Positions 1-64,000 of a stretch of 64,000 nt of DNA are shown in pieces (position 1 is the first letter of the stretch; every line of letters begins with the position of its first letter). The stretch is from Labrenzia sp. R4_2. Lineage in GTDB: Bacteria > Pseudomonadota > Alphaproteobacteria > Rhizobiales > Stappiaceae. The position numbers and the translations under genes are program-made. The notes under the pieces are model-generated. The model was not told the DNA's origin and searched no databases. It saw only the letters and a program-made list of their open reading frames with translations. The DNA lies in the NCBI RefSeq assembly GCF_017743865.1, contig NZ_JAGHRJ010000002.1:496001-560000 (forward strand), given 5' to 3'.

Positions 1-2
1 CG

Positions 3-1847
3 TCGGGCCTCATCACCTACATGCGTACCGACGGCGTCTCGATTGCAGGTGAAGCGATTGCCGCGGCCCGCTCAGTCATCGGACAGGATTTTGGGGACAA
101 ATACGTTCCGGAAAAGCCACGCGCCTACTCCTCCAAGGCCAAGAACGCGCAAGAAGCCCACGAGGCGATCCGCCCGACCGACCTGGCCCGCCGCCCGAAA
201 GAGGTCGCGGCGTTCCTCGACCAGGATCAGGCCAAGCTCTATGAGCTGATCTGGAAGCGGACCATGGCCTCCCAAATGGAATCGGCCGTTCTTGAGCGCA
301 CCACGATTGAAATTCTCGCAGACGGCTCCGGCAAACGGGCAAATCTGCGCGCAACCGGCTCGGTTGTCCGCTTCGACGGTTTCCTGGCGCTTTATCAGGA
401 AAGCCGAGACGATGATGATGACGAAGGCTCCAAGCGCTTGCCGGCTGTTGATCAGGGCGCGGCGCTGACCGCGACTTCCGTTGACGGTACCGCAGAGCCG
501 ATTGAATCCTCTCAGCACTTCACCACCCCGCCGCCGCGCTACACCGAGGCGAGCCTGGTGAAAAAGATGGAAGAGCTCGGCATTGGCCGCCCGTCCACCT
601 ATGCCTCAACGCTGCAAACCCTGCGCGACCGGGAGTATGTTGAACTAGAGAAAAAGCAGCTGGTGCCGCAGGACAAGGGCCGGATTGTCACCGCCTTCCT
701 GGAAAGCTTCTTCCAGCGCTACATCGAGTTTGATTTCACCGCGAGCCTGGAAGAACAGCTCGACAAGATTTCCGCAGGCGAATTGTCTTGGCTGGATGTC
801 TTGAAAGACTTCTGGACGGCCTTCTCCGGCTCCGTTGACGAGATCAAGGATCTACGCGTTGCGGAAGTCATCGATGCACTGAATGAACTGCTCGGGCCCC
901 ACATCTTCCCGGAAAAGGAAGACGGCTCCGATGCCCGCAAGTGCCCTGCCTGTGACACCGGAAGGCTGTCGCTGAAAGTCAGCCGTTGGGGCGCTTTCAT
1001 AGGCTGTGAAAACTATCCGGAATGCGGCTACACCCGCCAGCTCGGCAAGCCGAATGGCGAAGACGGCGAAGCCGATGACGGCCCGAAGGTGTTCGGTGAA
1101 GATCCGGAAACCGGCTTGGAAGTCTCGCTGCGCACCGGCCGCTTTGGTCCATACGTTCAGCTCGGTAATGAAGCCAAGCCGAAACGCTCGTCATTGCCCA
1201 AAGGCTGGTCGGCCGCAGACATGGACCTTGAAAAGGCCTTGCAGCTGCTGTCGCTGCCACGGGAAGTCGGCGAGCATCCGGAAGACGGCAAGATGATCAC
1301 GGCCGGACTTGGACGCTATGGCCCGTTCGTGTTGCATGACGGCACCTATGCGAACCTCTCCTCGCCGGACGAGGTGTTTTCCGTCGGCATCAACCGAGCA
1401 GTCGATGCCCTGGCAGAAAAACGCGCCAAGGGTGGCGGACGCCGGGGTGCTGCGGCAACGCCGCTGAAAGAGCTTGGCGAGCATCCAACCGAAGGCGGAC
1501 CGGTCAACGTCTATGACGGCCGCTATGGGCCTTACGTCAAGCACGGCAAGGTCAATGCGACGCTGCCGAAGGACACCGCTCCGGAAGCGGTGACCATTGA
1601 ACAGGCTGTGGAACTGATCGCGGCCAAGGCGGCCAAGGGCGGCACCAAGAAAAAGGCGGCCGCCAAGAAAACCACGGCGAAAAAGACAACAACCAAAAAG
1701 GCAGCGGCCAAGGACGGTGAGGAAAAGACCACCGCCAAGAAGCCTGCTGCTAAGAAAACGGCAGCCAAGAAGACAACGGCAAAATCCGCGGCCAAGGCCA
1801 AGGTGGACGCATCGTCTGAAGAGGTGCCCTGGGACGATCCCTCTTGA
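3..1847 (+). CDS. topA: DNA topoisomerase I, 3' part (5' end outside window)
   Basis: Type IA topoisomerase that relaxes negatively supercoiled DNA. The reading frame is open from the first bases of the window, so the gene is cut at its 5' end; the visible part begins at the active site, with the catalytic Tyr of the ITYMRTDG motif at bases 18-20. After the catalytic domain come a C4 zinc ribbon (CPAC ... CENYPEC) and three topoisomerase C-terminal repeats of the form GRFGPYV/GRYGPFV/GRYGPYV. The protein ends in a Lys/Ala/Thr-rich tail of about 60 residues, usual in alphaproteobacterial TopA and probably DNA-binding. The stop codon overlaps the start of rnr. Confidence 0.97.
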   Translation, partial: SGLITYMRTDGVSIAGEAIAAARSVIGQDFGDKYVPEKPRAYSSKAKNAQEAHEAIRPTDLARRPKEVAAFLDQDQAKLYELIWKRTMASQMESAVLERTTIEILADGSGKRANLRATGSVVRFDGFLALYQESRDDDDDEGSKRLPAVDQGAALTATSVDGTAEPIESSQHFTTPPPRYTEASLVKKMEELGIGRPSTYASTLQTLRDREYVELEKKQLVPQDKGRIVTAFLESFFQRYIEFDFTASLEEQLDKISAGELSWLDVLKDFWTAFSGSVDEIKDLRVAEVIDALNELLGPHIFPEKEDGSDARKCPACDTGRLSLKVSRWGAFIGCENYPECGYTRQLGKPNGEDGEADDGPKVFGEDPETGLEVSLRTGRFGPYVQLGNEAKPKRSSLPKGWSAADMDLEKALQLLSLPREVGEHPEDGKMITAGLGRYGPFVLHDGTYANLSSPDEVFSVGINRAVDALAEKRAKGGGRRGAAATPLKELGEHPTEGGPVNVYDGRYGPYVKHGKVNATLPKDTAPEAVTIEQAVELIAAKAAKGGTKKKAAAKKTTAKKTTTKKAAAKDGEEKTTAKKPAAKKTAAKKTTAKSAAKAKVDASSEEVPWDDPS

Positions 1848-4189
1848 GCGCCAAACGCATTAACACGCGCAAACACACAAAACGCAAACACGCCAAAGTG
1901 CCAGGTGACATGCCCTCCCGCGAGGACATTCTGGCTTTTGTCGCCGAAAATCCGGGCCGTGCGGGAAAGCGCGAAATCGCCCGCCATTTCGGCATCATCG
2001 GCGGTGCGCGGATCCACTTGAAAAAGATCCTCAAGGATCTGGCCGAAGACGGTCTCATTGAAAAGCGCAACAAGCGCATGATCCGGCCGGGCGACCTGCC
2101 ACCTGTGTTCGTGGCAAACACGGTTGCCCGCACATCCGATGGCGACTTGCTTGGTACACCGGTGGACTGGGACGATGAGGCCGGCAATTCACCGCACATT
2201 CTGATCCTTGCCGGAAAAACCAAGAACACACAGCCGGGCCTCGGCGATCGGGCGTTGATCCGTCTCACGGAAGGCGAGAGCGGTTCGGAAGCCGAGTTCA
2301 CCGCGCGGGTTATCCGCGTTCTTGAAAAGCGCCAAGGCGCGATCCTGGGCATCCTCAGAAAGCGGGACGGCAACCGCCCGCCCTACCTGGAGCCCATCGA
2401 CCGCAAGCAACGCGAGCTGGATGTCGATCCGGCGGAGATGAAGGAAGCCGAAGACGGCGATCTCGTCAGCGTGCAAATCTCACGCTCCGGAAAATATGGT
2501 CATCCGCGCGCTGCGATCGTGGAACGCTTCGGCTCGATGAACTCCGAAAAAGCGGTCTCCGAAATCGCGCTGCACTCCCATGGCATTCCGCATGTTTTCC
2601 CAAATGCGGTCGAAGCCCAGGCAGAAAGCGCCAAGCCGGTTGAAAAGCTTGGACAACGCGAGGATTGGCGGCAGATCCCGCTGATCACCATAGACCCGCC
2701 CGATGCCAAGGACCACGACGACGCAGTTTACGCCGAGCCGGACGAGGATCCGCGCAATGAGGGCGGCTATGTTGCCTATGTAGCAATTGCCGACGTCGCC
2801 CATTACGTGACACCCGGCTCTCCCATGGACCGGGAAGCGAACTTGCGCGGCAATTCGGTGTATTTCCCGGACAGGGTCATCCCGATGCTGCCGGAACGCA
2901 TTTCCAATCAGCTGTGCTCCTTGCGGGAAAAGGAAGACAAGCCGGCGATGGGCGTGCGCATGGTCTTCGACAAAACCGGCCGCAAGATCAGCCACACCTT
3001 CCACCGCGTGCTGATGCGTTCGGCGGCAAAGCTCTCCTACATCCAGGCGCAAAAGGCGATTGACGGTGTTACCGACGAGAAGACGGAAACGCTGCTGGAC
3101 GGCGTTCTAAAGCCGCTCTGGGCCGCCTATGCCGTTCTTCAAAAAGGCCGGGAAGCACGCGAGCCGCTGGAACTGGATTTGCCGGAACGCAAGATCAAGC
3201 TGAAGAAAGACGGCACCGTTGACCATGTCTTCGTGCCCGAGCGTCTCGATGCGCACAAGCTGATCGAAGAGTTCATGATCCAGGCAAACGTTGCGGCTGC
3301 CGAAACGCTGGAAAAGAAAAAGACGCCCCTGCTCTACCGGGTGCATGATGCCTCAACGCCTGAAAAGCTGGAGAACCTGAAAGAATTCCTGTCGACCATC
3401 GACATGAAGCTGCCCTCCTCCGGCGGTCTACGGCCATCCGTGTTCAATGGCATTTTGAAAAAGGTCAAGGACACACCGCAGGCACATCTGGTGAATGAAA
3501 TCGTCCTGCGGAGCCAGGCGCAGGCGGAATACACCCCGCAAAACATCGGCCACTTCGGTCTCAACTTGCGCCGCTATGCCCATTTCACCTCACCGATCCG
3601 CCGCTATGCCGACCTCATCGTCCACCGCGGTCTGATTTCGGCACTTGGACTTGGGAAAGATGGCTTGCCGGAAGGTATTGAGAGCAAACTGGAGGCAATC
3701 GGCGGCGAGATTTCCGGAGCCGAGCGCCGTGCCATGCTCGCCGAACGCGATACAATCGACCGATTGATTGCCCTTTGGATGAGCGATCAGGTTGGCGCAA
3801 CATTCCAAGGCCGGATCGCCGGTGTGGTTAAATCCGGCATGTTTATCCGCTTGGAGGACACCGGCGCAGACGGGTTCGTGCCCGCCTCCACCATCGGCCT
3901 CGATTATTACCGCTACGACGAAGCGTCGCACGCCCTGATAGGTGACAAAACCGGCGAAACCTACCAACTTGGGGACCAGGTCGAAGTTCGGCTTGTGGAT
4001 GCAGCTCCATTCGCCGGCTCTTTGACGTTTGAAGTTGTGAGCCACGGACGGATTGCCGGAAAGGCGATCCGCAAGCCGGTGCCCAAGGCACGGCGCGGTC
4101 CTCCGAAAAGAGGCGCACGTGGCGGCGCGAAGGGCGGCCCCAAGGGCCCGAAGGGCAAGGCCGCTCCGCGGAAAAAGACCCGAAGGTAG
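1844..4189 (+). CDS. rnr: Ribonuclease R
   Basis: 3'-5' exoribonuclease of the RNB/RNase II family that degrades structured RNA. Domains in order: winged-helix near residues 23-70 (SREDILAFV ... KREIARHFGI), cold-shock/OB domains, the RNB catalytic domain with the metal-binding motif DPPDAKDHDDAVY near 285-297, a C-terminal S1 domain, and a basic Lys/Arg/Gly tail. The start chosen is a TTG whose last bases overlap the topA stop (TTGA), giving a basic N-terminus as in rhizobial homologues; the in-frame ATG at 1910 (MPSREDIL) is an alternative. Translational coupling to topA is likely. Length (781 aa) is normal. Confidence 0.95.
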   Translation: MSAKRINTRKHTKRKHAKVPGDMPSREDILAFVAENPGRAGKREIARHFGIIGGARIHLKKILKDLAEDGLIEKRNKRMIRPGDLPPVFVANTVARTSDGDLLGTPVDWDDEAGNSPHILILAGKTKNTQPGLGDRALIRLTEGESGSEAEFTARVIRVLEKRQGAILGILRKRDGNRPPYLEPIDRKQRELDVDPAEMKEAEDGDLVSVQISRSGKYGHPRAAIVERFGSMNSEKAVSEIALHSHGIPHVFPNAVEAQAESAKPVEKLGQREDWRQIPLITIDPPDAKDHDDAVYAEPDEDPRNEGGYVAYVAIADVAHYVTPGSPMDREANLRGNSVYFPDRVIPMLPERISNQLCSLREKEDKPAMGVRMVFDKTGRKISHTFHRVLMRSAAKLSYIQAQKAIDGVTDEKTETLLDGVLKPLWAAYAVLQKGREAREPLELDLPERKIKLKKDGTVDHVFVPERLDAHKLIEEFMIQANVAAAETLEKKKTPLLYRVHDASTPEKLENLKEFLSTIDMKLPSSGGLRPSVFNGILKKVKDTPQAHLVNEIVLRSQAQAEYTPQNIGHFGLNLRRYAHFTSPIRRYADLIVHRGLISALGLGKDGLPEGIESKLEAIGGEISGAERRAMLAERDTIDRLIALWMSDQVGATFQGRIAGVVKSGMFIRLEDTGADGFVPASTIGLDYYRYDEASHALIGDKTGETYQLGDQVEVRLVDAAPFAGSLTFEVVSHGRIAGKAIRKPVPKARRGPPKRGARGGAKGGPKGPKGKAAPRKKTRR

Positions 4190-4194
4190 GTAAA

Positions 4195-4665
4195 GTGACG
4201 GTCCGGTATGAATTGAACGGCGTTGAGGAGACCATCGACGAAGCGCCGGAAAAACCCAAACGTCCTCTCATGCAGGCAATGATGCGCGGCGCCATGGGCC
4301 GCTGCATGTCCTGTGGCAAAGGCCGGCTTTTCGATGGATTTCTGGCAACTCAGAATGCTTGCAGCAACTGCGGCGAAGAGTTCCACCATCAGCGCGCGGA
4401 CGATGCCCCACCCTATTTCACGATCACGATCGTTGGCCATATCATCATCCCGGGCCTTTTGATCGTAGAAATGATGTGGCGGCCAGAACTCTGGATCCAC
4501 ATGGCCATCTGGATCCCGCTGACCATCATTTTATCCTTAGCCCTAATGCGACCTATCAAGGGTGCTTTGGTGGGGCTACAGTGGGCGTTCTACATGCATG
4601 GATTTGATCCGGATGCAGAAGATGACCTGCCCGCTGCATCCCCCCACCTTGAAAGCCCGAGATGA
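4195..4665 (+). CDS. DUF983 family membrane protein
   Basis: Small inner-membrane protein of the DUF983 family, function unknown. It has two Cys pairs near residues 38-41 (CMSCG) and 57-60 (CSNCG) resembling a zinc ribbon, followed by two strongly hydrophobic segments (about 77-95 and 101-120). The start is a GTG 5 bases after the rnr stop, so it is co-transcribed with topA-rnr; its stop overlaps the next gene's ATG (ATGA). The position next to rnr and a NUDIX gene is conserved in Rhizobiales. No specific role can be assigned. Confidence 0.85.
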   Translation: MTVRYELNGVEETIDEAPEKPKRPLMQAMMRGAMGRCMSCGKGRLFDGFLATQNACSNCGEEFHHQRADDAPPYFTITIVGHIIIPGLLIVEMMWRPELWIHMAIWIPLTIILSLALMRPIKGALVGLQWAFYMHGFDPDAEDDLPAASPHLESPR

Positions 4666-5408
4666 GCGATTCCTTTAAAGAAAAATTGGACAAAGACGAG
4701 CAAGCCGGAAACCACCCCTATATTCGCCCAAAAGATGCCGCGACGCTTCTGATCCTTGATCGCTCAGGTTCTGGCGACGTTAAATTGCTGATGGGCCGCC
4801 GGCATATGCGGCACACCTTCATGCCGGGAAAGTTCGTGTTTCCAGGTGGTCGGGTCGATCCGAGTGATTCCCGCATCTCAAACGTTCTGCCTTATCATCC
4901 GCAGGTTGAGGCCCGCCTATCCGAGGGTCTGAAGAATTCGAAAACGGCTGCGCGCGTGCGCGCCTTTGCGCTTGCTGCCATTCGGGAGACCTACGAGGAA
5001 GCCGGCATTTTCATCGGCCGCAAGGCTGAGGCGGAACAACTGCGTTTGGGGACCGGATTTGAGGCCTTCGCAGAACGCCATGTCCAGCCGGACCTTGGCG
5101 GCATGCGCATGATCGCTCGCGCGATCACACCACCGCAGCGCCCGCGCCGCTTTGACACGCGGTTCCTGGCCATCTGGGCCGATGCGATTGCCGACAAGTT
5201 GCCGGGCGGCCACGGCCCGTCTGGTGAATTGGAAGACTGCGCCTGGTTGACTTTTGACGAGGCGCGCCAGAAGGAGCTGCCGCTCATCACCACAAAGATC
5301 CTTGAGGATCTCGAGACCCGGCTGCGGCAGGATCCGGACCTCTCCCCGGAGACCCCGGTTCCTTATTACTTCTTCAAAAAAGGCCGCTTTGAAAAAGAGA
5401 TGCTTTAG
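4662..5408 (+). CDS. NUDIX hydrolase (NUDT7/NUDT19-like)
   Basis: Hydrolyses nucleoside diphosphates linked to another moiety; substrate unknown. The Nudix signature is recognisable as RETYEEAGI near residues 109-117, preceded by a PGGRVD motif near 67-72. About 35 residues separate the two, so the Nudix box is interrupted as in the CoA/NADH-type NUDT7/19 group. The start ATG overlaps the stop of the DUF983 gene, which implies coupling. It is the last gene of the topA-rnr run before an approximately 210-base spacer and rpmG. Confidence 0.85.
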   Translation: MSDSFKEKLDKDEQAGNHPYIRPKDAATLLILDRSGSGDVKLLMGRRHMRHTFMPGKFVFPGGRVDPSDSRISNVLPYHPQVEARLSEGLKNSKTAARVRAFALAAIRETYEEAGIFIGRKAEAEQLRLGTGFEAFAERHVQPDLGGMRMIARAITPPQRPRRFDTRFLAIWADAIADKLPGGHGPSGELEDCAWLTFDEARQKELPLITTKILEDLETRLRQDPDLSPETPVPYYFFKKGRFEKEML

Positions 5409-5620
5409 CGCGCGGCCCACGAAACATTCCCATACGGCGCGGGCACCGAAAGAAACCAAACTTTTCTCCGGCAAAACTCTCCGGGACCTCAGGCAACACT
5501 TGACTTTCCCGCCGTGATGAGTAGTTTGCGCGCTGATTTCAGACATTGGGGCAGATTCACCGCCAGCCCATCTGGCCATAAGAACCCTTTGCCCGATAAC
5601 CGAGAACAGGATCCAAGGCC

Positions 5621-5788
5621 ATGGCCAAGGCGACAACAATCAAAATCAAGCTTCTGTCCACGGCGGACACCGGCTTCTTCTATGTCACCAAGAAGAACTC
5701 CCGCACAATGACCGAGAAAATGGTCAAGCGGAAGTACGACCCGGTTGCCAAGAAGCACGTTGAGTTCAAGGAAGCCAAGATCAAGTGA
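5621..5788 (+). CDS. rpmG: 50S ribosomal protein L33
   Basis: Short complete frame of 55 codons starting [20 protein letters not shown] and ending EFKEAKIK, a textbook bacterial L33 without the zinc-binding Cys pairs. L33 sits near the E site of the large ribosomal subunit. A strong intrinsic terminator follows 22 bases after the stop. The 212 bases upstream hold no gene and must carry its promoter. Its place beyond NUDIX-DUF983-rnr matches the rhizobial gene order in which rpmG usually lies near divK/pleD. Confidence 0.96.
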
Positions 5789-5810
5789 TCTTTGGTCATT
5801 CCGAAAACTA

Positions 5811-5840
5811 AAAAAACCCGCCGTTTCCGGCGGGTTTTTT
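5811..5840. terminator. Bidirectional intrinsic terminator (rpmG / chemoreceptor)
   Basis: A 7-bp perfect stem CCCGCCG/CGGCGGG with a TTTC loop is flanked by an A6 tract on the left and a T6 tract on the right, so it can terminate both rpmG from the left and the chemoreceptor gene from the right. Confidence 0.92.
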
Positions 5841-5862
5841 GTTTTCAGATGTGAAGAGTGTT

Positions 5863-7578
5863 TTAGGCTGCTTCGACGTTGGTCAGGAACTGCTCGATTT
5901 CGGCCTTCAGCTGATCCGTGCGTTTGGCCAGATCCCCTGCGGATTGCAGAACGTCATTTGCAGAGCCCAGTGTGTGCTGAACCGCGCCGGACAGGTTCGT
6001 CATGTTCGAAGAGACGAACTCGGTTCCATGTGCTGCCTTCTGAGCGTTCTGGGTGATCTCGCTCGTCGCCGCACCTTGCTCATGAACCGAGCCTGCGATG
6101 TTCCCGGTGTAGGAATTCACCTCTTCCATGATCGACGTGATTTCCGCAATCGACTTGGCTGAATCCTGGGTCGCATCCTGGATGGCGGTGATCTGAGCGC
6201 TGATCTCTTCTGTGGCTTTGGAAGTCTGCGTGGCGAGCTCTTTAACTTCTGCCGCCACAACCGCAAACCCCTTGCCGGCTTCGCCCGCACGGGCCGCCTC
6301 AATGGTCGCATTCAATGCAAGAAGGTTTGTTTGCTCAGCAATCGCCTGGATGAGGGTGACCACTTCGCCGATCTTCGTTGCAGACTCGGCGAGCCCCTCA
6401 ACCTTCACGTTGGTTGACCGTGTGCCCTCAGTTGCCCGTTCCACAATCTGCGTGGTTTCAGACACCTGCCGAGAAATCTCTGTGATCGACGCGGAGAGCT
6501 CTTCTGCAGCGCTTGCAACCGTTTGGACGCTCAAGGTCGTGTCCTGACAGGACGTCTGGGTTTCGTCAGCCCTTGTCGCACTCGTCTGGGAAACCTCAGA
6601 CAATGTGGTTGCCGTTGCATCCAACTGACCGACCGTATCGCCAACTTGATCAAGAACCCCGGACACACTGCTTCTGAACTGGGCAATCATGGCCTTCATG
6701 CGATCCTGGCGGCCAGCAGCCTCAGCTTCCGACTGTTTGCGCTGACTGCTCAACACGGCGCGTTCTTCCGCCTTATTGCGCAGTGTCGACAGAGCATTTG
6801 CAAGGATCCCGATCTGATCAGTGCGGTCTGCGAACGGAATATCGATCGTCAGGTTGTCTTCCGCGATTTGCTCGGTCACAGAGGCAAGTTCCGTGACAGG
6901 CCGCAATTGGCGCTGAATCAGGAACACCAGGAGACCAAGCGCTATCAGGACCACCGGCAGTGCGAGCATGGTAAAGCGCGACATGATCTCGCTGACATTG
7001 GCCTGAACGGCCGCTTTCTCGACACCTGCATAAAGAATACCGATGATGTCGCCGCCCGGCGTGAAGATCGGCTCATAGACAGTGTAGTAGTCTTTGCCCA
7101 GGATGGTCGCCTGCCCATGGAATGTTTCACCTTTGGTAACGACCGGGTAAACTGCACCCTTCTTGCCAAGGGGAGTTCCAACAGCACGATTGCCGTCGCC
7201 CTTGATGATGTTCGTTGACTTGCGCCAGAAATCCTGGCTATCAGCTTCCCAAGCGAACACAGTTGCCGTTTCGCCGGTCATGCGCCCGATCGTGTCGATC
7301 ATGTCGTGATTGGCGAACTCGGGAATTTCCGCCAGCTCAATACGCTGGACGTCGCCGTCGCCTCTCCAGGACACTTTTGTTCCCTCGATATCCCGCGCCA
7401 TGATGGTTGCAGCGACACGAAGGTTAGCGGCCTGTTTGGTAACAGCGGTTTGCTCCGCCTGATTTGCCGCCACCTGATAGACAATACCGCCGACAACAAG
7501 CATGGAAAGTGTGAGCAATGCGGCGCTCGCCAATGCAAGGGACGCAGTGACGCTCAGTGAAGAAAGACGTTTGATCAT
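5863..7578 (-). CDS. Methyl-accepting chemotaxis protein with periplasmic Cache domain
   Basis: Transmembrane chemoreceptor, 571 aa. It has a first membrane segment at about 13-35, a periplasmic Cache-type sensor (about 36-200, including [23 protein letters not shown]), a second membrane segment at about 203-223, a HAMP domain, and a long coiled-coil signalling domain with the MCP hairpin tip ([20 protein letters not shown] near 435-454). The ligand cannot be read from sequence. No che genes adjoin, so it is an orphan receptor. It occupies the space between divK and rpmG where many Rhizobiales have pleD. The ATG is followed by a basic residue and then the membrane anchor. Confidence 0.95.
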
Positions 7579-8155
7579 ATTCCACCCCTAGAAAAACTGG
7601 GTGGGATCATAGCTTCCGCAAGGTTAAAGATAGTATAATCACATACATCGTAAAAGTTGCGGAGTAGCGTTCGCACATTAGTAAAATATTCTGAGAAGCC
7701 GACTCAGCTGACGCGTACATTTCTTAAGCCCTCGCTCATGGTCAGGCTAATATTTGAAAGATGTTTCAGCGAGTTAGTGGTCGGCGGGAACACGGTATTC
7801 GAGGAGGCCACTCTTCGACCGGTTCCCTGCCGACCTACCCCACGGACCCAGGAGATGCGGCGGACCTGAGCAATCCCGAGGGGAAACTGATCTCGTTTGC
7901 TGCGAAAAATTCTGCATGACAAACGGTTGTCAGGCCGAAACCTAACAAAACCTACACTAACTCAACATTGTTCAAATGCAATATTTTCCGTGGAAAGCAC
8001 ACAGAAAGATGAGGATTTTAATTAATGCGTAACCTTAACGTGATCGTCGGCAAACTATTACAGACGAAAGACCTAGTCGTTTTTTCGAATGAGTATGTCA
8101 CAGAGAGCCAACAGACGGAGTGGCAATCCACGGGATGGAGCGATTCTTTGCCGGC
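7579..8155. other. 577-base intergenic region between divK and the chemoreceptor gene
   Basis: No convincing protein-coding frame. Frames of about 70 codons exist on both strands but have no recognisable domain and no ribosome-binding site. The left part is AT-rich and should carry the chemoreceptor promoter. The centre (7779-7835) contains a long rod-like inverted repeat described separately. No pleD remnant is visible on either strand. Confidence 0.6.
7779..7835. repeat. Long imperfect hairpin, candidate structured RNA
   Basis: GGTCGGCGGGAAC at 7779-7791 is complementary to GTTCCCTGCCGACC at 7822-7835 with a single bulged base. The inside continues to pair (CGGT/ACCG, CGA/TCG, GAG/CTC) up to a GCCA loop. 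The rod is about 23 pairs long with small bulges. There is no T-tract on either side, so it is not a simple terminator. It could be a small RNA, a processing or protein-binding site, or a dispersed palindromic element. Confidence 0.5.
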
Positions 8156-8527
8156 TTAAGGCTCACCAAGGAACGACTTGACCGTTTCCAGGAATTTGGA
8201 AACCGATATTGGCTTGGATATGTAGGCTTCACAGCCACCTTGGCGGATACGCTCTTCATCCCCCTTCATGGCAAAGGCAGTGACAGCAACAACCGGAATC
8301 GAGGAAATACTCTCGTCTTCCTTGATCCACTTGGTAACTTCAAGGCCGGAGACTTCTGGCAGCTGAATATCCATGAGGATAAGATCAGGCCGGTTTTCGC
8401 GCGCCAGTTTTAATGCTTCAATGCCGGTTCTTGTTTGAAGCGTATCAAAACCGTGTGCCTCGAGCAGGTCATGAAACAACTTCATGTTCAACTCGTTATC
8501 TTCCACGATCAACACGGTTTTCGCCAT
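8156..8527 (-). CDS. divK: Single-domain cell-cycle response regulator DivK
   Basis: Receiver-only protein (123 aa) that in alphaproteobacteria is phosphorylated by DivJ/PleC-type kinases and signals through DivL to control CtrA. All receiver residues are present: acidic pair E9/D10, phospho-acceptor D53 in LMDIQLP, T83 and K105. Sequence and length fit DivK rather than a chemotaxis CheY. It is divergent from the DUF3572 gene (139-base spacer), a linkage conserved in Rhizobiales. Unusually, no pleD follows it. Confidence 0.92.
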
Positions 8528-8666
8528 ATATTTCAGGCCCTTCGCCGGCGGAAGCCGGTCCTACTCTTTTTTGACGCGAAGTCGTCTTATCCCTTGTGGA
8601 ACCCTTCCCCGGGTCGCATTACAACTCTTCTAACCCGGAATCGTTTCAGAAAGGCAAAAAAACACA

Positions 8667-8966
8667 ATGAAAAATGTGCAAGGAAAATCATTGAGTGTTG
8701 AAGAAGCTCAGGGAATTGCGACGCAAGCCCTTGTGCAGCTCAGCCAAGACCCTGAACAGGTCGGCCGGTTTTTAGCCTTTTCCGGCATTGGCCCGGACCA
8801 AATCCGGGACGCTGCAAGCGAGCCTGGGTTCCTGGCTGGCGTCCTTGAATTCTACATGATGGACGAAGCACTTCTTCTGGCCTTTTGCGAAAATGCCGGC
8901 CTCCGCCCGACGATGATGGCTGCCGCCCGCTACGCCTTGGCCGGAGGTCCCGAGTACGATGCCTGA
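8667..8966 (+). CDS. DUF3572 family protein
   Basis: Alphaproteobacteria-restricted small protein (99 aa), predicted all-helical and cytoplasmic, function unknown. The central part (ATQALVQLSQDPEQVGRFLA ... FLAGVLEFYMMDE) is typical of the family. The gene is characteristically found divergent from divK, as here, which suggests but does not prove a cell-cycle link. An AAAGG-like ribosome site lies upstream. The stop overlaps the HAD gene by 8 bases. Confidence 0.85.
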   Translation: MKNVQGKSLSVEEAQGIATQALVQLSQDPEQVGRFLAFSGIGPDQIRDAASEPGFLAGVLEFYMMDEALLLAFCENAGLRPTMMAAARYALAGGPEYDA

Positions 8967-9621
8967 GCCAACCCCCGTGCTTCCGGAAGTCCTTGCACAA
9001 ATTCAAAGCCTGCCAGCTTCAGACCGACCTTTGATCATCTGCGATGTCGATGAAGTCATCCTTCATATGATCCTGCATCTGGAGGAGTACCTGAATAACA
9101 AGGGCATGCATTTCCTCAACCACTCCTATCGGCTGACCGGTAACATCGCGCATACTCAGGATGGGACACCGGTGCCGGCGGATCAGGTCAAGAGGCATCT
9201 GATCGCCTTCTTCGATGAGGTCAGCCATCAGCAGGCCATGGTTCCGGACGCAAACACCGCTCTTGCCGAGCTCACAGACCAGTGGGACATCGTCCTGTTG
9301 ACCAATCTACCCGGCTCCCACAACAAGCCGGTGCGGGAAACACTGCTGAGAGGTATGGGGATCCCCTATCCCGTGCTGACAAATTCCGGGCCAAAAGGCG
9401 GTGCTGTTGCAGCCCTTGCCGGCGGACGCGCCCATCCCGTTGTATTCATTGATGACAGTCCGACCAATCACCGGTCTGTTCAGGCATCCCTGCCCGCCTC
9501 TGTCCAGATCCAGTTCATTGCCGATCAACGCTTCCTGAGCTCGGTTGAACCCGAGCCTCATATCGACCTACTCTCCGGTGACTGGCGCGAGACAAGCCGG
9601 TTCATCAGGTCTATTCTTTAG
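8959..9621 (+). CDS. HAD-family hydrolase-like protein
   Basis: 220-aa protein with HAD-like motifs: motif [12 protein letters not shown] near residues 27-37, motif II LLTN near 113-116 and motif [11 protein letters not shown] near 161-169. The second Asp of motif I is present (DVDE), so phosphotransfer chemistry is possible, but the substrate is unknown. It overlaps the DUF3572 gene upstream and lies 28 bases before dinB, so the three are probably one transcript. Confidence 0.8.
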
Positions 9622-9649
9622 GGCTGGTTTTGAAGTCCGGTACGAGCCT

Positions 9650-10948
9650 ATGACAGAAGAGCCCAAAGCCCTATGCCGGGATTGCGGGGCGCGCGCCCCG
9701 CAGCAATTAAGCCGTTGCCCGTCTTGCGGCAGCCCACGGCTTTTAGCGCACCCGGAGCTCGACACGCTGTCGATTGCCCACATCGACTGCGACGCGTTTT
9801 ACGCCTCGGTTGAAAAACGCGACAATCCGGAACTCCAGGACAAGCCCGTGATCATCGGCGGGGGTCAGCGAGGTGTGGTATCGACCTGTTGTTACATCGC
9901 CCGCATTTCCGGCGTTCGCTCGGCCATGCCGATGTTCAAGGCTATGGAAGCGTGTCCTGAGGCCGTGGTGATCAAACCCAACATGGAAAAATACTCCAAG
10001 GTCGGCAAAGAAATCCGCAGCCGCATGCAGGCCTTGACGCCACTGGTCGAACCCTTGTCGATTGACGAGGCCTTTCTTGACCTCACCGGCACAGAGCGCC
10101 TCCACCACGCAAGCGCCGCCGAAACCCTTGCCAAGTTTATCCGGGACATTGAAGCTGATATCGGCATTTCGGCAAGTGTCGGCCTTGCGCCGAACAAGTT
10201 CCTCGCAAAACTCGCCTCGGATTTGGAGAAGCCACGGGGATTTTCCGTGATTGGTGCAGCAGAAGCGGAACAGCGTCTAGCCCCCATGCCTGTCGGCAAG
10301 ATTTGGGGCGTTGGGAAAGTCTTCCAAAAGAAACTCGACCGCGACGGCATCCGAACGATTGGCCAGCTACAAACGATGGATGCCAACACATTGGCGCGCA
10401 GGTATGGCTCTATCGGGTTGCGCTTAGCGCGCCTCTCCCACGGCGACGACAGCCGTGATGTGACCCCTTCGCGCGGTGCGAAAAGCGTTTCCACCGAAAC
10501 CACCTTCCGCACAGACATATCCGACTTCAATGTCCTGAAACCGATCTTAAGAGACTTGTCTGAAAAGGTGTCGTTCCGCCTGAAAAAGTCCGAGATTGCC
10601 GGACGCGGCATCACCCTCAAGCTGAAGACCTCCGAGTTCAAAACAATCACCCGTGCACGTCATTTGACCGACCCGACACAGCTCGCGGACAAGATATTTG
10701 ATGCAGGGGTTGCCCTCTTGGAGGCGGAAACCGATGGGCGCCGCTTCCGTCTGATCGGCATTGGGGTCAACGACCTCTCGGATGCCTCTCAAGCGGATCC
10801 TGAGGATCTGCTCGATGCAACATCAGGACGAAAGAAAAAGGCCGAACTTGCCATCGACAAACTGCGCGGCAAATTCGGAAATTCTGCTGTCGAGCTTGGT
10901 TTGACACATGCCGCCAAACAGGCGCGCAAAGCCGCCGAAGACAAGTAG
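9650..10948 (+). CDS. dinB: DNA polymerase IV (Y family) with N-terminal zinc ribbon
   Basis: Error-prone translesion polymerase, 432 aa. A C4 zinc ribbon (CRDCG ... CPSCGS) precedes the catalytic region, as in many alphaproteobacterial DinB proteins. Catalytic motifs are intact: [12 protein letters not shown] and [13 protein letters not shown] supply the metal-binding acids; a helix-hairpin-helix thumb and a little-finger domain follow. The start chosen is ATG 9650 because an earlier frame start lies inside the HAD gene. No beta-clamp motif was positively identified at the C-terminus (ends AEDK). Confidence 0.94.
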
Positions 10949-10952
10949 TCGA

Positions 10953-11837
10953 TTACTCGCAGTCAGACTTGTCTGTCAGATCCCGAAGTTCCAGCGCCGT
11001 CATCGTTCCCGCAATTTTGAAATCACCGTAATCCAGAATAAGTTTGTCACTCACACCGTTTTCAAACAGCCTGAAAGACAACTGATAGACGGGTGTCTGT
11101 TCGCCGGAATTTTCCTGCGTGGAGGGATCGAAATAAGCGACGGTCACCGGCCAGGACGCAACAGTATCCAAGGCGTCCTGCCGTTCGCCATCAATTTCCG
11201 GCACAATGCCGACGGCCTTGGCCCCGATGACGGCAGTGGTTCCAAAGACCTTGTCGCCAGTTTCAGCTCCATCGTAGATATCACTCGCGGTGAAGTGCCC
11301 GCCGTCCTGCGCGGTCTTCACTATGTTCATCAGGTGCTCTGTTGGAAACTGAACATCTTGGCCGATCTGCAACGACTTTTCGTCCGGTTCTTTCAGTTCG
11401 ACCGCCTTCAAACCCGTTTCTGTCCGCGCCAGTCCCCGGCTCGATTCGACCAGTTTCTGATCGACATAGGTCTTGGACAAAAACTGATAGCTCTCAGCAT
11501 CCGGGCCCTCGAACGAAGTGGTCTGAAGATCTGTTACCTGGGAGCCACCACTCAGATCACGGAACTCGGTGACAAACCGGAAATTGACGCTGTACCCTTC
11601 ACAAGCATTGCCTGAAAACTCATAGACCATGCGTCCGGTGAGACCAGCAATCCCGGACTGCTGCTCGGTATCGGCAAGCTTCATGTCATAGACAGCTCTG
11701 TGCGGGGCAAGCTGTATGCCCGCCACTTTGGCAGCTGCTTCACTGGCACCAGACGTGACAACCACAATGGCAACCACAGCGCACTTCAATAGAAAAGCAG
11801 TCTCAAAAACCTGGCCTGAAACGGTTCGCCGCATCAC
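10953..11837 (-). CDS. eipB: EipB-type cell-envelope integrity protein (DUF1849)
   Basis: Periplasmic protein of the DUF1849/EipB family, described in Brucella as a beta-spiral protein needed for envelope integrity. A signal peptide of about 35 residues ends near SEAAAKVAG. The two Cys expected to form the conserved disulfide are present, one in GNACEGY and one at the extreme C-terminus (KSDCE). Length (294 aa) is typical. It is convergent with dinB (4-base gap), so the pair may lack a separate terminator. Confidence 0.88.
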   Translation of the reverse strand: MMRRTVSGQVFETAFLLKCAVVAIVVVTSGASEAAAKVAGIQLAPHRAVYDMKLADTEQQSGIAGLTGRMVYEFSGNACEGYSVNFRFVTEFRDLSGGSQVTDLQTTSFEGPDAESYQFLSKTYVDQKLVESSRGLARTETGLKAVELKEPDEKSLQIGQDVQFPTEHLMNIVKTAQDGGHFTASDIYDGAETGDKVFGTTAVIGAKAVGIVPEIDGERQDALDTVASWPVTVAYFDPSTQENSGEQTPVYQLSFRLFENGVSDKLILDYGDFKIAGTMTALELRDLTDKSDCE

Positions 11838-12095
11838 ATTTCCTCGTCACCGCCGTTGGAGCGGAAATTTCTTGTTTCTACTCTTTTATTCGGGTTCATG
11901 CCGGACTGCTAGCAAGGAATGCCCAGCCCCACCGATAATGTAGGTCACAAATACGGGCACAAAAGCGCCAATTGGACTTTGTTGAGTAACGAGGTGCCGA
12001 GCAAATACCGCCCCCGTCTGCCGGAAATGAGCTTGTCAGTTTCTGCAATTTGCGCCAAGACACGGGCAACTCACCAATTTTGATCGGGAACACTC

Positions 12096-12563
12096 ATGAC
12101 CAGCCAAACTGAAACCCGCTTGTCCGAACTCGGCATCACGCTTCCAGATGCTGCCGCGCCGGCTGCCAACTACGTGCCCTTTGTGAAAACAGGCAATCAG
12201 CTGTTCATCTCCGGCCAATTGCCGATGGAAAGCGGTGCAATCGCCGTGACCGGCAAGCTTGGCGGAGGCCTTGAAGTTGAAGACGGCCAAAAAGCTGCAA
12301 AACTCTGCGCCATCAATCTGCTTGCACAGGCCAAAGCTGCAACAGGTGACCTGGACAAGGTGGTCCGCCTGGTCAAGATCGTGGGTTTTGTGAACTCAAC
12401 GGGCGATTTCACCGACCAGCCAAAGGTGATCAATGGCGCGTCCGATTTTCTGGTTGAGGCCATGGGTGACAGTGGCCGCCATGCGCGCTCAGCCGTCAGC
12501 GCCGCCTCTCTTCCTTTCGGTGCCGCAGTTGAAATCGAAGCCATTTTCGAGATCGCGGACTAA
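12096..12563 (+). CDS. RidA/YjgF family enamine deaminase
   Basis: 155-aa RidA-superfamily protein. Canonical RidA hydrolyses reactive 2-aminoacrylate-type enamines. The Arg that binds the substrate carboxylate is present in the HARSAVSAASLPFGA motif near residues 129-143. The sequence resembles the longer Rid2-like subgroup, so its natural substrate may differ. It starts a rightward run RidA-GDPD-DUF482, a gene order common in Rhizobiales. Confidence 0.9.
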   Translation: MTSQTETRLSELGITLPDAAAPAANYVPFVKTGNQLFISGQLPMESGAIAVTGKLGGGLEVEDGQKAAKLCAINLLAQAKAATGDLDKVVRLVKIVGFVNSTGDFTDQPKVINGASDFLVEAMGDSGRHARSAVSAASLPFGAAVEIEAIFEIAD

Positions 12564-12616
12564 TTCCGCTCTGGCGGGGCTCCAAAAACGCTCCGCCAAT
12601 TCTGGACCAGATTAAC

Positions 12617-13378
12617 ATGTCACCAGAACTTGCCGCCATTTTCGCCCGGCCGATAGCGCACCGGGGGTATCACGATGCCAGCAACGGCATCATCGAAAAC
12701 ACTCCGACCGCAATCCAGCAGGCCGTGGACAAAAACTTCGGGATTGAGGTTGACGTTCAGCAGACCAGTGATGGTGAAGCGCTCGTCTTTCACGATGATG
12801 ACCTGGACCGTCTCGCAGATGGCAGTGGGCCGGTTTCCGGGCGGTCTTCAGCCGATCTGGTCAAACTGCAAATGCGTACCGGCACAGATCACCTATGGCT
12901 GCTTCAGGACCTTTTTGATCTGGTGGATGGCCGTGTGCCGCTGGTTGTCGAAATCAAATCCTTGCTCCGGCGCGATGCGCAAGGCGACTTTGTCCGCCGC
13001 GTTGTTGATCAAGTGAATGCGTATAAGGGCCCAGCCTGTATCAAAACCTTTGATCCGGACATGCTGGCTGTTGCAAAGGCGCACAACAACTCCGTTCTCC
13101 GCGGGATCGTGGCAGATGCGGCCCGCCCCGGCCCGGACTACACACGCCACAGCCGGATGGACCGTTTCATATTGCGCCATCTGCTCCATTTTCCGCGCAC
13201 AAGCCCGCACTTCATCTCCTATGGCGTCAACGATCTACCGAGCCCCGGCCCCAGCATGATGAAAATGGTTTTCAGAACCCCAATCATGACGTGGACAGTT
13301 CGGACACCGGGACAGTTGGAAGTCGCAAAACGGTTTGCTGATCAAATCGTCTTTGAGGGCTTCGATCCGGATCAATAG
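12617..13378 (+). CDS. Glycerophosphodiester phosphodiesterase
   Basis: TIM-barrel GDPD, 253 aa, splitting glycerophosphodiesters into glycerol-3-phosphate and an alcohol. Motifs: HRGYHD near residues 15-20 (catalytic His), ENTPTAI, EVDVQQTSDGEALVFHDD near 43-60 (metal-binding Glu/Asp and second His), and VVEIKS near 112-117. No signal peptide, so cytoplasmic. It lies 53 bases after the RidA gene. Confidence 0.92.
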   Translation: MSPELAAIFARPIAHRGYHDASNGIIENTPTAIQQAVDKNFGIEVDVQQTSDGEALVFHDDDLDRLADGSGPVSGRSSADLVKLQMRTGTDHLWLLQDLFDLVDGRVPLVVEIKSLLRRDAQGDFVRRVVDQVNAYKGPACIKTFDPDMLAVAKAHNNSVLRGIVADAARPGPDYTRHSRMDRFILRHLLHFPRTSPHFISYGVNDLPSPGPSMMKMVFRTPIMTWTVRTPGQLEVAKRFADQIVFEGFDPDQ

Positions 13379-13455
13379 CGGACCAGCATTCCAGGAACGG
13401 AATTTCCTCTTGCGGCGCAGCAAAGCGGCTCTACATTCTTGTAAATAATCCTTTT

Positions 13456-14802
13456 ATGGCGGGCCAACACACTGACATGACGTCTTCTATTTCACCGGAC
13501 AATGAACAGCCGCAAAAACCAGGCGCCGGTGACACGGAGACGACGCTCTCCATTAGACTTCTGTCATCCTTGGCAGATGTGCCGGCTGACAAATGGGATG
13601 CGGTTGCCAACCCAGGCTGGATCCTTGGCGAAGGCGGAAAGCTGGCGCGCGCACAGGACGCTGTTGCGTCTCAAGATCTCACTTCCGCGCTAGCCCCTGA
13701 AGCTGATTCAGATTCTGAAGAAACAGACTTCAACCCTTTCTTATCCCACGCTTTTCTGGAAGCCTTGGAGGCATCCGGCTGCGCGACACGCCAGACTGGA
13801 TGGATGCCCCGGCACATGGTGCTGGAGGATGGTAACGGCGCGGTTCTTGGAGCCGTTCCCGCTTATCTGAAAAGCCACTCCCAGGGCGAATATGTCTTCG
13901 ATCATGGTTGGGCCGACGCATTCTACAGGGCGGGCGGCGACTATTATCCAAAACTCCAGATATCGGTCCCATTTACTCCGGCGACAGGCCGGCGGTTTCT
14001 AACAAGCCCCAACATCAACCGGGAGGCCGGGCTCCAGGCACTCGCGGCTGGCCTTGTGCAGGTCTGCCAACGCACCGGCGCCTCCTCGGTTCACGCGACT
14101 TTTTTGACTAAACCGGAATGGGACTCGCTTGGCGATCTCGGTTATCTGAGGCGCACAGATCAGCAGTTCCACTGGGACAACAACGGCTACGAAACCTTCG
14201 ACCAGTTTCTCGGCGACCTCGCCTCGCGCAAACGCAAGGCGATCAAAAAGGAGCGCCGCGAAGCAATCAGCGCTGACGGGCTCGAAATCGAATGGGTCAC
14301 CGGCAGCGATCTGACAGAAGCGCATTGGGATGCCTTTTACGGATTTTACATGGATACGGGCGCCCGCAAGTGGGGCCGCCCTTATCTCAATCGTGCCTTC
14401 TTCTCGCTGATCAGTGAACAGATGGCGGACCGCATTCTTCTGGTCTTGGCAAAACGCAACGGCCGGTATGTCGCCGGAGCCCTCAACTTCATCGGATCAG
14501 AAACCTTGTTCGGCCGCCATTGGGGCTGCACCGAACACCATCCGTTCCTGCATTTTGAGCTGTGTTACTATCAGGCAATCGACTTTGCCATTTCCAAAGG
14601 CCTGAAACGCGTCGAGGCTGGCGCTCAGGGAGCGCACAAATTGGCGCGCGGTTACCTGCCGCAAACGACCTATTCTGCCCACTGGATTGCCCATGAGGGC
14701 CTTCACGACGCAGTCGCAGACTTTCTGGAGCAGGAGCGGCGCGCCGTTCAACGCGAAAACGAAGCGTTGGCTGAACATGCCCCTTTCCGGAAAGGCAGCT
14801 AA
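13456..14802 (+). CDS. DUF482/FemAB-like N-acyltransferase
   Basis: 448-aa protein of the COG3146 family (DUF482, GNAT-fold, 'peptidogalycan biosynthesis'-like). The C-terminal half has the FemAB/GNAT-type core ([19 protein letters not shown]-like [25 protein letters not shown]). The substrate is unknown; family members are proposed to act on envelope amines. Two starts are possible, ATG 13456 and ATG 13477. In related genomes the next gene is usually the HIT gene; here metA and its riboswitch intervene. Confidence 0.85.
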
Positions 14803-14910
14803 AACTTCCATTTGCCACGCGCCTGAGATCCAACAACAATTTGCGTCTTTCACAAGATCGGCATTCGGCTGCACAGGGCTTGCCGGATCGCGTCCAATCC
14901 ATTACCTAGG

Positions 14911-15030
14911 GACCATCATCAAGAGTTGGGACAGATGCCCCACGCCAACCTGCCGATCCGGGCAAGGTGGTTCTTCGAACAGAAGATGCGGCCGTGAACT
15001 TCAAGTTCAAAGGCAACGAATCGGATCGAA
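14911..15030 (+). promoter_or_regulatory. SAM-I/SAM-IV clan riboswitch upstream of metA
   Basis: The leader carries the SAM-I-clan core: ATCAAGAG at 14918-14925; P1 CATC (14914-14917) with GATG (14985-14988); P2 GTTGG/CCAAC (14925-14929/14945-14949); GCCAACC; P3 TGCC/GGCA (14951-14954/14961-14964); the joining AAGGTGG; and P4 GTTC-TTC-GAAC (14970-14980). A further small hairpin (GAACTTCAAGTTC) follows P1. The P3 loop GATCCG (14955-14960) is perfectly complementary to CGGATC at 15022-15027, which is the extra pseudoknot of SAM-IV and SAM-I/IV types. It ends about 38 bases before the metA start, so SAM should repress metA expression. Confidence 0.85.
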
Positions 15031-15064
15031 GAAAGGCATCTGTCTCTGGTTACAGGACGCGCAA

Positions 15065-15982
15065 ATGCCGATAAAAATTCCAAACGATCTGCCCGGCCGC
15101 CCCATTCTGGAATCCGAAGGCGTGATGATCATCCAGGAAGCGGATGCCATGCGTCAGGACATCCGCCCCCTGCGCATTGGCCTTCTCAACCTGATGCCGA
15201 ACAAGATCAAGACAGAGACCCAATTCGCACGCCTTCTCGGCTCCACCCCGCTTCAGATCGATCTGACGCTGGTGCGCATGACCAACCACGTGCCACGGAA
15301 CACGCCAACGGAGCATCTGGAAGCGTTCTATCGTCCCTGGGAAGAAGTCCGGAACGAGAAGTTCGACGGGTTCATCATCACCGGAGCCCCGGTGGAGAAG
15401 CTGCCATTTGAAGATGTCGGATACTGGCAGGAAATGCGCGATGTGCTGGATTGGACCCAGACACATGTTCATCGCACGCTGACCATCTGCTGGGCGGCTC
15501 AGGCGGCCACTTATCACTTTCATGGCATGCCGAAATATGCGCGGGACGACAAGGCAACGGGCGTCTACCGGCAACGGACGCTCGCACCGGCCTCGCCGTA
15601 TCTCCGAGGGTTTTCCGATGATTTCTGTCTGCCCGTCTCACGCTGGACGGAAACCCGGAAGGCCGACATTCCGGACGGTAGCAATCTGACGGTGCTGGCG
15701 GAAGATGACGAGACCGGTATGTGCCTCCTCGACGATCCAGAGCATCGCTGCCTGCATATGTTCAATCACATCGAGTATGACACGACGTCTCTGGCGGATG
15801 AATTCGAACGGGACAGCCAGGTTTCTGACACGCCGATCCGGCCGCAGAACTACTTTCCGGATGATGATGCCACCCGGCAGCCGGTGAATCGCTGGCGGGC
15901 CCACGCGCATCTCCTGTTCGGCAACTGGATCAATGAGATGTATCAGTCCACACCGTTTAATTTGAAAAATATAGGCGAATAA
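15065..15982 (+). CDS. metA: Homoserine O-acyltransferase, predicted acetyl-CoA type (MetA)
   Basis: First committed enzyme of methionine synthesis, activating homoserine by O-acylation (305 aa, family-typical). Catalytic residues sit exactly at family numbering: K47, C142 (TICWAAQ), H235 and E237 (HMFNHIEYD). Residue 111 is Glu ([11 protein letters not shown]); in characterised MetA enzymes Glu at 111 goes with acetyl-CoA use and Gly with succinyl-CoA, so an acetyltransferase (MetAA) is predicted. ATG 15065 is chosen over the longer open frame because the leader is a riboswitch. It lies between the DUF482 and HIT genes, an apparent insertion into that pair. Confidence 0.95.
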
Positions 15983-16081
15983 TCGGACACTGCCGGGCGG
16001 TCACAACCCTTGTTGTCGAACCGCCTGGCAGAGTACTATGTCCGCCGACATTCAAAGACTTTTTCCCTTTTAGAGGTACGC

Positions 16082-16516
16082 ATGCCGATCGAAACGCCCG
16101 CCTACGACGACCAGAACATCTTTGCCAAAATCATGCGCGGAGAGCTGCCGAGTCACAAGGTCTATGAAGACGACAAGACGGTCGTGATCATGGACATCAT
16201 GCCGCGCGGTGACGGACATGTGCTGGTCATTCCGAAGGCTCCATCCCGCAACATTCTGGACATCGCGCAAGAGGACCTGAACGCGGTGATGGCCACGGTC
16301 CAAAAGATGGCGCATGCCGTTATCAAGGCTTTTGGGGCAGATGGCACCACCATTCAGCAGTTCTCTGAACCAGCCGGCGGCCAGGTGGTGTTTCACACCC
16401 ATGTCCACATCATCCCGCGCTTTGACGGTGTTAAGATGAAGCCGCACACCGGCGAAATGGCTGACAACGATCTCCTTGCCGAACAAGCCGACAAGATCCG
16501 CGCTGCGTTGGGCTAA
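16082..16516 (+). CDS. HIT family nucleotide-binding protein
   Basis: Histidine-triad protein (144 aa), HINT-like purine nucleotide hydrolase/transferase. The triad HTHVHIIPR puts H105, H107 and H109 around the phosphate, with the catalytic His in the middle-to-last positions. Start ATG 16082 is supported by an AGAGGT ribosome site just upstream. Substrate unknown. Followed by a 10-bp hairpin. Confidence 0.93.
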   Translation: MPIETPAYDDQNIFAKIMRGELPSHKVYEDDKTVVIMDIMPRGDGHVLVIPKAPSRNILDIAQEDLNAVMATVQKMAHAVIKAFGADGTTIQQFSEPAGGQVVFHTHVHIIPRFDGVKMKPHTGEMADNDLLAEQADKIRAALG

Positions 16517-16538
16517 GCCTAAAACCCTGCGACACTGA

Positions 16539-16566
16539 TCCGGAGGCAGGGCATTGTGCCTCCGGA
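16539..16566. terminator. Hairpin between convergent HIT and GST genes
   Basis: TCCGGAGGCA (16539-16548) pairs perfectly with TGCCTCCGGA (16557-16566), loop of 8. The T-tract is weak on both sides, so termination efficiency is uncertain; position between two convergent stops supports a terminator. Confidence 0.6.
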
Positions 16567-16586
16567 ATTGACGACGAGGCCTTGGC

Positions 16587-17246
16587 TCAACTCGCGGCGG
16601 CGATCCCTGCCGGGTTCGCAGCGGCCTCCTGCGCTGCATCGAGCAGGGCCTCATCTTCCAAGACACTCTGGAAACTCGCCCGCGCGGTAATTCTCTCGGC
16701 ATACTCGGTAAAGACCGGCCAGTCCGGCACCAGACCGAACATCAAGGTCCAGCGCAGAGCAGATCCCCAGAAGATGTCTGCTGCGGAAATCTGATCTCCG
16801 AGGATATAGGGTGCTTTTTCAAGCTGCGCCGCCAGAGCCTTCATCACGGCGTGATAGCTGCAATACGGCGCGATCTGCTGCGGTATATCCGTGTTGAACG
16901 CCTTGTTGACCACGGCGGGCTCAAAAGATGCAGCATAAAACGCCATCCACCGCAGATAAGCGCCACGCCGCGGATCGCTCAAACCTGGTGTCAGTTCTGC
17001 CTCGGGATAAAGATCAGCGGCATACAAGGCGATGGCGACAGATTCGGTAATAACCGACTGACCGTCTTGAAGCGCCGGCACCTTACCTAGAGGATTGATC
17101 TTCAGATACTCTGGCGACTGCAGGTCACCAGCTTTCGCATTGTGTACTTTCAGCTCGTAATTGGCACCGAGTTCATCCAGCAGTACGCGGATCGTGCTGG
17201 CGCGGCTGCGCGGTGCATAATGAAGCACGAGTTTGTGATCGGTCAT
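16587..17246 (-). CDS. Glutathione S-transferase
   Basis: 219-aa GST with an N-terminal thioredoxin-like domain (LVLHYAPRSRASTIRVLLDE; the cis-Pro in GKVPAL; ITES for glutathione contact near residues 64-67) and an all-helical C-terminal domain. The usual catalytic Ser/Cys position carries the APRSRAS stretch. Start ATG 17246 has an AAGGAG ribosome site 8 bases upstream; longer in-frame starts lack one. Role in detoxification is inferred from family only. Confidence 0.92.
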   Translation of the reverse strand: MTDHKLVLHYAPRSRASTIRVLLDELGANYELKVHNAKAGDLQSPEYLKINPLGKVPALQDGQSVITESVAIALYAADLYPEAELTPGLSDPRRGAYLRWMAFYAASFEPAVVNKAFNTDIPQQIAPYCSYHAVMKALAAQLEKAPYILGDQISAADIFWGSALRWTLMFGLVPDWPVFTEYAERITARASFQSVLEDEALLDAAQEAAANPAGIAAAS

Positions 17247-17331
17247 GGCGGGGCTCCTTTGATCCGGTGTGGCCATTTGGCCAATGCGCGCCATGTATCA
17301 GCCCCCTGCTGACACCCTTCTGTCAGGAGTG

Positions 17332-17685
17332 TCAGGAGCCCAAGATCCACCATCCAGTCAGTAGAAAAACAACCGCAGACAGCACACCGACGATCACGCG
17401 CTGCCCAAAAGCCAAGAAACAGACAAACCCGAAGGCCGCGGCCGCCAACCTCAACCAGATCGGCGTGTCGCCCAGCACACCTTGGGGAAACAGAACAAGC
17501 TTGGAGATCACACCGGCAACCAGTGCCGTTGCAACGCACCGGACCCAGATGAAAAGTTCGCTGTCTTCGCGCAGTTTGCCGCCGGCAAAAACGCCCAACC
17601 ACCGCCACACATCGGTTGCAAGCCACCCTGCGACGAGGATCATCACATAGGGCCACCACCAGGTTTCTGTCATCAGGTCACTCAT
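17332..17685 (-). CDS. azlD: AzlD-family membrane protein
   Basis: Small partner (117 aa) of the AzlCD branched-chain amino-acid/analogue exporter, with four predicted membrane segments. The ATG overlaps the azlC stop (ATGA), showing translational coupling. Substrate not determinable from sequence. Confidence 0.88.
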   Translation of the reverse strand: MSDLMTETWWWPYVMILVAGWLATDVWRWLGVFAGGKLREDSELFIWVRCVATALVAGVISKLVLFPQGVLGDTPIWLRLAAAAFGFVCFLAFGQRVIVGVLSAVVFLLTGWWILGS

Positions 17686-18443
17686 GACAGCCCCCGGCGC
17701 CAAAATCGGGTGACGAGATAGGCAAGCGTTCCGCCAAGCAGGCCCGTCCAAAGGAGATCAAGACCGGGAAAATAAAGGAAGAACAAAGGGCCAAGCACAA
17801 GGCCGGAAATCATTGCCGCCTTGTCGGCATTCATCCGCGCAGCGCCCCACAAGGAACACAGGAAGTAGACCGGTGTCACAAGGACAAGAGCCCCGGCGGC
17901 CATGGGCGGCATCCGCTCCACAAGCATGTAGGCAATCCCGGTGGACACAAAGACAAAGCTGGTCACCCCGCCGCCAAACCCGATGAAGAACGGCAACCGC
18001 CCTTCCCTCGGCAGGTCGGGCAAGTTCTTCATCGCGTAGACCCAAGCCGTCACCGCAACGAAATGCGATGCGATCAGCAAGTGCCAGGTTTTGGTCTTTC
18101 CGGGCACCTTCAGGAACGGCATCAAGGCCATCGTCATGGGCATCAGGCGGACAGACGCGAGGGCCACAGCGACAGCGGCGGGGATCAATCCCATGCCCGA
18201 CGCCATGGCTCCGGTTAAAACCACCACGGATGGCAAGGCCCACACCGCCCCTGTCATGAGAAGTGTTTCGGCCAGGCTCAATCCTGTTTCGCGGGCCATC
18301 CCGGCAAACCCGACAAAAGCAGACGTCAGGATGAAGGCCGGAATGGAAATCGCTGCGCGCGCGCCGCGCAGCATCCAGCCCCGACCGGAAACGGGTGGCT
18401 TCGAGGATAGCTGCGGTTGCCCCGTGTCCTTTGAGGCAGTCAT
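17682..18443 (-). CDS. azlC: AzlC-family exporter subunit
   Basis: Large subunit of an AzlCD-type exporter (253 aa), related to BrnF/YgaZ exporters of branched-chain amino acids. Typical family features: N-terminal PAFILTSAFVGFAGMARETGL-like first helix region, GAVWALPS, ALASVRLMPM and TGIAYML, with about seven membrane segments. Transcribed leftward with azlD. Confidence 0.9.
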   Translation of the reverse strand: MTASKDTGQPQLSSKPPVSGRGWMLRGARAAISIPAFILTSAFVGFAGMARETGLSLAETLLMTGAVWALPSVVVLTGAMASGMGLIPAAVAVALASVRLMPMTMALMPFLKVPGKTKTWHLLIASHFVAVTAWVYAMKNLPDLPREGRLPFFIGFGGGVTSFVFVSTGIAYMLVERMPPMAAGALVLVTPVYFLCSLWGAARMNADKAAMISGLVLGPLFFLYFPGLDLLWTGLLGGTLAYLVTRFWRRGLS

Positions 18444-18549
18444 AAAGGCGTTTCCAAATTGCTGAAGTTAGTAAGGATTCCTTACCTTTATCCAGCAAAC
18501 CTGTCCAGCCCACTGTCCGGTGGCTTCGGCCACCCGATCAAAATCCGCT

Positions 18550-19254
18550 TTAGACCGACCGTGTCAGCCCGCCATCAATTCGTATGTTCTGACCCGTGAC
18601 ATAGGCCGCTAGATCACTCGCGAGATAGGAAATCAATCCGGAGACCTCCTCCGATCGGCCATAACGGCCCATCGGGATGCGCGACCGGCGGTCTTCCTTT
18701 TCCGGCAAGCTGTCAATGAAGCCGGGCAATACGTTGTTCATGCGCACACTCTCAGAGGCGTACTTGTCCGAAAACAGCTTGGTGAAGGCAGCAAGACCGG
18801 CCCGGAACACGCCGGAGGTCGGAAACATCGGATCCGGCTCGAATACGGCAAAGGTGGAAATATTGATGACAGTGCCGCCGCCCTGGCGTGCCATGATCGG
18901 TGCCACCAGACGGCTTGGACGGATCACATTCATCAGGTAGTAATCCATGCCGAGATGCCAGTCTTCATCAGAGATCTCCATGATATCGCCCTTTGGGCCA
19001 TGTCCGGCAGAGTTCACGAGAACATCAATGCGCCCGAAGGCAGTCATTGCCTTGTCGACAAATGCTTTCAGGTCATCGGTGCTCAGGTTTGAACCGGTGT
19101 GACCAATGCCGCCCAGTTCCTTTGCCAGTGCCTCCCCCTTCCCGGAGGACGACAGGATCGCGACTTTGAAACCGTCTACCGCCAGCCTTCTGGCTGCGTC
19201 CGCGCCCATGCCGGATCCGCCAGCTGTGATCAGGGCAACTTTTTGTTCGCTCAT
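18550..19254 (-). CDS. Atypical short-chain dehydrogenase/reductase lacking the YxxxK motif
   Basis: 234-aa SDR with a normal NAD(P)-binding motif (TAGGSGMG near residues 11-18) and an NSAG motif near 85-88. The catalytic Tyr-x-x-x-Lys is not present: the aligned place reads SGVFRAGLAAF, giving Ser and Arg where Tyr and Lys are expected. The upstream Ser (NISTFAV) is kept. Such divergent SDRs form a known subgroup; classical reductase chemistry is doubtful. It is divergent from the LysR gene across 104 bases and is its likely target. Confidence 0.88.
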   Translation of the reverse strand: MSEQKVALITAGGSGMGADAARRLAVDGFKVAILSSSGKGEALAKELGGIGHTGSNLSTDDLKAFVDKAMTAFGRIDVLVNSAGHGPKGDIMEISDEDWHLGMDYYLMNVIRPSRLVAPIMARQGGGTVINISTFAVFEPDPMFPTSGVFRAGLAAFTKLFSDKYASESVRMNNVLPGFIDSLPEKEDRRSRIPMGRYGRSEEVSGLISYLASDLAAYVTGQNIRIDGGLTRSV

Positions 19255-19325
19255 GACTTGTCTCCTTTAGGTGCAGTTTTAGCAACGGACTATGCACTTG
19301 ACCAATCATGCTTTCTGCACTTAAT

Positions 19326-19342
19326 CAGTAGAAAAACTACTG
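19326..19342. promoter_or_regulatory. Inverted repeat, candidate LysR operator
   Basis: CAGTAG-AAAAA-CTACTG is a perfect 6-bp inverted repeat in the divergent SDR/LysR intergenic region, 16 bases before the LysR start. Size and place fit autoregulatory binding by the LysR protein; this is inferred. Confidence 0.45.
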
Positions 19343-19358
19343 CTTTGGTAAAACGGCG

Positions 19359-20243
19359 ATGCGTCCTCCCAGCCTCAACAAACTCAGAGCATTTGATGCT
19401 GCGGCCCGGCACCTCAATTTCCGGCTGGCTGCAGAGGAGCTCAACCTCACACAAGGGGCAGTTGCCCAACAGGTTCGCGCTCTGGAGGATGAACTCGGCG
19501 TTCAGCTGTTCGACCGGCTTCCCCGCGGTCTCGCGCTGACCGCACCGGCGGAAAGGTTTCACGCGCAAGTTCGGCGTGGGCTCGATGAAATCGATCGGGC
19601 AATCATCGATATATCCCAGAAGGTCCCACGCATCACACTCAGCCTGCCCCCGTCCTTTGCCGCGCTGTGGCTTGTTCCCCGTCTGCCTGGTTTTCTGGAC
19701 AAAAATCCGGGATTGGATCTGGCAACACTGGCCACCGAGCGGCTGGCAACCTTCAAAGGCGACGGCGTCGACCTGGCCATTCGGATCGGCGCCCCACCTT
19801 TTACAGGTCTCAAAAATCATTTTCTTGCACCAATTCGACTGGCAGCCGTTGCGTCGCCGACGCTGACCAAGGATCGAAAGACAATAGAAAATATTCAGGA
19901 TATGCCGCACCTGCGCATTCTTCTGGACAGCCACACCTCCTGGAACGAGGTGCTAGGGACAGAGCTGCTGCCGGAAGACGTCACTTACCTGAGCTTCAGC
20001 CATTCCAGCCTGGCCATCAACGCGGCGTTGGAGGGGCAAGGCATCGCCCTTGTCCCGGAGCTTCTGGTGCAACGGCAACTCTCAAACGGTGCATTGACGT
20101 GTTTGTGGCGCCAGCCCGATCAGGGCATCGGCACACGCGGCTACCATCTTGTTTACCCGGAAAACCCGGTCCGATTTGGCGAAGCACGGCAAAAGGTGAT
20201 TGATTGGATCTGCCGGGAGTTTGGCAAAGGCCGGCCGGCATAA
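19359..20243 (+). CDS. LysR-family transcriptional regulator (GcvA-like)
   Basis: 294 aa: N-terminal winged helix-turn-helix (LNKLRAFDAAARHLNFRLAA ... TQGAVAQQVRALEDELGVQLF) and a periplasmic-binding-protein-like effector domain (about 95-290). Closest in style to the GcvA/TrpI group. Divergent from the SDR gene, which is the probable regulated gene; the downstream photolyase-like cluster begins 98 bases after its stop and could also be affected. Effector unknown. Confidence 0.93.
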   Translation: MRPPSLNKLRAFDAAARHLNFRLAAEELNLTQGAVAQQVRALEDELGVQLFDRLPRGLALTAPAERFHAQVRRGLDEIDRAIIDISQKVPRITLSLPPSFAALWLVPRLPGFLDKNPGLDLATLATERLATFKGDGVDLAIRIGAPPFTGLKNHFLAPIRLAAVASPTLTKDRKTIENIQDMPHLRILLDSHTSWNEVLGTELLPEDVTYLSFSHSSLAINAALEGQGIALVPELLVQRQLSNGALTCLWRQPDQGIGTRGYHLVYPENPVRFGEARQKVIDWICREFGKGRPA

Positions 20244-20341
20244 GACTTGGCCCGTTTTGCTTCGTTCTAACGTCCGTTCGGCCCATCCAAAGCAGTGCGC
20301 CTTGCGTAAGCAAAGCAAAAAACAGCGCTGGACATTGCCTT

Positions 20342-21559
20342 ATGACGATCTTTTCGCCGACCCGCGAAGCAGCTCTCCAACACCTTGATGATTTTACACC
20401 GCAGATGGGCCGAGCCTATGCAGCTCAGCGGAACTATGATCGCGGCCCAGGCAAGCACACATCCGTTTCCGGCTTGTCGCCGTTCATCCGCCGGAGGTTG
20501 ATCAGCGAGCAGGAAGTTGTGACCGCAGCCCTGCAGAACCACGGTCTTGATGGCGCTGAAAAGTTTATTCAGGAGGTGTTCTGGCGCGGCTATTTCAAAG
20601 GCTGGCTCGAACGCCGCCCTGCGATCTGGGAATCTTATCGGCAAGGTCTGGCTACCGACCTGGAGGATCTGGAGACAAACAGCGGCCTGCGTCAGGCAGT
20701 GACCCGTGCGGAGGCCGGGCAAACCGGGATCGACTGCTTTGATGCCTGGGTGGACGAGCTCGTCCACACTGGATACCTCCACAACCACGCACGCATGTGG
20801 TTTGCGTCCATCTGGATCTTCACGTTGAAGCTTCCATGGCGGATCGGCGCAGATTTTTTCTATCGCCACTTGCTGGACGGAGACCCTGCCTCGAACACGT
20901 TGAGCTGGCGTTGGGTTGCCGGACTGCATACGCGCGGCAAGACCTACGAAGCCCAAGCCTGGAACATCGCGAAGTTCACAGGTGGTCGGTTTGCGCCGGT
21001 AAGTTCAGACTTCGAAACCGGGGTGACATCACTGGATTGGAGCGAGCCGAACGGGCTGCCGTCTGCGCAACCGACACGAGATTTTGTTACGCCGGAACCG
21101 GGCAGGCCAACGGTTCTCCTCCTCACCGAGGACGATTGTCTGCCGGAGACACTGATCCCAGACGGCATCGAACTCGTTGCAACCGCGACGCTGACATCAA
21201 GTGACCTGAGATCACCACGACCTGTTCCAGGCCACATTCGCTCGTTCGAAGCAGGAGCTTTAGAAGATGCTGCACAACGGATTGGACAGGCGGCGACAAG
21301 GTTGAACACCGCTTCGCCGGTCCCAATCATTGAGTGGGCGGCAGAAGCCGGAGCCAAGCAGATCGTCATGCCCTATGTCCCGGCCGGACCGCTCAAGGAC
21401 TGGCTGGACGCATCCCGGCCGAAGCTCGAAAACCATGGCCTCACCCTGACCGAAATCCGGCGTCCCTGGGATGATGCAATATGGCGCTATGCAACGGCCG
21501 GTTTCTTCAAGGTAAAGAAGGAGATTCCAAACATCCTCAATCGACTGGAGATCGCATGA
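20342..21559 (+). CDS. Photolyase/cryptochrome-like FAD protein with swapped domain order
   Basis: 405-aa flavoprotein. The N-terminal ~220 residues match the C-terminal FAD-binding helical domain of DNA photolyases (GLSPFIRRRLIS; NHARMWFASIW; DGDPASNTLSWRWVAGL). The C-terminal ~150 residues (LLLTEDD ... MPYVPAGPLKDWL ... GFFKVKKEIP) resemble the alpha/beta antenna domain that normally lies at the N-terminus. The order is therefore reversed, as after circular permutation. DNA repair versus light sensing cannot be decided. Start ATG 20342 follows a run of unrelated frame. Its stop overlaps the renalase-like gene (ATGA). Confidence 0.82.
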   Translation: MTIFSPTREAALQHLDDFTPQMGRAYAAQRNYDRGPGKHTSVSGLSPFIRRRLISEQEVVTAALQNHGLDGAEKFIQEVFWRGYFKGWLERRPAIWESYRQGLATDLEDLETNSGLRQAVTRAEAGQTGIDCFDAWVDELVHTGYLHNHARMWFASIWIFTLKLPWRIGADFFYRHLLDGDPASNTLSWRWVAGLHTRGKTYEAQAWNIAKFTGGRFAPVSSDFETGVTSLDWSEPNGLPSAQPTRDFVTPEPGRPTVLLLTEDDCLPETLIPDGIELVATATLTSSDLRSPRPVPGHIRSFEAGALEDAAQRIGQAATRLNTASPVPIIEWAAEAGAKQIVMPYVPAGPLKDWLDASRPKLENHGLTLTEIRRPWDDAIWRYATAGFFKVKKEIPNILNRLEIA

Positions 21560-22497
21560 CAGAACCGGTTCGCATCGGCATCATTGGGGCCGGCATGACA
21601 GGGCTCTCTTGCGCCCGAACACTGAAAGATGCCGGGCACACGCCTCTGATTCTGGACAAAGGCCGCGGAATTGGCGGGCGTCTTGCGACCCGGCGGGTCG
21701 ACAATGGCCTTCAGTTTGACCATGGCGCGCAATACATCACAGCGAAGACTGAGGAGTTTCAGAGACTGATCGAAAGCCTCGTGTCCGTTGATGCTGCCGG
21801 TGGATGGGACATGGGCGAGCGGACTGGCTTTGTCGGCGTCCCCTCAATGAACGCGCTTGCAAAAGCCTTGGCCAGTGAACTCGATATCCGCCGTCAAGTA
21901 CAGGTGAATTCGGTCACCGAGACCGATGGTCGTTGGTCTTTGGCCATCGGTGAAGACACCCTTGTCTTCGACCGATTGATCATCACCGCCCCGGCCCCGC
22001 AAACCATGGCTCTACTCGGCACCGACCACCCGATCTCAAAACAGATCGCCCATGTCAATCTTTTGCCCTGCTGGACCTTGATGGCTGCCTTTGACGATGA
22101 GGATGACGCTCTACCCGCTTCCCACCGCGACCCGGATGCCCCGCTGGCCTGGATCGCGAATGAGAAAACCAAGCCAGGGCGCCCCGGCCGTAATGCATTT
22201 GTGGCCCAGGCAAGTTCCGACTGGAGCGAAGACCATCTGGAACTCGATAAAGCCGTCGTAGCTGACCTGATGCTGACCGAGCTTTGCAAGACCCTAGACC
22301 TTGACCGGGGCAAAGTGATTCATATCGACGCGCACCGATGGCGCTATGCCAAGGTCGGTACTCCGCTCGGACAACCGTATCTTTCAAACGCATCCAAAAC
22401 GCTTTTTCTGGGCGGTGATTGGTGCCTCGACGCCCGTGTGGAAGCCGCGTTTCAAAGCGGCACTGCAATCGCGGAAACCCTTCTAAACGGGCTGTGA
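21556..22497 (+). CDS. FAD-dependent renalase-like oxidoreductase
   Basis: 313-aa amine-oxidase-superfamily flavoprotein. It has an N-terminal dinucleotide-binding motif (IGIIGAGMTGLSCA), the RGIGGRLATRR motif and DHGAQYIT, all typical of bacterial renalase-like proteins, and a C-terminal FAD contact region (LFLGGDWCLDARVEAAFQSG). Known bacterial renalases oxidise misreduced dihydro-nicotinamides, but this one may differ. It is translationally coupled to the photolyase-like gene, suggesting a shared physiological role. Confidence 0.88.
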   Translation: MTEPVRIGIIGAGMTGLSCARTLKDAGHTPLILDKGRGIGGRLATRRVDNGLQFDHGAQYITAKTEEFQRLIESLVSVDAAGGWDMGERTGFVGVPSMNALAKALASELDIRRQVQVNSVTETDGRWSLAIGEDTLVFDRLIITAPAPQTMALLGTDHPISKQIAHVNLLPCWTLMAAFDDEDDALPASHRDPDAPLAWIANEKTKPGRPGRNAFVAQASSDWSEDHLELDKAVVADLMLTELCKTLDLDRGKVIHIDAHRWRYAKVGTPLGQPYLSNASKTLFLGGDWCLDARVEAAFQSGTAIAETLLNGL

Positions 22498-22563
22498 CGC
22501 AGCATTTTCAACGAATACACCGGTCAAACCGACCTCATTCCCGAAACGAGAGAGGCAGCAAGC

Positions 22564-23034
22564 ATGGATTTGCCGATCGAGAACGTCCAATCCTATCCAC
22601 GCCCACCGATTGTCGAACCGGTGCCGCAGCGGATTCTTATAGTTCTGGGGTCCGTGGAGATCGTTGATACCACGCGGGCCCTGCGGGTACTCGAAACCCA
22701 TCATCCGCCGACCTACTACATTCCCCCGGAGGATGTGAAAGCTCATTTGCGCCGTCTCCCACAATCCACCCTATGTGAGTGGAAAGGCGCCGCCACCTAT
22801 TTCGATGTGTCAGCCGGCACCCGAACGGCACGGGCCGCCGCATGGTGCTATTCGCGGCCAACGCCCGAATTTCAGGCGCTCAAGGACCACCTCGCGTTCT
22901 ACCCCGGGAAAATGGATCTTTGTCAGGTGGGTTCAGAGCGCGTCGATCCGCAAGCGGGAAAATTCTACGGCGGCTGGCTGACCTCGAACCTTCAAGGAAT
23001 GCCGAAAGGTGCCCCTGGGACTGAACACTGGTAA
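22564..23034 (+). CDS. DUF427 family protein
   Basis: 156-aa DUF427 protein (conserved pattern RVLETHHPPTYYIPPEDV, followed by CEWKGAATYFDV and FYPGKMD). The fold is a small beta structure of unknown function, often encoded near photolyase or flavin genes. It is 66 bases downstream of the renalase-like gene and closes the cluster before a terminator. Confidence 0.88.
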   Translation: MDLPIENVQSYPRPPIVEPVPQRILIVLGSVEIVDTTRALRVLETHHPPTYYIPPEDVKAHLRRLPQSTLCEWKGAATYFDVSAGTRTARAAAWCYSRPTPEFQALKDHLAFYPGKMDLCQVGSERVDPQAGKFYGGWLTSNLQGMPKGAPGTEHW

Positions 23035-23062
23035 CCAGATCAGACCCACTTCCCACTAACGA

Positions 23063-23089
23063 AAACGGGCACCCAGCGGGCGCCCGTTT
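23063..23089. terminator. Intrinsic terminator between DUF427 and clpA
   Basis: AAACGGGC (23063-23070) pairs perfectly with GCCCGTTT (23082-23089) across an 11-base loop; lies between the two convergent stop codons. Confidence 0.8.
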
Positions 23090-23108
23090 ACATTTGATTT
23101 CAATATCT

Positions 23109-25553
23109 TCAGTCCGCAAGCGGAACTTTTGGAACAAGGCTCTTCTTCGACGAACCGCCTTTATCCGTTGGCTTTGACGCCTTGGTGGTCGTCGCTTTGG
23201 CTGCCGGTTTGCGTTTGCGCTTTGGCTTTGCCTTGGTAGCCGCTTTCGGTTTGGCTTTTGGCGGTGTGGCGCGCTCTTCGACGCTCTCCAAGAGCAGACC
23301 ATTGCCGTCCTCGGAGACCGAGACTTTGACCATGCCACCCTTTTTGAGCTTGCCGAACAGCACTTCATCAGCCAGCGGCCGCTTGATGTGCTCCTGGATG
23401 ATCCGGCCGAGCGGCCGGGCTCCCATCTGACTGTCGTATCCCTTGTCGGCGAGCCATTTGACGGCGTCGTCGCCAAGTTCGAAGGTGACGTTCCGGTCTG
23501 CAAGCTGGACTTCCAGCTGCATGACGAACTTCTCGACGACCTTGTAAACAACTTCGACCGGCAGATTGCCGAACGGAATGATCGCATCCAGACGGTTGCG
23601 GAACTCCGGCGTGAACAGCTTGTTGATGGCTTCCTGATCGTCTCCTTCCCGCTTGATGCGGTTGAAGCCCACCGGCATTTTGGCCATATCGGCCGCACCT
23701 GCGTTGGTGGTCATGATGAGGATGACATTGCGGAAGTCGACCTGCTTGCCGTTATGATCGGTCAGCTTGCCGTGATCCATCACCTGCAGGAGGATGTTGA
23801 AGAGGTCCGGATGGGCCTTTTCGATTTCATCCAAGAGCAAAACACAGTGCGGATGCTGGTCGACACCGTCGGTGAGCAAACCACCCTGGTCAAATCCGAC
23901 ATAGCCCGGAGGCGCGCCAATCAGGCGGGACACTGTATGCCGCTCCATGTACTCCGACATATCGAAGCGGATCAGCTCCACACCCAGCGACGATGCCAGC
24001 TGACGCGCGACCTCGGTCTTACCGACGCCGGTCGGACCTGAGAACAGGTAAGACCCGATCGGCTTGTCCGGTTCGCGCAATCCGGCACGGGCCAGCTTGA
24101 TCGCGGATGCCAGTGTTTCAATGGCATTGTCCTGACCGTAAACGACACGCTTCAGATCCTTGCCAAGGTTTTCCAGAACCTCAGCATCGTCCTTGGAGAC
24201 AGACTTCGGCGGGATCCGCGCCATCGTTGCGATGGTGTTCTCGATTTCCTTAACGCCGATGGTTTTGCGGCGGCGGTTTTCCGGAACCAGCATCTGGCTC
24301 GCACCGGTCTCATCCAGTACGTCGATGGCCTTGTCCGGCAGTTTCCGGTCGGCAATGTATTTCGCCGACAGCTCGACCGCTGTCTTTATGGCGTCGTTCG
24401 TGTAACGCACCTTGTGGAAGTCTTCGAAATACGGTTTCAGCCCCTTCAGAATGTCGATGGCGTCAGGAATGGTCGGCTCGTTGACATCGATCTTCTGGAA
24501 TCGGCGCACCAGTGCCCGATCCTTTTCAAAGAACTGACGATATTCCTTGTAAGTCGTCGACCCGATGCAGCGGATCGCACCGGATGCCAGCGCCGGCTTC
24601 AGGAGGTTGGAGGCATCCATTGCCCCGCCTGATGTAGCACCCGCACCGATGACTGTGTGGATCTCATCGATGAACATCACCGCACCCGGATAGTCCTCGA
24701 TTTCCTTGACCACCTGCTTCAGGCGTTCTTCGAAATCACCGCGGTAGCGCGTACCCGCAAGCAGCGCGCCCATGTCGAGTGAGAAAATCGTGGCATCCTG
24801 AAGAACTTCGGGAACATCGGCATTGACGATGCGGTGGGCCAAACCTTCCGCAATTGCCGTCTTGCCCACACCTGGGTCACCCACGAACAACGGATTGTTC
24901 TTGGACCGGCGGCACAGGATCTGAATGGTTCGCTGGATTTCGTCGTCCCGCCCGATCAACGGATCGATCTTGCCCTTCTCCGCCTTCTCATTGAGGTTGA
25001 CGCAGTAAGCTTCCAGAGCGTCGGTTTTCTGTGTTGGCTTTTTCTCAGCATCATTGCCGGAAAGCACGTCCTCTTCTTCCGCGCCCTCAACCGGCCGGGT
25101 CTCCGACATGCCAGGACGCTTCGCGATCCCGTGGGAAATGTAGTTGACCGCGTCGTAACGGGTCATGTCCTGGTCTTGCAGGAAGTAGGCTGCGTGGCTT
25201 TCACGCTCGGCAAAAATCGCCACAAGCACGTTTGCCCCGGTCACCTCTTCGCGCCCTGACGACTGCACATGAATAACAGCGCGCTGAATCACACGCTGGA
25301 AGCCGGCAGTCGGCTTGGCGTCCTCGTCACTGTCGGTGACAAGATTGTCGAGTTCGGTTTCGATATATTCGATCAGGTTTTGGCGGATCGTATCGAGATC
25401 CACGTTGCACGCCCGCATGACTGCGGCCGCGTCCTGATCGTCCAGCAAAGCCAAAAGAAGATGCTCTAGCGTGGCATATTCCTGCTGGCGCTCATTGGCG
25501 AGCGCCAAGGCTTGGTGGAGGGCTTTTTCAAGACTGCGCGAGAAAGAAGGCAC
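23109..25553 (-). CDS. clpA: ATP-dependent Clp protease ATP-binding subunit ClpA
   Basis: Double-AAA+ unfoldase that feeds substrates to ClpP (814 aa). N-domain about 1-145; first AAA+ module with Walker [10 protein letters not shown] near 222-230; second with Walker [10 protein letters not shown] near 506-514; C-terminal sensor domain. The protein ends with an unusual Lys/Ala/Pro/Thr-rich tail of about 50 residues. The start is GTG at 25551-25553 with a GAGGA ribosome site 9 bases upstream. It lies 12 bases after clpS, so adaptor and unfoldase are co-expressed. clpP is not adjacent; only a ClpP paralogue occurs at 37.5 kb. Confidence 0.96.
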
Positions 25554-25565
25554 GTGTGTAAGTCC

Positions 25566-25898
25566 TCACTTTTTTTCCATGACGCATTGCAGGGGATGCT
25601 GGTGCCGGCGCGCGAAATCCATCACCTGGGTCACCTTGGTCTCGGCAACTTCATAGGTGTAGATCCCACATTCCCCAACGCCGTGATGATGCACGTGCAG
25701 CATAATGCGCGTGGCTTCCTCACGGTTCTTTTGAAAGAAGCTCTCCACCACATGGATGACGAATTCCATCGGCGTATAGTCATCATTCAAAAGCAGCACG
25801 CGATACAGGTTTGGCCGCTTGGTGACTGTTTTCGTCCGGGTGACAACAACCGTTCCGGCGTCGCCACCGTCCTTGTCATAATCAGGTCCCGCAGTCAT
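25566..25898 (-). CDS. clpS: ClpS adaptor (N-end rule)
   Basis: Adaptor delivering N-degron substrates to ClpA. The core ([20 protein letters not shown]) has the conserved [10 protein letters not shown] motif, with a hydrophobic pocket region and HHHG-like [10 protein letters not shown] further on. Start ATG 25898 (110 aa) is preferred, but an in-frame upstream start at 25964 gives 132 aa and cannot be excluded because neither has a clear ribosome site. Immediately upstream of clpA. Confidence 0.93.
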
Positions 25899-26234
25899 TT
25901 CCGTTACACTCGTCTGTGTCACTCCAGCCCTAACCGTCTCATTTCCAATAAGCCCGCTTAGCATTCATAGCTGGTCCGGGCCTTATCTTACGCAGGTTAC
26001 ATTCCGCCGGATATCCGGCCTTTGGATATGTAATCCTGCCGCGCCCGAGGCACTTTCGCAATGGTCGATTTCATCAACATCTGGGCATTTGCCATCCCGG
26101 ATGCATCAGCATGTTGTCAATTACGGATGTAGGTCTCTAAAATCCGATTAAAAGACCGTGCTTTGAGCGAAAATCGACCGGCGCTCTCACCACGACCGGG
26201 AAAAAAGAATAATTGGGTAAATCGCAAAAACACA
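25899..26234. other. Intergenic region upstream of clpS
   Basis: About 340 bases without a supported gene or RNA. It should carry the clpS-clpA promoter. Nothing else is evident up to the phasin terminator. Confidence 0.5.
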
Positions 26235-26262
26235 AAAACCCGGCCGTCACCGACCGGGTTTT
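26235..26262 (-). terminator. Intrinsic terminator downstream of the phasin gene
   Basis: AAAACCCGG (26235-26243) pairs with CCGGGTTTT (26254-26262); on the minus strand the stem is followed by a T5 run, 39 bases past the phasin stop. Confidence 0.88.
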
Positions 26263-26300
26263 CAAAAACTCAATCCGGGCTGGGGCCCGGCGTTGGCAAT

Positions 26301-26633
26301 TTACTTGCCGAATTTGCCGATGATGCCTTCGTACGGCTTGTAGGCGTCCTTGGACAGATCCGTGACCATTTCACCAATCTTTGTCATTTCGCCAACAAAG
26401 CTTTCGTAAGAAGTCTTCACATAGTCAGCCTGAGCTTCAAATGCGGTATCCAGGGACTTGGAGGCGACCAGTTTCTCAACAGCAGCAGTGCCTTCTTCGA
26501 AGGATTTCTTCTGATAATCAGCAACCTCAGCAGCAATTGCCTGAAATCCTTTGCTCATGGAGCCGAATGATTCCATGGCCATGTCCATGCTGTCTTTGCT
26601 CATTTTCTGGATTTCATCGAAGTTGTTCATCAT
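26301..26633 (-). CDS. Phasin family protein
   Basis: 110-aa amphipathic helical protein of the phasin_2 type, expected to coat polyhydroxyalkanoate granules. Features: Met/Ser/Phe-rich N-terminus (NNFDEIQKMSKDSMDMAMES), continuous helix prediction and no Cys or Trp. ATG 26633 or the adjacent ATG 26630 could start; a GGAGAAGGG stretch lies upstream. No other PHA genes are in the window. Confidence 0.9.
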   Translation of the reverse strand: MMNNFDEIQKMSKDSMDMAMESFGSMSKGFQAIAAEVADYQKKSFEEGTAAVEKLVASKSLDTAFEAQADYVKTSYESFVGEMTKIGEMVTDLSKDAYKPYEGIIGKFGK

Positions 26634-27352
26634 GTCGTTTGCCCTTCTCCGGCGAGCCGGTTGCCAGTGCCATCTACTGTGACCCGTCTGGACTGTCCGG
26701 CGCGCTTATCGCTTTACCTAACGCAAGCTTCATAATGCGCTGCACAATTTCTGTCAAGGTGATTTTGCAATGCAAAAACAACTTAAACGCGAACAACTTA
26801 AGTAAATCCCGAAAAGCAAATCCCCAACCCGCCAAAGGTTGCAAGCTTGAGCGCCCCCTATTGACGGCCAATGCCCACCCCGTCTCCAGACATGCGCAAC
26901 CGGCACTCGATAGCAAATACACCGCATCGCAGCAAAACGGCTCAACTGAGGCCGCAGCCCGAGTTTAAGAAACCTGAAAAATCGAAAAATTCTTCAATTC
27001 CAAAGTATAAAATAGGAAAACCGCCTACACACTCCCTAAATATTCCAACCAAGAAAATACTGATTGATATTCGACAGATATAATCAAAAATAACGGACCC
27101 AAAAGATCAGTGTATACAATAAATGGATGTCCACACCCGCCACAAATGGCATTTACACTTGATTAACCATAACAAAAAACAAATTTTTTAAGTGTTTTTC
27201 TGGTATCTCCTTTACACATTCGTAACCGTGATTCCATCAAATAGCACCTGAACTTCGCGGACGGCTCGAATGAACGGCCTGGGGCTGGCCGATCATCCCC
27301 GTCCACAAACAGAAACGCGTGACCCGAATTGGGAAAAGTAACAGTGTTAGGT
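26634..27352. other. 719-base intergenic region between phasin and carboxypeptidase genes
   Basis: No supported coding frame. The right half (about 26950-27200) is markedly AT-rich with several A/T runs and a GATTAACCATAAC element, and probably holds the dac promoter. The left half holds a TTTTGCA-A-TGCAAAA palindrome upstream of the phasin gene. Confidence 0.5.
26763..26777. promoter_or_regulatory. Perfect palindrome, candidate PhaR-type operator
   Basis: TTTTGCA-A-TGCAAAA is a perfect 7-1-7 inverted repeat about 130 bases upstream of the phasin start. TGC-containing palindromes are bound by PhaR regulators of phasin genes in alphaproteobacteria; the assignment here is inference. Confidence 0.45.
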
Positions 27353-29050
27353 ATGCGTTCTTCACGCTCTGCGCGAATGATTGGCCGTCTCGGCAAGATG
27401 CTTGTCGTCGGCACTCTTGTGCTCTGCGCCCCAACCGTGGCTTCGGCCAATCCGAAATATGCTGGCATTGTCGTGGATGCCAAGACCGGCAAGACCCTTT
27501 ATGCGGCCAATGCGGACGCCTACCGGTTCCCGGCCTCGCTGACGAAGATTATGACCACGTACATCATCTTCGAAGAGCTTGAGGCGGGTCGGCTTTCCAT
27601 GTCCAGCCGTTTGAAAGTCTCAAAAAACGCTGCTGCTGAAGTGCCATCGAAACTCGGCTTAAAACCGGGCAGCACCATTTCGGTGAAAGATGCGATTGGT
27701 TCGCTGGTCACCAAATCAGCCAATGATGTGGCAACCACCGTTGCGGAAAACATCGCCGGTTCCGAATCCGCATTTGCCAGACGGATGACCCGGACAGCCC
27801 GCCAGCTCGGCATGTCCAAGACAACCTTCCGCAACGCGCATGGTTTGCCGAACTCCAAACAGCGGACCACTGCGCGCGACATGGCGACCTTGGGCCGTGC
27901 GATCCAGGAGCGGTTTCCGGAGTACTACAAACTCTTCAACACGCGGGTCTACAAGTACAAAGGCCGCCCTTTGCGCAATCACAACCGGCTTCTTGGAACC
28001 GTCCGCGGTGTCGACGGGATCAAGACCGGTTACATCCGGGCGTCCGGGTTTAACTTAGTGACATCTGTCAAACGCGATAACCGGCACATTGTTGCAGTTG
28101 TCATGGGTGGCCGCACCGGCGCACGCCGGAATGCTCATATGACTGACCTGATCGGACGGTATCTGCACAAGGCGAGCAGAGGTCCGCGGACAGCGCCGCT
28201 GATCGCTTCGGCTGGTCCCGTATTCGCTTTTGATGCGGCATCCTTAAAGGAACCGCCGCTACCGGCAAATAAGCCGGGCGGTGGACTTGCACCGCCTGCG
28301 ACTGGCGCGCCGGTCGTGCTTGCAAGTGCCTATGCACCGGTAAAACTTCCGGAAGACGCGCTGGCGGCCAATCAGGTCCCTGCCCCGGCTCCCGCACCGG
28401 TTCCAGGCTTTGGCAATGAAGTTCCGATCCCGCCGAAGGCCGTGAAGTCCCGCTTCAACGACACATTCGCGGTTGCGACATCTCTGCCCCCGATCCCGAG
28501 AACCAGCCCGGACGCGTCGATCACGACACAGTCGATTTCAAAGACGGCTCTACTTCAGGCGGCGCGCCAGCAGGCGGGTATCGATCTGCCGGTCCGTAAT
28601 GACGAGCAGGCTCCAAGCGCTCCGATCCCGGTACGCACTGTCGCAACTGAAGCCATTGAAGTCATCCCGGCGGCCGATGTCGGTGCAACGCAGACGGCGT
28701 CATTGTCGCAAAAGATCGATGCATCTTCAGAAGAATTGGCGCAGGGCGATGCTGACGAAAATGACCGCGTTGACGTCGACACTGCCGAACCTGCTATCGC
28801 GGTCTCTGGCTGGCAGGTGCAAATTGCTGCCGCCGAAACTGAAGCCCAGGCTATGGCCCTTCTTCAGAGAGCTGAAGCACGGACCGGCAATGCCTTGAAC
28901 AACCGCACACCTTTCACAGAGCCAGTCGAGGCCAATGGCACGACCCTCTACCGCGCCCGTTTTGCCGGGTTCGACAACAAATCTGCAGCCCGTCGGGCTT
29001 GCCGTACCTTGAAAAAGGCGAAATTCGCCTGCTTCGCCATCTATGAGTAA
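27353..29050 (+). CDS. D-alanyl-D-alanine carboxypeptidase (PBP5-like) with SPOR domain
   Basis: Serine peptidase S11 that trims peptidoglycan pentapeptides, 565 aa. A signal peptide of about 32 residues ends at VASAN. Catalytic motifs are S62-L-T-K65 (SxxK), S122-A-N124 and K224-T-G. After the peptidase comes a long Pro/Ala-rich linker (about 285-480) and a C-terminal SPOR domain (SGWQVQIAAAETEAQAMA to the end), which binds denuded glycan at division sites. ATG 27353 is chosen over an upstream TTG because it gives a proper signal peptide. Confidence 0.94.
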   Translation: MRSSRSARMIGRLGKMLVVGTLVLCAPTVASANPKYAGIVVDAKTGKTLYAANADAYRFPASLTKIMTTYIIFEELEAGRLSMSSRLKVSKNAAAEVPSKLGLKPGSTISVKDAIGSLVTKSANDVATTVAENIAGSESAFARRMTRTARQLGMSKTTFRNAHGLPNSKQRTTARDMATLGRAIQERFPEYYKLFNTRVYKYKGRPLRNHNRLLGTVRGVDGIKTGYIRASGFNLVTSVKRDNRHIVAVVMGGRTGARRNAHMTDLIGRYLHKASRGPRTAPLIASAGPVFAFDAASLKEPPLPANKPGGGLAPPATGAPVVLASAYAPVKLPEDALAANQVPAPAPAPVPGFGNEVPIPPKAVKSRFNDTFAVATSLPPIPRTSPDASITTQSISKTALLQAARQQAGIDLPVRNDEQAPSAPIPVRTVATEAIEVIPAADVGATQTASLSQKIDASSEELAQGDADENDRVDVDTAEPAIAVSGWQVQIAAAETEAQAMALLQRAEARTGNALNNRTPFTEPVEANGTTLYRARFAGFDNKSAARRACRTLKKAKFACFAIYE

Positions 29051-29067
29051 TTGAGTAACGGATGTCG

Positions 29068-29772
29068 TTAATGTCTTCTGAGAAGCGTGTCTTTCGCCTC
29101 GTTGATTTTCGCCGCGAGGAAACCGGAGCCTCCTTGGTCGGGATGGACCCGCATCATAAGCCTGCGGTGCGCGGCTCGGATTTCCGCGTCCCCGGCATCG
29201 GGCGAAAGCCCCAGGATCTGGTAGGCCTCCTCATCTGTCATGGGGCCCGAGCTCGACGCGCTTCTCTCCCGATCTGTGGCATCCGCCTCGAAGTCTTCAC
29301 GCCAACCGGCAAGCCTGCGGTCGAGATAAGCTTCGACTAGCTTCAGGCTTTGATCGTCCTGATGAGCTTCCTGCCAGAAGGTCTGCAGCTCATCATCTGT
29401 CAGGTCATCCAGCCGACGGCCCTGAAAACTGCCGGCGAGGACCGTTCCCGATAAAGCACCCGTGTCATGGTCCAATTCCATTTCGACCATGGCAGACCGG
29501 ACCTGGGACTGCTGCCCGGCAGTCTTTTGAGGATTGTAGCCCGACAAGTTTCGCAGTCCGGCCAATCCAAGCAGCGACACCCCAAACCCAAAAGCCGGGA
29601 TTGCCAGAGCAAACCGTCCGGTAACGGCGAAAACGCCCGCAAGTATCATCAACAGGATGCCGCCATAGGTGCGGATAGACTGCGCGAGCCTGGCCGGGTT
29701 GGCCTGAACGAACTGCCGCATCATGGCAATGAAAACGACAAGCAGCACAAGGCCGAGAAGCAAATAGATCAT
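29068..29772 (-). CDS. Membrane-anchored DnaJ-domain protein
   Basis: 234 aa. Two or three N-terminal hydrophobic segments (1-20, about 36-75), a cytoplasmic linker, and a C-terminal J-domain ([20 protein letters not shown] ... [14 protein letters not shown]) with the HPD motif needed to stimulate DnaK. Architecture resembles TIM14/DjlA-like J-proteins. Its ATG overlaps the stop of the VWA gene, so the two are coupled. Confidence 0.9.
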
Positions 29773-30509
29773 GATGACGGCTTGAGTTGCTCCAACAACA
29801 ATCGGGCGCCCTGCCCGCCTTTTTTTTCAAATGCAGTCAGCGCCTTGTGACCACCGCTGGCGAATACAGCAACCGCCTTCAAGAGCTCGGAAAGTTGACG
29901 CGCAGCACCGGCATCAAACGGACAATAAGCTCCATTGGTCAAGCGGGCGATTTCGCGGAACGCGCTCTCAGCAACCGGATCCCGGCCTTCTTGAAAAAGG
30001 AACATCGGCACACCCAGAAGGCCGAGCTGCCCCGCCTTGTCACATAAGGTATCGACGTTTTCTTCCATGCAGTCGCCGACATAAACGACCGCCGCAATTT
30101 TCTCTTTCTCCGCAGCATTGATCGCAGCCGAAAGGACTTTGCGGATTTGTGTATGTCCACCCTGGCAGGTAATCCGGCTCATCACTCCAGCGAGCTCTTG
30201 GCCTGTTTCAAACCAACGCGAGGCTCTGCACTCGCCAAAGCCGCGGAAGTAAACCAGTTTGATCTTCAGGCTGCCAATCGAAGCCGCTTCCTCAAACATC
30301 TCGCCCTGCAACTGACAAGCCGTGTCCCAGGTAGGTTGCCGGCTCATTGTTGCATCGAGCGCGAAGATCAGCCGGCCGGATGTACCCGGTGCTGGGCGCG
30401 GCGCTGACTTCACCTTGTCGAGAAAAGCGGACACATCAGCCTCAGTCGAACGGACAGTCTGATCCTGCCGCTTCGCCGGTGTGTTCATGCTGTCCCGCGT
30501 CTTTGCCAA
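29769..30509 (-). CDS. VWA-domain protein
   Basis: 246-aa soluble protein with a von Willebrand A-like fold ([12 protein letters not shown] near residues 46-57; [20 protein letters not shown]). The MIDAS signature is degenerate: DATMS replaces DxSxS, keeping Asp and the last Ser. Partner and function unknown. Upstream of and overlapping the J-domain gene; this pair recurs in alphaproteobacteria and suggests a chaperone-linked complex (inference). Confidence 0.82.
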
Positions 30510-30607
30510 GAATGAGTGTCCCTTATCCTGCCGCTCACAACCCGAACTTGGTTCTTGAGACTGTCCGCGTCAACGCTTTTGCCGCAATTGCCGCAGGCGG
30601 TTTGCCA

Positions 30608-31042
30608 TCAAATGAGACAGAGTTCGGTGAGATCCCGCCGCATGCTGTCCGGCATGTGCTGAACATCTCCACCGGCACGAATATCCTTTGGTGCATCTTC
30701 GGCCTTTAGATAGCGCCACCCCTGGAACGGCCGTTTTGGCTGATATTGTGTGAGGATCAACCGCGGCTCCAGCACCAGGTCGCAGCGTTTCACTCCTGCA
30801 TCGTCGGTAAATGGCCGAATATCCAGGAGATGTTGACGTGCCTGGATTTTTCCCTTGATGACCCAATAGAGCGACCCGCCATCCAGCAGCTCGTCACGCC
30901 GGGTCGGCACCATACGCGTGGTATGGGTGGTGTGCGCGCCAAGCCCGGCCGCCCGCGCCTGCTCGACGCGAAAGTCGATCCAAGCCTGAAGGCTCTCGAC
31001 GCTATCGGCCCCCACACAGAGTTTCACAAGATGCAAGGTCAT
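30608..31042 (-). CDS. DUF1489 family protein
   Basis: 144-aa alphaproteobacterial protein of unknown function. Family hallmarks: N-terminal LHLVKLCVGADSVESL, a TRMVPTRRDELLDGGSLYWVIKG block and PFQGWRYLKAEDAP near 104-117. No signal peptide or membrane segment. It is divergent from the epimerase gene. Confidence 0.88.
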   Translation of the reverse strand: MTLHLVKLCVGADSVESLQAWIDFRVEQARAAGLGAHTTHTTRMVPTRRDELLDGGSLYWVIKGKIQARQHLLDIRPFTDDAGVKRCDLVLEPRLILTQYQPKRPFQGWRYLKAEDAPKDIRAGGDVQHMPDSMRRDLTELCLI

Positions 31043-31163
31043 GAAACTGACCTATCAGTTAACAAAGCAAGGTCAAGAGAGCGACCGTCTGCAGCGGTGG
31101 ATAGTGATTATAACAAGGGCTCCCGCTCTTGCGCTTGCAGCGCGAAACCGGTCATCTCGTACG

Positions 31164-32048
31164 ATGGATGTATTCGTTACAGGTGGCACGGGCGGGATCG
31201 GCTCGGCAGTGATCAAACAGCTCGTCGAGGACGGCTGCCAGATCATCGGTCTTTCCCGTTCCGATCAGTCTTCAGAAAAACTGCGCCGCCTCGGCGCCTC
31301 AGCTTATCCCGGCGACCTGCGGGATCCGTCCACCTGGGTCGAGCGGGCAACCGCATGCGATGCTGTCGTTCACCTTGGAGCGACCTTCTCACCCGACATG
31401 GGCAAGGTCGACCGGATCGCCATGCTGGAGATGAAAAAAGCGGCTCGGCATCGCAAACAACCGCTGAAGGTTGTTTATACCGGTGGGATTTGGCTGTATC
31501 CGCCCTGCAAGGCGGGAGACATGCTCAGTGAGAAGACCCCATTTTCACCGCTGCCCGCCTTTCGGTTCATGACAGAGACCATCAAAACGCTCTCTACAGG
31601 GACAGACCTCGCGCTTTCCGTGGTCCATCCTGCCCTCGTGTGCGGACCAGATTTTGGTCCGGTTGCAGAGATGACAGCTGCCTTGAAAGAGAGTGGGAGG
31701 TTTGAAACCCGGGCCTCGGAACACACGTTTTGGCCACTGGTCGAAGTTTCGGACCTTGCAAGGCTTTATGCACTTGTGTTGCGTCAGACCCGGTTCCGAA
31801 TGTCCGTTATAGGCAGTGGTATCTCCGGCGTCTCCGTCGACCATCTTGCAAGCCATATCTCAGCCCGTCACGGCAAGCCCCTGGACATCGTCACGCTGCA
31901 GGCACCGGACGGTGTTGATCCCGATCAAGACTGGGCGGCTGGGTACGCGCTTACCCAATCAGCCGACAACACACATGCGAAACGTCTTCTTTCCTGGTCT
32001 CCGGAACACTGCGCGGTCGAGGATCTGGTGATCTCGCTTTCCAGATAA
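31164..32048 (+). CDS. NAD-dependent epimerase/dehydratase-like protein
   Basis: 294-aa extended-SDR protein with TGGTGGIGSAV at the N-terminus for NAD(P) binding and a VVHLGATFS motif. In place of the classical YxxxK the corresponding region reads PLPAFRFMTET, so the catalytic Tyr/Lys pair is not evident. ATG 31164 is chosen because the Rossmann motif starts directly after it. Substrate unknown. Confidence 0.8.
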   Translation: MDVFVTGGTGGIGSAVIKQLVEDGCQIIGLSRSDQSSEKLRRLGASAYPGDLRDPSTWVERATACDAVVHLGATFSPDMGKVDRIAMLEMKKAARHRKQPLKVVYTGGIWLYPPCKAGDMLSEKTPFSPLPAFRFMTETIKTLSTGTDLALSVVHPALVCGPDFGPVAEMTAALKESGRFETRASEHTFWPLVEVSDLARLYALVLRQTRFRMSVIGSGISGVSVDHLASHISARHGKPLDIVTLQAPDGVDPDQDWAAGYALTQSADNTHAKRLLSWSPEHCAVEDLVISLSR

Positions 32049-32131
32049 TCGACACCTCTTTGACCGAGCGAAGACTTTATCAACATCCCTACGGTAGCGT
32101 TCAAAGATCAATACCGAACGGATGATCGACA

Positions 32132-32677
32132 GTGCGGCTTTTCCTCTCGCTGGTTCTATTTTGGATACTTTCTGGTCCTGCACTGGCAGAGACCATCCAG
32201 CCGCTTGGAAAATTTCATGTCATCAACACGGCAGGCTTTATCGAGCGGGACGGGAAACGGGCACCGCTTGCGTCTGATCTTGAGACAGGCGAACTGACGC
32301 TTCAAAGAAATCTGTCGGGTAATCTGGTTTTGACCATCAGGGAAACAGACATCGAGCTCTTCGAAATCGAGGACGGGCTCGCTGGTCTGACCTGGAACTC
32401 AAGAAGCTCATCTGTGTTGGAAGCCTCAGACATTCTGGATTTAAGCCCTCACACCTTGCCAGAGCATGTGCAAGCCTGGGGCGCCGATGTCACTTGGCCG
32501 GGACAAGGCGAAGTGCAGCTGGTGCTTCTGCCGCTGGGCGAAAATGCGTACAGCAGTTTCCTGATCAGCCATCCGGGAAACAGCACGGTGGTGCGTCAGA
32601 TGGAGCTGCGCAAAGTCTCAGGACCGCCAAACCGCCCAGACCCAAAAGCGACTGTTCCAACGCCTGTATTGAATTGA
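32132..32677 (+). CDS. Secreted protein of unknown function
   Basis: 181 aa, GTG start, with a clear signal peptide (hydrophobic LFLSLVLFWILSG, cleavage after ALA near residue 19). The mature part is acidic, beta-rich in style and Cys-free, and ends in a Pro-rich tail. I do not recognise a family. Confidence 0.65.
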   Translation: MRLFLSLVLFWILSGPALAETIQPLGKFHVINTAGFIERDGKRAPLASDLETGELTLQRNLSGNLVLTIRETDIELFEIEDGLAGLTWNSRSSSVLEASDILDLSPHTLPEHVQAWGADVTWPGQGEVQLVLLPLGENAYSSFLISHPGNSTVVRQMELRKVSGPPNRPDPKATVPTPVLN

Positions 32678-32727
32678 ACACCACCAGAGCTTGACTGTTT
32701 CACCGGCCAGTTGGAAGGCCAAAAAGC

Positions 32728-32757
32728 AAAAAAGCCGCAGCGATCGCTACGGCTTTT
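32728..32757 (-). terminator. Intrinsic terminator downstream of the 44-codon gene
   Basis: AAAAGCCG (32730-32737) pairs with CGGCTTTT (32750-32757) around an inner AGCGATCGCT palindrome. On the minus strand a T6 run follows the stem, 22 bases past the small gene's stop. Confidence 0.85.
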
Positions 32758-32778
32758 GTGTTTCGTGCGCCCTCAGGC

Positions 32779-32913
32779 TTATTTGGCGATGGCGACGGCT
32801 TGTTGGGCGTTGTCAACGTCGTTGAACAAGAGAACCATGGCGAGTGCGATGCCAACGGCACCAACTGTCCAAAGTGTCACGCTCCAGCAAGATTTCTGCA
32901 CGTTTTCGTCCAT
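32779..32913 (-). CDS. Small single-pass membrane protein (44 aa)
   Basis: Complete short frame starting MDENVQKSCWSV, with one membrane segment of about 21 residues (roughly 11-31, WSVTLWTVGAVGIALAMVLL) and a polar tail ending AIAK. Support: an AGGGA ribosome site 5 bases before the ATG, start and stop in frame, and a strong intrinsic terminator just downstream in the same orientation. Function unknown. Confidence 0.72.
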   Translation of the reverse strand: MDENVQKSCWSVTLWTVGAVGIALAMVLLFNDVDNAQQAVAIAK

Positions 32914-33318
32914 AAAATCCCTATGTCGTTTCTAAGCATTGCAAGCCGCTTCCGGCTGCAAATGTGGCGCTAGTGAGGCGAGGTGGTAAACGATCCCTTA
33001 CCTGTTCGCAAGTGCAAAAATCCGGCATCAGATTTGCAATTTTCACATTGCCGTTTTTTTGTTTTAGTTTGAACAACTTACGACCTTGAGAGCACTTGCA
33101 CATATGTTGGTCAGCTTGCCGTAAACGTAAGATCTCAGCCTCATTTACGTCCGATTCCAGGGCAAACACGGCAGCTGATTTGGGGCCCTTTTCCCGCCTA
33201 TCCGCACGTCCGTTGCAGTTGCCTCTGGATTTTGCCCTTCACCGCTTATGCTGGGCTGACGTTCCCGATAAGATACGCAGGTTCCAAGTCAATCGCTCTC
33301 AAGACCATACGGACTTCT
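32914..33318. other. 405-base intergenic region
   Basis: Holds the promoter region of the small membrane gene on the left and that of DUF599 on the right. Contains a T7 run at about 33054-33060. No coding frame with a recognisable product; nothing else supported. Confidence 0.5.
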
Positions 33319-34074
33319 ATGCACGCCCTATCCCAACTCGATTATGCCGCCGCCGGTCTGTTCCTGGTGGCTTGGCTCGGTTTCAACCTGCTGATTGATC
33401 TGGGTCCGCTGCGCAAGAAAACCCTGTCATATGCGATGGAAACCCAGCGCCGGAACTGGATGCTGACCATGGCAACCCGCGAAGTCCGGATTATGGACAC
33501 CGCGATCCTGTCCGGCTTGCAGCAAGGCACAGCCTTCTTTGCATCAACCGCCTTGCTGGCGATCGGGGGCAGCTTTGCCCTTCTGGATGCGACCGATCGT
33601 ATTCTTCAGGTCGCTGGCGACCTCTCTATCCCGGTTTCCGACAGCCGGGCTCTCTGGGAGATCAAGGTGCTGGGGTTGATGCTGATATTCGCTTACAGCT
33701 TCTTCAAGTTTGGTTGGGCGTATCGGCTCTTCAACTACGCCAGCATCGTCATGGGGGCTGTTCCGGAGCGCAGCCAGGGCGATCCGGACGCCATTCGGGA
33801 AATTGCCGGAAAAGCGGGCGAGCTCAATGTTCTGGCCGGCCGCCACTTCAATAGAGGTCAGCGCGCGCTCTTCTTCGCCATTGGCTTTCTGGGATGGTTT
33901 GCTGGCCCGATCGCCTTCGCGATCCTCACCGTCGCCGTGTTTTTGGTGCTCCTGCGCCGTCAGTTTTCCTCCAAAGCCCGCGCAACAGTCATGTCCGGGC
34001 AGTTGTCGAACTTTTCGCCCGACGTCAAATTAGGAGAGTATACGGACACCGGATCATCAAATCCCTTCACGTGA
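33319..34074 (+). CDS. DUF599 family membrane protein
   Basis: 251 aa with four predicted membrane segments (about 10-30, 73-93, 118-138, 193-222). Family-typical NWMLTMATREVRIMDTAIL and GDPDAIREIAGKAGELNVLAGRHFNRGQRA motifs. Function unknown. Its last 115 bases overlap the 3' end of the convergent cyclase gene. The start ATG 33319 lacks an obvious ribosome site but earlier starts do not give a better N-terminus. Confidence 0.88.
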   Translation: MHALSQLDYAAAGLFLVAWLGFNLLIDLGPLRKKTLSYAMETQRRNWMLTMATREVRIMDTAILSGLQQGTAFFASTALLAIGGSFALLDATDRILQVAGDLSIPVSDSRALWEIKVLGLMLIFAYSFFKFGWAYRLFNYASIVMGAVPERSQGDPDAIREIAGKAGELNVLAGRHFNRGQRALFFAIGFLGWFAGPIAFAILTVAVFLVLLRRQFSSKARATVMSGQLSNFSPDVKLGEYTDTGSSNPFT

Positions 34075-35207
34075 TAACTGCCAAACAGTCCTGAACGGCA
34101 GCCCATCAGGCCTGCAACATTGTCGGACACCAGCACTTCGCGGCCGAGGTCCTTGGCCAGTTCTGCAATGCGAGCGGCGAGATTGACGGCTGGTCCGACA
34201 ACCGTAAAATCCAGACGCGTTTCGCTGCCGACATTGCCGTAGAAAACATCGCCGGCATGCAAGGCGATCCCGACGCTCATGTCCGGTGTCACCATGCAGG
34301 TTTTCTGCTGATTGATCTCTCCGATCTTCTTCAGCGTGTCCCGTGCAGCCAACAAGGCATTATACGCAGCTGACTTGGCTTCCTCTTCCGTCTCATACGG
34401 GAAGATGGCCATCACCTCGTCGCCGATAAACTTCAGCACCTCACCGCCGTGAGCCTCAACGGCTTCGGTCATCGCACCGAAGTATTTGTTGAGGAACAGA
34501 ACAAGTTTGTCGGCAGGCAGACTGTTGGACAGACGAGTAAACCCGCGGATGTCGGCAAAGCTGATCACGGCTTTGATCCACTCGCCCTCACCGCGCCGCG
34601 TGGTTCCATCCAGAACCTTCAGGCCAGCGCGCGGACCGACATACGTATCTAGCACCGTTTCCGCAGTGCGACGCAGCGTTTTGAGTTCGCACACCAAGGC
34701 CAACGGCCGCATGATCGAATCGAAAACACTCAGGTTCGCGCCAGAAAAGCCTTTGGGGGCCTTCGTCGCAAAGGTCGCAACCTTCACAGAGCCATCGGAG
34801 AATGGCATCGGCAGAGCGATGTAATCGGTGTAACCTTCTTCACGGAGTTCCTGGCAAACCGGAAAATCATCGTCGGTGCCGGCACAGTTGGCGATATCGA
34901 CCCGGACCGGCTGTTTTGTTTCATGAACACGCTTGATCGGGCTGCTCTCATAATTGGCATCAGCGTCTTCGCCCGGCACATAGCGCCGCAGTTCGCGCGT
35001 GCCTTCGCTGTCCCAGATCGAACCTTCCGCGCGGACGTTCGGATGAACGATCCAGATACCAGTTGTCGCACGATCGACCGGCACGCCACCCGCCCGCAGC
35101 CGCTGCGCAAGTTCACTAACGATTTCAAGAGTGCCGTCTAGCTGGGGTGCATCGCTGTAGAGCCATTGCACCACATCTGCCGCGACAAGCGGCGCTTCGA
35201 GGACCAT
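33960..35207 (-). CDS. Class III adenylate/guanylate cyclase with N-terminal sensory region
   Basis: 415 aa. An N-terminal GAF-like region (about 1-195) precedes a class III cyclase homology domain. Metal-binding Asp residues are in VISFADIRGFT and KFIGDEVMAIF, the purine-selecting Lys precedes FIGD, and VVGPAVNLAARI supplies the transition-state Asn/Arg. An active cyclase is therefore expected, probably making cAMP. ATG 35207 follows a GGGGCGGG stretch; the upstream TTG is less likely. It converges on and overlaps DUF599. Confidence 0.93.
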   Translation of the reverse strand: MVLEAPLVAADVVQWLYSDAPQLDGTLEIVSELAQRLRAGGVPVDRATTGIWIVHPNVRAEGSIWDSEGTRELRRYVPGEDADANYESSPIKRVHETKQPVRVDIANCAGTDDDFPVCQELREEGYTDYIALPMPFSDGSVKVATFATKAPKGFSGANLSVFDSIMRPLALVCELKTLRRTAETVLDTYVGPRAGLKVLDGTTRRGEGEWIKAVISFADIRGFTRLSNSLPADKLVLFLNKYFGAMTEAVEAHGGEVLKFIGDEVMAIFPYETEEEAKSAAYNALLAARDTLKKIGEINQQKTCMVTPDMSVGIALHAGDVFYGNVGSETRLDFTVVGPAVNLAARIAELAKDLGREVLVSDNVAGLMGCRSGLFGSYHVKGFDDPVSVYSPNLTSGEKFDNCPDMTVARALEEN

Positions 35208-35298
35208 CTGCCCGCCCCTACTTTTCAAATGAGATAAATAGCATATGGGTCTCTTAACCGGAGAATAAAAGTGGTGTTTTGCGGAAACTTTAAACTGG

Positions 35299-36105
35299 TT
35301 AAGAATTCACCGGGCCCGGAAACAAGGCACTGCTGCGGCCGGTGAGCCAATAAACCGCCAAACCAATCCACTCCCGAACACCAATGTCGACGCGCCGCAA
35401 TCCCTTGGACGCACCATCAAAGCCAAGTCCCCAATCCGCACCGCCACGGGTTCGGTAGTCAACAGGATAGGCCGTCACGCCGGTCCATCCGGCAGCTTCA
35501 AAAACCCCCATGGATCGGGGCATATGGTACGCTGAGGTCACCAAAAGCCAAGTCTGTCCCGGCTTTGGATCGACCAGCTTTTTCGTCAAAACAGCGTTCT
35601 CCCAGGTGTTCCGGGATTCGTCTTCCAAAACGATGCGTTCTGACGCGATACCGAAGTCGTCAAACAGGCGCGATGCTCCTTCGGATTCCGTCGCCTGCCC
35701 CGTGATGATTGTTCCCTGGCCGCCGGTATGAATGATCAAGGCTTCAGGGAGCAGCTTGGCAAGTCGGGCAGCAATGGTCAGCCGTTCCCCGGATACGGTC
35801 AAAGCTGTCTCACCGCGTGCACCCGTGACCACCGTATCGACCGCACCGCCCAGAATGATGACGCCGTCATAAGAAACGAGCTCAGCCGGCCTTGAAAACC
35901 TGTCCTCCAACGGCTGGATCAACAAGTTTGCTACTGGAGAAAACCCGCAAATGACGAGGCCAATTGCACCAACCCAAATGAACCGCCGTCCCCACTTTTG
36001 AAGCCGCTTCCCCGTCGACATCACCAAACCGAACACGACCAGCGCGATCAGAAAATTGGATGGCTGAATAAAAAACGCGGCAATCTTGGAAAGATAAAAG
36101 AACAT
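35299..36105 (-). CDS. YdcF/ElyC-family protein (DUF218)
   Basis: 268 aa: two N-terminal membrane segments (about 5-27 and 36-60) then a DUF218 Rossmann-like domain with GVIILGGAVD, HTGGQG, ESRNTWENA and VTSAYHMPRSMGVFEAAGW. Relatives (ElyC, SanA) act in envelope or peptidoglycan precursor homeostasis; exact chemistry unknown. It lies 9 bases upstream (in position) of the aldo/keto reductase stop, on the same strand, so probably co-transcribed. Confidence 0.9.
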   Translation of the reverse strand: MFFYLSKIAAFFIQPSNFLIALVVFGLVMSTGKRLQKWGRRFIWVGAIGLVICGFSPVANLLIQPLEDRFSRPAELVSYDGVIILGGAVDTVVTGARGETALTVSGERLTIAARLAKLLPEALIIHTGGQGTIITGQATESEGASRLFDDFGIASERIVLEDESRNTWENAVLTKKLVDPKPGQTWLLVTSAYHMPRSMGVFEAAGWTGVTAYPVDYRTRGGADWGLGFDGASKGLRRVDIGVREWIGLAVYWLTGRSSALFPGPVNS

Positions 36106-36114
36106 CTACTTCTA

Positions 36115-36942
36115 TCACTCCGGATCCCAGACCGGCCCCCAGTCGGCGTTGATCAGACGGCCATCAGGACTGCCCAAGGCGAAGATTTGCGCCATCTCGT
36201 CGCTGTCGAGCTCGAAATCAAAAATATCAATGTTGGCTTTCAGCCGATCCGGATTGCTGCTCTTCGGGATGGCGATGACATTCGGCTGCGGCACATGCCA
36301 TCGCAATGCGATCTGAACCGGCGACTTGCTGTATTTCTCAGCCAAGTCGCGGAACAAGCCTTCCTGATCAACCCGCCCTTTGACGATCGGACAATACGCG
36401 GTCAGCGCCATTCCAAGATCCTGTGTCGTCTGTAAGAGCGTTCGTTGGCTTAAGAAGGGATGATACTCAACCTGGTTGGTCACCAGCTGGCCACCGGCAA
36501 GATCCTGCGCCTGCCGCAACAGCGCGGACGGGAAATTGGACACACCAATCGATCTTGCAAGTCCCCGGTCTTTCGCCTCGACAAGCGCTCCGATGGTTTC
36601 CGCAAGCGGTATATCCGGGTTTGGCCAGTGGACGAGCAGGAGGTCCACATAATCGGTTTGAAGCTTGCGAAGACTTGTTTCCGCCGATTTTCTGAATGCA
36701 TCGGCAGCGAGCTGATCCCACCAGACTTTGGTGGTTAGAAAGAGGTCCGAGCGGTTCATACCAGAGGCGCGGATCCCGTCCCCGACCTCAGATTCGTTTT
36801 CATAATAGGCCGCCGTATCCACATGGCTGTAACCGTTCTGTAAAGCAAATGACACAGTCTGGGAGCATTGTGACCCACGCAAATCCCAGGTGCCCAACCC
36901 AATCGCCGGTATTGATACGTCACGAACAGATCTGAAAATCAT
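36115..36942 (-). CDS. Aldo/keto reductase
   Basis: 275-aa NADPH-dependent TIM-barrel oxidoreductase, AKR5-like (2,5-diketo-gluconate reductase type). The tetrad is visible: Asp and Tyr in HVDTAAYYENE, Lys in LTTKVW, His in LLLVHWPN. Cofactor motif IPKSSNPDRLKAN. Start ATG 36942 (MIFRSV) is chosen; ATG 36957 (MKEFT) is possible. Same strand as the YdcF gene. Confidence 0.92.
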   Translation of the reverse strand: MIFRSVRDVSIPAIGLGTWDLRGSQCSQTVSFALQNGYSHVDTAAYYENESEVGDGIRASGMNRSDLFLTTKVWWDQLAADAFRKSAETSLRKLQTDYVDLLLVHWPNPDIPLAETIGALVEAKDRGLARSIGVSNFPSALLRQAQDLAGGQLVTNQVEYHPFLSQRTLLQTTQDLGMALTAYCPIVKGRVDQEGLFRDLAEKYSKSPVQIALRWHVPQPNVIAIPKSSNPDRLKANIDIFDFELDSDEMAQIFALGSPDGRLINADWGPVWDPE

Positions 36943-37049
36943 TGTAAATTCTTTCATGGATGAAACAGCTGTGATGACAGTCACAGCCACCGCCAAGGAA
37001 CAGGGGCAAACTTCCCAGAACGTTCGCAAAGATGGCCGGAGACAATGAT

Positions 37050-37454
37050 ATGACATTGTATATGAAAATTGGTGGCAGAAAGGCAGTCTTGGCTGCCATT
37101 CCCCCGCTCAAAGACCGACTGGAGTCCGATCCCTGTTTCGATCTTGCACCGCTGCGCGGTGAGTTTGATGCGTCGGGAGACTTTTGCGAGTTCCTGGTAT
37201 TTCTTTTCGGCGGTTCCCCGTTCTATGACGGTAAGCCTGTGACCGACCTTCTCTCACCGCTTTGCGATTGCGACGATGTTTATGGCCGTTTCGTAGACCA
37301 CCTCGTGGCGGTATTGCTTCACGATGACCTAAACGAAGAAGGCGAAGCGGAACTGCGTTCGCTCATGGAGCGTCTGCGGCCACATGTTCTTGCACCAAGG
37401 CCCACGGCTCCTGTTCTGGTCTATTCCGTGGACAACGATCAACTGCGTGCCTGA
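37050..37454 (+). CDS. Degenerate truncated-hemoglobin-like protein lacking heme ligands
   Basis: 134 aa. The N-terminus MTLYMKIGGRKAV and the FLFGG-PFYDGK block, followed by VDHLVAVL, line up with group I truncated globins. But the proximal His expected in the AHxxL block is replaced (LLSPL, residues 67-71), and the B-helix Phe-Tyr pair is PPLK. Heme binding is thus doubtful, and a heme-free globin-fold role is inferred. GGAG ribosome site 8 bases upstream. It is divergent from the aldo/keto reductase. Confidence 0.6.
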   Translation: MTLYMKIGGRKAVLAAIPPLKDRLESDPCFDLAPLRGEFDASGDFCEFLVFLFGGSPFYDGKPVTDLLSPLCDCDDVYGRFVDHLVAVLLHDDLNEEGEAELRSLMERLRPHVLAPRPTAPVLVYSVDNDQLRA

Positions 37455-37469
37455 CGCCACAAACAAAAA

Positions 37470-37493
37470 CGCCGGCGACTTCCATCACCGGCG
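37470..37493 (-). terminator. Intrinsic terminator downstream of the ClpP-like gene
   Basis: CGCCGG (37470-37475) pairs with CCGGCG (37488-37493); on the minus strand a T5 run follows, 24 bases past the stop. It may also serve the globin-like gene from the other side. Confidence 0.82.
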
Positions 37494-37517
37494 CTCTTTG
37501 TTGAAAGACTGAAGGGA

Positions 37518-38132
37518 TCAACCGAGTTCGTTAACGCTGGTCACGACTTTCCCGACGAGACCATAGTCAATGCCCTCTTCCGGGCTCATCCAGTAGTCAC
37601 GGTCAGTGTCTTTTTCGATACGCTCGATCGGCTGCCCGGTGGCATCCGCAAAGATCTTGTTCAGACGGTCGCGCATCTTGATGATTTCCTTGGCCTGGAT
37701 CTCGATGTCCGTTGCCATGCCGCCGGCGCCACCGGACGGTTGGTGCAACAAGAAGCGCGTGTTCGGCGTGCAGAAGCGCAGCTCCTTCGGCACAGAAACG
37801 TAGATCAAGGCACCGGCACTTGCGACCCAGCCCATGCCGAGAATACGAACTTCCGGAGAAATGAACTTGATGGTGTCGTGGATCATGTCACCTGATTCAA
37901 CATGGCCGCCCGGAGACGACACAATGACAGTGATCGGGTCATTGGAAACCTGTGCCAGCGCCAGAAGGCGGGCGCACACATCACGGGCCATGTCCTGGGT
38001 CACCGGACCTGTAATCAGGACGGTGCGCGCTTCGAACAGATGCTTGTCGACCTGGATCGACGGTTGGGCTTTGGACTTGTCCTCGTCGTCATCGTCGAGG
38101 CGTGCAGGCACCGTGGTCGAATAGTTTTTCAT
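37518..38132 (-). CDS. ClpP-like serine protease subunit
   Basis: 204-aa S14 peptidase, a ClpP paralogue. Triad: Ser105 in [10 protein letters not shown], His130 in FLLHQPSGG and Asp near 179 in the RDYWMS block. Compared with the housekeeping ClpP, the serine motif is divergent (WVASAGA rather than QAASMGA) and the N-terminus carries an acidic DDDDED stretch. It may assemble with, or replace, the main ClpP under some conditions (inference). No Clp ATPase is adjacent. Confidence 0.88.
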
Positions 38133-38321
38133 GCGCAGGATTTAGCTCCCTTGGCTGTTGTGCCGGTCATGCCCGGCGGTTCTTTCCGGTCTGGTCAGCG
38201 CGCCGAGCCGAACCGGTTTGTCCCATGTGTAAGCGAAGAGCTGCGCTCTCGCAAATCTTGTCAGCGTTCTTAAGCCGAAAAGAGTTATCAGACCGGCAAC
38301 ATATGCTCACAAAGACGCTTT

Positions 38322-39173
38322 TCAATCCGGCCGGTGTGGATGAATGGGGAGTTTGTCGCCCCGACGCCCCGCGATCAGATGCCAGGCCAGCATCATCCCA
38401 AATGGCAAAGACGGCCAGACAAACCACAGAGTCGACAGCCCCGACGTCAGCAAATTGAGGACGAAGAAGAACCCAATCATGAAAACACAGGACTGGACCC
38501 GCCTCGGTTGAGACCGGATCCACCGGCGCGCCTGTTCAAATCCGTTCGCCACCGCCTGCGTGTCTTTTTCCCAATTGCCACGACTGTTGGGTTCAGCAGT
38601 GTCCTGCAAATCGTCCTCATTAGATCCAGCGGTCTCAGGAGAATTCCGGCCGCCCAAGCGCACAGAGAAAGTCTGCACTGGCTCGGAGACGTTCTTGACC
38701 TGCTTTGGACCGAGAGGTTCGAAGCCGAGCGCCAGTTTTGTACGGACCTGGTCGTAAACGGATTGCGACAGCATGATGCCGCCCTTTGGGGCCAATTCCT
38801 GCAGCCGCGCCGCCACGTTGACACCGTCTCCGTAAATGTCATCGCCCTCAATCATGACATCACCAAGATTCAACCCGATCCGGAACTCCATCCGGGTCGT
38901 GTCCGGCAACTCAGCGTTTTTGTGAGACAGCTCATTTTGTATTTCGACAGCACATTGCACAGCTTCAATCACAGAAGAAAACTCAACGATGACCGCATCG
39001 CCCCATGTGTTGACGATGCGTCCGTTGTGGCGTGCTGTGAGAGAAGACATGATACTGCGGTAGGTTTTCAGACGATTCAGCGTGCCGTCTTCATCCTGCT
39101 CCATGAGCCTGGAATAGTGTGCAACATCTGCACACATGATCGCGGCCAAACGGCGCTTCGCCCGTTCCATCAA
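38322..39173 (-). CDS. Class III cyclase with C-terminal 2TM region
   Basis: 283 aa. The N-terminal cyclase domain has metal Asp residues in MCADVAHYS and NTWGDAVIVEF; DGVNVAARL supplies the catalytic Asn/Arg. The position of the purine-contact Lys is Asn (GRIVNTWGD), as in many members of this subgroup. A linker leads to two membrane segments near 227-265. The membrane part lies after the catalytic domain, unlike most cyclases. Product (cAMP, cGMP) not determinable. Confidence 0.87.
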   Translation of the reverse strand: MMERAKRRLAAIMCADVAHYSRLMEQDEDGTLNRLKTYRSIMSSLTARHNGRIVNTWGDAVIVEFSSVIEAVQCAVEIQNELSHKNAELPDTTRMEFRIGLNLGDVMIEGDDIYGDGVNVAARLQELAPKGGIMLSQSVYDQVRTKLALGFEPLGPKQVKNVSEPVQTFSVRLGGRNSPETAGSNEDDLQDTAEPNSRGNWEKDTQAVANGFEQARRWIRSQPRRVQSCVFMIGFFFVLNLLTSGLSTLWFVWPSLPFGMMLAWHLIAGRRGDKLPIHPHRPD

Positions 39174-39317
39174 TCTACCCCTGATTGCCCGACACCCGAT
39201 AACAAACTTGTGACCGGCACCTTAGTTAGGAATGGGAATCTTCGGCTGAAATTGCAAGGAAAAACCTTTGTCAATTGTTGCAATGCCAACCGTCAGATGA
39301 GTTCCGGTCGCGGTATC

Positions 39318-39722
39318 CTATTGCGTTTCAGCCAGCGTTCTCAAAGCGTTCAGCGCATCTTCCGCCCGTTCTTCAGGAACAAAAACATGGTCGTGAAAAA
39401 ACGCCGCAACCACGTTTGCCGGGATGCCCTGCTCCGCCAATGCTTTGGCAACAGCTGCCGTCAATCCAACTGCTTCAAGCGACGAATGCACAGTCAGTGT
39501 GATCCTGCGAAACCATTCTGCCTCTGCCAGTCCGAGCTCACGTGCCCGTTCCAACGGGAGAATGGCCGTCATGCCTTCCGTTTCAGAAAAAAGACCGATC
39601 GGTTCGTATTCGGCGAGTTCAACCAGGCTCTTGGTCGCGAACGTGCAAAACACATAGGGCTCAGGATCCAGCATCGGCCGCATATGGGAGATCAAGTTTT
39701 GAAGGTCGGTCTCACCGGTCAT
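39318..39722 (-). CDS. ACT-domain protein (DUF2241/COG3602)
   Basis: 134 aa, two ACT-like units: an N-terminal DUF2241 half (DPEPYVFCTFA) and a C-terminal CASTOR/ACT half (RITLTVHSSLEAVGLTAAVAKAL ... IPANVVAAFFHDHVFVP). ACT domains bind amino acids; no catalytic domain is attached, so it is probably an amino-acid-responsive regulator of unknown target. Confidence 0.88.
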   Translation of the reverse strand: MTGETDLQNLISHMRPMLDPEPYVFCTFATKSLVELAEYEPIGLFSETEGMTAILPLERARELGLAEAEWFRRITLTVHSSLEAVGLTAAVAKALAEQGIPANVVAAFFHDHVFVPEERAEDALNALRTLAETQ

Positions 39723-39753
39723 GATTGTTCTTTTCTATCAGTTAACTGTATTT

Positions 39754-40188
39754 CTAGAATCGCGGCCATCTTCCCCGCCCCGCATCCCGGCCTGCTATAT
39801 GCCAGTAAACCAAACCGGCGAGCGCACCGGAGCTCATAAACGACACAAGATCAAACAGGGTATACACCTGATCGTCTATCACTCTGGTGACCCCAAAACC
39901 TATTACAGCACCGGACAACGTGTAAAAGATCCAATGTTGAATGTGAAACATTTCCGCTGTTATGAGAATGAAGGTGACGGGCAAAATACTCAGAGCATAA
40001 GCAAAGAAAACCAAAACAATTGTCACAATGAATACGGCAAATATCGAACCAGTTGGCCGGTCAGTTGACTCTGAGAAATAGCCAGATAGCAATAATAGGA
40101 AAATCAACAAAACTATTGCTGCTGTGACGCATCCATAAAAATACCCTTTCATTATCCGCCAGAGGGCAAAATCTTCATGTGCGGTCAA
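39754..40188 (-). CDS. Four-pass membrane protein of unknown function
   Basis: 144 aa with four hydrophobic segments (about 13-37, 46-70, 72-95, 112-130). Composition is AT-richer than flanking genes. No family recognised. The ORF is closed by a stop shortly before the ACT gene and shows no clear ribosome site, so the start is uncertain. Confidence 0.6.
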   Translation of the reverse strand: MTAHEDFALWRIMKGYFYGCVTAAIVLLIFLLLLSGYFSESTDRPTGSIFAVFIVTIVLVFFAYALSILPVTFILITAEMFHIQHWIFYTLSGAVIGFGVTRVIDDQVYTLFDLVSFMSSGALAGLVYWHIAGRDAGRGRWPRF

Positions 40189-40223
40189 CTGTTTCCCCTG
40201 ACACAGACTTCGAAAGCCCGAGA

Positions 40224-42011
40224 CTAAACACCCGCCAGAAACACAACAAGAAGCCCACTGCCGATGGCCAAGAGTTTCTGCAGCGGCTTTGTAAACCCGA
40301 TCACGCCAAAGGAAATCAGGGCGAGACCGAGCCCGATCTTGGCCGCAGCCAACAGCGCGAAAATTGGCGCTTCCGACAGGACAATCACCGACGGGTTGGC
40401 GATCATCGCCAAGGGAATGACGTAGAGCCCAATGCCCAGCGCCATCGCCGTGAAGGCCACTTTCAGCCAGTTTTCGCCGATCATCCCGGCTGCAATGAAA
40501 ACCGCCCCACAGACTGGGGGCGTGATGGTAGAAATCAGCGCAAACCAGAACACAAACAAATGCGCCTGAAGCGGCTCAAGGCCCTGCTCGATGAGCGCTG
40601 GTCCCGCAACAGACACACAGATGACGTAAGCCGCCGTCGTTGGAACTTCCATGCCCAGAACCAGACAGGCAATGGCTGTCAGCAAAAGGGCCGGCCACAA
40701 GTAACCGCCGGACCCGGAAAGGATCAACGAGGTGATTTTTACACCGAGCCCCGTAATCGCGAGAACACCGATGATGATCGAGGCGCAGATGATGATCGAG
40801 GCGATGACGGAGACTTGGCGCGCTGCATTTAAAAAGGCGCTTTCCAACCGTCCAAGGATCTCCTTGCCCGAAGCCACACCTTTCGCAGTAAAAAACAGAA
40901 GTAGAAAGCCTGCCAGAATGGCGAGGCAGGCCGCATATTGCGGTGTGTATTTCGCGCCGAACATTCCGTAAAGCAGCACCGCAAACGGCACCATGAAGAA
41001 AGCCGAGGTGATGAGCACCTGGCGGACCGGTGGCTGATCCTCCTTCGCAACGGCTTTCAGATCATGATGACGGGCATAGGCGTTGATCCCGATCCAGACC
41101 GCGAAAAAGTAGAGGATCGCCGGCAACAGCGCGGCCATCATGATCTGCGTGTACGGCACCCGGGTCAGTTCGACCATGACAAAAGCGCCTGCCCCCATCA
41201 GCGGCGGCATGATCTGACCACCAGAAGACGCAACAGCCTCAACAGCGCCAGCCAAACGTTTGGGATATCCCAGCCGGGTCATCGCCGGCAGTGTGATTGC
41301 GCCGGTCGAAGCGACATTCGCCGACGCAGAACCGGAGATGGACCCAAAAAGGGCCGAAGACAGCACGGACACCTTCGCCGCACCGCCCTTGAGACGGCCC
41401 GCGGCGGCCGCTGCCAGATTCATGAAGCCTTGGCCCGCTTCCCCGGCATTCAAGACCGCGCCGAAGATCACAAAGATCGCAACCACATTGACCGACACCC
41501 CGGTCAGGCTGCCCCAGATACCGCCTTCGGCGATGGTGAGGGTTCCAAGAAAGCTGGCCAGCGGTGTTCCGGAATGCCCGAATTCACCGGGAATATGCTG
41601 GCCGAACAATCCGTAAGCCAGCGCGAGCGCTGCCACAATCGGCAGTGGCCAGCCGATGGCACGGCGAGCACCTTCCAAAACCACGATCAAAAGCACCGCA
41701 GCCACCCAATACTGAAAGGAGCTTTCCAGAAAGCCATACTGATCCGATAACACATTCTGATTGACCGCCACCCAAAGGCACGCAGCCACACCAAGGGCAC
41801 ACAATAAAGCGCCGCTTGCGCGCTTAAGCAATCCACCGTCAACGAACAGGAAGATCCACGGCAAGGCCAAGGCCAGGTGCAGCGGTCGGCTGACCAGGTT
41901 TGGAACCAGACCGGAAAAGATCAGCCCGAGGTGAAACACCACGAGGATCACGGCAAGGCAAAGCATCAGGGTTCGCCAGACAGGCGACGTCGGGGTGTCA
42001 GTGCTGATCAT
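40224..42011 (-). CDS. TRAP transporter fused permease (TAXI type)
   Basis: 595-aa inner-membrane protein joining the small (DctQ-like, about 1-130) and large (DctM-like) TRAP permease subunits. DctM signatures: GSISGSASANVASTGAITLPAM near 222-243 and SGGQIMPPLMGAGAF near 262-276. Operates with the periplasmic TAXI protein encoded 62 bases upstream. Imports an organic solute with Na+; the gene neighbourhood hints at a guanidino or amine compound (inference). Confidence 0.94.
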   Translation of the reverse strand: MISTDTPTSPVWRTLMLCLAVILVVFHLGLIFSGLVPNLVSRPLHLALALPWIFLFVDGGLLKRASGALLCALGVAACLWVAVNQNVLSDQYGFLESSFQYWVAAVLLIVVLEGARRAIGWPLPIVAALALAYGLFGQHIPGEFGHSGTPLASFLGTLTIAEGGIWGSLTGVSVNVVAIFVIFGAVLNAGEAGQGFMNLAAAAAGRLKGGAAKVSVLSSALFGSISGSASANVASTGAITLPAMTRLGYPKRLAGAVEAVASSGGQIMPPLMGAGAFVMVELTRVPYTQIMMAALLPAILYFFAVWIGINAYARHHDLKAVAKEDQPPVRQVLITSAFFMVPFAVLLYGMFGAKYTPQYAACLAILAGFLLLFFTAKGVASGKEILGRLESAFLNAARQVSVIASIIICASIIIGVLAITGLGVKITSLILSGSGGYLWPALLLTAIACLVLGMEVPTTAAYVICVSVAGPALIEQGLEPLQAHLFVFWFALISTITPPVCGAVFIAAGMIGENWLKVAFTAMALGIGLYVIPLAMIANPSVIVLSEAPIFALLAAAKIGLGLALISFGVIGFTKPLQKLLAIGSGLLVVFLAGV

Positions 42012-42073
42012 GGAAACTGTTCAAAAAAGAGAGATCCGGCGCCAAATGAGCGCCGGACCGGGAGACAATTGCG

Positions 42074-43030
42074 TTACTTTTGAGCATCCGTGAGATCGAT
42101 GCCTGCTTCCTGGTAATAGCGCACGGCACCTGGATGGATTTTGCCGGTGATGTTTTCCATCAGACCCTGATCCACACCGTTCCACCAAGCTGCGCCCTCA
42201 CCCATCTTCGCCTTCTGCTCCCAAAAGGTCTTGGTCAGGGCGTAGGCCGTGTCGTCATCCATCGCAGTCGTGGTGAAGGCGACCACCGGCAAGGATGTCG
42301 TGGTGATGTCCTCGCTCTGTCCGGCATAGGTGCCAGCTGGAATGACCAGCTTGGCCCGCTTGGATTGCGCGATCTGATCATCAGACAATGAAATGACATT
42401 CACTCCAGTCGATGCAGCCGCTTCAATGACGTTCGGTGCCGGCCAGGACCCGGCGGTTACAAATCCGTCGATTTGGCCATTCTTGAGCGCTGCAACCGCG
42501 TTGGACAGCTCAACCTCGGCAAGATCTACCTTGCCTTCCAGGCCGAACAGTTTGAGATACTTCTCTCCTTCACGCGCCCCAAAAGAGCCTTTGCCGAGCA
42601 AAATGGTTTTGCCTTCCATTCCGGCGAAATCGGTCACACCACTCTTTTCAGACATGACGAAGTGCATGGTCAGCGAAGGGATCGGAAAGAGGGCGCGGAT
42701 CTCGTCAAATTTCGGATCGCCCTTGCCCTCGAACATGGCTTTGCCGCCCTGGGCAAGCCTCACGAGCACCGGCGGCGTCGTGAAGACATAGTCTCCGCCG
42801 CGCGCGCGGGCTTCCATCACGTTTTGAACAGAACCCTGGCTTTCTTCAACGGTGACGATGATGTCGCCATTGCTGCCTTCCTTGACCGCTTCTGCGATCT
42901 GAACGCCCATTTGGTAGTAGGACGAGGTGGACTTCGCCGACTTGTAAGTGATGCGCGTTTCCGCTTGTGCTTGAACGGCACCAAACGACAAGGACAGGCC
43001 AATGGCTAGTTTCAAAAGGCCGGATTTCAT
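42074..43030 (-). CDS. TAXI-family TRAP substrate-binding protein
   Basis: 318-aa periplasmic binding protein. Signal peptide about 22 residues (MKSGLLKLAIGLSLSFGAVQA). Family features: ITYKSAKSTSSYYQMGVQIAEAV, GSVQNVMEARARGGDYVFT, GSWPAPNVIEAAASTG. ATG 43030 has a GGGAG ribosome site; the longer frame start does not. Delivers the ligand to the fused permease downstream. Ligand unknown. Confidence 0.94.
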   Translation of the reverse strand: MKSGLLKLAIGLSLSFGAVQAQAETRITYKSAKSTSSYYQMGVQIAEAVKEGSNGDIIVTVEESQGSVQNVMEARARGGDYVFTTPPVLVRLAQGGKAMFEGKGDPKFDEIRALFPIPSLTMHFVMSEKSGVTDFAGMEGKTILLGKGSFGAREGEKYLKLFGLEGKVDLAEVELSNAVAALKNGQIDGFVTAGSWPAPNVIEAAASTGVNVISLSDDQIAQSKRAKLVIPAGTYAGQSEDITTTSLPVVAFTTTAMDDDTAYALTKTFWEQKAKMGEGAAWWNGVDQGLMENITGKIHPGAVRYYQEAGIDLTDAQK

Positions 43031-43198
43031 GCGTTCGCTCCCTATGGTTTTGATCAACGTTATTGGGAGCTTGGCAGCGGTGCAATGCTATTACGGAAAG
43101 AAATAATACTCATACCGTTCAAACCTGCCGGAATGACCGTAAAACTACCGTATGTGTTGGGACCCTACACCGGTATTACCCCAAATTTCCACCGCCGA

Positions 43199-43585
43199 TC
43201 AGGCGATGGTTGGCTCCCAAATTCCCTTAACAGGCTCGGCTTCTGAGTCTCCCGGCCATGGCGGCATGGAGATACAAATAAACTTCAGCGGCTGATCGCC
43301 GTCGCAGCGGTATTGAAACGCTGTGCCAACCGGAATGTCGATCGACACTCCAGCTTCCAGAACCACCGTTTCTTCACGCCCTTCCCGTGCACGCCAGATC
43401 TGACCGCGCCCCTCCAGCACATGCCAGAACTCGCTCACGGTCTTCAAACGGCATCCTTTGTTCACCTGCCCGGGCGGTACTGTGCTGTGGATCATGTTCC
43501 CCGTCTCGCCGTCCATAATGTACCGGATTTGAGCACCGGCGGGCGATTTGGCATCCGGCTTTTCCGGCAATTTGGTTGTTTTCAT
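43199..43585 (-). CDS. Cupin-domain protein
   Basis: 128-aa single-domain cupin (TVPPGQVNKGCR; EFWHVLEGRGQIW; GVSIDIPVGTAFQYRC). Only one His in the first motif region is evident, so metal binding is uncertain. Its ATG overlaps the stop of the ureohydrolase gene (ATGA), so the two proteins are made together; the TAXI gene follows after 168 bases. Confidence 0.85.
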   Translation of the reverse strand: MKTTKLPEKPDAKSPAGAQIRYIMDGETGNMIHSTVPPGQVNKGCRLKTVSEFWHVLEGRGQIWRAREGREETVVLEAGVSIDIPVGTAFQYRCDGDQPLKFICISMPPWPGDSEAEPVKGIWEPTIA

Positions 43586-44559
43586 CCCTGCTCCGTTCCT
43601 TTCAGGTTCAAGGCCATATTGCACAAGAGTTCGAACATGATCGACACGCCCAGAAAGGCCGTCCCGCCGCTTTGATCGAACGGCGGCGACACCTCAACAA
43701 GATCAGCGCCGACAATATTGACCCCGTCCAGCATTCGGGCGACTTGCAGCGCTTCAAAAGAGTTCGGACCGCCGACTTCCGGTGTGCCGGTCCCCGGTGC
43801 AAACGCCGGATCGACAAAATCGATGTCGTAGGAGACATAGGTCGCGCCTTGACCAGCGATCTCCTTTGCCTCCGCCAGGACATCCTGCACCCCGCGGGCG
43901 AAATACTCCTCGATGGCAATCACCCGAATGCCGACACTTTCGGCAAAGTCCCGGTCTTCAAAATCATAGGCCGTGCCCCGGATTCCGATCTGCACGACCC
44001 GTTTGGGGTCCAGCAGCCCCTCCTCGACCGCGCGCCGGAAGGGCGTTCCGTGGGTGTATTGCATGCCGCCGAAATAGCTCTTGAATAGATCCGTATGGCT
44101 GTCGAAATGGATCATCCCAACCGGGCCGTGCTTGTTTGCAATCGCTCGGAGTATCGGCAGGGAACACAGGTGATCACCACCCGCTGTCAGCGGTACAACA
44201 CCCGCCTCCAGAACGTCATCATAGAACGCAGTCATGCGGTGAAGGCTGTCGTCAACGCTTGCCGGGTTGGGGCCGACATCACCAAGATCCGCGCAATTGA
44301 CCAGTTCAAACGGCCGGACGCCGGTGTCCCCGTTTTGGGCCCGGATCATTGTCGAGGCATCCCGGAGCTGCCGCGGACCGTGGCGCGGCCCCGGCCTGTT
44401 GGTCGTGCCGCCATCCCACGGCGCTCCGATCAGACCGATCTGCACGTCCGCCAGCCGGGGACTGTCGAGTTCGACATGCGGCAGCCGCATGAAGGTCGGC
44501 ACACCGGCAAAGCGCGGCAGGTCGAACCCGGAAACGGGCTGAAAGAACGGATCTGACAT
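43582..44559 (-). CDS. Agmatinase-family ureohydrolase
   Basis: 325-aa dinuclear-metal hydrolase that cleaves a guanidino group, releasing urea. All metal ligands are present: H130 (GGDHL), D153/H155/D157 (FDSHTDLF) and D245/D247 (YDIDFVDP). Substrate could be agmatine, guanidinobutyrate, guanidinopropionate or another guanidino compound; sequence alone does not tell. ATG 44559 has a GGGAG site. First gene of the leftward operon with cupin and TRAP genes, and divergent from a guanidine exporter. Confidence 0.92.
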   Translation of the reverse strand: MSDPFFQPVSGFDLPRFAGVPTFMRLPHVELDSPRLADVQIGLIGAPWDGGTTNRPGPRHGPRQLRDASTMIRAQNGDTGVRPFELVNCADLGDVGPNPASVDDSLHRMTAFYDDVLEAGVVPLTAGGDHLCSLPILRAIANKHGPVGMIHFDSHTDLFKSYFGGMQYTHGTPFRRAVEEGLLDPKRVVQIGIRGTAYDFEDRDFAESVGIRVIAIEEYFARGVQDVLAEAKEIAGQGATYVSYDIDFVDPAFAPGTGTPEVGGPNSFEALQVARMLDGVNIVGADLVEVSPPFDQSGGTAFLGVSIMFELLCNMALNLKGTEQG

Positions 44560-44596
44560 GAACAACTCCCAAGGCGAGACGGCTGGAGCAAAAGGT

Positions 44597-44618
44597 GTCT
44601 GATTGAACATAACCAGAC
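44597..44618. promoter_or_regulatory. Dyad upstream of the ureohydrolase operon
   Basis: GTCTG-A-TT-GAACAT-AA-C-CAGAC is a 22-base imperfect dyad about 40 bases upstream of the ureohydrolase start, a plausible operator. No cognate regulator is encoded nearby. Low confidence. Confidence 0.35.
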
Positions 44619-44653
44619 TTGAACCCGTCAAGGGACTTCTTATCTCTCGGTCA

Positions 44654-44699
44654 CGTGGACGTCCGCGTATTCCCTAAAAAATCAATCCGGGACGACCCG
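44654..44699 (+). promoter_or_regulatory. Guanidine-II (mini-ykkC) riboswitch
   Basis: Two short hairpins lie in tandem: CGTGG-ACGT-CCGCG (44654-44667) and CGGG-ACGA-CCCG (44688-44699), about 20 bases apart. Guanidine-II riboswitches consist of two such stems with ACGR loops that kiss through their CG dinucleotides. The second loop fits exactly; the first (ACGT) deviates at the last position. The ribosome site GGAGAC begins 6 bases after the second hairpin, fitting translational control of the exporter gene. A guanidinium exporter is the expected downstream gene. Confidence 0.82.
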
Positions 44700-44714
44700 A
44701 GCATGGAGACAAAC

Positions 44715-45026
44715 ATGGCTTGGGTCTTTTTGTTACTGGCCGGCCTTTTGGAAATCATATGGGCGTATGCGATGAAACAGTCGCACGGCTTCAGTCGCCT
44801 CTTGCCAACCCTCGTCATGGCGGTGGCCATGGCCGGGTCTTTCGGCTTGCTGGCCGTTTCGATGCGCAGCTTGCCGCTCGGAACGGCTTACATGATCTGG
44901 ACCGGGATTGGTGCCATCGGCGCTTTTGCTGTCGGTGTCTGGATCCTTGGCGAAGCAATCTCCCCACAACGCCTGATCGCGGCACTGCTGATCGTCGCTG
45001 GCATGGTGACCATGAAACTGTCTTGA
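44715..45026 (+). CDS. gdx: Guanidinium exporter, SMR family (Gdx/SugE)
   Basis: 103-aa four-helix small multidrug resistance protein working as a dual-topology dimer. The proton/substrate Glu13 and Trp16 (LLEIIWAYAMK) match the Gdx subgroup, not EmrE. GTAYMIWTGIGA and GEAISPQR are subgroup-typical. ATG 44715 is preferred because GGAGAC lies just upstream; ATG 44703 is in frame. Presence of a guanidine-II riboswitch in front strongly supports guanidinium export. Confidence 0.93.
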   Translation: MAWVFLLLAGLLEIIWAYAMKQSHGFSRLLPTLVMAVAMAGSFGLLAVSMRSLPLGTAYMIWTGIGAIGAFAVGVWILGEAISPQRLIAALLIVAGMVTMKLS

Positions 45027-45064
45027 TCACACCGGCTGCGCCAACAAGACCGGATCGGCGTGGG

Positions 45065-45754
45065 CTACCACTCGATCCGTTCGCCCATGTGATCAAAATA
45101 GCCGCCGGTCTCAGCAGGTGTCAGGCCATTGATCACCGACAGCAGGCGTTCGGCGGCCTTTTCGGGCGCCTGCACCTCCAGACCCGATTTGGCAAACCCT
45201 TCGGTCAGAGGTGTTCGCACGGTTCCAGGATGCAGCGCCACACAGACCGCGTGCGGTTTGCGTCGCGCGAGCTCAATGGACGCGGTCCGCACAAGCTGAT
45301 TAAGGGCGGCTTTCGATGCCCGGTAACCGTACCAGCCCCCCAGATTGTTGTCTGAAATGGATCCAACCCGCGCCGACAGTGTTGCAAAGACGCTTTTGCC
45401 TTCTTTGGGCAGGAGCGGAAGGAAATGCTTCATCAAGAGCGCCGGACCGATGGCGTTGATGGCATAAGATTCTGCAAGTGCTTGGGGGTCCAACTCCCGA
45501 AGGCTCTTTTCCGGCTTGCGATCGCCGAGCGTCAAAGCTCCTGTTGCATCAAAAACGAGCCGCAGATCATCCCCCTGCCCGGCAACCCACTTGGCAGCGG
45601 CTTGAATGCTGATCTCGTCGAGCAAATCCAAACCTGGATGTGTTCTGCGGGAAAGGCCAACCACGCGGTCATAAGGACCGGTTTCATCCAGCACCCGCAA
45701 CAAAGCGGACCCGATACCGCCCGTTGCCCCAATCACAATTGCCAAAGTACCCAT
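45065..45754 (-). CDS. Short-chain dehydrogenase/reductase (C-factor-like)
   Basis: 229-aa SDR. NAD(P) motif GATGGIGSAL near residues 8-17; catalytic motif YGYRASK with Tyr and Lys in place, unlike the SDR at 18.6 kb. ATG 45754 with AGGA upstream; longer starts are not supported. Substrate unknown. Convergent with gdx, 38-base gap. Confidence 0.9.
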   Translation of the reverse strand: MGTLAIVIGATGGIGSALLRVLDETGPYDRVVGLSRRTHPGLDLLDEISIQAAAKWVAGQGDDLRLVFDATGALTLGDRKPEKSLRELDPQALAESYAINAIGPALLMKHFLPLLPKEGKSVFATLSARVGSISDNNLGGWYGYRASKAALNQLVRTASIELARRKPHAVCVALHPGTVRTPLTEGFAKSGLEVQAPEKAAERLLSVINGLTPAETGGYFDHMGERIEW

Positions 45755-45929
45755 AGATCGTCCTGTTGCGTTTATGTCGTTACGCAGCAACGGCCAATCG
45801 GGATTTGTGGCAATTCCGGCAATCTCACGCGGCAAGATGATCGTGCGGAGTTGAGAGCACCGATTAACTTCAACTTAAAATATTTTTCCTAGTCAGAACC
45901 ACAACCATTGCACACAAAGTGAAATTGTC

Positions 45930-46829
45930 ATGGAAAGATTCCTTCGTCTGATTATCAGTCTCTCGTTGGGCGGTTTGGTCACGCTAATCGGCTTTGCAAT
46001 AACCGGCTATTCGGTACTTCAGATTTATGGAGCATATCGTGACTACAGCGACTTCGCGGAAAAAAGAGCCGTACTCGAGCTGGCTAGTGCACTGAGTGGT
46101 AGTACCGGGTATCTCGAAATAGCTGAAAAAGTCTTTTTCCTCATTGGGTTTCTGCCGCTCATATTAATCATACCGGGCGTTTTCCTATTCGGGTTTGGCG
46201 TCAGGCTCATGATCCGAAGAATACGAATGGGCCTACCAGAAGCGGCGCAAAGACCTAAAAGTGAAGCAGAGCTTTGGGGAAGCACCGCGATTTATGGTTT
46301 TGGCGTTCTTATAACCGCACCAGCTCTGTTTTTTGGTCTGCTCGATGCACCAGAGACGTTCTCGTGGGCGTTACACTCAAAGGAAACTGACGGGAAGGCC
46401 GTCAAAGTCTGGCATAGTGAAACCACCGGGAATAATGAACACGAACTCTCGAGAGTGCGAATTGAATACACCACCCTCGAAGGCAAAACAGAATTTGGGG
46501 AATTTGAAGCCAGAGAAGCATTTGCCCAAAATTTGACCCGTCACCCGGACATAAAAATCGCATACGTGCCTGGGAGACCCAAACAAGTTTATCCAGCGAA
46601 TAGAGTCCCCAGCATATACAGTGTCTTATGGGCCTTCATTTGGAGATTGGGAATGCTCTACTTGGCGATTTGCGGCCTTCTGGCAAACTTCATGCCTGAA
46701 AAGAGCCAAAGAGATCGCCGGTTTGACACTGCGGGCATTTCTCCCTCTGCATCCGATACTCAACCTCGACCAACCAATCAATTTCCCAGACAAAAGAGAA
46801 GCGGTTTTGGCCGTCGGGGGATGTCTTAA
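45930..46829 (+). CDS. DUF3592-like membrane protein
   Basis: 299 aa. Membrane segments near 8-32, 67-95, 114-136 and 229-252; between the third and fourth an extracytoplasmic DUF3592-like domain (VRIEYTTLEGKTEFGEFEAR ... IKIAYVPGRPKQVYPAN). Base composition is AT-richer than the flanking genes. Function unknown. A 10-bp hairpin follows the stop. Confidence 0.75.
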   Translation: MERFLRLIISLSLGGLVTLIGFAITGYSVLQIYGAYRDYSDFAEKRAVLELASALSGSTGYLEIAEKVFFLIGFLPLILIIPGVFLFGFGVRLMIRRIRMGLPEAAQRPKSEAELWGSTAIYGFGVLITAPALFFGLLDAPETFSWALHSKETDGKAVKVWHSETTGNNEHELSRVRIEYTTLEGKTEFGEFEAREAFAQNLTRHPDIKIAYVPGRPKQVYPANRVPSIYSVLWAFIWRLGMLYLAICGLLANFMPEKSQRDRRFDTAGISPSASDTQPRPTNQFPRQKRSGFGRRGMS

Positions 46830-46875
46830 GTAGTCTGGAATTTGTCTACGAAAACACCTGATATTTTGAATATGG

Positions 46876-46905
46876 AATGCCCCAGCAAGATTTTACTGGG
46901 GCATT
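46876..46905. terminator. Hairpin between convergent genes
   Basis: AATGCCCCAG (46876-46885) pairs perfectly with CTGGGGCATT (46896-46905) around a 10-base loop. The T-run is short on both sides. Confidence 0.65.
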
Positions 46906-46971
46906 AAGAACCTTGGCGTTCTGCTTCACGCTATCGCAAGTAAATATCCCAATACGACCTGCCTAGCGCGA

Positions 46972-47478
46972 CTAGGTGCAGGTGATGTTTACATTAAGTT
47001 GGGCGTCACCATTTTCCTGCATGGAAAAAGTGATCTTGCCATTGGCATCTTCGAACACGCCCGATCCACCGAGCACATCGCGTGTCTGGTCATTGGCGAT
47101 CGTGCGGGTTTCCGGTGAATGAACCGGTTTATCGACCGTGTAAGCACCCGAGCGGGCATAGAGATTGCCGTTTTCAAAGCTCAGGACAACATCGGACGCC
47201 AGCCGGACCTGACCTGCATCATCTTCACCGAGGACCCGGGTTTCCCATTCAACTGAGCCGACCGCGTTGCCGTTGTTGTCGACCAGATCACTGTGACCGA
47301 TCCGAAGATCACCGGGCATCGGTGCATCGGATCCCTGCTTGACCACTTTGACAACGCGGTGTTCATTCATCGGCGCTGTAACCAAAAATGGTTGGCATTG
47401 TTCAAGTGCGTGCGCACTGCCAATTCCCAAAGCTGCGGTGGCGAGAGTTGCTGAAATAAGTGTTTTTTTCAGGGGCAT
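46972..47478 (-). CDS. Secreted beta-barrel-like protein (AOC/dirigent-like)
   Basis: 168 aa with a signal peptide (cleavage near AHALEQ, residue 25). The mature part shows the pattern of allene-oxide-cyclase/dirigent-like small barrels (VLSFENGNLYARSGAY; GGSGVFEDANGKITFSM). Two Cys (CQPF at the start of the mature protein, ITCT at the end) could form a disulfide. Function unknown; fold call is tentative. Confidence 0.62.
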   Translation of the reverse strand: MPLKKTLISATLATAALGIGSAHALEQCQPFLVTAPMNEHRVVKVVKQGSDAPMPGDLRIGHSDLVDNNGNAVGSVEWETRVLGEDDAGQVRLASDVVLSFENGNLYARSGAYTVDKPVHSPETRTIANDQTRDVLGGSGVFEDANGKITFSMQENGDAQLNVNITCT

Positions 47479-47631
47479 GTCATTCCTCCATGAGTTTGTG
47501 CCGTCCGACGCACTGGAGATGCGACCACCCGCTCATATATTCAATAATTATTTCAAATGTTTAATCATTAAATTTACTACAGGAAATCATGGTCTTATTG
47601 TAAGACAATCAAACAAAATCAAATCTATATT

Positions 47632-48126
47632 TTATGTAATTTTCCGCGCAAGGTAATCCGAGAACCAACCAGCATACCGAACCTGCAGTTCCGCACGGCG
47701 CCAGTCTTGTCCGGTGATCAGTCCGCGGCAGCGATCCTTGCCGCAAGCGCATTCCATTTCCCAGTCATCGTTATCGCCCGTTGCATAGTCAAAACTGAGT
47801 TCTTCACCTTCCTTGATATCCCGCATCGCATGAAACGCAATCTGGCCCCGAATTCCGAGATTCGGTGCACACGAATGATTGAGATGCATCATCGAGCTTT
47901 CCCGCTCGTCAGCAGAAATCGGGCCAATAAACAGGTCGTCACCGATTTGGATCTCTGCCGGTCCCAAACTCTTTGCAAGTTCGTCGCGCCTTGAACGATC
48001 AAACACATGACCGCCTTTGACGACAACCAGCTCACCGTTGGTGATTGGCGCAATGGCAAAAAGACCGCGCCCTTCAATTCCGCTGCGTCGCTTTTCCACC
48101 TTTGGCGAAAACCAGGTCATCGTCAT
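47632..48126 (-). CDS. SET-domain protein (putative lysine methyltransferase)
   Basis: 164 aa. SET hallmarks: GRGLFA near 19-24, NHSC at 83-86 with HLNHSCAPN, ELSFDY at 109-114, and a post-SET zinc Cys cluster (C126, C128, C133). Active-site Tyr and AdoMet-binding residues are therefore present. Bacterial SET proteins methylate ribosomal or other proteins, or histone-like targets; target unknown. It is not adjacent to an obvious substrate gene. Confidence 0.88.
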   Translation of the reverse strand: MTMTWFSPKVEKRRSGIEGRGLFAIAPITNGELVVVKGGHVFDRSRRDELAKSLGPAEIQIGDDLFIGPISADERESSMMHLNHSCAPNLGIRGQIAFHAMRDIKEGEELSFDYATGDNDDWEMECACGKDRCRGLITGQDWRRAELQVRYAGWFSDYLARKIT

Positions 48127-48179
48127 GATAACAGAATTCCTTCAAATATCGTTTGGCGAAACTGACCGATATCATCTGG

Positions 48180-49418
48180 TCATGAGCGCTCCCTGACACA
48201 CCGCCTTGCCCGGTGTTCCAGAAACAACCGGTCTGCTTTCGCCTGTGCCAATGCGATTGCCTTTGCATAGGCGGAGCGCGCCTTGCCGACATGTCCCGCG
48301 CGATAAAGCAGTTCCGCCTTGGCGGCATAAAGAGGCTGATAGTCCGAGAGATCCGGCTCCAACGCCGCAATCAGTTCCAGTGCCTCATGAAGCGCTCCGA
48401 TCTCCGCCAATGCAACAGCGCGGTTCAGGCGGACCACATCCGTCGGCTCGAAAACCAGCAACTCGTCATAGAGCAACAGGATTTGCGCCCAGTCTGGCGA
48501 TGCGCCTTCACAATGGCACGCGGCAATCGCCGCTTTGATTTGGTAAGGCCCAAGTTTTCGGCGCGCCAAGGCAGTTTCGACCAGCGAGATGCCGTCTTGC
48601 AGTTCCGCCGACTTCCAGAGCGCCCGGTCCTGATCGAGAAACGCAACGCGTGCTCCTTCGCCATCAAACCGTGCATCACGTCGCGCATAATTGAGTGTCA
48701 AAAGCGCAAGGCAGCCTTCAATCTCCGGGTCATCAGGCCGAAGTTTGTTCAATATGTTGCAGAGGAAGATAGCTTCGTGTGCGAGACCGCGTTGATCGTC
48801 CTCAGGTGCAGATAAGCCCGTTGTGAAGATCAGATAGACGACACCCAAAACGGCATCGAGCCGTTCTGCCCATTGTTCGGAACCCGGCACCTCATACGAG
48901 ATATCTGCGCCACCAAGTTTCGCTTTCGCACGGGACAACCGCTGCCCCATGGTAGTCTCCCGGTCCAGGAAAGCGCGCGCGATTTCTCCAGTCGTCAGCC
49001 CGCCCAAAGTGCGAAGCGTCAGCGCCATCTGGGATTTGGTTTCAAGTACCGGATGACAGCAGGTGAAGATCAGACGCAATCGCTCATCCGGGATATCATC
49101 GTTTTCCTCAAGCCCGGACACCTCAGCCATCATCATGGAAAGGTCCGTCTCGGCGCGATCGACTGTTTGTTTGCGCCTGATGCGATCAATTGCCTTTCGA
49201 TAGGCAACCTTCAGGAGCCAGGCCTCAGGAGATTTGGGCAGACAATTCCGCCCCCAGTGAGAGACTGCGGACACCATGGCATCCTGGAGGACATCTTCGG
49301 CGAGTTGAAAATCCCGGAATTTGCCAATCAGGATAGACAATAACCGCCCCCGCTCGTCCCGGGCGAGGCCGCCCAGGACTTTGGTAACTGCGATGGCATT
49401 TGAAGCGGAGGCGGTCAT
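48180..49418 (-). CDS. ECF sigma factor, ECF42-like with C-terminal extension
   Basis: 412 aa. The sigma-2 region (LAEDVLQDAMVSAVSHW ... PEAWLLKVAYRKAIDRIRR) and sigma-4 region (LRTLGGLTTGEIARAFL) occupy the first ~175 residues. A ~230-residue helical, TPR-like C-terminal domain (DUF6596 style) follows, as in the ECF42 group. There is no anti-sigma gene; ECF42 sigma factors are instead linked to DGPF/YCII proteins, as here. Confidence 0.92.
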   Translation of the reverse strand: MTASASNAIAVTKVLGGLARDERGRLLSILIGKFRDFQLAEDVLQDAMVSAVSHWGRNCLPKSPEAWLLKVAYRKAIDRIRRKQTVDRAETDLSMMMAEVSGLEENDDIPDERLRLIFTCCHPVLETKSQMALTLRTLGGLTTGEIARAFLDRETTMGQRLSRAKAKLGGADISYEVPGSEQWAERLDAVLGVVYLIFTTGLSAPEDDQRGLAHEAIFLCNILNKLRPDDPEIEGCLALLTLNYARRDARFDGEGARVAFLDQDRALWKSAELQDGISLVETALARRKLGPYQIKAAIAACHCEGASPDWAQILLLYDELLVFEPTDVVRLNRAVALAEIGALHEALELIAALEPDLSDYQPLYAAKAELLYRAGHVGKARSAYAKAIALAQAKADRLFLEHRARRCVRERS

Positions 49419-49449
49419 GGAACGTTCCAGACGATTTAAGACACCGCCG

Positions 49450-49809
49450 TCAGTCAGCGTCAGGATAGTCCATCACGGGCCGTACTTCGACCGTCCCGTA
49501 TTCCGCGCTCGGGATCTGAGCGGCATAACCAAGGGCCGTATCAAGATCCGGAACATCGATGAGATAGAACCCGCCCAGATGCTCCTTGGTCTCCGCAAAC
49601 GGTCCATCCATGGTTTCCACTTTTCCGCCCCGCACACGCAGCGCTGTGCCGGTCTCGGCCTCTTTCAGCCCCTCGCCTGCCAGCATGACACCGTCCGCGG
49701 TCAGTTTTTCACTCAAGGCGAAATATCCGGCCATCATTTTTTCAAATTCTGGAGTGCCGTAAACCGGCTCGCGGGCGGGGTCTGCATAGATCAACATCAT
49801 GTATTTCAT
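49450..49809 (-). CDS. DGPF/YCII-related protein
   Basis: 119 aa ferredoxin-like protein with the DGPFAETKEHLGG signature near residues 69-81. It is 31 bases upstream of the ECF42-like sigma gene in the same direction, the standard ECF42 arrangement, where the DGPF gene is a target or partner of the sigma factor. Enzymatic role unknown. Confidence 0.92.
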   Translation of the reverse strand: MKYMMLIYADPAREPVYGTPEFEKMMAGYFALSEKLTADGVMLAGEGLKEAETGTALRVRGGKVETMDGPFAETKEHLGGFYLIDVPDLDTALGYAAQIPSAEYGTVEVRPVMDYPDAD

Positions 49810-50104
49810 ACTGAAATCCTCGCTTCCTCAGTGTCAAAAACTGTCAAAATCCAAAATCGGGCCGCGAGCAGACTTGTTCTTTTCCGACCAAATCGCAAGA
49901 CGCTTGCTCCCAAGGCATCCTTCAACCAATTGGAGGAAGTGAGCAGGGTTACCCCCATTCCGATCCAAGAGCGGGCCCACTCAAACCCAATTCAGGTTTC
50001 AACACCCTTCAGACGTTCGGCATCAGCCCTTTTCGACATGCCCGAAAATTAATTTGAAAAAATCGTCCGACCGCAGCAACGAGAAGCGCTTTAGAAACCA
50101 AAAA
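49810..50104. other. Intergenic region upstream of the DGPF gene
   Basis: About 295 bases with no supported gene. It must contain the promoter for DGPF-ECF42, probably recognised by the sigma factor itself. Nothing else evident. Confidence 0.4.
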
Positions 50105-50127
50105 GCCCCGGCAAACAATGCCGGGGC
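50105..50127 (-). terminator. Intrinsic terminator of the isovaleryl-CoA dehydrogenase operon
   Basis: GCCCCGGCA (50105-50113) pairs perfectly with TGCCGGGGC (50119-50127), loop AACAA; on the minus strand a T5 run follows. Confidence 0.88.
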
Positions 50128-50159
50128 GAGCTTGATGACAAACCTCATTCCTCTCGGTA

Positions 50160-50235
50160 GTCATCCTCGGCCTTGTGCCGAGGATCCATATTTTTCAAAA
50201 TATTATGGATGTTCGGAACAAGTCCGAACATGACG
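50160..50235. repeat. Pair of inverted REP-like palindromes
   Basis: Two 9-bp perfect hairpins: ATCCTCGGC/GCCGAGGAT with loop CTTGT (50163-50185) and ATGTTCGGA/TCCGAACAT with loop ACAAG (50209-50231). Flanks (GTC before the first, GACG after the second) and loops are reverse complements of each other, so they form a head-to-head pair, as REP elements do in alphaproteobacteria. Located between the operon terminator and ivd stop, with AT-rich spacer. Confidence 0.7.
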
Positions 50236-50297
50236 CCGAAGGGAAAATCAGGCTTCGTCAGAAGTCCGGAGTCTTTTCCAATCTCGGGTGAGAAAAA

Positions 50298-51470
50298 TCA
50301 CGCTGTCTTGGAGAAAATCTCACGCCCGATCAGCATGCGGCGGATTTCAGATGTGCCTGCGCCAATCTCGTAGAGCTTGGCATCGCGCAAAAGCCGGCCC
50401 GTCGGGTACTCGTTGATGTAGCCGTTGCCGCCGAGAAGCTGGATGGCATCCAGCGCCATCTTGGTTGCGTTTTCTGCCGCATATAGGATCGCGCCGGCAG
50501 CGTCTTCGCGGGTGGTTTCACCGCGGTCACAGGCCTTTGCGACTGCGTAGACATAGGCCTTGGAGGCGTTCATGGAGACATACATGTCCGCAACCTTGCC
50601 CTGAACCAGCTGGAAGGTGCCGATCGGCTTGCCGAACTGCTCGCGCTCGTGAACGTACGGGATGACCACGTCCATGGCGGCCTGCATGATGCCGACGGCG
50701 CCGGCGGCCAGAACCGCGCGCTCATAATCGAGGCCGGACATCAGGACATTGACGCCCTTGCCAACTTCACCAAGCACGTTTTCTTCCGGCACTTCACAAT
50801 CCTGGAAGACCAGTTCCCCGGTTTCAGATCCGCGCATACCCAGCTTGTCGAGCTTCTGGGCAACGGAAAAGCCCTTGAAGTCCTTTTCGACCAGGAAGGC
50901 CGTCATGCCTTTGGGGCCCGCATCCATATCGGTCTTGGCATAGATGATCATCGTGTCCGCGGACGGACCGTTGGTGATCCACATCTTGGAGCCGTTGAGG
51001 ATGTATTTGTCGCCCGTTTTATCGGCGCGCAGTTTCATCGACACAACGTCTGATCCCGCCCCCGGCTCGGACATCGCCAGCGCGCCAAGATGCTCACCGG
51101 ACACCAGTTTGCCGAGATAGCGTTTTTTCTGATCGTCATTGCCCCAGCGGCGCAATTGGTTGACGCACAGGTTAGAATGCGCCCCATAACTCAGACCGAT
51201 CGAGGCCGACGCCCGGCTGACCTCTTCCATGGCAATGCAGTGTTCAAGATAGCCGAGGCCGGAACCGCCCCACTCTTCTTCAACCGTGATGCCGTGCAAG
51301 CCCAGTTCACCCATTTCCGGCCACAGCTCGCGCGGGAACCAGTCGTCCCGGTCAATCTTTTCAGCCAAAGGCGCGATGCGGTCCTGAGAATAGGACCGCA
51401 CGGTGTCACGCAGCATGTCGGCGGTCTCGCCGAGGTCGAAGTTGAAGCTTGGAAAATCGTTGCGGATCAT
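50298..51470 (-). CDS. ivd: Isovaleryl-CoA dehydrogenase
   Basis: 390-aa acyl-CoA dehydrogenase of leucine degradation, converting isovaleryl-CoA to 3-methylcrotonyl-CoA with FAD. The catalytic Glu lies in [11 protein letters not shown] (E250), the position specific to isovaleryl-CoA dehydrogenase rather than the C-terminal Glu of other family members. [11 protein letters not shown] and WITNG bind [23 protein letters not shown] closes the protein. ATG 51470 has GGAGGA upstream. Last gene of the MerR-PaaI-GNAT-ivd operon; the carboxylase genes of the pathway are not in the window. Confidence 0.94.
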
Positions 51471-51925
51471 ACGCTGTCCTCCCATTTGCGCTTTTCGTAG
51501 CGCACGAAATTGCTCAGGATACCGACCCGGTCATAGAGCTGCCGGGCAACGGTGTTGTGATCGTGTGTGTGCCAGTAGACATTGCTGCAGCCGCTTTGCT
51601 CAGCCGCTGCGTAGACGGCCTCAATCAGCTTGCGGCCAACACCGCCGCCGCGCTGAGAGCTATCAACATAAAGATCTTCGAGATAGCAGGTCGGGGTGAG
51701 CGACCAGGTCGAGGCGTGCTCAAGAAAATGCACGAAACCAACCAGTTTGCCGTTTTGTTCCGCAACCAGCCCGTCATGATAGCCATCTGACAGCAACCGC
51801 TCGAACAGCCCATCGGTGACTTCGTCAGCCAGGCTCTGCTCGTAAAACGCCAGATAGGCCTGCCACAGCGGCAGCCATGCGGCTTTGTCCGCCCGCTCGA
51901 TCGGTCTGATCGTAACTGGTGTCAT
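51467..51925 (-). CDS. GNAT-family N-acetyltransferase
   Basis: 152-aa acetyltransferase; acetyl-CoA motif [20 protein letters not shown] near 82-101. ATG 51925 with AAGGA site is preferred to the TTG at 51931. Its stop overlaps the ivd ATG (ATGA), so it is coupled to the leucine-degradation gene. Substrate unknown. Confidence 0.9.
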
Positions 51926-51927
51926 GT

Positions 51928-52371
51928 TCAATCCTTCATGCCCGCAAGGCTCATAAGGGTGAAAAGTCCGGTTGCCACATGGACTTGGGTGTCGTCCGAC
52001 AGCCCATAAACATCAGCACGGGCAATCGTTAGCGTCCGCCCCGGTTTCAGAACCCGGCCGCGGGCAACAAGCGTTGGCTGGGCCGCCGGATTGAGAAGAT
52101 TGATCTTGTATTCGGTGGTCAGGACGCCGGTGCCATCTGCAAAGAGCGTCAAGGCCGCATAGCCGGCCGCACTGTCAGCGATCGAGGATGTGGCACCTGC
52201 ATGAAAGAACCCGTGCTGTTGCGTCAGTTCCGGGCGCATCGACAGTTCCAGATCGACCGCCCCAGGTGCCAAATGGACCATGCGGGCACCAAGGTGATCC
52301 ATGAAGGCTTGCGCCTCAAAACTCTTGCGCACCCGCTGTTCCCAGTTGGTTGATCGCGGTTTCAAATCCAT
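51928..52371 (-). CDS. PaaI-family acyl-CoA thioesterase
   Basis: 147-aa hot-dog-fold thioesterase (HGFFHAGATSSIADSAAGYAA near 53-73, with the conserved Gly/His/Asp-type core). Start ATG 52371 has a GAGGAG ribosome site. Encoded within the ivd operon, so it may relieve excess branched acyl-CoA; this is inference. Confidence 0.9.
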   Translation of the reverse strand: MDLKPRSTNWEQRVRKSFEAQAFMDHLGARMVHLAPGAVDLELSMRPELTQQHGFFHAGATSSIADSAAGYAALTLFADGTGVLTTEYKINLLNPAAQPTLVARGRVLKPGRTLTIARADVYGLSDDTQVHVATGLFTLMSLAGMKD

Positions 52372-52373
52372 CT

Positions 52374-52772
52374 TCAACGCTCCTCACTGGTCACGGGGGA
52401 AAGCTCTTCCATGCGCGCGAGCGCCCCGGCCTCCACCTCTTCCAGCTCAAGCAACGTCAATTCAATGTCGCGCTGTTTTTCCAAAAGCTCTTCGCGCCGT
52501 GCAGCGATTTTCTCCATCAGGAGACGCAGCTGCCCGGCTTCTCCCGGTGCACTGCCGTACATTCCAATGAGCTCTTTGACTTCGGCCAGCGAAAAGCCCA
52601 ACCGTTTGCCGCGCAATATCAACTTTATGCGGGTCCGGTCCCCGGGCGTGTAGAGCCTTTGACGGCCACGGCGCTGCGGCGTCACCAATCCCTGCGCCTC
52701 ATAAAACCGAAGCGTTCTGGTGGTGATGTCGAACTCTTGCGTGAGCTGTGTAATGGTAAAATAGCGCTGCAT
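52374..52772 (-). CDS. MerR-family regulator (LiuR-like)
   Basis: 132 aa: N-terminal MerR helix-turn-helix (FTITQLTQEFDITTRTLRFY, with YTPGDRTRI wing) and a coiled-coil dimerisation helix. No metal-binding Cys. First gene of the operon containing ivd, matching LiuR regulators of branched-chain amino-acid degradation. Likely represses its own operon and is relieved by an acyl-CoA intermediate (family knowledge). Confidence 0.9.
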   Translation of the reverse strand: MQRYFTITQLTQEFDITTRTLRFYEAQGLVTPQRRGRQRLYTPGDRTRIKLILRGKRLGFSLAEVKELIGMYGSAPGEAGQLRLLMEKIAARREELLEKQRDIELTLLELEEVEAGALARMEELSPVTSEER

Positions 52773-52800
52773 ACCCGATCCTTCGCGGGCACATTTCCGC

Positions 52801-52819
52801 CTTTTTACGTTAAAGTCAA
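52801..52819 (-). promoter_or_regulatory. Candidate promoter/operator of the LiuR-like operon
   Basis: On the minus strand a TTGACT -35-like element overlaps the imperfect palindrome CTTTAACGTAAAAAG, whose ACGT centre resembles LiuR-type boxes. It lies 29-47 bases upstream of the merR start; the -10 element is poor, as usual for MerR targets. Confidence 0.5.
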
Positions 52820-52851
52820 TAGATCTTATTTTCGATATTTATTTCAATATT

Positions 52852-53562
52852 TTAACTTTGAATATCAACAACTAACAAATCGTTCTGGAGAACATTCAAA
52901 TCAACGCTGCCGGATATTCCGTCGACAGTCCCGCGCTGGTGATACTGCCAAAGCACCCAATCTGAGGCATAGGACGGCGCATGCCAGATGGAGCGCACCC
53001 AAAGCCTGCGGTTCAGCCCATTGCCGCTCAAATACATCCGGTAGAACTCTTCCGGCGCATAGAAAATGACCCGCTTGCCCGCGATCGGTTCCACCGCCGC
53101 AACAAAGGCGCTTATTTCCCGCAGCACTTCGTCAGTTGTTGGCCGCCGGGCACAGTTTCCTTCAAACTCCAGATCAACAACGGGTGCGAGCATGTCCGGC
53201 TCGTCCGGCAGGACGGCCAAAAAGTTGCGTGCCTGCGAGGCACCGTCCTTGCACAAGCTGAAGAAGTGATAGGCCCCCGTCGGCAGGCCTGCGGCCCTCG
53301 CCGCTTGCCAGTTTGCAGCAAATGCCCGGTCGCGGAAATCACCACCTTCGCTGGCCTTGATGTACGCGAAGGCAACGTCGTCGCTTGCAACCTTTGCCCA
53401 GTCGATGTCGCCTTGATGATGCGAAACATCAATGCCGCGCACAGGAAAATCGTCCCGGTCCGGTTCCCAGTTCATGAAAAAGAATGCCGCCCCTGCAATC
53501 GAAATCACACCACCGACGGCAATGTAGAACAAGGTCCGCAAAACCGCTTGCAAGAATTTCAT
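52852..53562 (-). CDS. Glycoside hydrolase family 25 lysozyme-like protein
   Basis: 236 aa, with an N-terminal membrane anchor (about 7-30) and a GH25 catalytic domain. Active-site acids: D45 in RGIDVSHHQGDIDW and D130/E132 in VVDLEFEG. Expected to cut the glycan backbone of peptidoglycan from the periplasmic side. ATG 53562 is preceded by GAGGG; an upstream start at 53583 is possible. Confidence 0.92.
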   Translation of the reverse strand: MKFLQAVLRTLFYIAVGGVISIAGAAFFFMNWEPDRDDFPVRGIDVSHHQGDIDWAKVASDDVAFAYIKASEGGDFRDRAFAANWQAARAAGLPTGAYHFFSLCKDGASQARNFLAVLPDEPDMLAPVVDLEFEGNCARRPTTDEVLREISAFVAAVEPIAGKRVIFYAPEEFYRMYLSGNGLNRRLWVRSIWHAPSYASDWVLWQYHQRGTVDGISGSVDLNVLQNDLLVVDIQS

Positions 53563-53617
53563 ACCATCCCTCGCCGTCCCCATGCAGCGGCCACCATGGC
53601 GTAAAAGTCTTTATAAT

Positions 53618-54046
53618 TTAGGCCAGAAAATTCGGCCAAAGCGGCGCCGATGCGAGTTCAAGAATATTGCCGTCCGGATCCTTGAAATAAAGGCTTGTGC
53701 CACCCGCCGGCCAGACAACCTCGCTGATAATGTCGACGCCTTTCGACGAGAGGTAATCCCTCCAGGGATCGAGCTGATCATTCGAAATCCGGAAGGCAAA
53801 ATGCCCATGCCCGCTTGTGTCATGGCCGGGAACAATTCCGCCAGGCGTTTGCACATCCTCTCCAGTGTGTCCACGGTAGAAAACAAGAAGAGTTTGCGCC
53901 GGCCCCGCATCGTAGGCGAACAGCCGATCGCCAGCGACCATGCGCTTCAAGCCCAAAACCCCTTCATAAAAGCCATGCGCAGCGTCCATGTCATCGACAT
54001 AGACCGCAGTCTCAAGAATTCCGTCCAATTTTGGTCTGTCGCTCAC
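53618..54046 (-). CDS. VOC-family (glyoxalase/dioxygenase-like) protein
   Basis: 142 aa, two beta-alpha-beta-beta-beta units (ILETAVYVDDMDAAHGFYEGVLGL; HFAFRI; GTSLYFKDPDGNILELAS). His/Glu metal ligands are plausible in GHGHFAF and ILEL. GTG 54046 with AAAGGTG upstream is preferred; longer in-frame starts are unsupported. Reaction unknown. Confidence 0.85.
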   Translation of the reverse strand: MSDRPKLDGILETAVYVDDMDAAHGFYEGVLGLKRMVAGDRLFAYDAGPAQTLLVFYRGHTGEDVQTPGGIVPGHDTSGHGHFAFRISNDQLDPWRDYLSSKGVDIISEVVWPAGGTSLYFKDPDGNILELASAPLWPNFLA

Positions 54047-54115
54047 GTTCACCTTTCCAATGAGACAGCTGCCGCTCAGGTTGTCACTCCAAGCCCAACA
54101 GTAAACAGGCTGCAT

Positions 54116-54409
54116 TCAGAAAGACAGGCCGTCAGCTTTCATCACCGGATTAAACTCCGTGATGCGATATTCAGCGACGCCCTCTTGCTTGAATGGGACT
54201 TGGTCAATCAGTTTTTCAAGTTCTGCTCGGGTGTCCGAGCGGGCAAGAATAACACCACCCGTCCGTGGTTCCTTCGGTCCAGATGCTAAAAACACGCCTC
54301 GATCATAGCCGGACTTCAAGAAAGCCTGATGAGGTTCGAGCAACGCATCAATTTTGGAAAGATCGCCGATATAAGTCAGATCTACCACGAACAAGTTTCC
54401 GGCCATCAT
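54116..54409 (-). CDS. YciI-family protein
   Basis: 97-aa ferredoxin-like YciI protein (LFVVDLTYIGDL; His/Asp-type active site in EPHQAFL; GPKEPRTGGVIL). ATG 54409 or 54406; AAGG site upstream. Possible dehydrochlorinase/deaminase-type activity is only inferred from distant relatives. Confidence 0.85.
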   Translation of the reverse strand: MMAGNLFVVDLTYIGDLSKIDALLEPHQAFLKSGYDRGVFLASGPKEPRTGGVILARSDTRAELEKLIDQVPFKQEGVAEYRITEFNPVMKADGLSF

Positions 54410-54465
54410 AGAGAATACCTTCAAGGAGAGGCCAGCTCACCGACTTGGGTGAGCCGGCAGATAAG

Positions 54466-54891
54466 TCAGACGACGGATAACTTCACGTCGATGTTTCCGC
54501 GGGTCGCATTGGAATACGGACAGACTTCATGCGCCTTGGCGACCAGCGCTGCGGTCTCAGCCTTGTCCATGCCCGGAACCGAGACTTCCAGAGCGACCTC
54601 CAAACCAAATCCACCCTCGGATCTCGGGCCAATGCCGACTGTCGCGGTGATGGATGTGTCTGCTGGGACCGCGATTTTTTCCTGGCTGCCAACAAATTTC
54701 ATGGCCCCAATGAAACAGGCTGCGTAACCGGACGCAAACAGCTCTTCCGGGTTGTTGCCTTCACCTCCGGCACCACCGAGTTCTTTCGGCGTTGTCAGCT
54801 TGGTCTTGAACGATCCGGTAAGGGTTTCAACCGCTCCATCGCGCCCGCCGGTTGCCTTTGCTTTCGTTTCATAAAGCACTTCAACGCTCAT
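54466..54891 (-). CDS. ohr: Organic hydroperoxide resistance protein Ohr
   Basis: Thiol peroxidase of the Ohr/OsmC family, 141 aa, reducing organic hydroperoxides with lipoyl proteins. Peroxidatic Cys59 (GYAACFIGA) and resolving Cys124 (HEVCPYSNATRGN) are in place. Divergent from ohrR across a 145-base region with a perfect palindrome, the standard OhrR-repressed arrangement. Confidence 0.96.
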   Translation of the reverse strand: MSVEVLYETKAKATGGRDGAVETLTGSFKTKLTTPKELGGAGGEGNNPEELFASGYAACFIGAMKFVGSQEKIAVPADTSITATVGIGPRSEGGFGLEVALEVSVPGMDKAETAALVAKAHEVCPYSNATRGNIDVKLSVV

Positions 54892-54941
54892 CTCATCATT
54901 CCCTTACAACGTTAAAACTGGATTTGCCCGATGGCATTATT

Positions 54942-54961
54942 TTATATCGTGCACGATATAA
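54942..54961. promoter_or_regulatory. Perfect 20-bp palindrome, probable OhrR operator
   Basis: TTATATCGTGCACGATATAA is a perfect 20-base palindrome in the ohr-ohrR intergenic region, 50-70 bases upstream of ohr. Location and symmetry fit repression of ohr (and ohrR) by OhrR. Confidence 0.75.
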
Positions 54962-55036
54962 TTTACCCACATAAGCTGCGCTGGCAAAAACGTCAATAGG
55001 TTGCGATCAAGTCGCGCGCGATTTATAAGGCGGATT

Positions 55037-55777
55037 ATGAGCACGACGACCAATCAAATGTCTCTTCTGGACGCAATCGGCTTCAATGCGCCCGAAGACG
55101 AAAAACCCAAAAAAGACAAGAAGTCAGCTGCGCCGGAAAAGTTTTCCAAGCCGAAGAAACGGAAGGCCAAAAAGACCGCTGAAACGGCAGCCTTAGCTTC
55201 GGATGTGAAAGCAGTTGAAGGCACTGATCCAGAAGATGAAACCGGTGGCGTTCCAGCGAACACATCGGACGCAGCCGTAGAATATCCAATTGAAAACGGC
55301 GAGAAAACCGACGGTATCGGTATGCTGGAGATCCGTCCTGATGGCCCGCTGCCGCTGGACAAGTATCTGTGCTTTTCGCTCTATTCGGCAAACCATGCGA
55401 TGCACGGTGTCTATAAAACGCTGCTGAAAGACGTCGGTCTGACGTATCCGCAGTTTCTTGCCATGACTGTCTTGTGGGACAAGAACAACGTCCCGGTCGG
55501 GGCGATCACGCAAAAACTTCAGCTGGACACCAACACGCTCACACCGCTGTTGAAACGCCTGGAAGCCATGGGTCTCCTCACCCGCACTCGTTCCACCAAG
55601 GACGAACGGCAGGTGATCCTGAAGCTCACCCGAAAGGGCCGAAACCTTCAAAAGAAGACCGAACATTTTGCAGAGTGCATTTTCTCGTCAACAGGCCTGA
55701 GCCTTGAGGAGATCGTTGATCTTCAAACCAAGATCATGAAGCTGCGGGATAACCTCAGAAACACTGACCTCAACTGA
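55037..55777 (+). CDS. ohrR: Organic-hydroperoxide-sensing regulator OhrR with long N-terminal extension
   Basis: MarR-family repressor, 246 aa. The OhrR core starts only at about residue 105 (LPLDKYLCFSLYSA) with the peroxide-sensing Cys at 112; the wHTH region follows (LTYPQFLAMTVLWDK ... LTPLLKRLEAMGLLTR). The first ~104 residues are a low-complexity Lys/Ala/Pro/Asp-rich extension (KKRKAKKTAETAA) unlike other OhrR proteins. Start ATG 55037 has AAGGCGG upstream; an internal ATG at 55322 would give a normal ~151-aa OhrR. Confidence 0.9.
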   Translation: MSTTTNQMSLLDAIGFNAPEDEKPKKDKKSAAPEKFSKPKKRKAKKTAETAALASDVKAVEGTDPEDETGGVPANTSDAAVEYPIENGEKTDGIGMLEIRPDGPLPLDKYLCFSLYSANHAMHGVYKTLLKDVGLTYPQFLAMTVLWDKNNVPVGAITQKLQLDTNTLTPLLKRLEAMGLLTRTRSTKDERQVILKLTRKGRNLQKKTEHFAECIFSSTGLSLEEIVDLQTKIMKLRDNLRNTDLN

Positions 55778-55795
55778 CGAAAGGTCTTCGGATCC

Positions 55796-57211
55796 TTAAA
55801 ACGGCAAGCCAAACCAGAGTGCGGCAATGCCGAGGAAGGCGAAGAAGCCTACGACGTCCGTCACGGTTGTCACGAACACACTGGATGCGATTGCCGGATC
55901 AATACTGAGCCGGTCGAGTGCGATCGGGATCAACAGGCCGGACAAACCGGCAAACAGCATATTGATCACGATGGCGCTGCCGATCACAACGCCAAGCCCG
56001 ACGCTTGAAAACCACAACCAGGCGGTCACACCGATCAGGACGGCCAATGCCAGTCCGTTCAAAAAGCTGACGAGGACCTCGCGATTGAGAACCCGCATGA
56101 GGTTCCGGGCGCTGAGTTCCTGGGTCGCGATACCCCGGACGGCAACGGTCATCGTCTGTGTTCCTGCATTGCCCCCCATCGACGCCACAATCGGCATCAG
56201 AACGGCAAGTGCAACCATCGCTTCGATTGTGTCCTCGAACAGCGCGATCACCACAGACGCCAGGACCGCGGTGCCAAGATTGACAACCAGCCAGGTCAAA
56301 CGGGACCTCGCAATTGTCATGACATTATCCGAAATTTCCTCATCGCCCACCCCGGCGAGGGCACGCAGATCTTCTTCGGCTTCTTCCTGGATGACGTCAA
56401 CGATGTCATCGACTGTCAAAACGCCGACGAGCCGGTCGTTTTCGTCAACCACCGCAGAAGATACAAGATTGTAGCGTTCGAACCGGCGTGCGACCTCTTC
56501 CTGATCTTCCGTCGCCTGGACGGCGTCCAGCCGCTCGGCCATGATCGAGGTGACTTTTTCGCGCCGCTTGGTTCTCAAGATCTTGTCGAGATGGACAGAC
56601 CCCAACAGTTTGAAAGAGGGGTCGACAACATAGATCTCATAAAAGTCATCCGGGAGATCCCGCGCTTCGCGCATGTAATCGATGGTCTGGCCAACGGTCC
56701 AGAACGGCGCTACCGCGATGAACTCACTTTGCATGCGGCGGCCGGCGCTGTCTTCCGGATAATCCAGCGCCTTTTTGAGCTGGGCCCTGTCCGCATAGGG
56801 CAGTTCCTCAAGGATTGCGGCCTGGTCGTCTTCGTCCAGATCTTCAAGGATGTAGACCGCGTCATCAGAATCAAGTTCGCCAAGCCCTTCCGCGATGACT
56901 TCGTTCGGCAGGTCTTCCAGAAGCTGCAGACGGACCGCCTCGTCCGTCTCCGTCAAGGCGGTGTAGTCAAAATCCTCGCCGAGAAGCCGGATAAAGGCGG
57001 CCCGGTCATCCGGATTTAAGGCCTCAAGTAGGTCGCCCGTGTCTGCTTCGTGCAAATCAGCTGCAATTGCTGACAGACCGGATTTGTCTTCCGCCGCGAT
57101 TGCGGTTTCTACGGCCGCTATGAAGTCCGGATTAAGCCGTTCGTCCTCGTCGCGAACCGGGATCTGCAGCTCGGGTGAAGGGGGCATGTCAAGCTCGGCA
57201 GCATTGCTCAT
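55796..57211 (-). CDS. mgtE: Magnesium transporter MgtE
   Basis: 471 aa. N-terminal cytoplasmic domain with HEAT-like repeats, two CBS domains (about 150-280; DIVDVIQEEAEEDL connects to the membrane part), then five membrane helices with MGGNAGTQTMTVAVRG, the Mg2+ pore motif. Channel-like Mg2+ uptake gated by intracellular Mg2+. No leader riboswitch was recognised upstream. Confidence 0.95.
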   Translation of the reverse strand: MSNAAELDMPPSPELQIPVRDEDERLNPDFIAAVETAIAAEDKSGLSAIAADLHEADTGDLLEALNPDDRAAFIRLLGEDFDYTALTETDEAVRLQLLEDLPNEVIAEGLGELDSDDAVYILEDLDEDDQAAILEELPYADRAQLKKALDYPEDSAGRRMQSEFIAVAPFWTVGQTIDYMREARDLPDDFYEIYVVDPSFKLLGSVHLDKILRTKRREKVTSIMAERLDAVQATEDQEEVARRFERYNLVSSAVVDENDRLVGVLTVDDIVDVIQEEAEEDLRALAGVGDEEISDNVMTIARSRLTWLVVNLGTAVLASVVIALFEDTIEAMVALAVLMPIVASMGGNAGTQTMTVAVRGIATQELSARNLMRVLNREVLVSFLNGLALAVLIGVTAWLWFSSVGLGVVIGSAIVINMLFAGLSGLLIPIALDRLSIDPAIASSVFVTTVTDVVGFFAFLGIAALWFGLPF

Positions 57212-57353
57212 TTCGCCCTCCCTTTTGTTCCGTGCGTTCTTGCCGGAAGCAGCTGCATCTTATTAGCAGGTGCCTCCAGAAGTAACGGCAGATTTACAAA
57301 AGCGCCACCGGAAAAGCGATGAAGGTCCACAGGCTTAACGAAAACCCGTCCAG

Positions 57354-57692
57354 TTAAGAGCACTTCTTCAAAGTTGCCGTTTCCCGCACCGCTGAGAGAT
57401 AGTCTCTCGCCTTCGCCGGCAAAATTCTTTCCTCATCGGAAATACAAGGCTTGGCTCGCTTGAAGGCGTTTTGTGCCCGCCGGCTCTTCAAGCACACACG
57501 ACCTTCTGCCAACACTTCCTGCTCCACATACCAAAGCTGCTGGCAGGTCAAGGAACCAAGCGAAGACTCGTTTGGCGTAAACTCTTGCGAATGGAGACCC
57601 GGCGGCCACAAAAGAAGCGCGACCAGCGCAATACGGGCCCACATCCGGGAAATGGGTACTGAAAAAAATCGTTCGCAGGTGTGCTTTGCCAT
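57354..57692 (-). CDS. Secreted YARHG-domain protein
   Basis: 112 aa with a hydrophobic signal region (WARIALVALLLW) and a YARHG-like domain (LTCQQLWYVEQEVLAEGRVC; CISDEER). Start is uncertain: ATG 57692 or 57644. Four Cys in the mature part suggest disulfides. Function unknown. Confidence 0.65.
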   Translation of the reverse strand: MAKHTCERFFSVPISRMWARIALVALLLWPPGLHSQEFTPNESSLGSLTCQQLWYVEQEVLAEGRVCLKSRRAQNAFKRAKPCISDEERILPAKARDYLSAVRETATLKKCS

Positions 57693-57760
57693 CTCCTAGG
57701 TATCCGTCACCATCGCTCGATTCGCAAAACCATTTCAGCCGATGAGTAGCCGAAAGTTAC

Positions 57761-60700
57761 CTAAATGCTCCAGGAGCTTTCCGGGTGGTCATCCTGCTCA
57801 GCGTCCAACGCAGCCTGGTACGCATTCACCAATTCATCAGGCTTGCTGATCAGAAAACCCTGGATATCCGAACACCCGGCCTCAATTAGAAAATTTCTCT
57901 GCGCCCGGGTTTCGACGCCCTCAGCCACAACACCCATACCAAGGCTCTTTGCCAGAATAATAGTTGTCCGGACAATTGTGGCCGCGCTTTCACTCGTATC
58001 CAGGTTCTCGATGAAGGACTTGTCGATTTTCACCTTGTTGATCGGCAGCCGCAAAAGGTGTTTGAGGGATCCATAGCCGGTGCCGAAATCATCGAGCGAG
58101 ATCAGCACACCAAACTCATGCAATCGAACCAAATTCCGATGGATTTCTTCGAAACGCTGGTCCAAGAGCACCGTTTCCGTGATTTCAAACTCAAGCCGTC
58201 CCCGCAGAACCTTTAGATTGTCCAACTGGCGCGCAACGCGATCCGGGAATTCCGGGTCGCACAGCTGAGACGTCGATAGATTGATCGCTAAACGGCCAGG
58301 ATCAAATCCCTCATCGATCAGCTTTGCAAAGTCACGGCATGCCGCCTTGATCACGGCGCATCCCAAGGGAACACCGAGGCCTGCATCCTCAGCGATGGCC
58401 ACGAACTCGGCAGGCGATACAGGCGTTCCGTTTTGCGCCCAGCGCGCCAAAGCTTCAAAACCAACCAAACGGCCCGTTGCCGCCTCAACCTGAGGCTGGT
58501 AGGCAACAGTAATCTGGTCGTTCGCGATCGCTGCCTTCAACCCTTGCGCAAGGTCTTGGCGCCGCTCAAGGCTACGCCGGTAAAGCTCGTCGTAACATCT
58601 CCATCCATTCCGACCGGATGCTTTGGCCTGGTAGAGCGCAAGGTCTGCACTCTTGAAGATTTCAGTAGATGTGTCTCCATCTGCCGGCACGCGTGCCAAA
58701 CCCATTGAAACCGTTGAAGGGATTGTTCGCGACCCTAGCTGGACCGGCTGGCAGAGCGCGGCATGGAGGCCGGGCATATCGGAGAGCCCACCATCAAGGC
58801 CACCGAGGCCCGGAACGATAAATGCAAACTCATCGCCACCAAGACGCGCGACCGTGCCGCCACCGGCCTGGTCGACAAACCGTTCCAGACGGGCAACGGT
58901 TTCCTGCAGCAGAAGATCACCAGCATCATGCCCCAGTGTATCATTGACGGATTTGAACTGATCCAGGTCCACGATCCCGAACAGCGCGCTCTCTGATGCC
59001 GCCTTTGCTCTTTCCGCTATTTTGGAAAGCTCCCTGATCATGACATTCCGGTTGGCTGCGCCCGTCAGCGAATCCGTATCGGCAATCCGGCGGATCTCTT
59101 CTTCCGCCCTTTTCAGAGATGTTACATCTGTGCGTACTCCAACGCTGACACCCCTGTCTGAAACCCGTTCACGGATTTGGACCCATCGACCATCGGTGAG
59201 TTTTTCCACCAAGATGGACTTGGGATTTCGATAAGATTCCAATCGCCGCTTTAACCAGCGCTCCTGTTTTTCTTGAGTATCTCCAGCATCTGCATAAAGC
59301 CCTATGTCGAGGCCATGCATCAACATCTCGCGGAACGTAACCCCGTCCTCAATGGCAGGCGCCGTATCGGCATAGTTGGAACGGTAAGCTTGATTGCACA
59401 TGATCAAACGGTCGTTGCTATCAAATGCAACAACAGCGTCTGGAATTGTTTCAATCACATCACTCAGGAGGGTCCTCGCCTCTTCAAGCTCGCGCTTATG
59501 GTTTTCCTCAGCTGTGATGTCCACAAAACTGGCCACCACTTCTTGGTCTCCCGTCGGCGTAGATCTCGTCGGCCTCGCATTCACCCTCAGCCATTGTACC
59601 CCACCATCGGGACGTTTGATCCCAACAATCTGGTTTATGACCGGTTCGCCGGTGCGCAGCGCAACGGTCGACGGCATTTCTTCTCCGCCCATTGGACGGC
59701 CATCAGGAAATATTGTGCCCCAAGTCGGGTCCATGATTTCCTGACCACGCATTTGCGCTTCGCTCATATGAAGAAGACGGCAAGCCTCCGGATTGGCGGC
59801 AATAATTTCGCCGTTTTGACCATGAAGGACCACACCCGCCGTGACGTTGTCGACAATCGCTTGCAATCGCTGACGGCTCTCAACAAGAGCGGTCACATCG
59901 GCCTCTATCGCCATATACCCCGTCAAAACACCAGCATCATTTCGAAGCGGGCGAATTTCCATATCCAGCCAATACTTTTGACCAGATTTTGATTGATTGA
60001 GTATGGTTTCACGAACCGGTTCACCGGCACGGATCGCGGCTGTCAGGCGTGCGGACGTTTCAGGATCGGTTTCGTCACTGCGCAGGAAGTGGCCAGGTTT
60101 ACGGCCTGCGACTTCTTCCAAGGAGTATCCAGTCAGTTCTTCGAAAGCCGGGTTTACCCATTCGATGGCACCATCTGCATCTCCAACGATGACCGGTGTT
60201 CTCGTCGCGTTGATAATCTGATCAGCAAACTTCAGACGCCGGGTCAGAGCTTCCCGGCGGGTCACATCGCGCGCAACGCCCCAATGACCGAGAAAATTGC
60301 CCTTGGAATCGTAACGCGGTTCACCGTGGACCTCGAAATGAGACGCAGATCCATCACGCCCTCGGAGCTCACAGATAAAGCCCTCAATGGCTTGCCGGTT
60401 GGTCAAGACATCACGCAATTTGGCCGGGTTGCCGTCGAGGTCCGCTTTGTCTTCTATGATTTCCCAGAGCTTGCTGCCGGTCCAGTCTGGGAATTGCTTG
60501 ACCATCAAGCCATCATCGCCCTGGATGCGCGTCAGTCGATGTTCTGCATCTGCTTCCCACAACCAATCGGACGATAAGGCCAAAAGAGTTTCCAGACGCG
60601 CTTGTGCCGCAGCTTTTTGCCGTTCTGCCGCCACAAGCGCAGTCTTGTCTGTCGCAACACCAATCCCGCCGACGATGCGGCCGCCAATGATAAGTGGCAC

Positions 60701-61021
60701 CAAGGTCGTTTCAGACATTATGCGGCCATGGCGGGTCTCTGTTTCGGTCATGCAATGGACCGTTTCCCCCGCCAATACGTTTTTATGCATCGTGGCCCAA
60801 AGCTCGACCTGCTCCTTGGGCATGCGTGTTTCGTCGGCCCGTTTGCCGATCAGGTTTCCGAAGGCTTCTCGATCAAGTTTGTTTTGGAAGACATACCGAC
60901 CAGCTCTGTCGAAAACCCAAGCAGGTTGCGGCAGATTTTCATATGCGGCACGCAGGAGATCGTATTCCGGAGCTTCAAAGCGGGACTTCTCGTCAAACTG
61001 AGCAGGTTGCTTCATTGGCAC
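57761..61021 (-). CDS. PAS-GGDEF-EAL cyclic-di-GMP protein
   Basis: 1086-aa cytoplasmic protein: about five PAS-type sensors (roughly 20-130, 135-255, 265-380, 385-505, 515-640), a GGDEF domain with intact ARLGGDEFAF (near 745-754) and an EAL domain with GFEALARW, NLSTSQL, DDFGTGYGSL and EGVET motifs. Both enzyme sites look intact, so it may make and degrade c-di-GMP depending on PAS input. PAS cofactors are not readable. No membrane segment. Confidence 0.95.
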   Translation of the reverse strand: MPMKQPAQFDEKSRFEAPEYDLLRAAYENLPQPAWVFDRAGRYVFQNKLDREAFGNLIGKRADETRMPKEQVELWATMHKNVLAGETVHCMTETETRHGRIMSETTLVPLIIGGRIVGGIGVATDKTALVAAERQKAAAQARLETLLALSSDWLWEADAEHRLTRIQGDDGLMVKQFPDWTGSKLWEIIEDKADLDGNPAKLRDVLTNRQAIEGFICELRGRDGSASHFEVHGEPRYDSKGNFLGHWGVARDVTRREALTRRLKFADQIINATRTPVIVGDADGAIEWVNPAFEELTGYSLEEVAGRKPGHFLRSDETDPETSARLTAAIRAGEPVRETILNQSKSGQKYWLDMEIRPLRNDAGVLTGYMAIEADVTALVESRQRLQAIVDNVTAGVVLHGQNGEIIAANPEACRLLHMSEAQMRGQEIMDPTWGTIFPDGRPMGGEEMPSTVALRTGEPVINQIVGIKRPDGGVQWLRVNARPTRSTPTGDQEVVASFVDITAEENHKRELEEARTLLSDVIETIPDAVVAFDSNDRLIMCNQAYRSNYADTAPAIEDGVTFREMLMHGLDIGLYADAGDTQEKQERWLKRRLESYRNPKSILVEKLTDGRWVQIRERVSDRGVSVGVRTDVTSLKRAEEEIRRIADTDSLTGAANRNVMIRELSKIAERAKAASESALFGIVDLDQFKSVNDTLGHDAGDLLLQETVARLERFVDQAGGGTVARLGGDEFAFIVPGLGGLDGGLSDMPGLHAALCQPVQLGSRTIPSTVSMGLARVPADGDTSTEIFKSADLALYQAKASGRNGWRCYDELYRRSLERRQDLAQGLKAAIANDQITVAYQPQVEAATGRLVGFEALARWAQNGTPVSPAEFVAIAEDAGLGVPLGCAVIKAACRDFAKLIDEGFDPGRLAINLSTSQLCDPEFPDRVARQLDNLKVLRGRLEFEITETVLLDQRFEEIHRNLVRLHEFGVLISLDDFGTGYGSLKHLLRLPINKVKIDKSFIENLDTSESAATIVRTTIILAKSLGMGVVAEGVETRAQRNFLIEAGCSDIQGFLISKPDELVNAYQAALDAEQDDHPESSWSI

Positions 61022-61315
61022 TCACATCAGATCACACGCGCAAATTCCTCTAAGGCAAAACAACGCCTCAACAGTCATATTCATGAGCAAAGACTAAAGA
61101 AAACACGAACACAAGCTTGTAATTTCAGCACAATATACAAAGAAATTTTCTTGAGCTCTAACGGGTGACTTGTTCAACTGCAAATAATGACAATGGTCTT
61201 CAAACCCTACCAGATCAAATCGTCGGCTTTGGTCGGTGCTTTTCAGCGCTAAAACCAAAAGCGGGTTTGCCGAAGCGACGTCTACAGCAATTCAGAATTT
61301 GGACGTGCCCGACCT

Positions 61316-61771
61316 CTAAGGCTGAATGCCAAGAGCTGCGAACCAGCCAACCATCCGGTCCTGGTTCACACCAAGATCAGAGCCACCATAAACAAGGTGC
61401 GAGTAGATGTGGACGAAATCGCCCTCCACCCAGACCTGGGTGACATCCGGAAACCCCCAGACCTTCGAGCGATGGACGAATACGAGCGGTAAATTATCCA
61501 GTGAACCTGACACGCGTTGTGTACGGGCGGTCTGAGCAATCTGCTGTTCCAGTGCAAACAGGTTGACTGCCGCAAGCGGGCGGACAGCATAAAAACCGCC
61601 AGCAAGCTCCGTATCACCAGCGGCGGACCGCGTTGTCACCGCAGGAACATCTGCCTTGGTCACGGGCACAAAGCGGAAAAACAGGGCCGCCCCCAATCCG
61701 CATAACACCACAACAAGCGCGACCAAGCCTAAGAACCATGAACTGCTGAAACTGAGTAGCAAACCGTTCAT
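61316..61771 (-). CDS. DUF1499 family membrane-anchored protein
   Basis: 151 aa with an N-terminal membrane anchor (about 13-35) and a DUF1499-like periplasmic domain ending in GGSDLGVNQDRMVGWFAALG, the family's hallmark C-terminus. Function unknown. Confidence 0.78.
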   Translation of the reverse strand: MNGLLLSFSSSWFLGLVALVVVLCGLGAALFFRFVPVTKADVPAVTTRSAAGDTELAGGFYAVRPLAAVNLFALEQQIAQTARTQRVSGSLDNLPLVFVHRSKVWGFPDVTQVWVEGDFVHIYSHLVYGGSDLGVNQDRMVGWFAALGIQP

Positions 61772-61894
61772 GATGTCCTCCGAGGCAAAGAGCAGCCACG
61801 TGAATTTTGCCTGAAGCAGGTGCCGGACAGCCGGTGATGTTTTTCGCCAAAGCGGTTCAAAGCAGAGCTTGCTCCTGCTTCGTTGCAGCGCACA

Positions 61895-62254
61895 TCAATC
61901 AATCCGATAGGCAAGCAACACATCCTTCGGTACGAAATTAAGAGCACTTTTATGTGTTGCACGCGCTTTGATTTTTGGCGCCGCCCCCGCTTCATGCGCC
62001 TCCTTCCAGCGAAGGGCGCATAGGCACCAACCATCTCCCGGTTTAAGTCCAGGAAAACCGTAGGCTGGAATGGGCGTTTGTAAATCGTTCCCGCGTGCCT
62101 TGGTGAAGGATAAAAATTCCTCCGTCACCACAGCGCAGATAACATGGCTCCCTCGGTCTTGATCATGCGTTGCACAAAACCCATCCCGAAGATATCCGGT
62201 CATCGGGTCGGTACAACAGCTCTCGAGAAGATCGCCAAGAATGTTCTTTGCCAT
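61895..62254 (-). CDS. DUF2237 family protein
   Basis: 119 aa. Family hallmarks: NILGDLLESCCTDPMTGYLRDGFC, HVICAVVTEEFLSF and PGLKPGDGWCLCALRWKEA. Several conserved Cys could bind metal. Function unknown, cytoplasmic. No signal peptide. Confidence 0.9.
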   Translation of the reverse strand: MAKNILGDLLESCCTDPMTGYLRDGFCATHDQDRGSHVICAVVTEEFLSFTKARGNDLQTPIPAYGFPGLKPGDGWCLCALRWKEAHEAGAAPKIKARATHKSALNFVPKDVLLAYRID

Positions 62255-62448
62255 GCAAAGCTTCCGTCAGAAATGGAGGTAAGTTGCCTTTGCGGTCAGT
62301 CGCCAGCCAGATAGAGCAAGACATCCAGGCGACAAGACGGACAGCATTAGCGAGGCCATGAGAATTTAGCTTGCGCTTTTGTTGAATATGGCGCGTCGAT
62401 GAGATCATCTAAGGTCATGCCGCAAGATAAAATCCGGAGGAAAGCGCC

Positions 62449-62823
62449 ATGGTCACCTCTCTAACTGACGATCAACTGAGATCTCTTTTGGAAACTGAAG
62501 AACAGGACATGAGCGTCGTATTTTCCGATCCGAATGTCCCGGACAATCCGATGATCTTTGTTAGTGAAGAATTCGAACGCCAGACCGGGTACACATCGGC
62601 GGAAGCCGTTGGGCGCAACTGCCGTTTCCTTCAAGGTCCGGAAACCAACCCTTTCGCGATCGAAGCAATCCGCCAGGGTTTGAAAGCCCAAACGCGCTTT
62701 ACAATCGATATTCTGAATTATCGAAAAGACGGCACGCCTTTCATGAACCGGTTGCGCATCAGGCCAATCTTCGATGGCGATGGTCGGCTGACTTTTTTCG
62801 CTGGTGCGCAAAACCCAGTTTAA
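62449..62823 (+). CDS. Short LOV-domain photoreceptor
   Basis: 124-aa stand-alone LOV protein. The flavin-adduct Cys58 lies in GRNCRFLQG; N90 (ILNYRKDG), N100 and Q121 (FAGAQNPV) complete the FMN pocket. There is no effector domain, as in short LOV proteins known from alphaproteobacteria and pseudomonads. Blue-light sensing is predicted; the partner is unknown. GGAGG ribosome site upstream. Confidence 0.93.
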   Translation: MVTSLTDDQLRSLLETEEQDMSVVFSDPNVPDNPMIFVSEEFERQTGYTSAEAVGRNCRFLQGPETNPFAIEAIRQGLKAQTRFTIDILNYRKDGTPFMNRLRIRPIFDGDGRLTFFAGAQNPV

Positions 62824-62871
62824 ACAGCGCGCGTCCGATATCGAACGCTGTGCTCGAATTTGTTGATTGGC

Positions 62872-62909
62872 AAAGGCCGCCCCAACCGAACAGTCAGAGC
62901 GGCCAATTT
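62872..62909 (+). terminator. Possible terminator after the LOV gene
   Basis: GGCCGC (62875-62880) pairs with GCGGCC (62899-62904) around an 18-base loop, followed by AATTTTATT; moderate strength. Confidence 0.45.
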
Positions 62910-62965
62910 TATTGGCGTAGAATGTCGAGTTAAATTGGCATCCCACCTCCATGCTTTTTTTGCGA

Positions 62966-63952
62966 CTAGAGCTCCACGACGACCTTGCCGATCGCCTGCC
63001 CGCTTGTCAGCCGGTCATAGGCCGCCCCAACTTCCGGAAGGTGAAAACGCGCTGCATCCAAAAGCGGTTTCAGCTCCCCAGCATCAACGATTTCGGCAAG
63101 TTTGGTGAGGATGACGCCGTGCTCTGAGCGTTTGAAATCATGCAGCATGGGGATCAGCATAAAGACCACATGAAGGGACAAGCCCTTAAAGTGGGCGACG
63201 CTCAAGTCCAGCTCGACCAGCGCCACTGTAGACGCGACATTTCCGTTCAGTGCTGCTGCCTCGAATGAGTTTGCCATATTGGCGCCGCCGACGGAGTCAA
63301 AGACAACATCAAAACCCTGGCCATCCGTGTATTTCGCCACATAGTCGGCGACCGCCTCGCACGTATAGTTGATGGCTGTCGCACCGTATCCTTTGATCGC
63401 AGACAATTGCGCGTCTTTGGAGCCGGTCGCATAGACCTCCGCACCAAAATACTTCGCAAGCTGGACTGCAACATGTCCAACTCCACCAGCGCCACCATGA
63501 ACCAGAACCTTTTGGCCTGCTTTGACGCCAGCGCGGGTGAGACCCTCAAACGCGGTGATACCAACAAGCGGAAGCGCTGCTGCCTCGCGCATGGTCAAAG
63601 ACTGGGGCTTCTTGGCAATGAGCCGCGCATCAACTGCCATCAGTTCCGCCAATGCGCCCGGCAGATCGGCCAGCCCACCAGCGCAGCCATAAACCTCATC
63701 GCCCGGAGCAAAGCCGTCAACGCCCTCGCCCACGGCCTCAACCGTGCCGGCAAAGTCCATTCCCAAGAGGGCTGGCAACTCTGGAGACAGCGGAAGGTCG
63801 GTCCCCATCTGTTTGATCATCGTATCAACAGTGTTGACGCTGGTCGCACCAATACGCACGAGCAATTGTCCGGGTTTCACCTCAGGATCCGGCAATTGGA
63901 CAGCTTCAAATTCTGCAGCCTCACCATATGCCTTTAAGACCATCGCTTTCAT
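62966..63952 (-). CDS. Zinc-independent quinone oxidoreductase (MDR family)
   Basis: 328 aa. Medium-chain dehydrogenase fold: GMDFAGTVEAVGEGV, nucleotide motif HGGAGGVGHVAVQLAKYFGA near 147-166. Zinc ligands of classical alcohol dehydrogenases are absent, fitting the NADPH quinone/enal reductase group. Substrate unknown. Convergent with the LOV gene. Confidence 0.9.
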   Translation of the reverse strand: MKAMVLKAYGEAAEFEAVQLPDPEVKPGQLLVRIGATSVNTVDTMIKQMGTDLPLSPELPALLGMDFAGTVEAVGEGVDGFAPGDEVYGCAGGLADLPGALAELMAVDARLIAKKPQSLTMREAAALPLVGITAFEGLTRAGVKAGQKVLVHGGAGGVGHVAVQLAKYFGAEVYATGSKDAQLSAIKGYGATAINYTCEAVADYVAKYTDGQGFDVVFDSVGGANMANSFEAAALNGNVASTVALVELDLSVAHFKGLSLHVVFMLIPMLHDFKRSEHGVILTKLAEIVDAGELKPLLDAARFHLPEVGAAYDRLTSGQAIGKVVVEL

Positions 63953-64000
63953 ACATCATCTCCTTGAACAGCGTGTTGCCGCGAAGATGAGATTTTTTAT

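Follow-up and report, generated by a model that had tools for sequence, protein, structure and literature searches.

The window analyzed in this study is a stretch of 64,000 nucleotides from Labrenzia sp. R4_2 (genome G000 in the comparisons). On its plus strand, a guanidine-II (mini-ykkC) riboswitch aptamer (44651–44700) stands in front of gdx (44715–45026), which encodes a Gdx-type small multidrug resistance (SMR) transporter of 103 aa. The minus strand carries the genes for a ureohydrolase of the arginase family (43582–44559, 325 aa; PF00491), a cupin-domain protein (43199–43585; PF07883, 41.1 bits), a TAXI-family TRAP solute-binding protein (42074–43030; TIGR02122, 167.6 bits, cut-off 84.35) and a fused TRAP transporter permease (40224–42011; TIGR02123, 471.1 bits, cut-off 320.65). 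According to the coordinates and translations, the ATG of the cupin gene (43585) overlaps the stop codon of the ureohydrolase gene by four bases (ATGA). An inverted repeat, GTCTG...CAGAC, is located at 44597–44618 between the ureohydrolase start and the riboswitch. It is kept in the sister genomes G051 and G035 and is a possible operator of the divergent operon. A sigma-70 promoter scan of 44500–45120 found no promoter.

The two hairpins of the aptamer were read by eye. P1 spans positions 44653–44668 with the loop ACGU at 44659–44662, and P2 spans positions 44688–44699 with the loop ACGA at 44692–44695. Both are on one strand and are separated by a short linker. The 3′ end of the aptamer at 44700 is 14 bases upstream of the gdx start, and the end of P2 is 15 bases before the ATG at 44715. 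The initial annotation had placed two ACGN-loop hairpins at 44654–44667 and 44688–44699, and both were found there. It had also proposed a search with the Guanidine-II covariance model. A match to RF01068 was indeed obtained at 44651–44700 on the plus strand (25.5 bits, E 0.0025, permissive scan of 301 bases), but it is below the curated cut-off, the gathering score of 32. The site was absent from the matches when the whole window was scanned with Rfam at the gathering score. In its own genome, the site is the top of five RF01068 matches (E 0.011), and the next has an E value of 0.86.

As a second model, R1 was built from 21 aligned related sites, with G000 and its nearest kin, G051 and G035, left out. 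In the window, R1 gave 29.8 bits for the riboswitch site (E 9.6e-6) and 12.0 bits for the next best match. In the whole genome, the E value was 8.5e-4 at the same 29.8 bits, and the next best match had 18.8 bits. Thus, the matches of R1 and Rfam to the window site are more than chance. At the orthologous site, RF01068 scored 34.9 bits in G035 and 27.6 bits in G051. Among 87 genomes of the bacterial family, 24 have an RF01068 match above the cut-off and 40 have any match with an E value of 0.1 or better. The window site is classed as guanidine-II because it is homologous to the sites of relatives that exceed the cut-off, and not by its own Rfam score.

Covariation was analyzed with 26 aligned leaders (25 distinct sequences), and 500 shuffles and slid versions of the alignment were used as controls. 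Double-sided changes were detected in 24 cells of the stem pairs. None of the 500 shuffles was as high, and the slid controls reached 17 at most. All but one of these 24 cells are in P1, and P2 is nearly invariant. Counted by pairs, five showed a double-sided change, which is not above the controls (five is also attained in 161 of the 500 shuffles and in one slid version). Of the seven pairs assigned to P1, the outermost three are not formed in 11 to 21 of the 25 sequences; the common P1 therefore comprises about four pairs. By the cell count, the stems of the riboswitch are kept by compensatory change.

The loops were compared with the ACGR consensus. The P2 loop, ACGA, fits, whereas ACGU in P1 deviates at its last base. 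This U is present in G000 and G051, and ACGG is kept in G035. Passages of PMC5486947 describe the fourth loop base of guanidine-II as a conserved purine that is extrahelical and stacked; thus, the affinity for guanidine may be reduced in the window site. The ACGU loop is the main departure from the guanidine-II family. In common with RF01068 members before gdx/sugE, the window leader possesses two GC-rich ACG-loop hairpins, a short linker and the ribosome site of an SMR gene downstream. It differs from them in the P1 loop, which ends with U and not with A or G, and in the score below the Rfam cut-off.

The gdx product matches PF00893 with 89.4 bits and possesses E13 and W16, counted from the ATG at 44715. 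Of 22 NCBIfam models, SugE gave the highest score, although its 114.7 bits do not reach the cut-off of 126. Among solved structures, the protein is most similar to the chains 8vxu and 6wk5 (89.6–89.7 bits), which we take to be Gdx-Clo; EmrE (7mgx) scored 47.6 bits. The match to these guanidinium/proton antiporters is full-length, both residues are shared, and the sequence suggests no difference in kind. Thus, the window protein belongs to the Gdx subtype, being nearer to Gdx than to EmrE/Qac, and guanidinium export is predicted. The initial annotation had named a Gdx-type gene with E13/W16 behind the hairpins and a riboswitch-exporter link. The former is borne out by the solved chains, and the latter is supported by the covariance models, the covariation and the relatives. 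Guanidine-II together with Gdx is an already known arrangement; the window adds a sub-threshold case with an unusual P1 loop.

Within the family, a gdx gene of at least 50% identity is present in 25 of the 87 genomes, a count from which the gdx remnant of G054 was left out. G049, in whose gdx some letters are masked, counts toward the 25 but not toward the 24 leaders inspected. All 24 leaders carry ACG-loop hairpins directly upstream of the gene. The second hairpin was found by pattern in every leader, the first by pattern in 21 and by eye in the remaining three (G034, G060 and G061). R1 is weak on these three (10.4 bits with E 0.53, 18.5 bits and 15.6 bits, respectively). In the leader of G052, the second loop is GCGA. 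A guanidine-II site was also found with a more distant SMR gene, that of G056 (44% identity over 99 residues). The hairpins thus extend beyond the group of 50% identity, and the other five distant SMR genes inspected were all without them. A tree built from 24 Gdx proteins gave no placement for the source of the window gdx. Two gdx genomes have a second guanidine-II site. In G064 (L128, 7608–7652), it precedes a 210-aa protein that looks by eye like a hydrolase of the isochorismatase type; in G045 (L129, 7592–7637), it precedes what resembles the start of an SMR protein (MAW), and no 60-aa reading frame was found there.

The region 44694–44726 (plus strand) is the predicted expression platform. 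In the minimum-energy fold, positions 44694–44705, consisting of the 3′ part of P2 and the following bases, pair with the start-codon region at 44714–44726 (z −3.1). The ribosome site GGAGA (44705–44709) is mostly left in the loop of this hairpin, and the start codon is paired. The same helix is the minimum-energy fold in G051 and G035, and the probability of P2 in the unconstrained ensemble is 0.00 in all three genomes. Their start regions are near-identical, which leaves no variation by which to judge the helix from covariation. Imposing P1 and P2 in the window costs 9 kcal/mol. With both stems imposed, the mean unpaired share of the start region went from 0.51 to 0.41 in G000, to 0.43 in G051 and to 0.24 in G035. 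Thus, mean start-region accessibility did not separate the free and constrained folds in the window clade. Among 25 leaders with rule-chosen start codons, accessibility went up in 15, was equal in three and went down in seven.

According to PMC12186494, guanidine-II acts at the level of translation, whose initiation is promoted by guanidine. A potential stem-loop over P2 and the ribosome site, which cannot coexist with the folded riboswitch, is described in PMC5486947. The predicted folds of the window leader fit this published scheme. Guanidinium would join the two hairpins loop to loop, and this joining would keep P2 formed. The 3′ part of P2 could then no longer pair with the gdx start region; the freed start region would allow gdx translation to begin, and guanidinium would be pumped out. 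What the data show is a conserved, covarying aptamer located in front of gdx and, in the folds predicted for three genomes, a competing helix. That the ligand is bound, that the switch is of the ON type and which ion is transported are inferred from the family, the first two because the accessibility result ran against an opening of the start region in the window clade. Overall, it is highly probable that the 5′ leader of gdx holds a guanidine-II riboswitch that turns on export in response to guanidinium, and that the neighboring genes form a separate unit. Being a cis element on the plus strand, the riboswitch has gdx as its only possible target; for this reason, control of the ureohydrolase operon, on the opposite strand, was rejected.

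The ureohydrolase was compared with solved enzymes. The best match was 3-guanidinopropionase (3nip, Pseudomonas aeruginosa GpuA; 380.9 bits), followed by guanidinobutyrase (3nio, 316.6), proclavaminate amidinohydrolase (245.6), agmatinase (189.2), 7esr/7oi1 (156.2), which we take to be guanidine hydrolase, arginase (106.3) and metformin hydrolase subunit B (98.9). A profile of eight ureohydrolase relatives gave the same order. H130, D153, H155, D157, D245 and D247, presumably the six metal ligands of the ureohydrolase family, are invariant in eight aligned sequences and occupy the same positions in GpuA. Guanidino-acid hydrolases release urea, not guanidine. With urea as the product, the substrate of the exporter would not be made by the ureohydrolase. 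Y162 is likewise invariant in the eight sequences and aligns with Y157 of GpuA, which is involved in substrate recognition according to a portion of PMC10833137. From these likenesses, we read the enzyme as a guanidino-acid hydrolase, with GpuA/GbuA as nearer relatives than agmatinase, arginase or guanidinase. Its substrate is probably a guanidino acid, and the enzyme differs from GpuA in being set among cupin, TAXI, TRAP, ACT and ClpP genes.

To see how far these genes travel together, the surroundings of their relatives were inspected. A ureohydrolase of at least 80% identity is present in 28 of the 87 family genomes. An intact gdx lies beside it in three (G000, G051 and G035), and a broken remnant in G054. 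In the latter (L009, 1041–1409), gdx is in three pieces with stops, and the ureohydrolase-cupin-TAXI-TRAP operon beside it matches over its length. The leader above this broken gdx still gives 24.9 bits with R1. The TAXI protein is found in 62 of the 87 genomes, some of them in many contigs, and lies near the ureohydrolase only in the same four. Among 16 regions of 18 kb around ureohydrolase relatives, TAXI-TRAP is present in three (G035, G051 and G054), the cupin in ten, and ACT and ClpP in 11. In the window (37518–45754), the gene content between SDR and clpP varies by genome, and ureohydrolase, ACT and ClpP are together in 11 of the 16 regions. Thus, gene content at the SDR-ClpP locus is labile, and it is a lineage-specific trait that gdx, ureohydrolase and TAXI-TRAP lie side by side.

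The converse search gave 16 TAXI-TRAP regions from other genomes (12 of the family, four of the class), in which no ureohydrolase, cupin or gdx was found. In 15 of them, no other window gene that was searched for is present, and the 16th (G038) has the order SDR-TAXI-TRAP-ACT-ClpP. The neighbors of the TAXI genes in the 16 regions gave no pointer to the substrate of TAXI or TRAP. Ureohydrolase loci numbered 559 in named genomes; among the best 80, gdx and TAXI-TRAP occur at one, which is G051 itself. With R1, only this locus had an E value below 0.1 (25.5 bits), and the next gave 18.0 bits (E 0.12). A conserved ureohydrolase-TRAP or gdx-ureohydrolase pair was rejected, the adjacency being confined to four of the 87 family genomes. 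Hairpin-like patterns near the ureohydrolases of L164 and L185 were also dropped: they have no plausible leader-and-start and are absent from the R1 matches at E 1, and that of L185 is inside the frame of a 417-aa reading frame. By eye, an ABC-transporter ATPase-like gene is within about 5 kb in 18 of the best 80 loci (L132–L211); the importer partner of the enzyme may thus differ by lineage.

These results bear on the initial annotation, which had seen here a module for guanidino uptake, hydrolysis and guanidinium export. Its components are as described: the agmatinase-family ureohydrolase has the six metal ligands, and the coupled cupin and TAXI-TRAP importer of the divergent operon agree with the Pfam and NCBIfam matches and the coordinates. 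In the module itself, TAXI-TRAP would import a guanidino compound, the ureohydrolase would cleave it, and Gdx would export guanidinium that had been produced or brought in, the whole having evolved as a single unit. The physical adjacency of the genes and the guanidino-acid hydrolase type of the enzyme speak for this module. Moreover, gdx and TAXI-TRAP adjoin the ureohydrolase in the same four genomes, as a module acquired once would look, so that a single joint acquisition could be the explanation. However, there are three intact cases in 87 genomes and a gdx remnant in the fourth, the 16 TAXI-TRAP regions inspected elsewhere are without the other window genes searched for except in G038, which has no ureohydrolase in its region, the product would be urea rather than guanidine, and the operon is on the strand opposite to gdx. 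The module is thus not supported, and we regard it as very unlikely. If instead the ureohydrolase were a guanidinase, exporter and hydrolase would both answer the same toxin. Parts of PMC2864571 link speB genes to the ykkC and ykkC-III motifs, parts of PMC3766115 list agmatine utilization among the mini-ykkC regulons, and the enzyme scores 182.4 bits with the NCBIfam agmatinase model, above the cut-off of 174.3. The scores of 3nip and 3nio far exceed that of 7esr/7oi1, though, Y162 takes the place of Y157 of guanidinopropionase, which is involved in substrate recognition (PMC10833137), and none of the nine window proteins run through Pfam or NCBIfam is a nickel-accessory protein. The assignment as guanidinase was therefore rejected and has hardly any probability left. 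Riboswitch-controlled guanidine degradation operons (guanidine carboxylase/guanidinase) likewise combine guanidino chemistry with a guanidine riboswitch; the window differs from them in that the hydrolase is on the other strand, outside riboswitch control, and not nearest to the guanidinase type.

A further explanation concerns the riboswitch and not its neighbors. With the ACGU loop, the element in G000 and G051 might have lost useful guanidinium binding, and gdx would then be constitutive or silent. The U in place of a conserved purine, where G035 keeps ACGG, the sub-threshold Rfam score and the broken gdx copy of G054 point in this direction. Nevertheless, the two stems are intact, as are the ACG triplets, the ribosome site and the reading frame, the P1 stems of G000 and G051 still pair despite the ACGU loop, and R1 gives the window site its 29.8 bits. 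Decay of the riboswitch is thus unlikely. Our preferred reading is a guanidinium-responsive switch for gdx. The ureohydrolase-cupin-TAXI-TRAP genes beside it most likely belong to a unit of their own, which came to adjoin gdx in one small lineage, probably by chance. This unit probably hydrolyzes a guanidino acid. The window case argues against a tempting guanidino pathway.

Guanidine-II sites of the family were also found outside gdx leaders. Among the RF01068 matches that are not before gdx, eight precede a PACE gene (Pfam was run on two of them). A protein search detected 28 PACE genes in 26 of the 87 family genomes. In all 14 genes at least 51% identical to the seed (L212–L225; 14 of the 87 genomes), two ACG hairpins lie directly upstream. 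Both were found by pattern in 12 leaders; in L224 and L225, the second loop, ACGC, was read by eye. An unusually long linker separates the hairpins in L216, L217, L218 and L220 (around 1411–1478). The product of L212 is a PACE efflux transporter by NCBIfam (132.4 bits, cut-off 80). No such hairpins were detected at the 14 more distant PACE loci (L226–L239), where R1 found nothing under E 0.2. Eight of the 14 PACE-leader sites are in the training set of R1. On the six outside it, R1 gave 22.5–32.1 bits, the match at L216 not spanning the first hairpin in one piece. Rfam listed two of these six, below the cut-off, and none of the four long-linker leaders, which R1 did find. Upstream of the distant PACE genes, L226–L234 share a conserved AT-rich leader with repeated CTATC/GATAG words, which is unlike guanidine-II and is perhaps the operator of a repressor.

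The 25 genomes with gdx of at least 50% identity and the 14 with a riboswitch-preceded PACE gene do not overlap among the 87. With the relatedness of the genomes ignored, the hypergeometric probability of this non-overlap is 0.0054 for the 87 genomes and 2.9e-4 for the 59 genomes of the two genera in which these genes occur. Among 190 genomes of the class, such a PACE gene occurs in five (six genes). One of these genes, L241 from another family, has a guanidine-II site at 1939–1987 (35.0 bits with Rfam and 43.9 bits with R1). These results suggest that guanidine-II in this family serves one of two interchangeable pumps, Gdx or PACE (AceI-like, 'chlorhexidine'). We lean toward the view that the PACE clade is a guanidinium exporter that replaces Gdx.

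If this is true, PACE proteins gain a natural substrate, guanidinium. The riboswitch before the PACE clade names a concrete and directly testable candidate, just as riboswitches first pointed to Gdx. This side result matters more than the window finding, in which little is new. The link between a guanidine riboswitch and PACE was not found in the literature searched; the tables of the original guanidine-II paper or the supplements of PMC2864571 may list it. PACE transporters are unnamed in PMC12186494 (on guanidine-II), PMC7266159 and PMC7736828, and the word 'riboswitch' does not occur in the PACE papers PMC6195760 and PMC9045395. Among the mini-ykkC/ykkC associations given in portions of PMC3766115 and PMC2864571 are multidrug transporters and emrE, and PACE is not named in those portions.

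Other RNA elements were also noted. The window contains a SAM-I/IV riboswitch at 14911–15030 on the plus strand (54.6 bits, cut-off 41.1) and an EcpR1 small RNA (Atu_C6) at 7774–7886 on the minus strand (91.8 bits, cut-off 60). In G008 (L073) and G037 (L075), guanidine-II sites are located 24–25 bases before a gene of the DUF1989 type, assigned by PF09347 for L073 and by likeness for L075. We take DUF1989 to be the urea/guanidine-carboxylase associated family.
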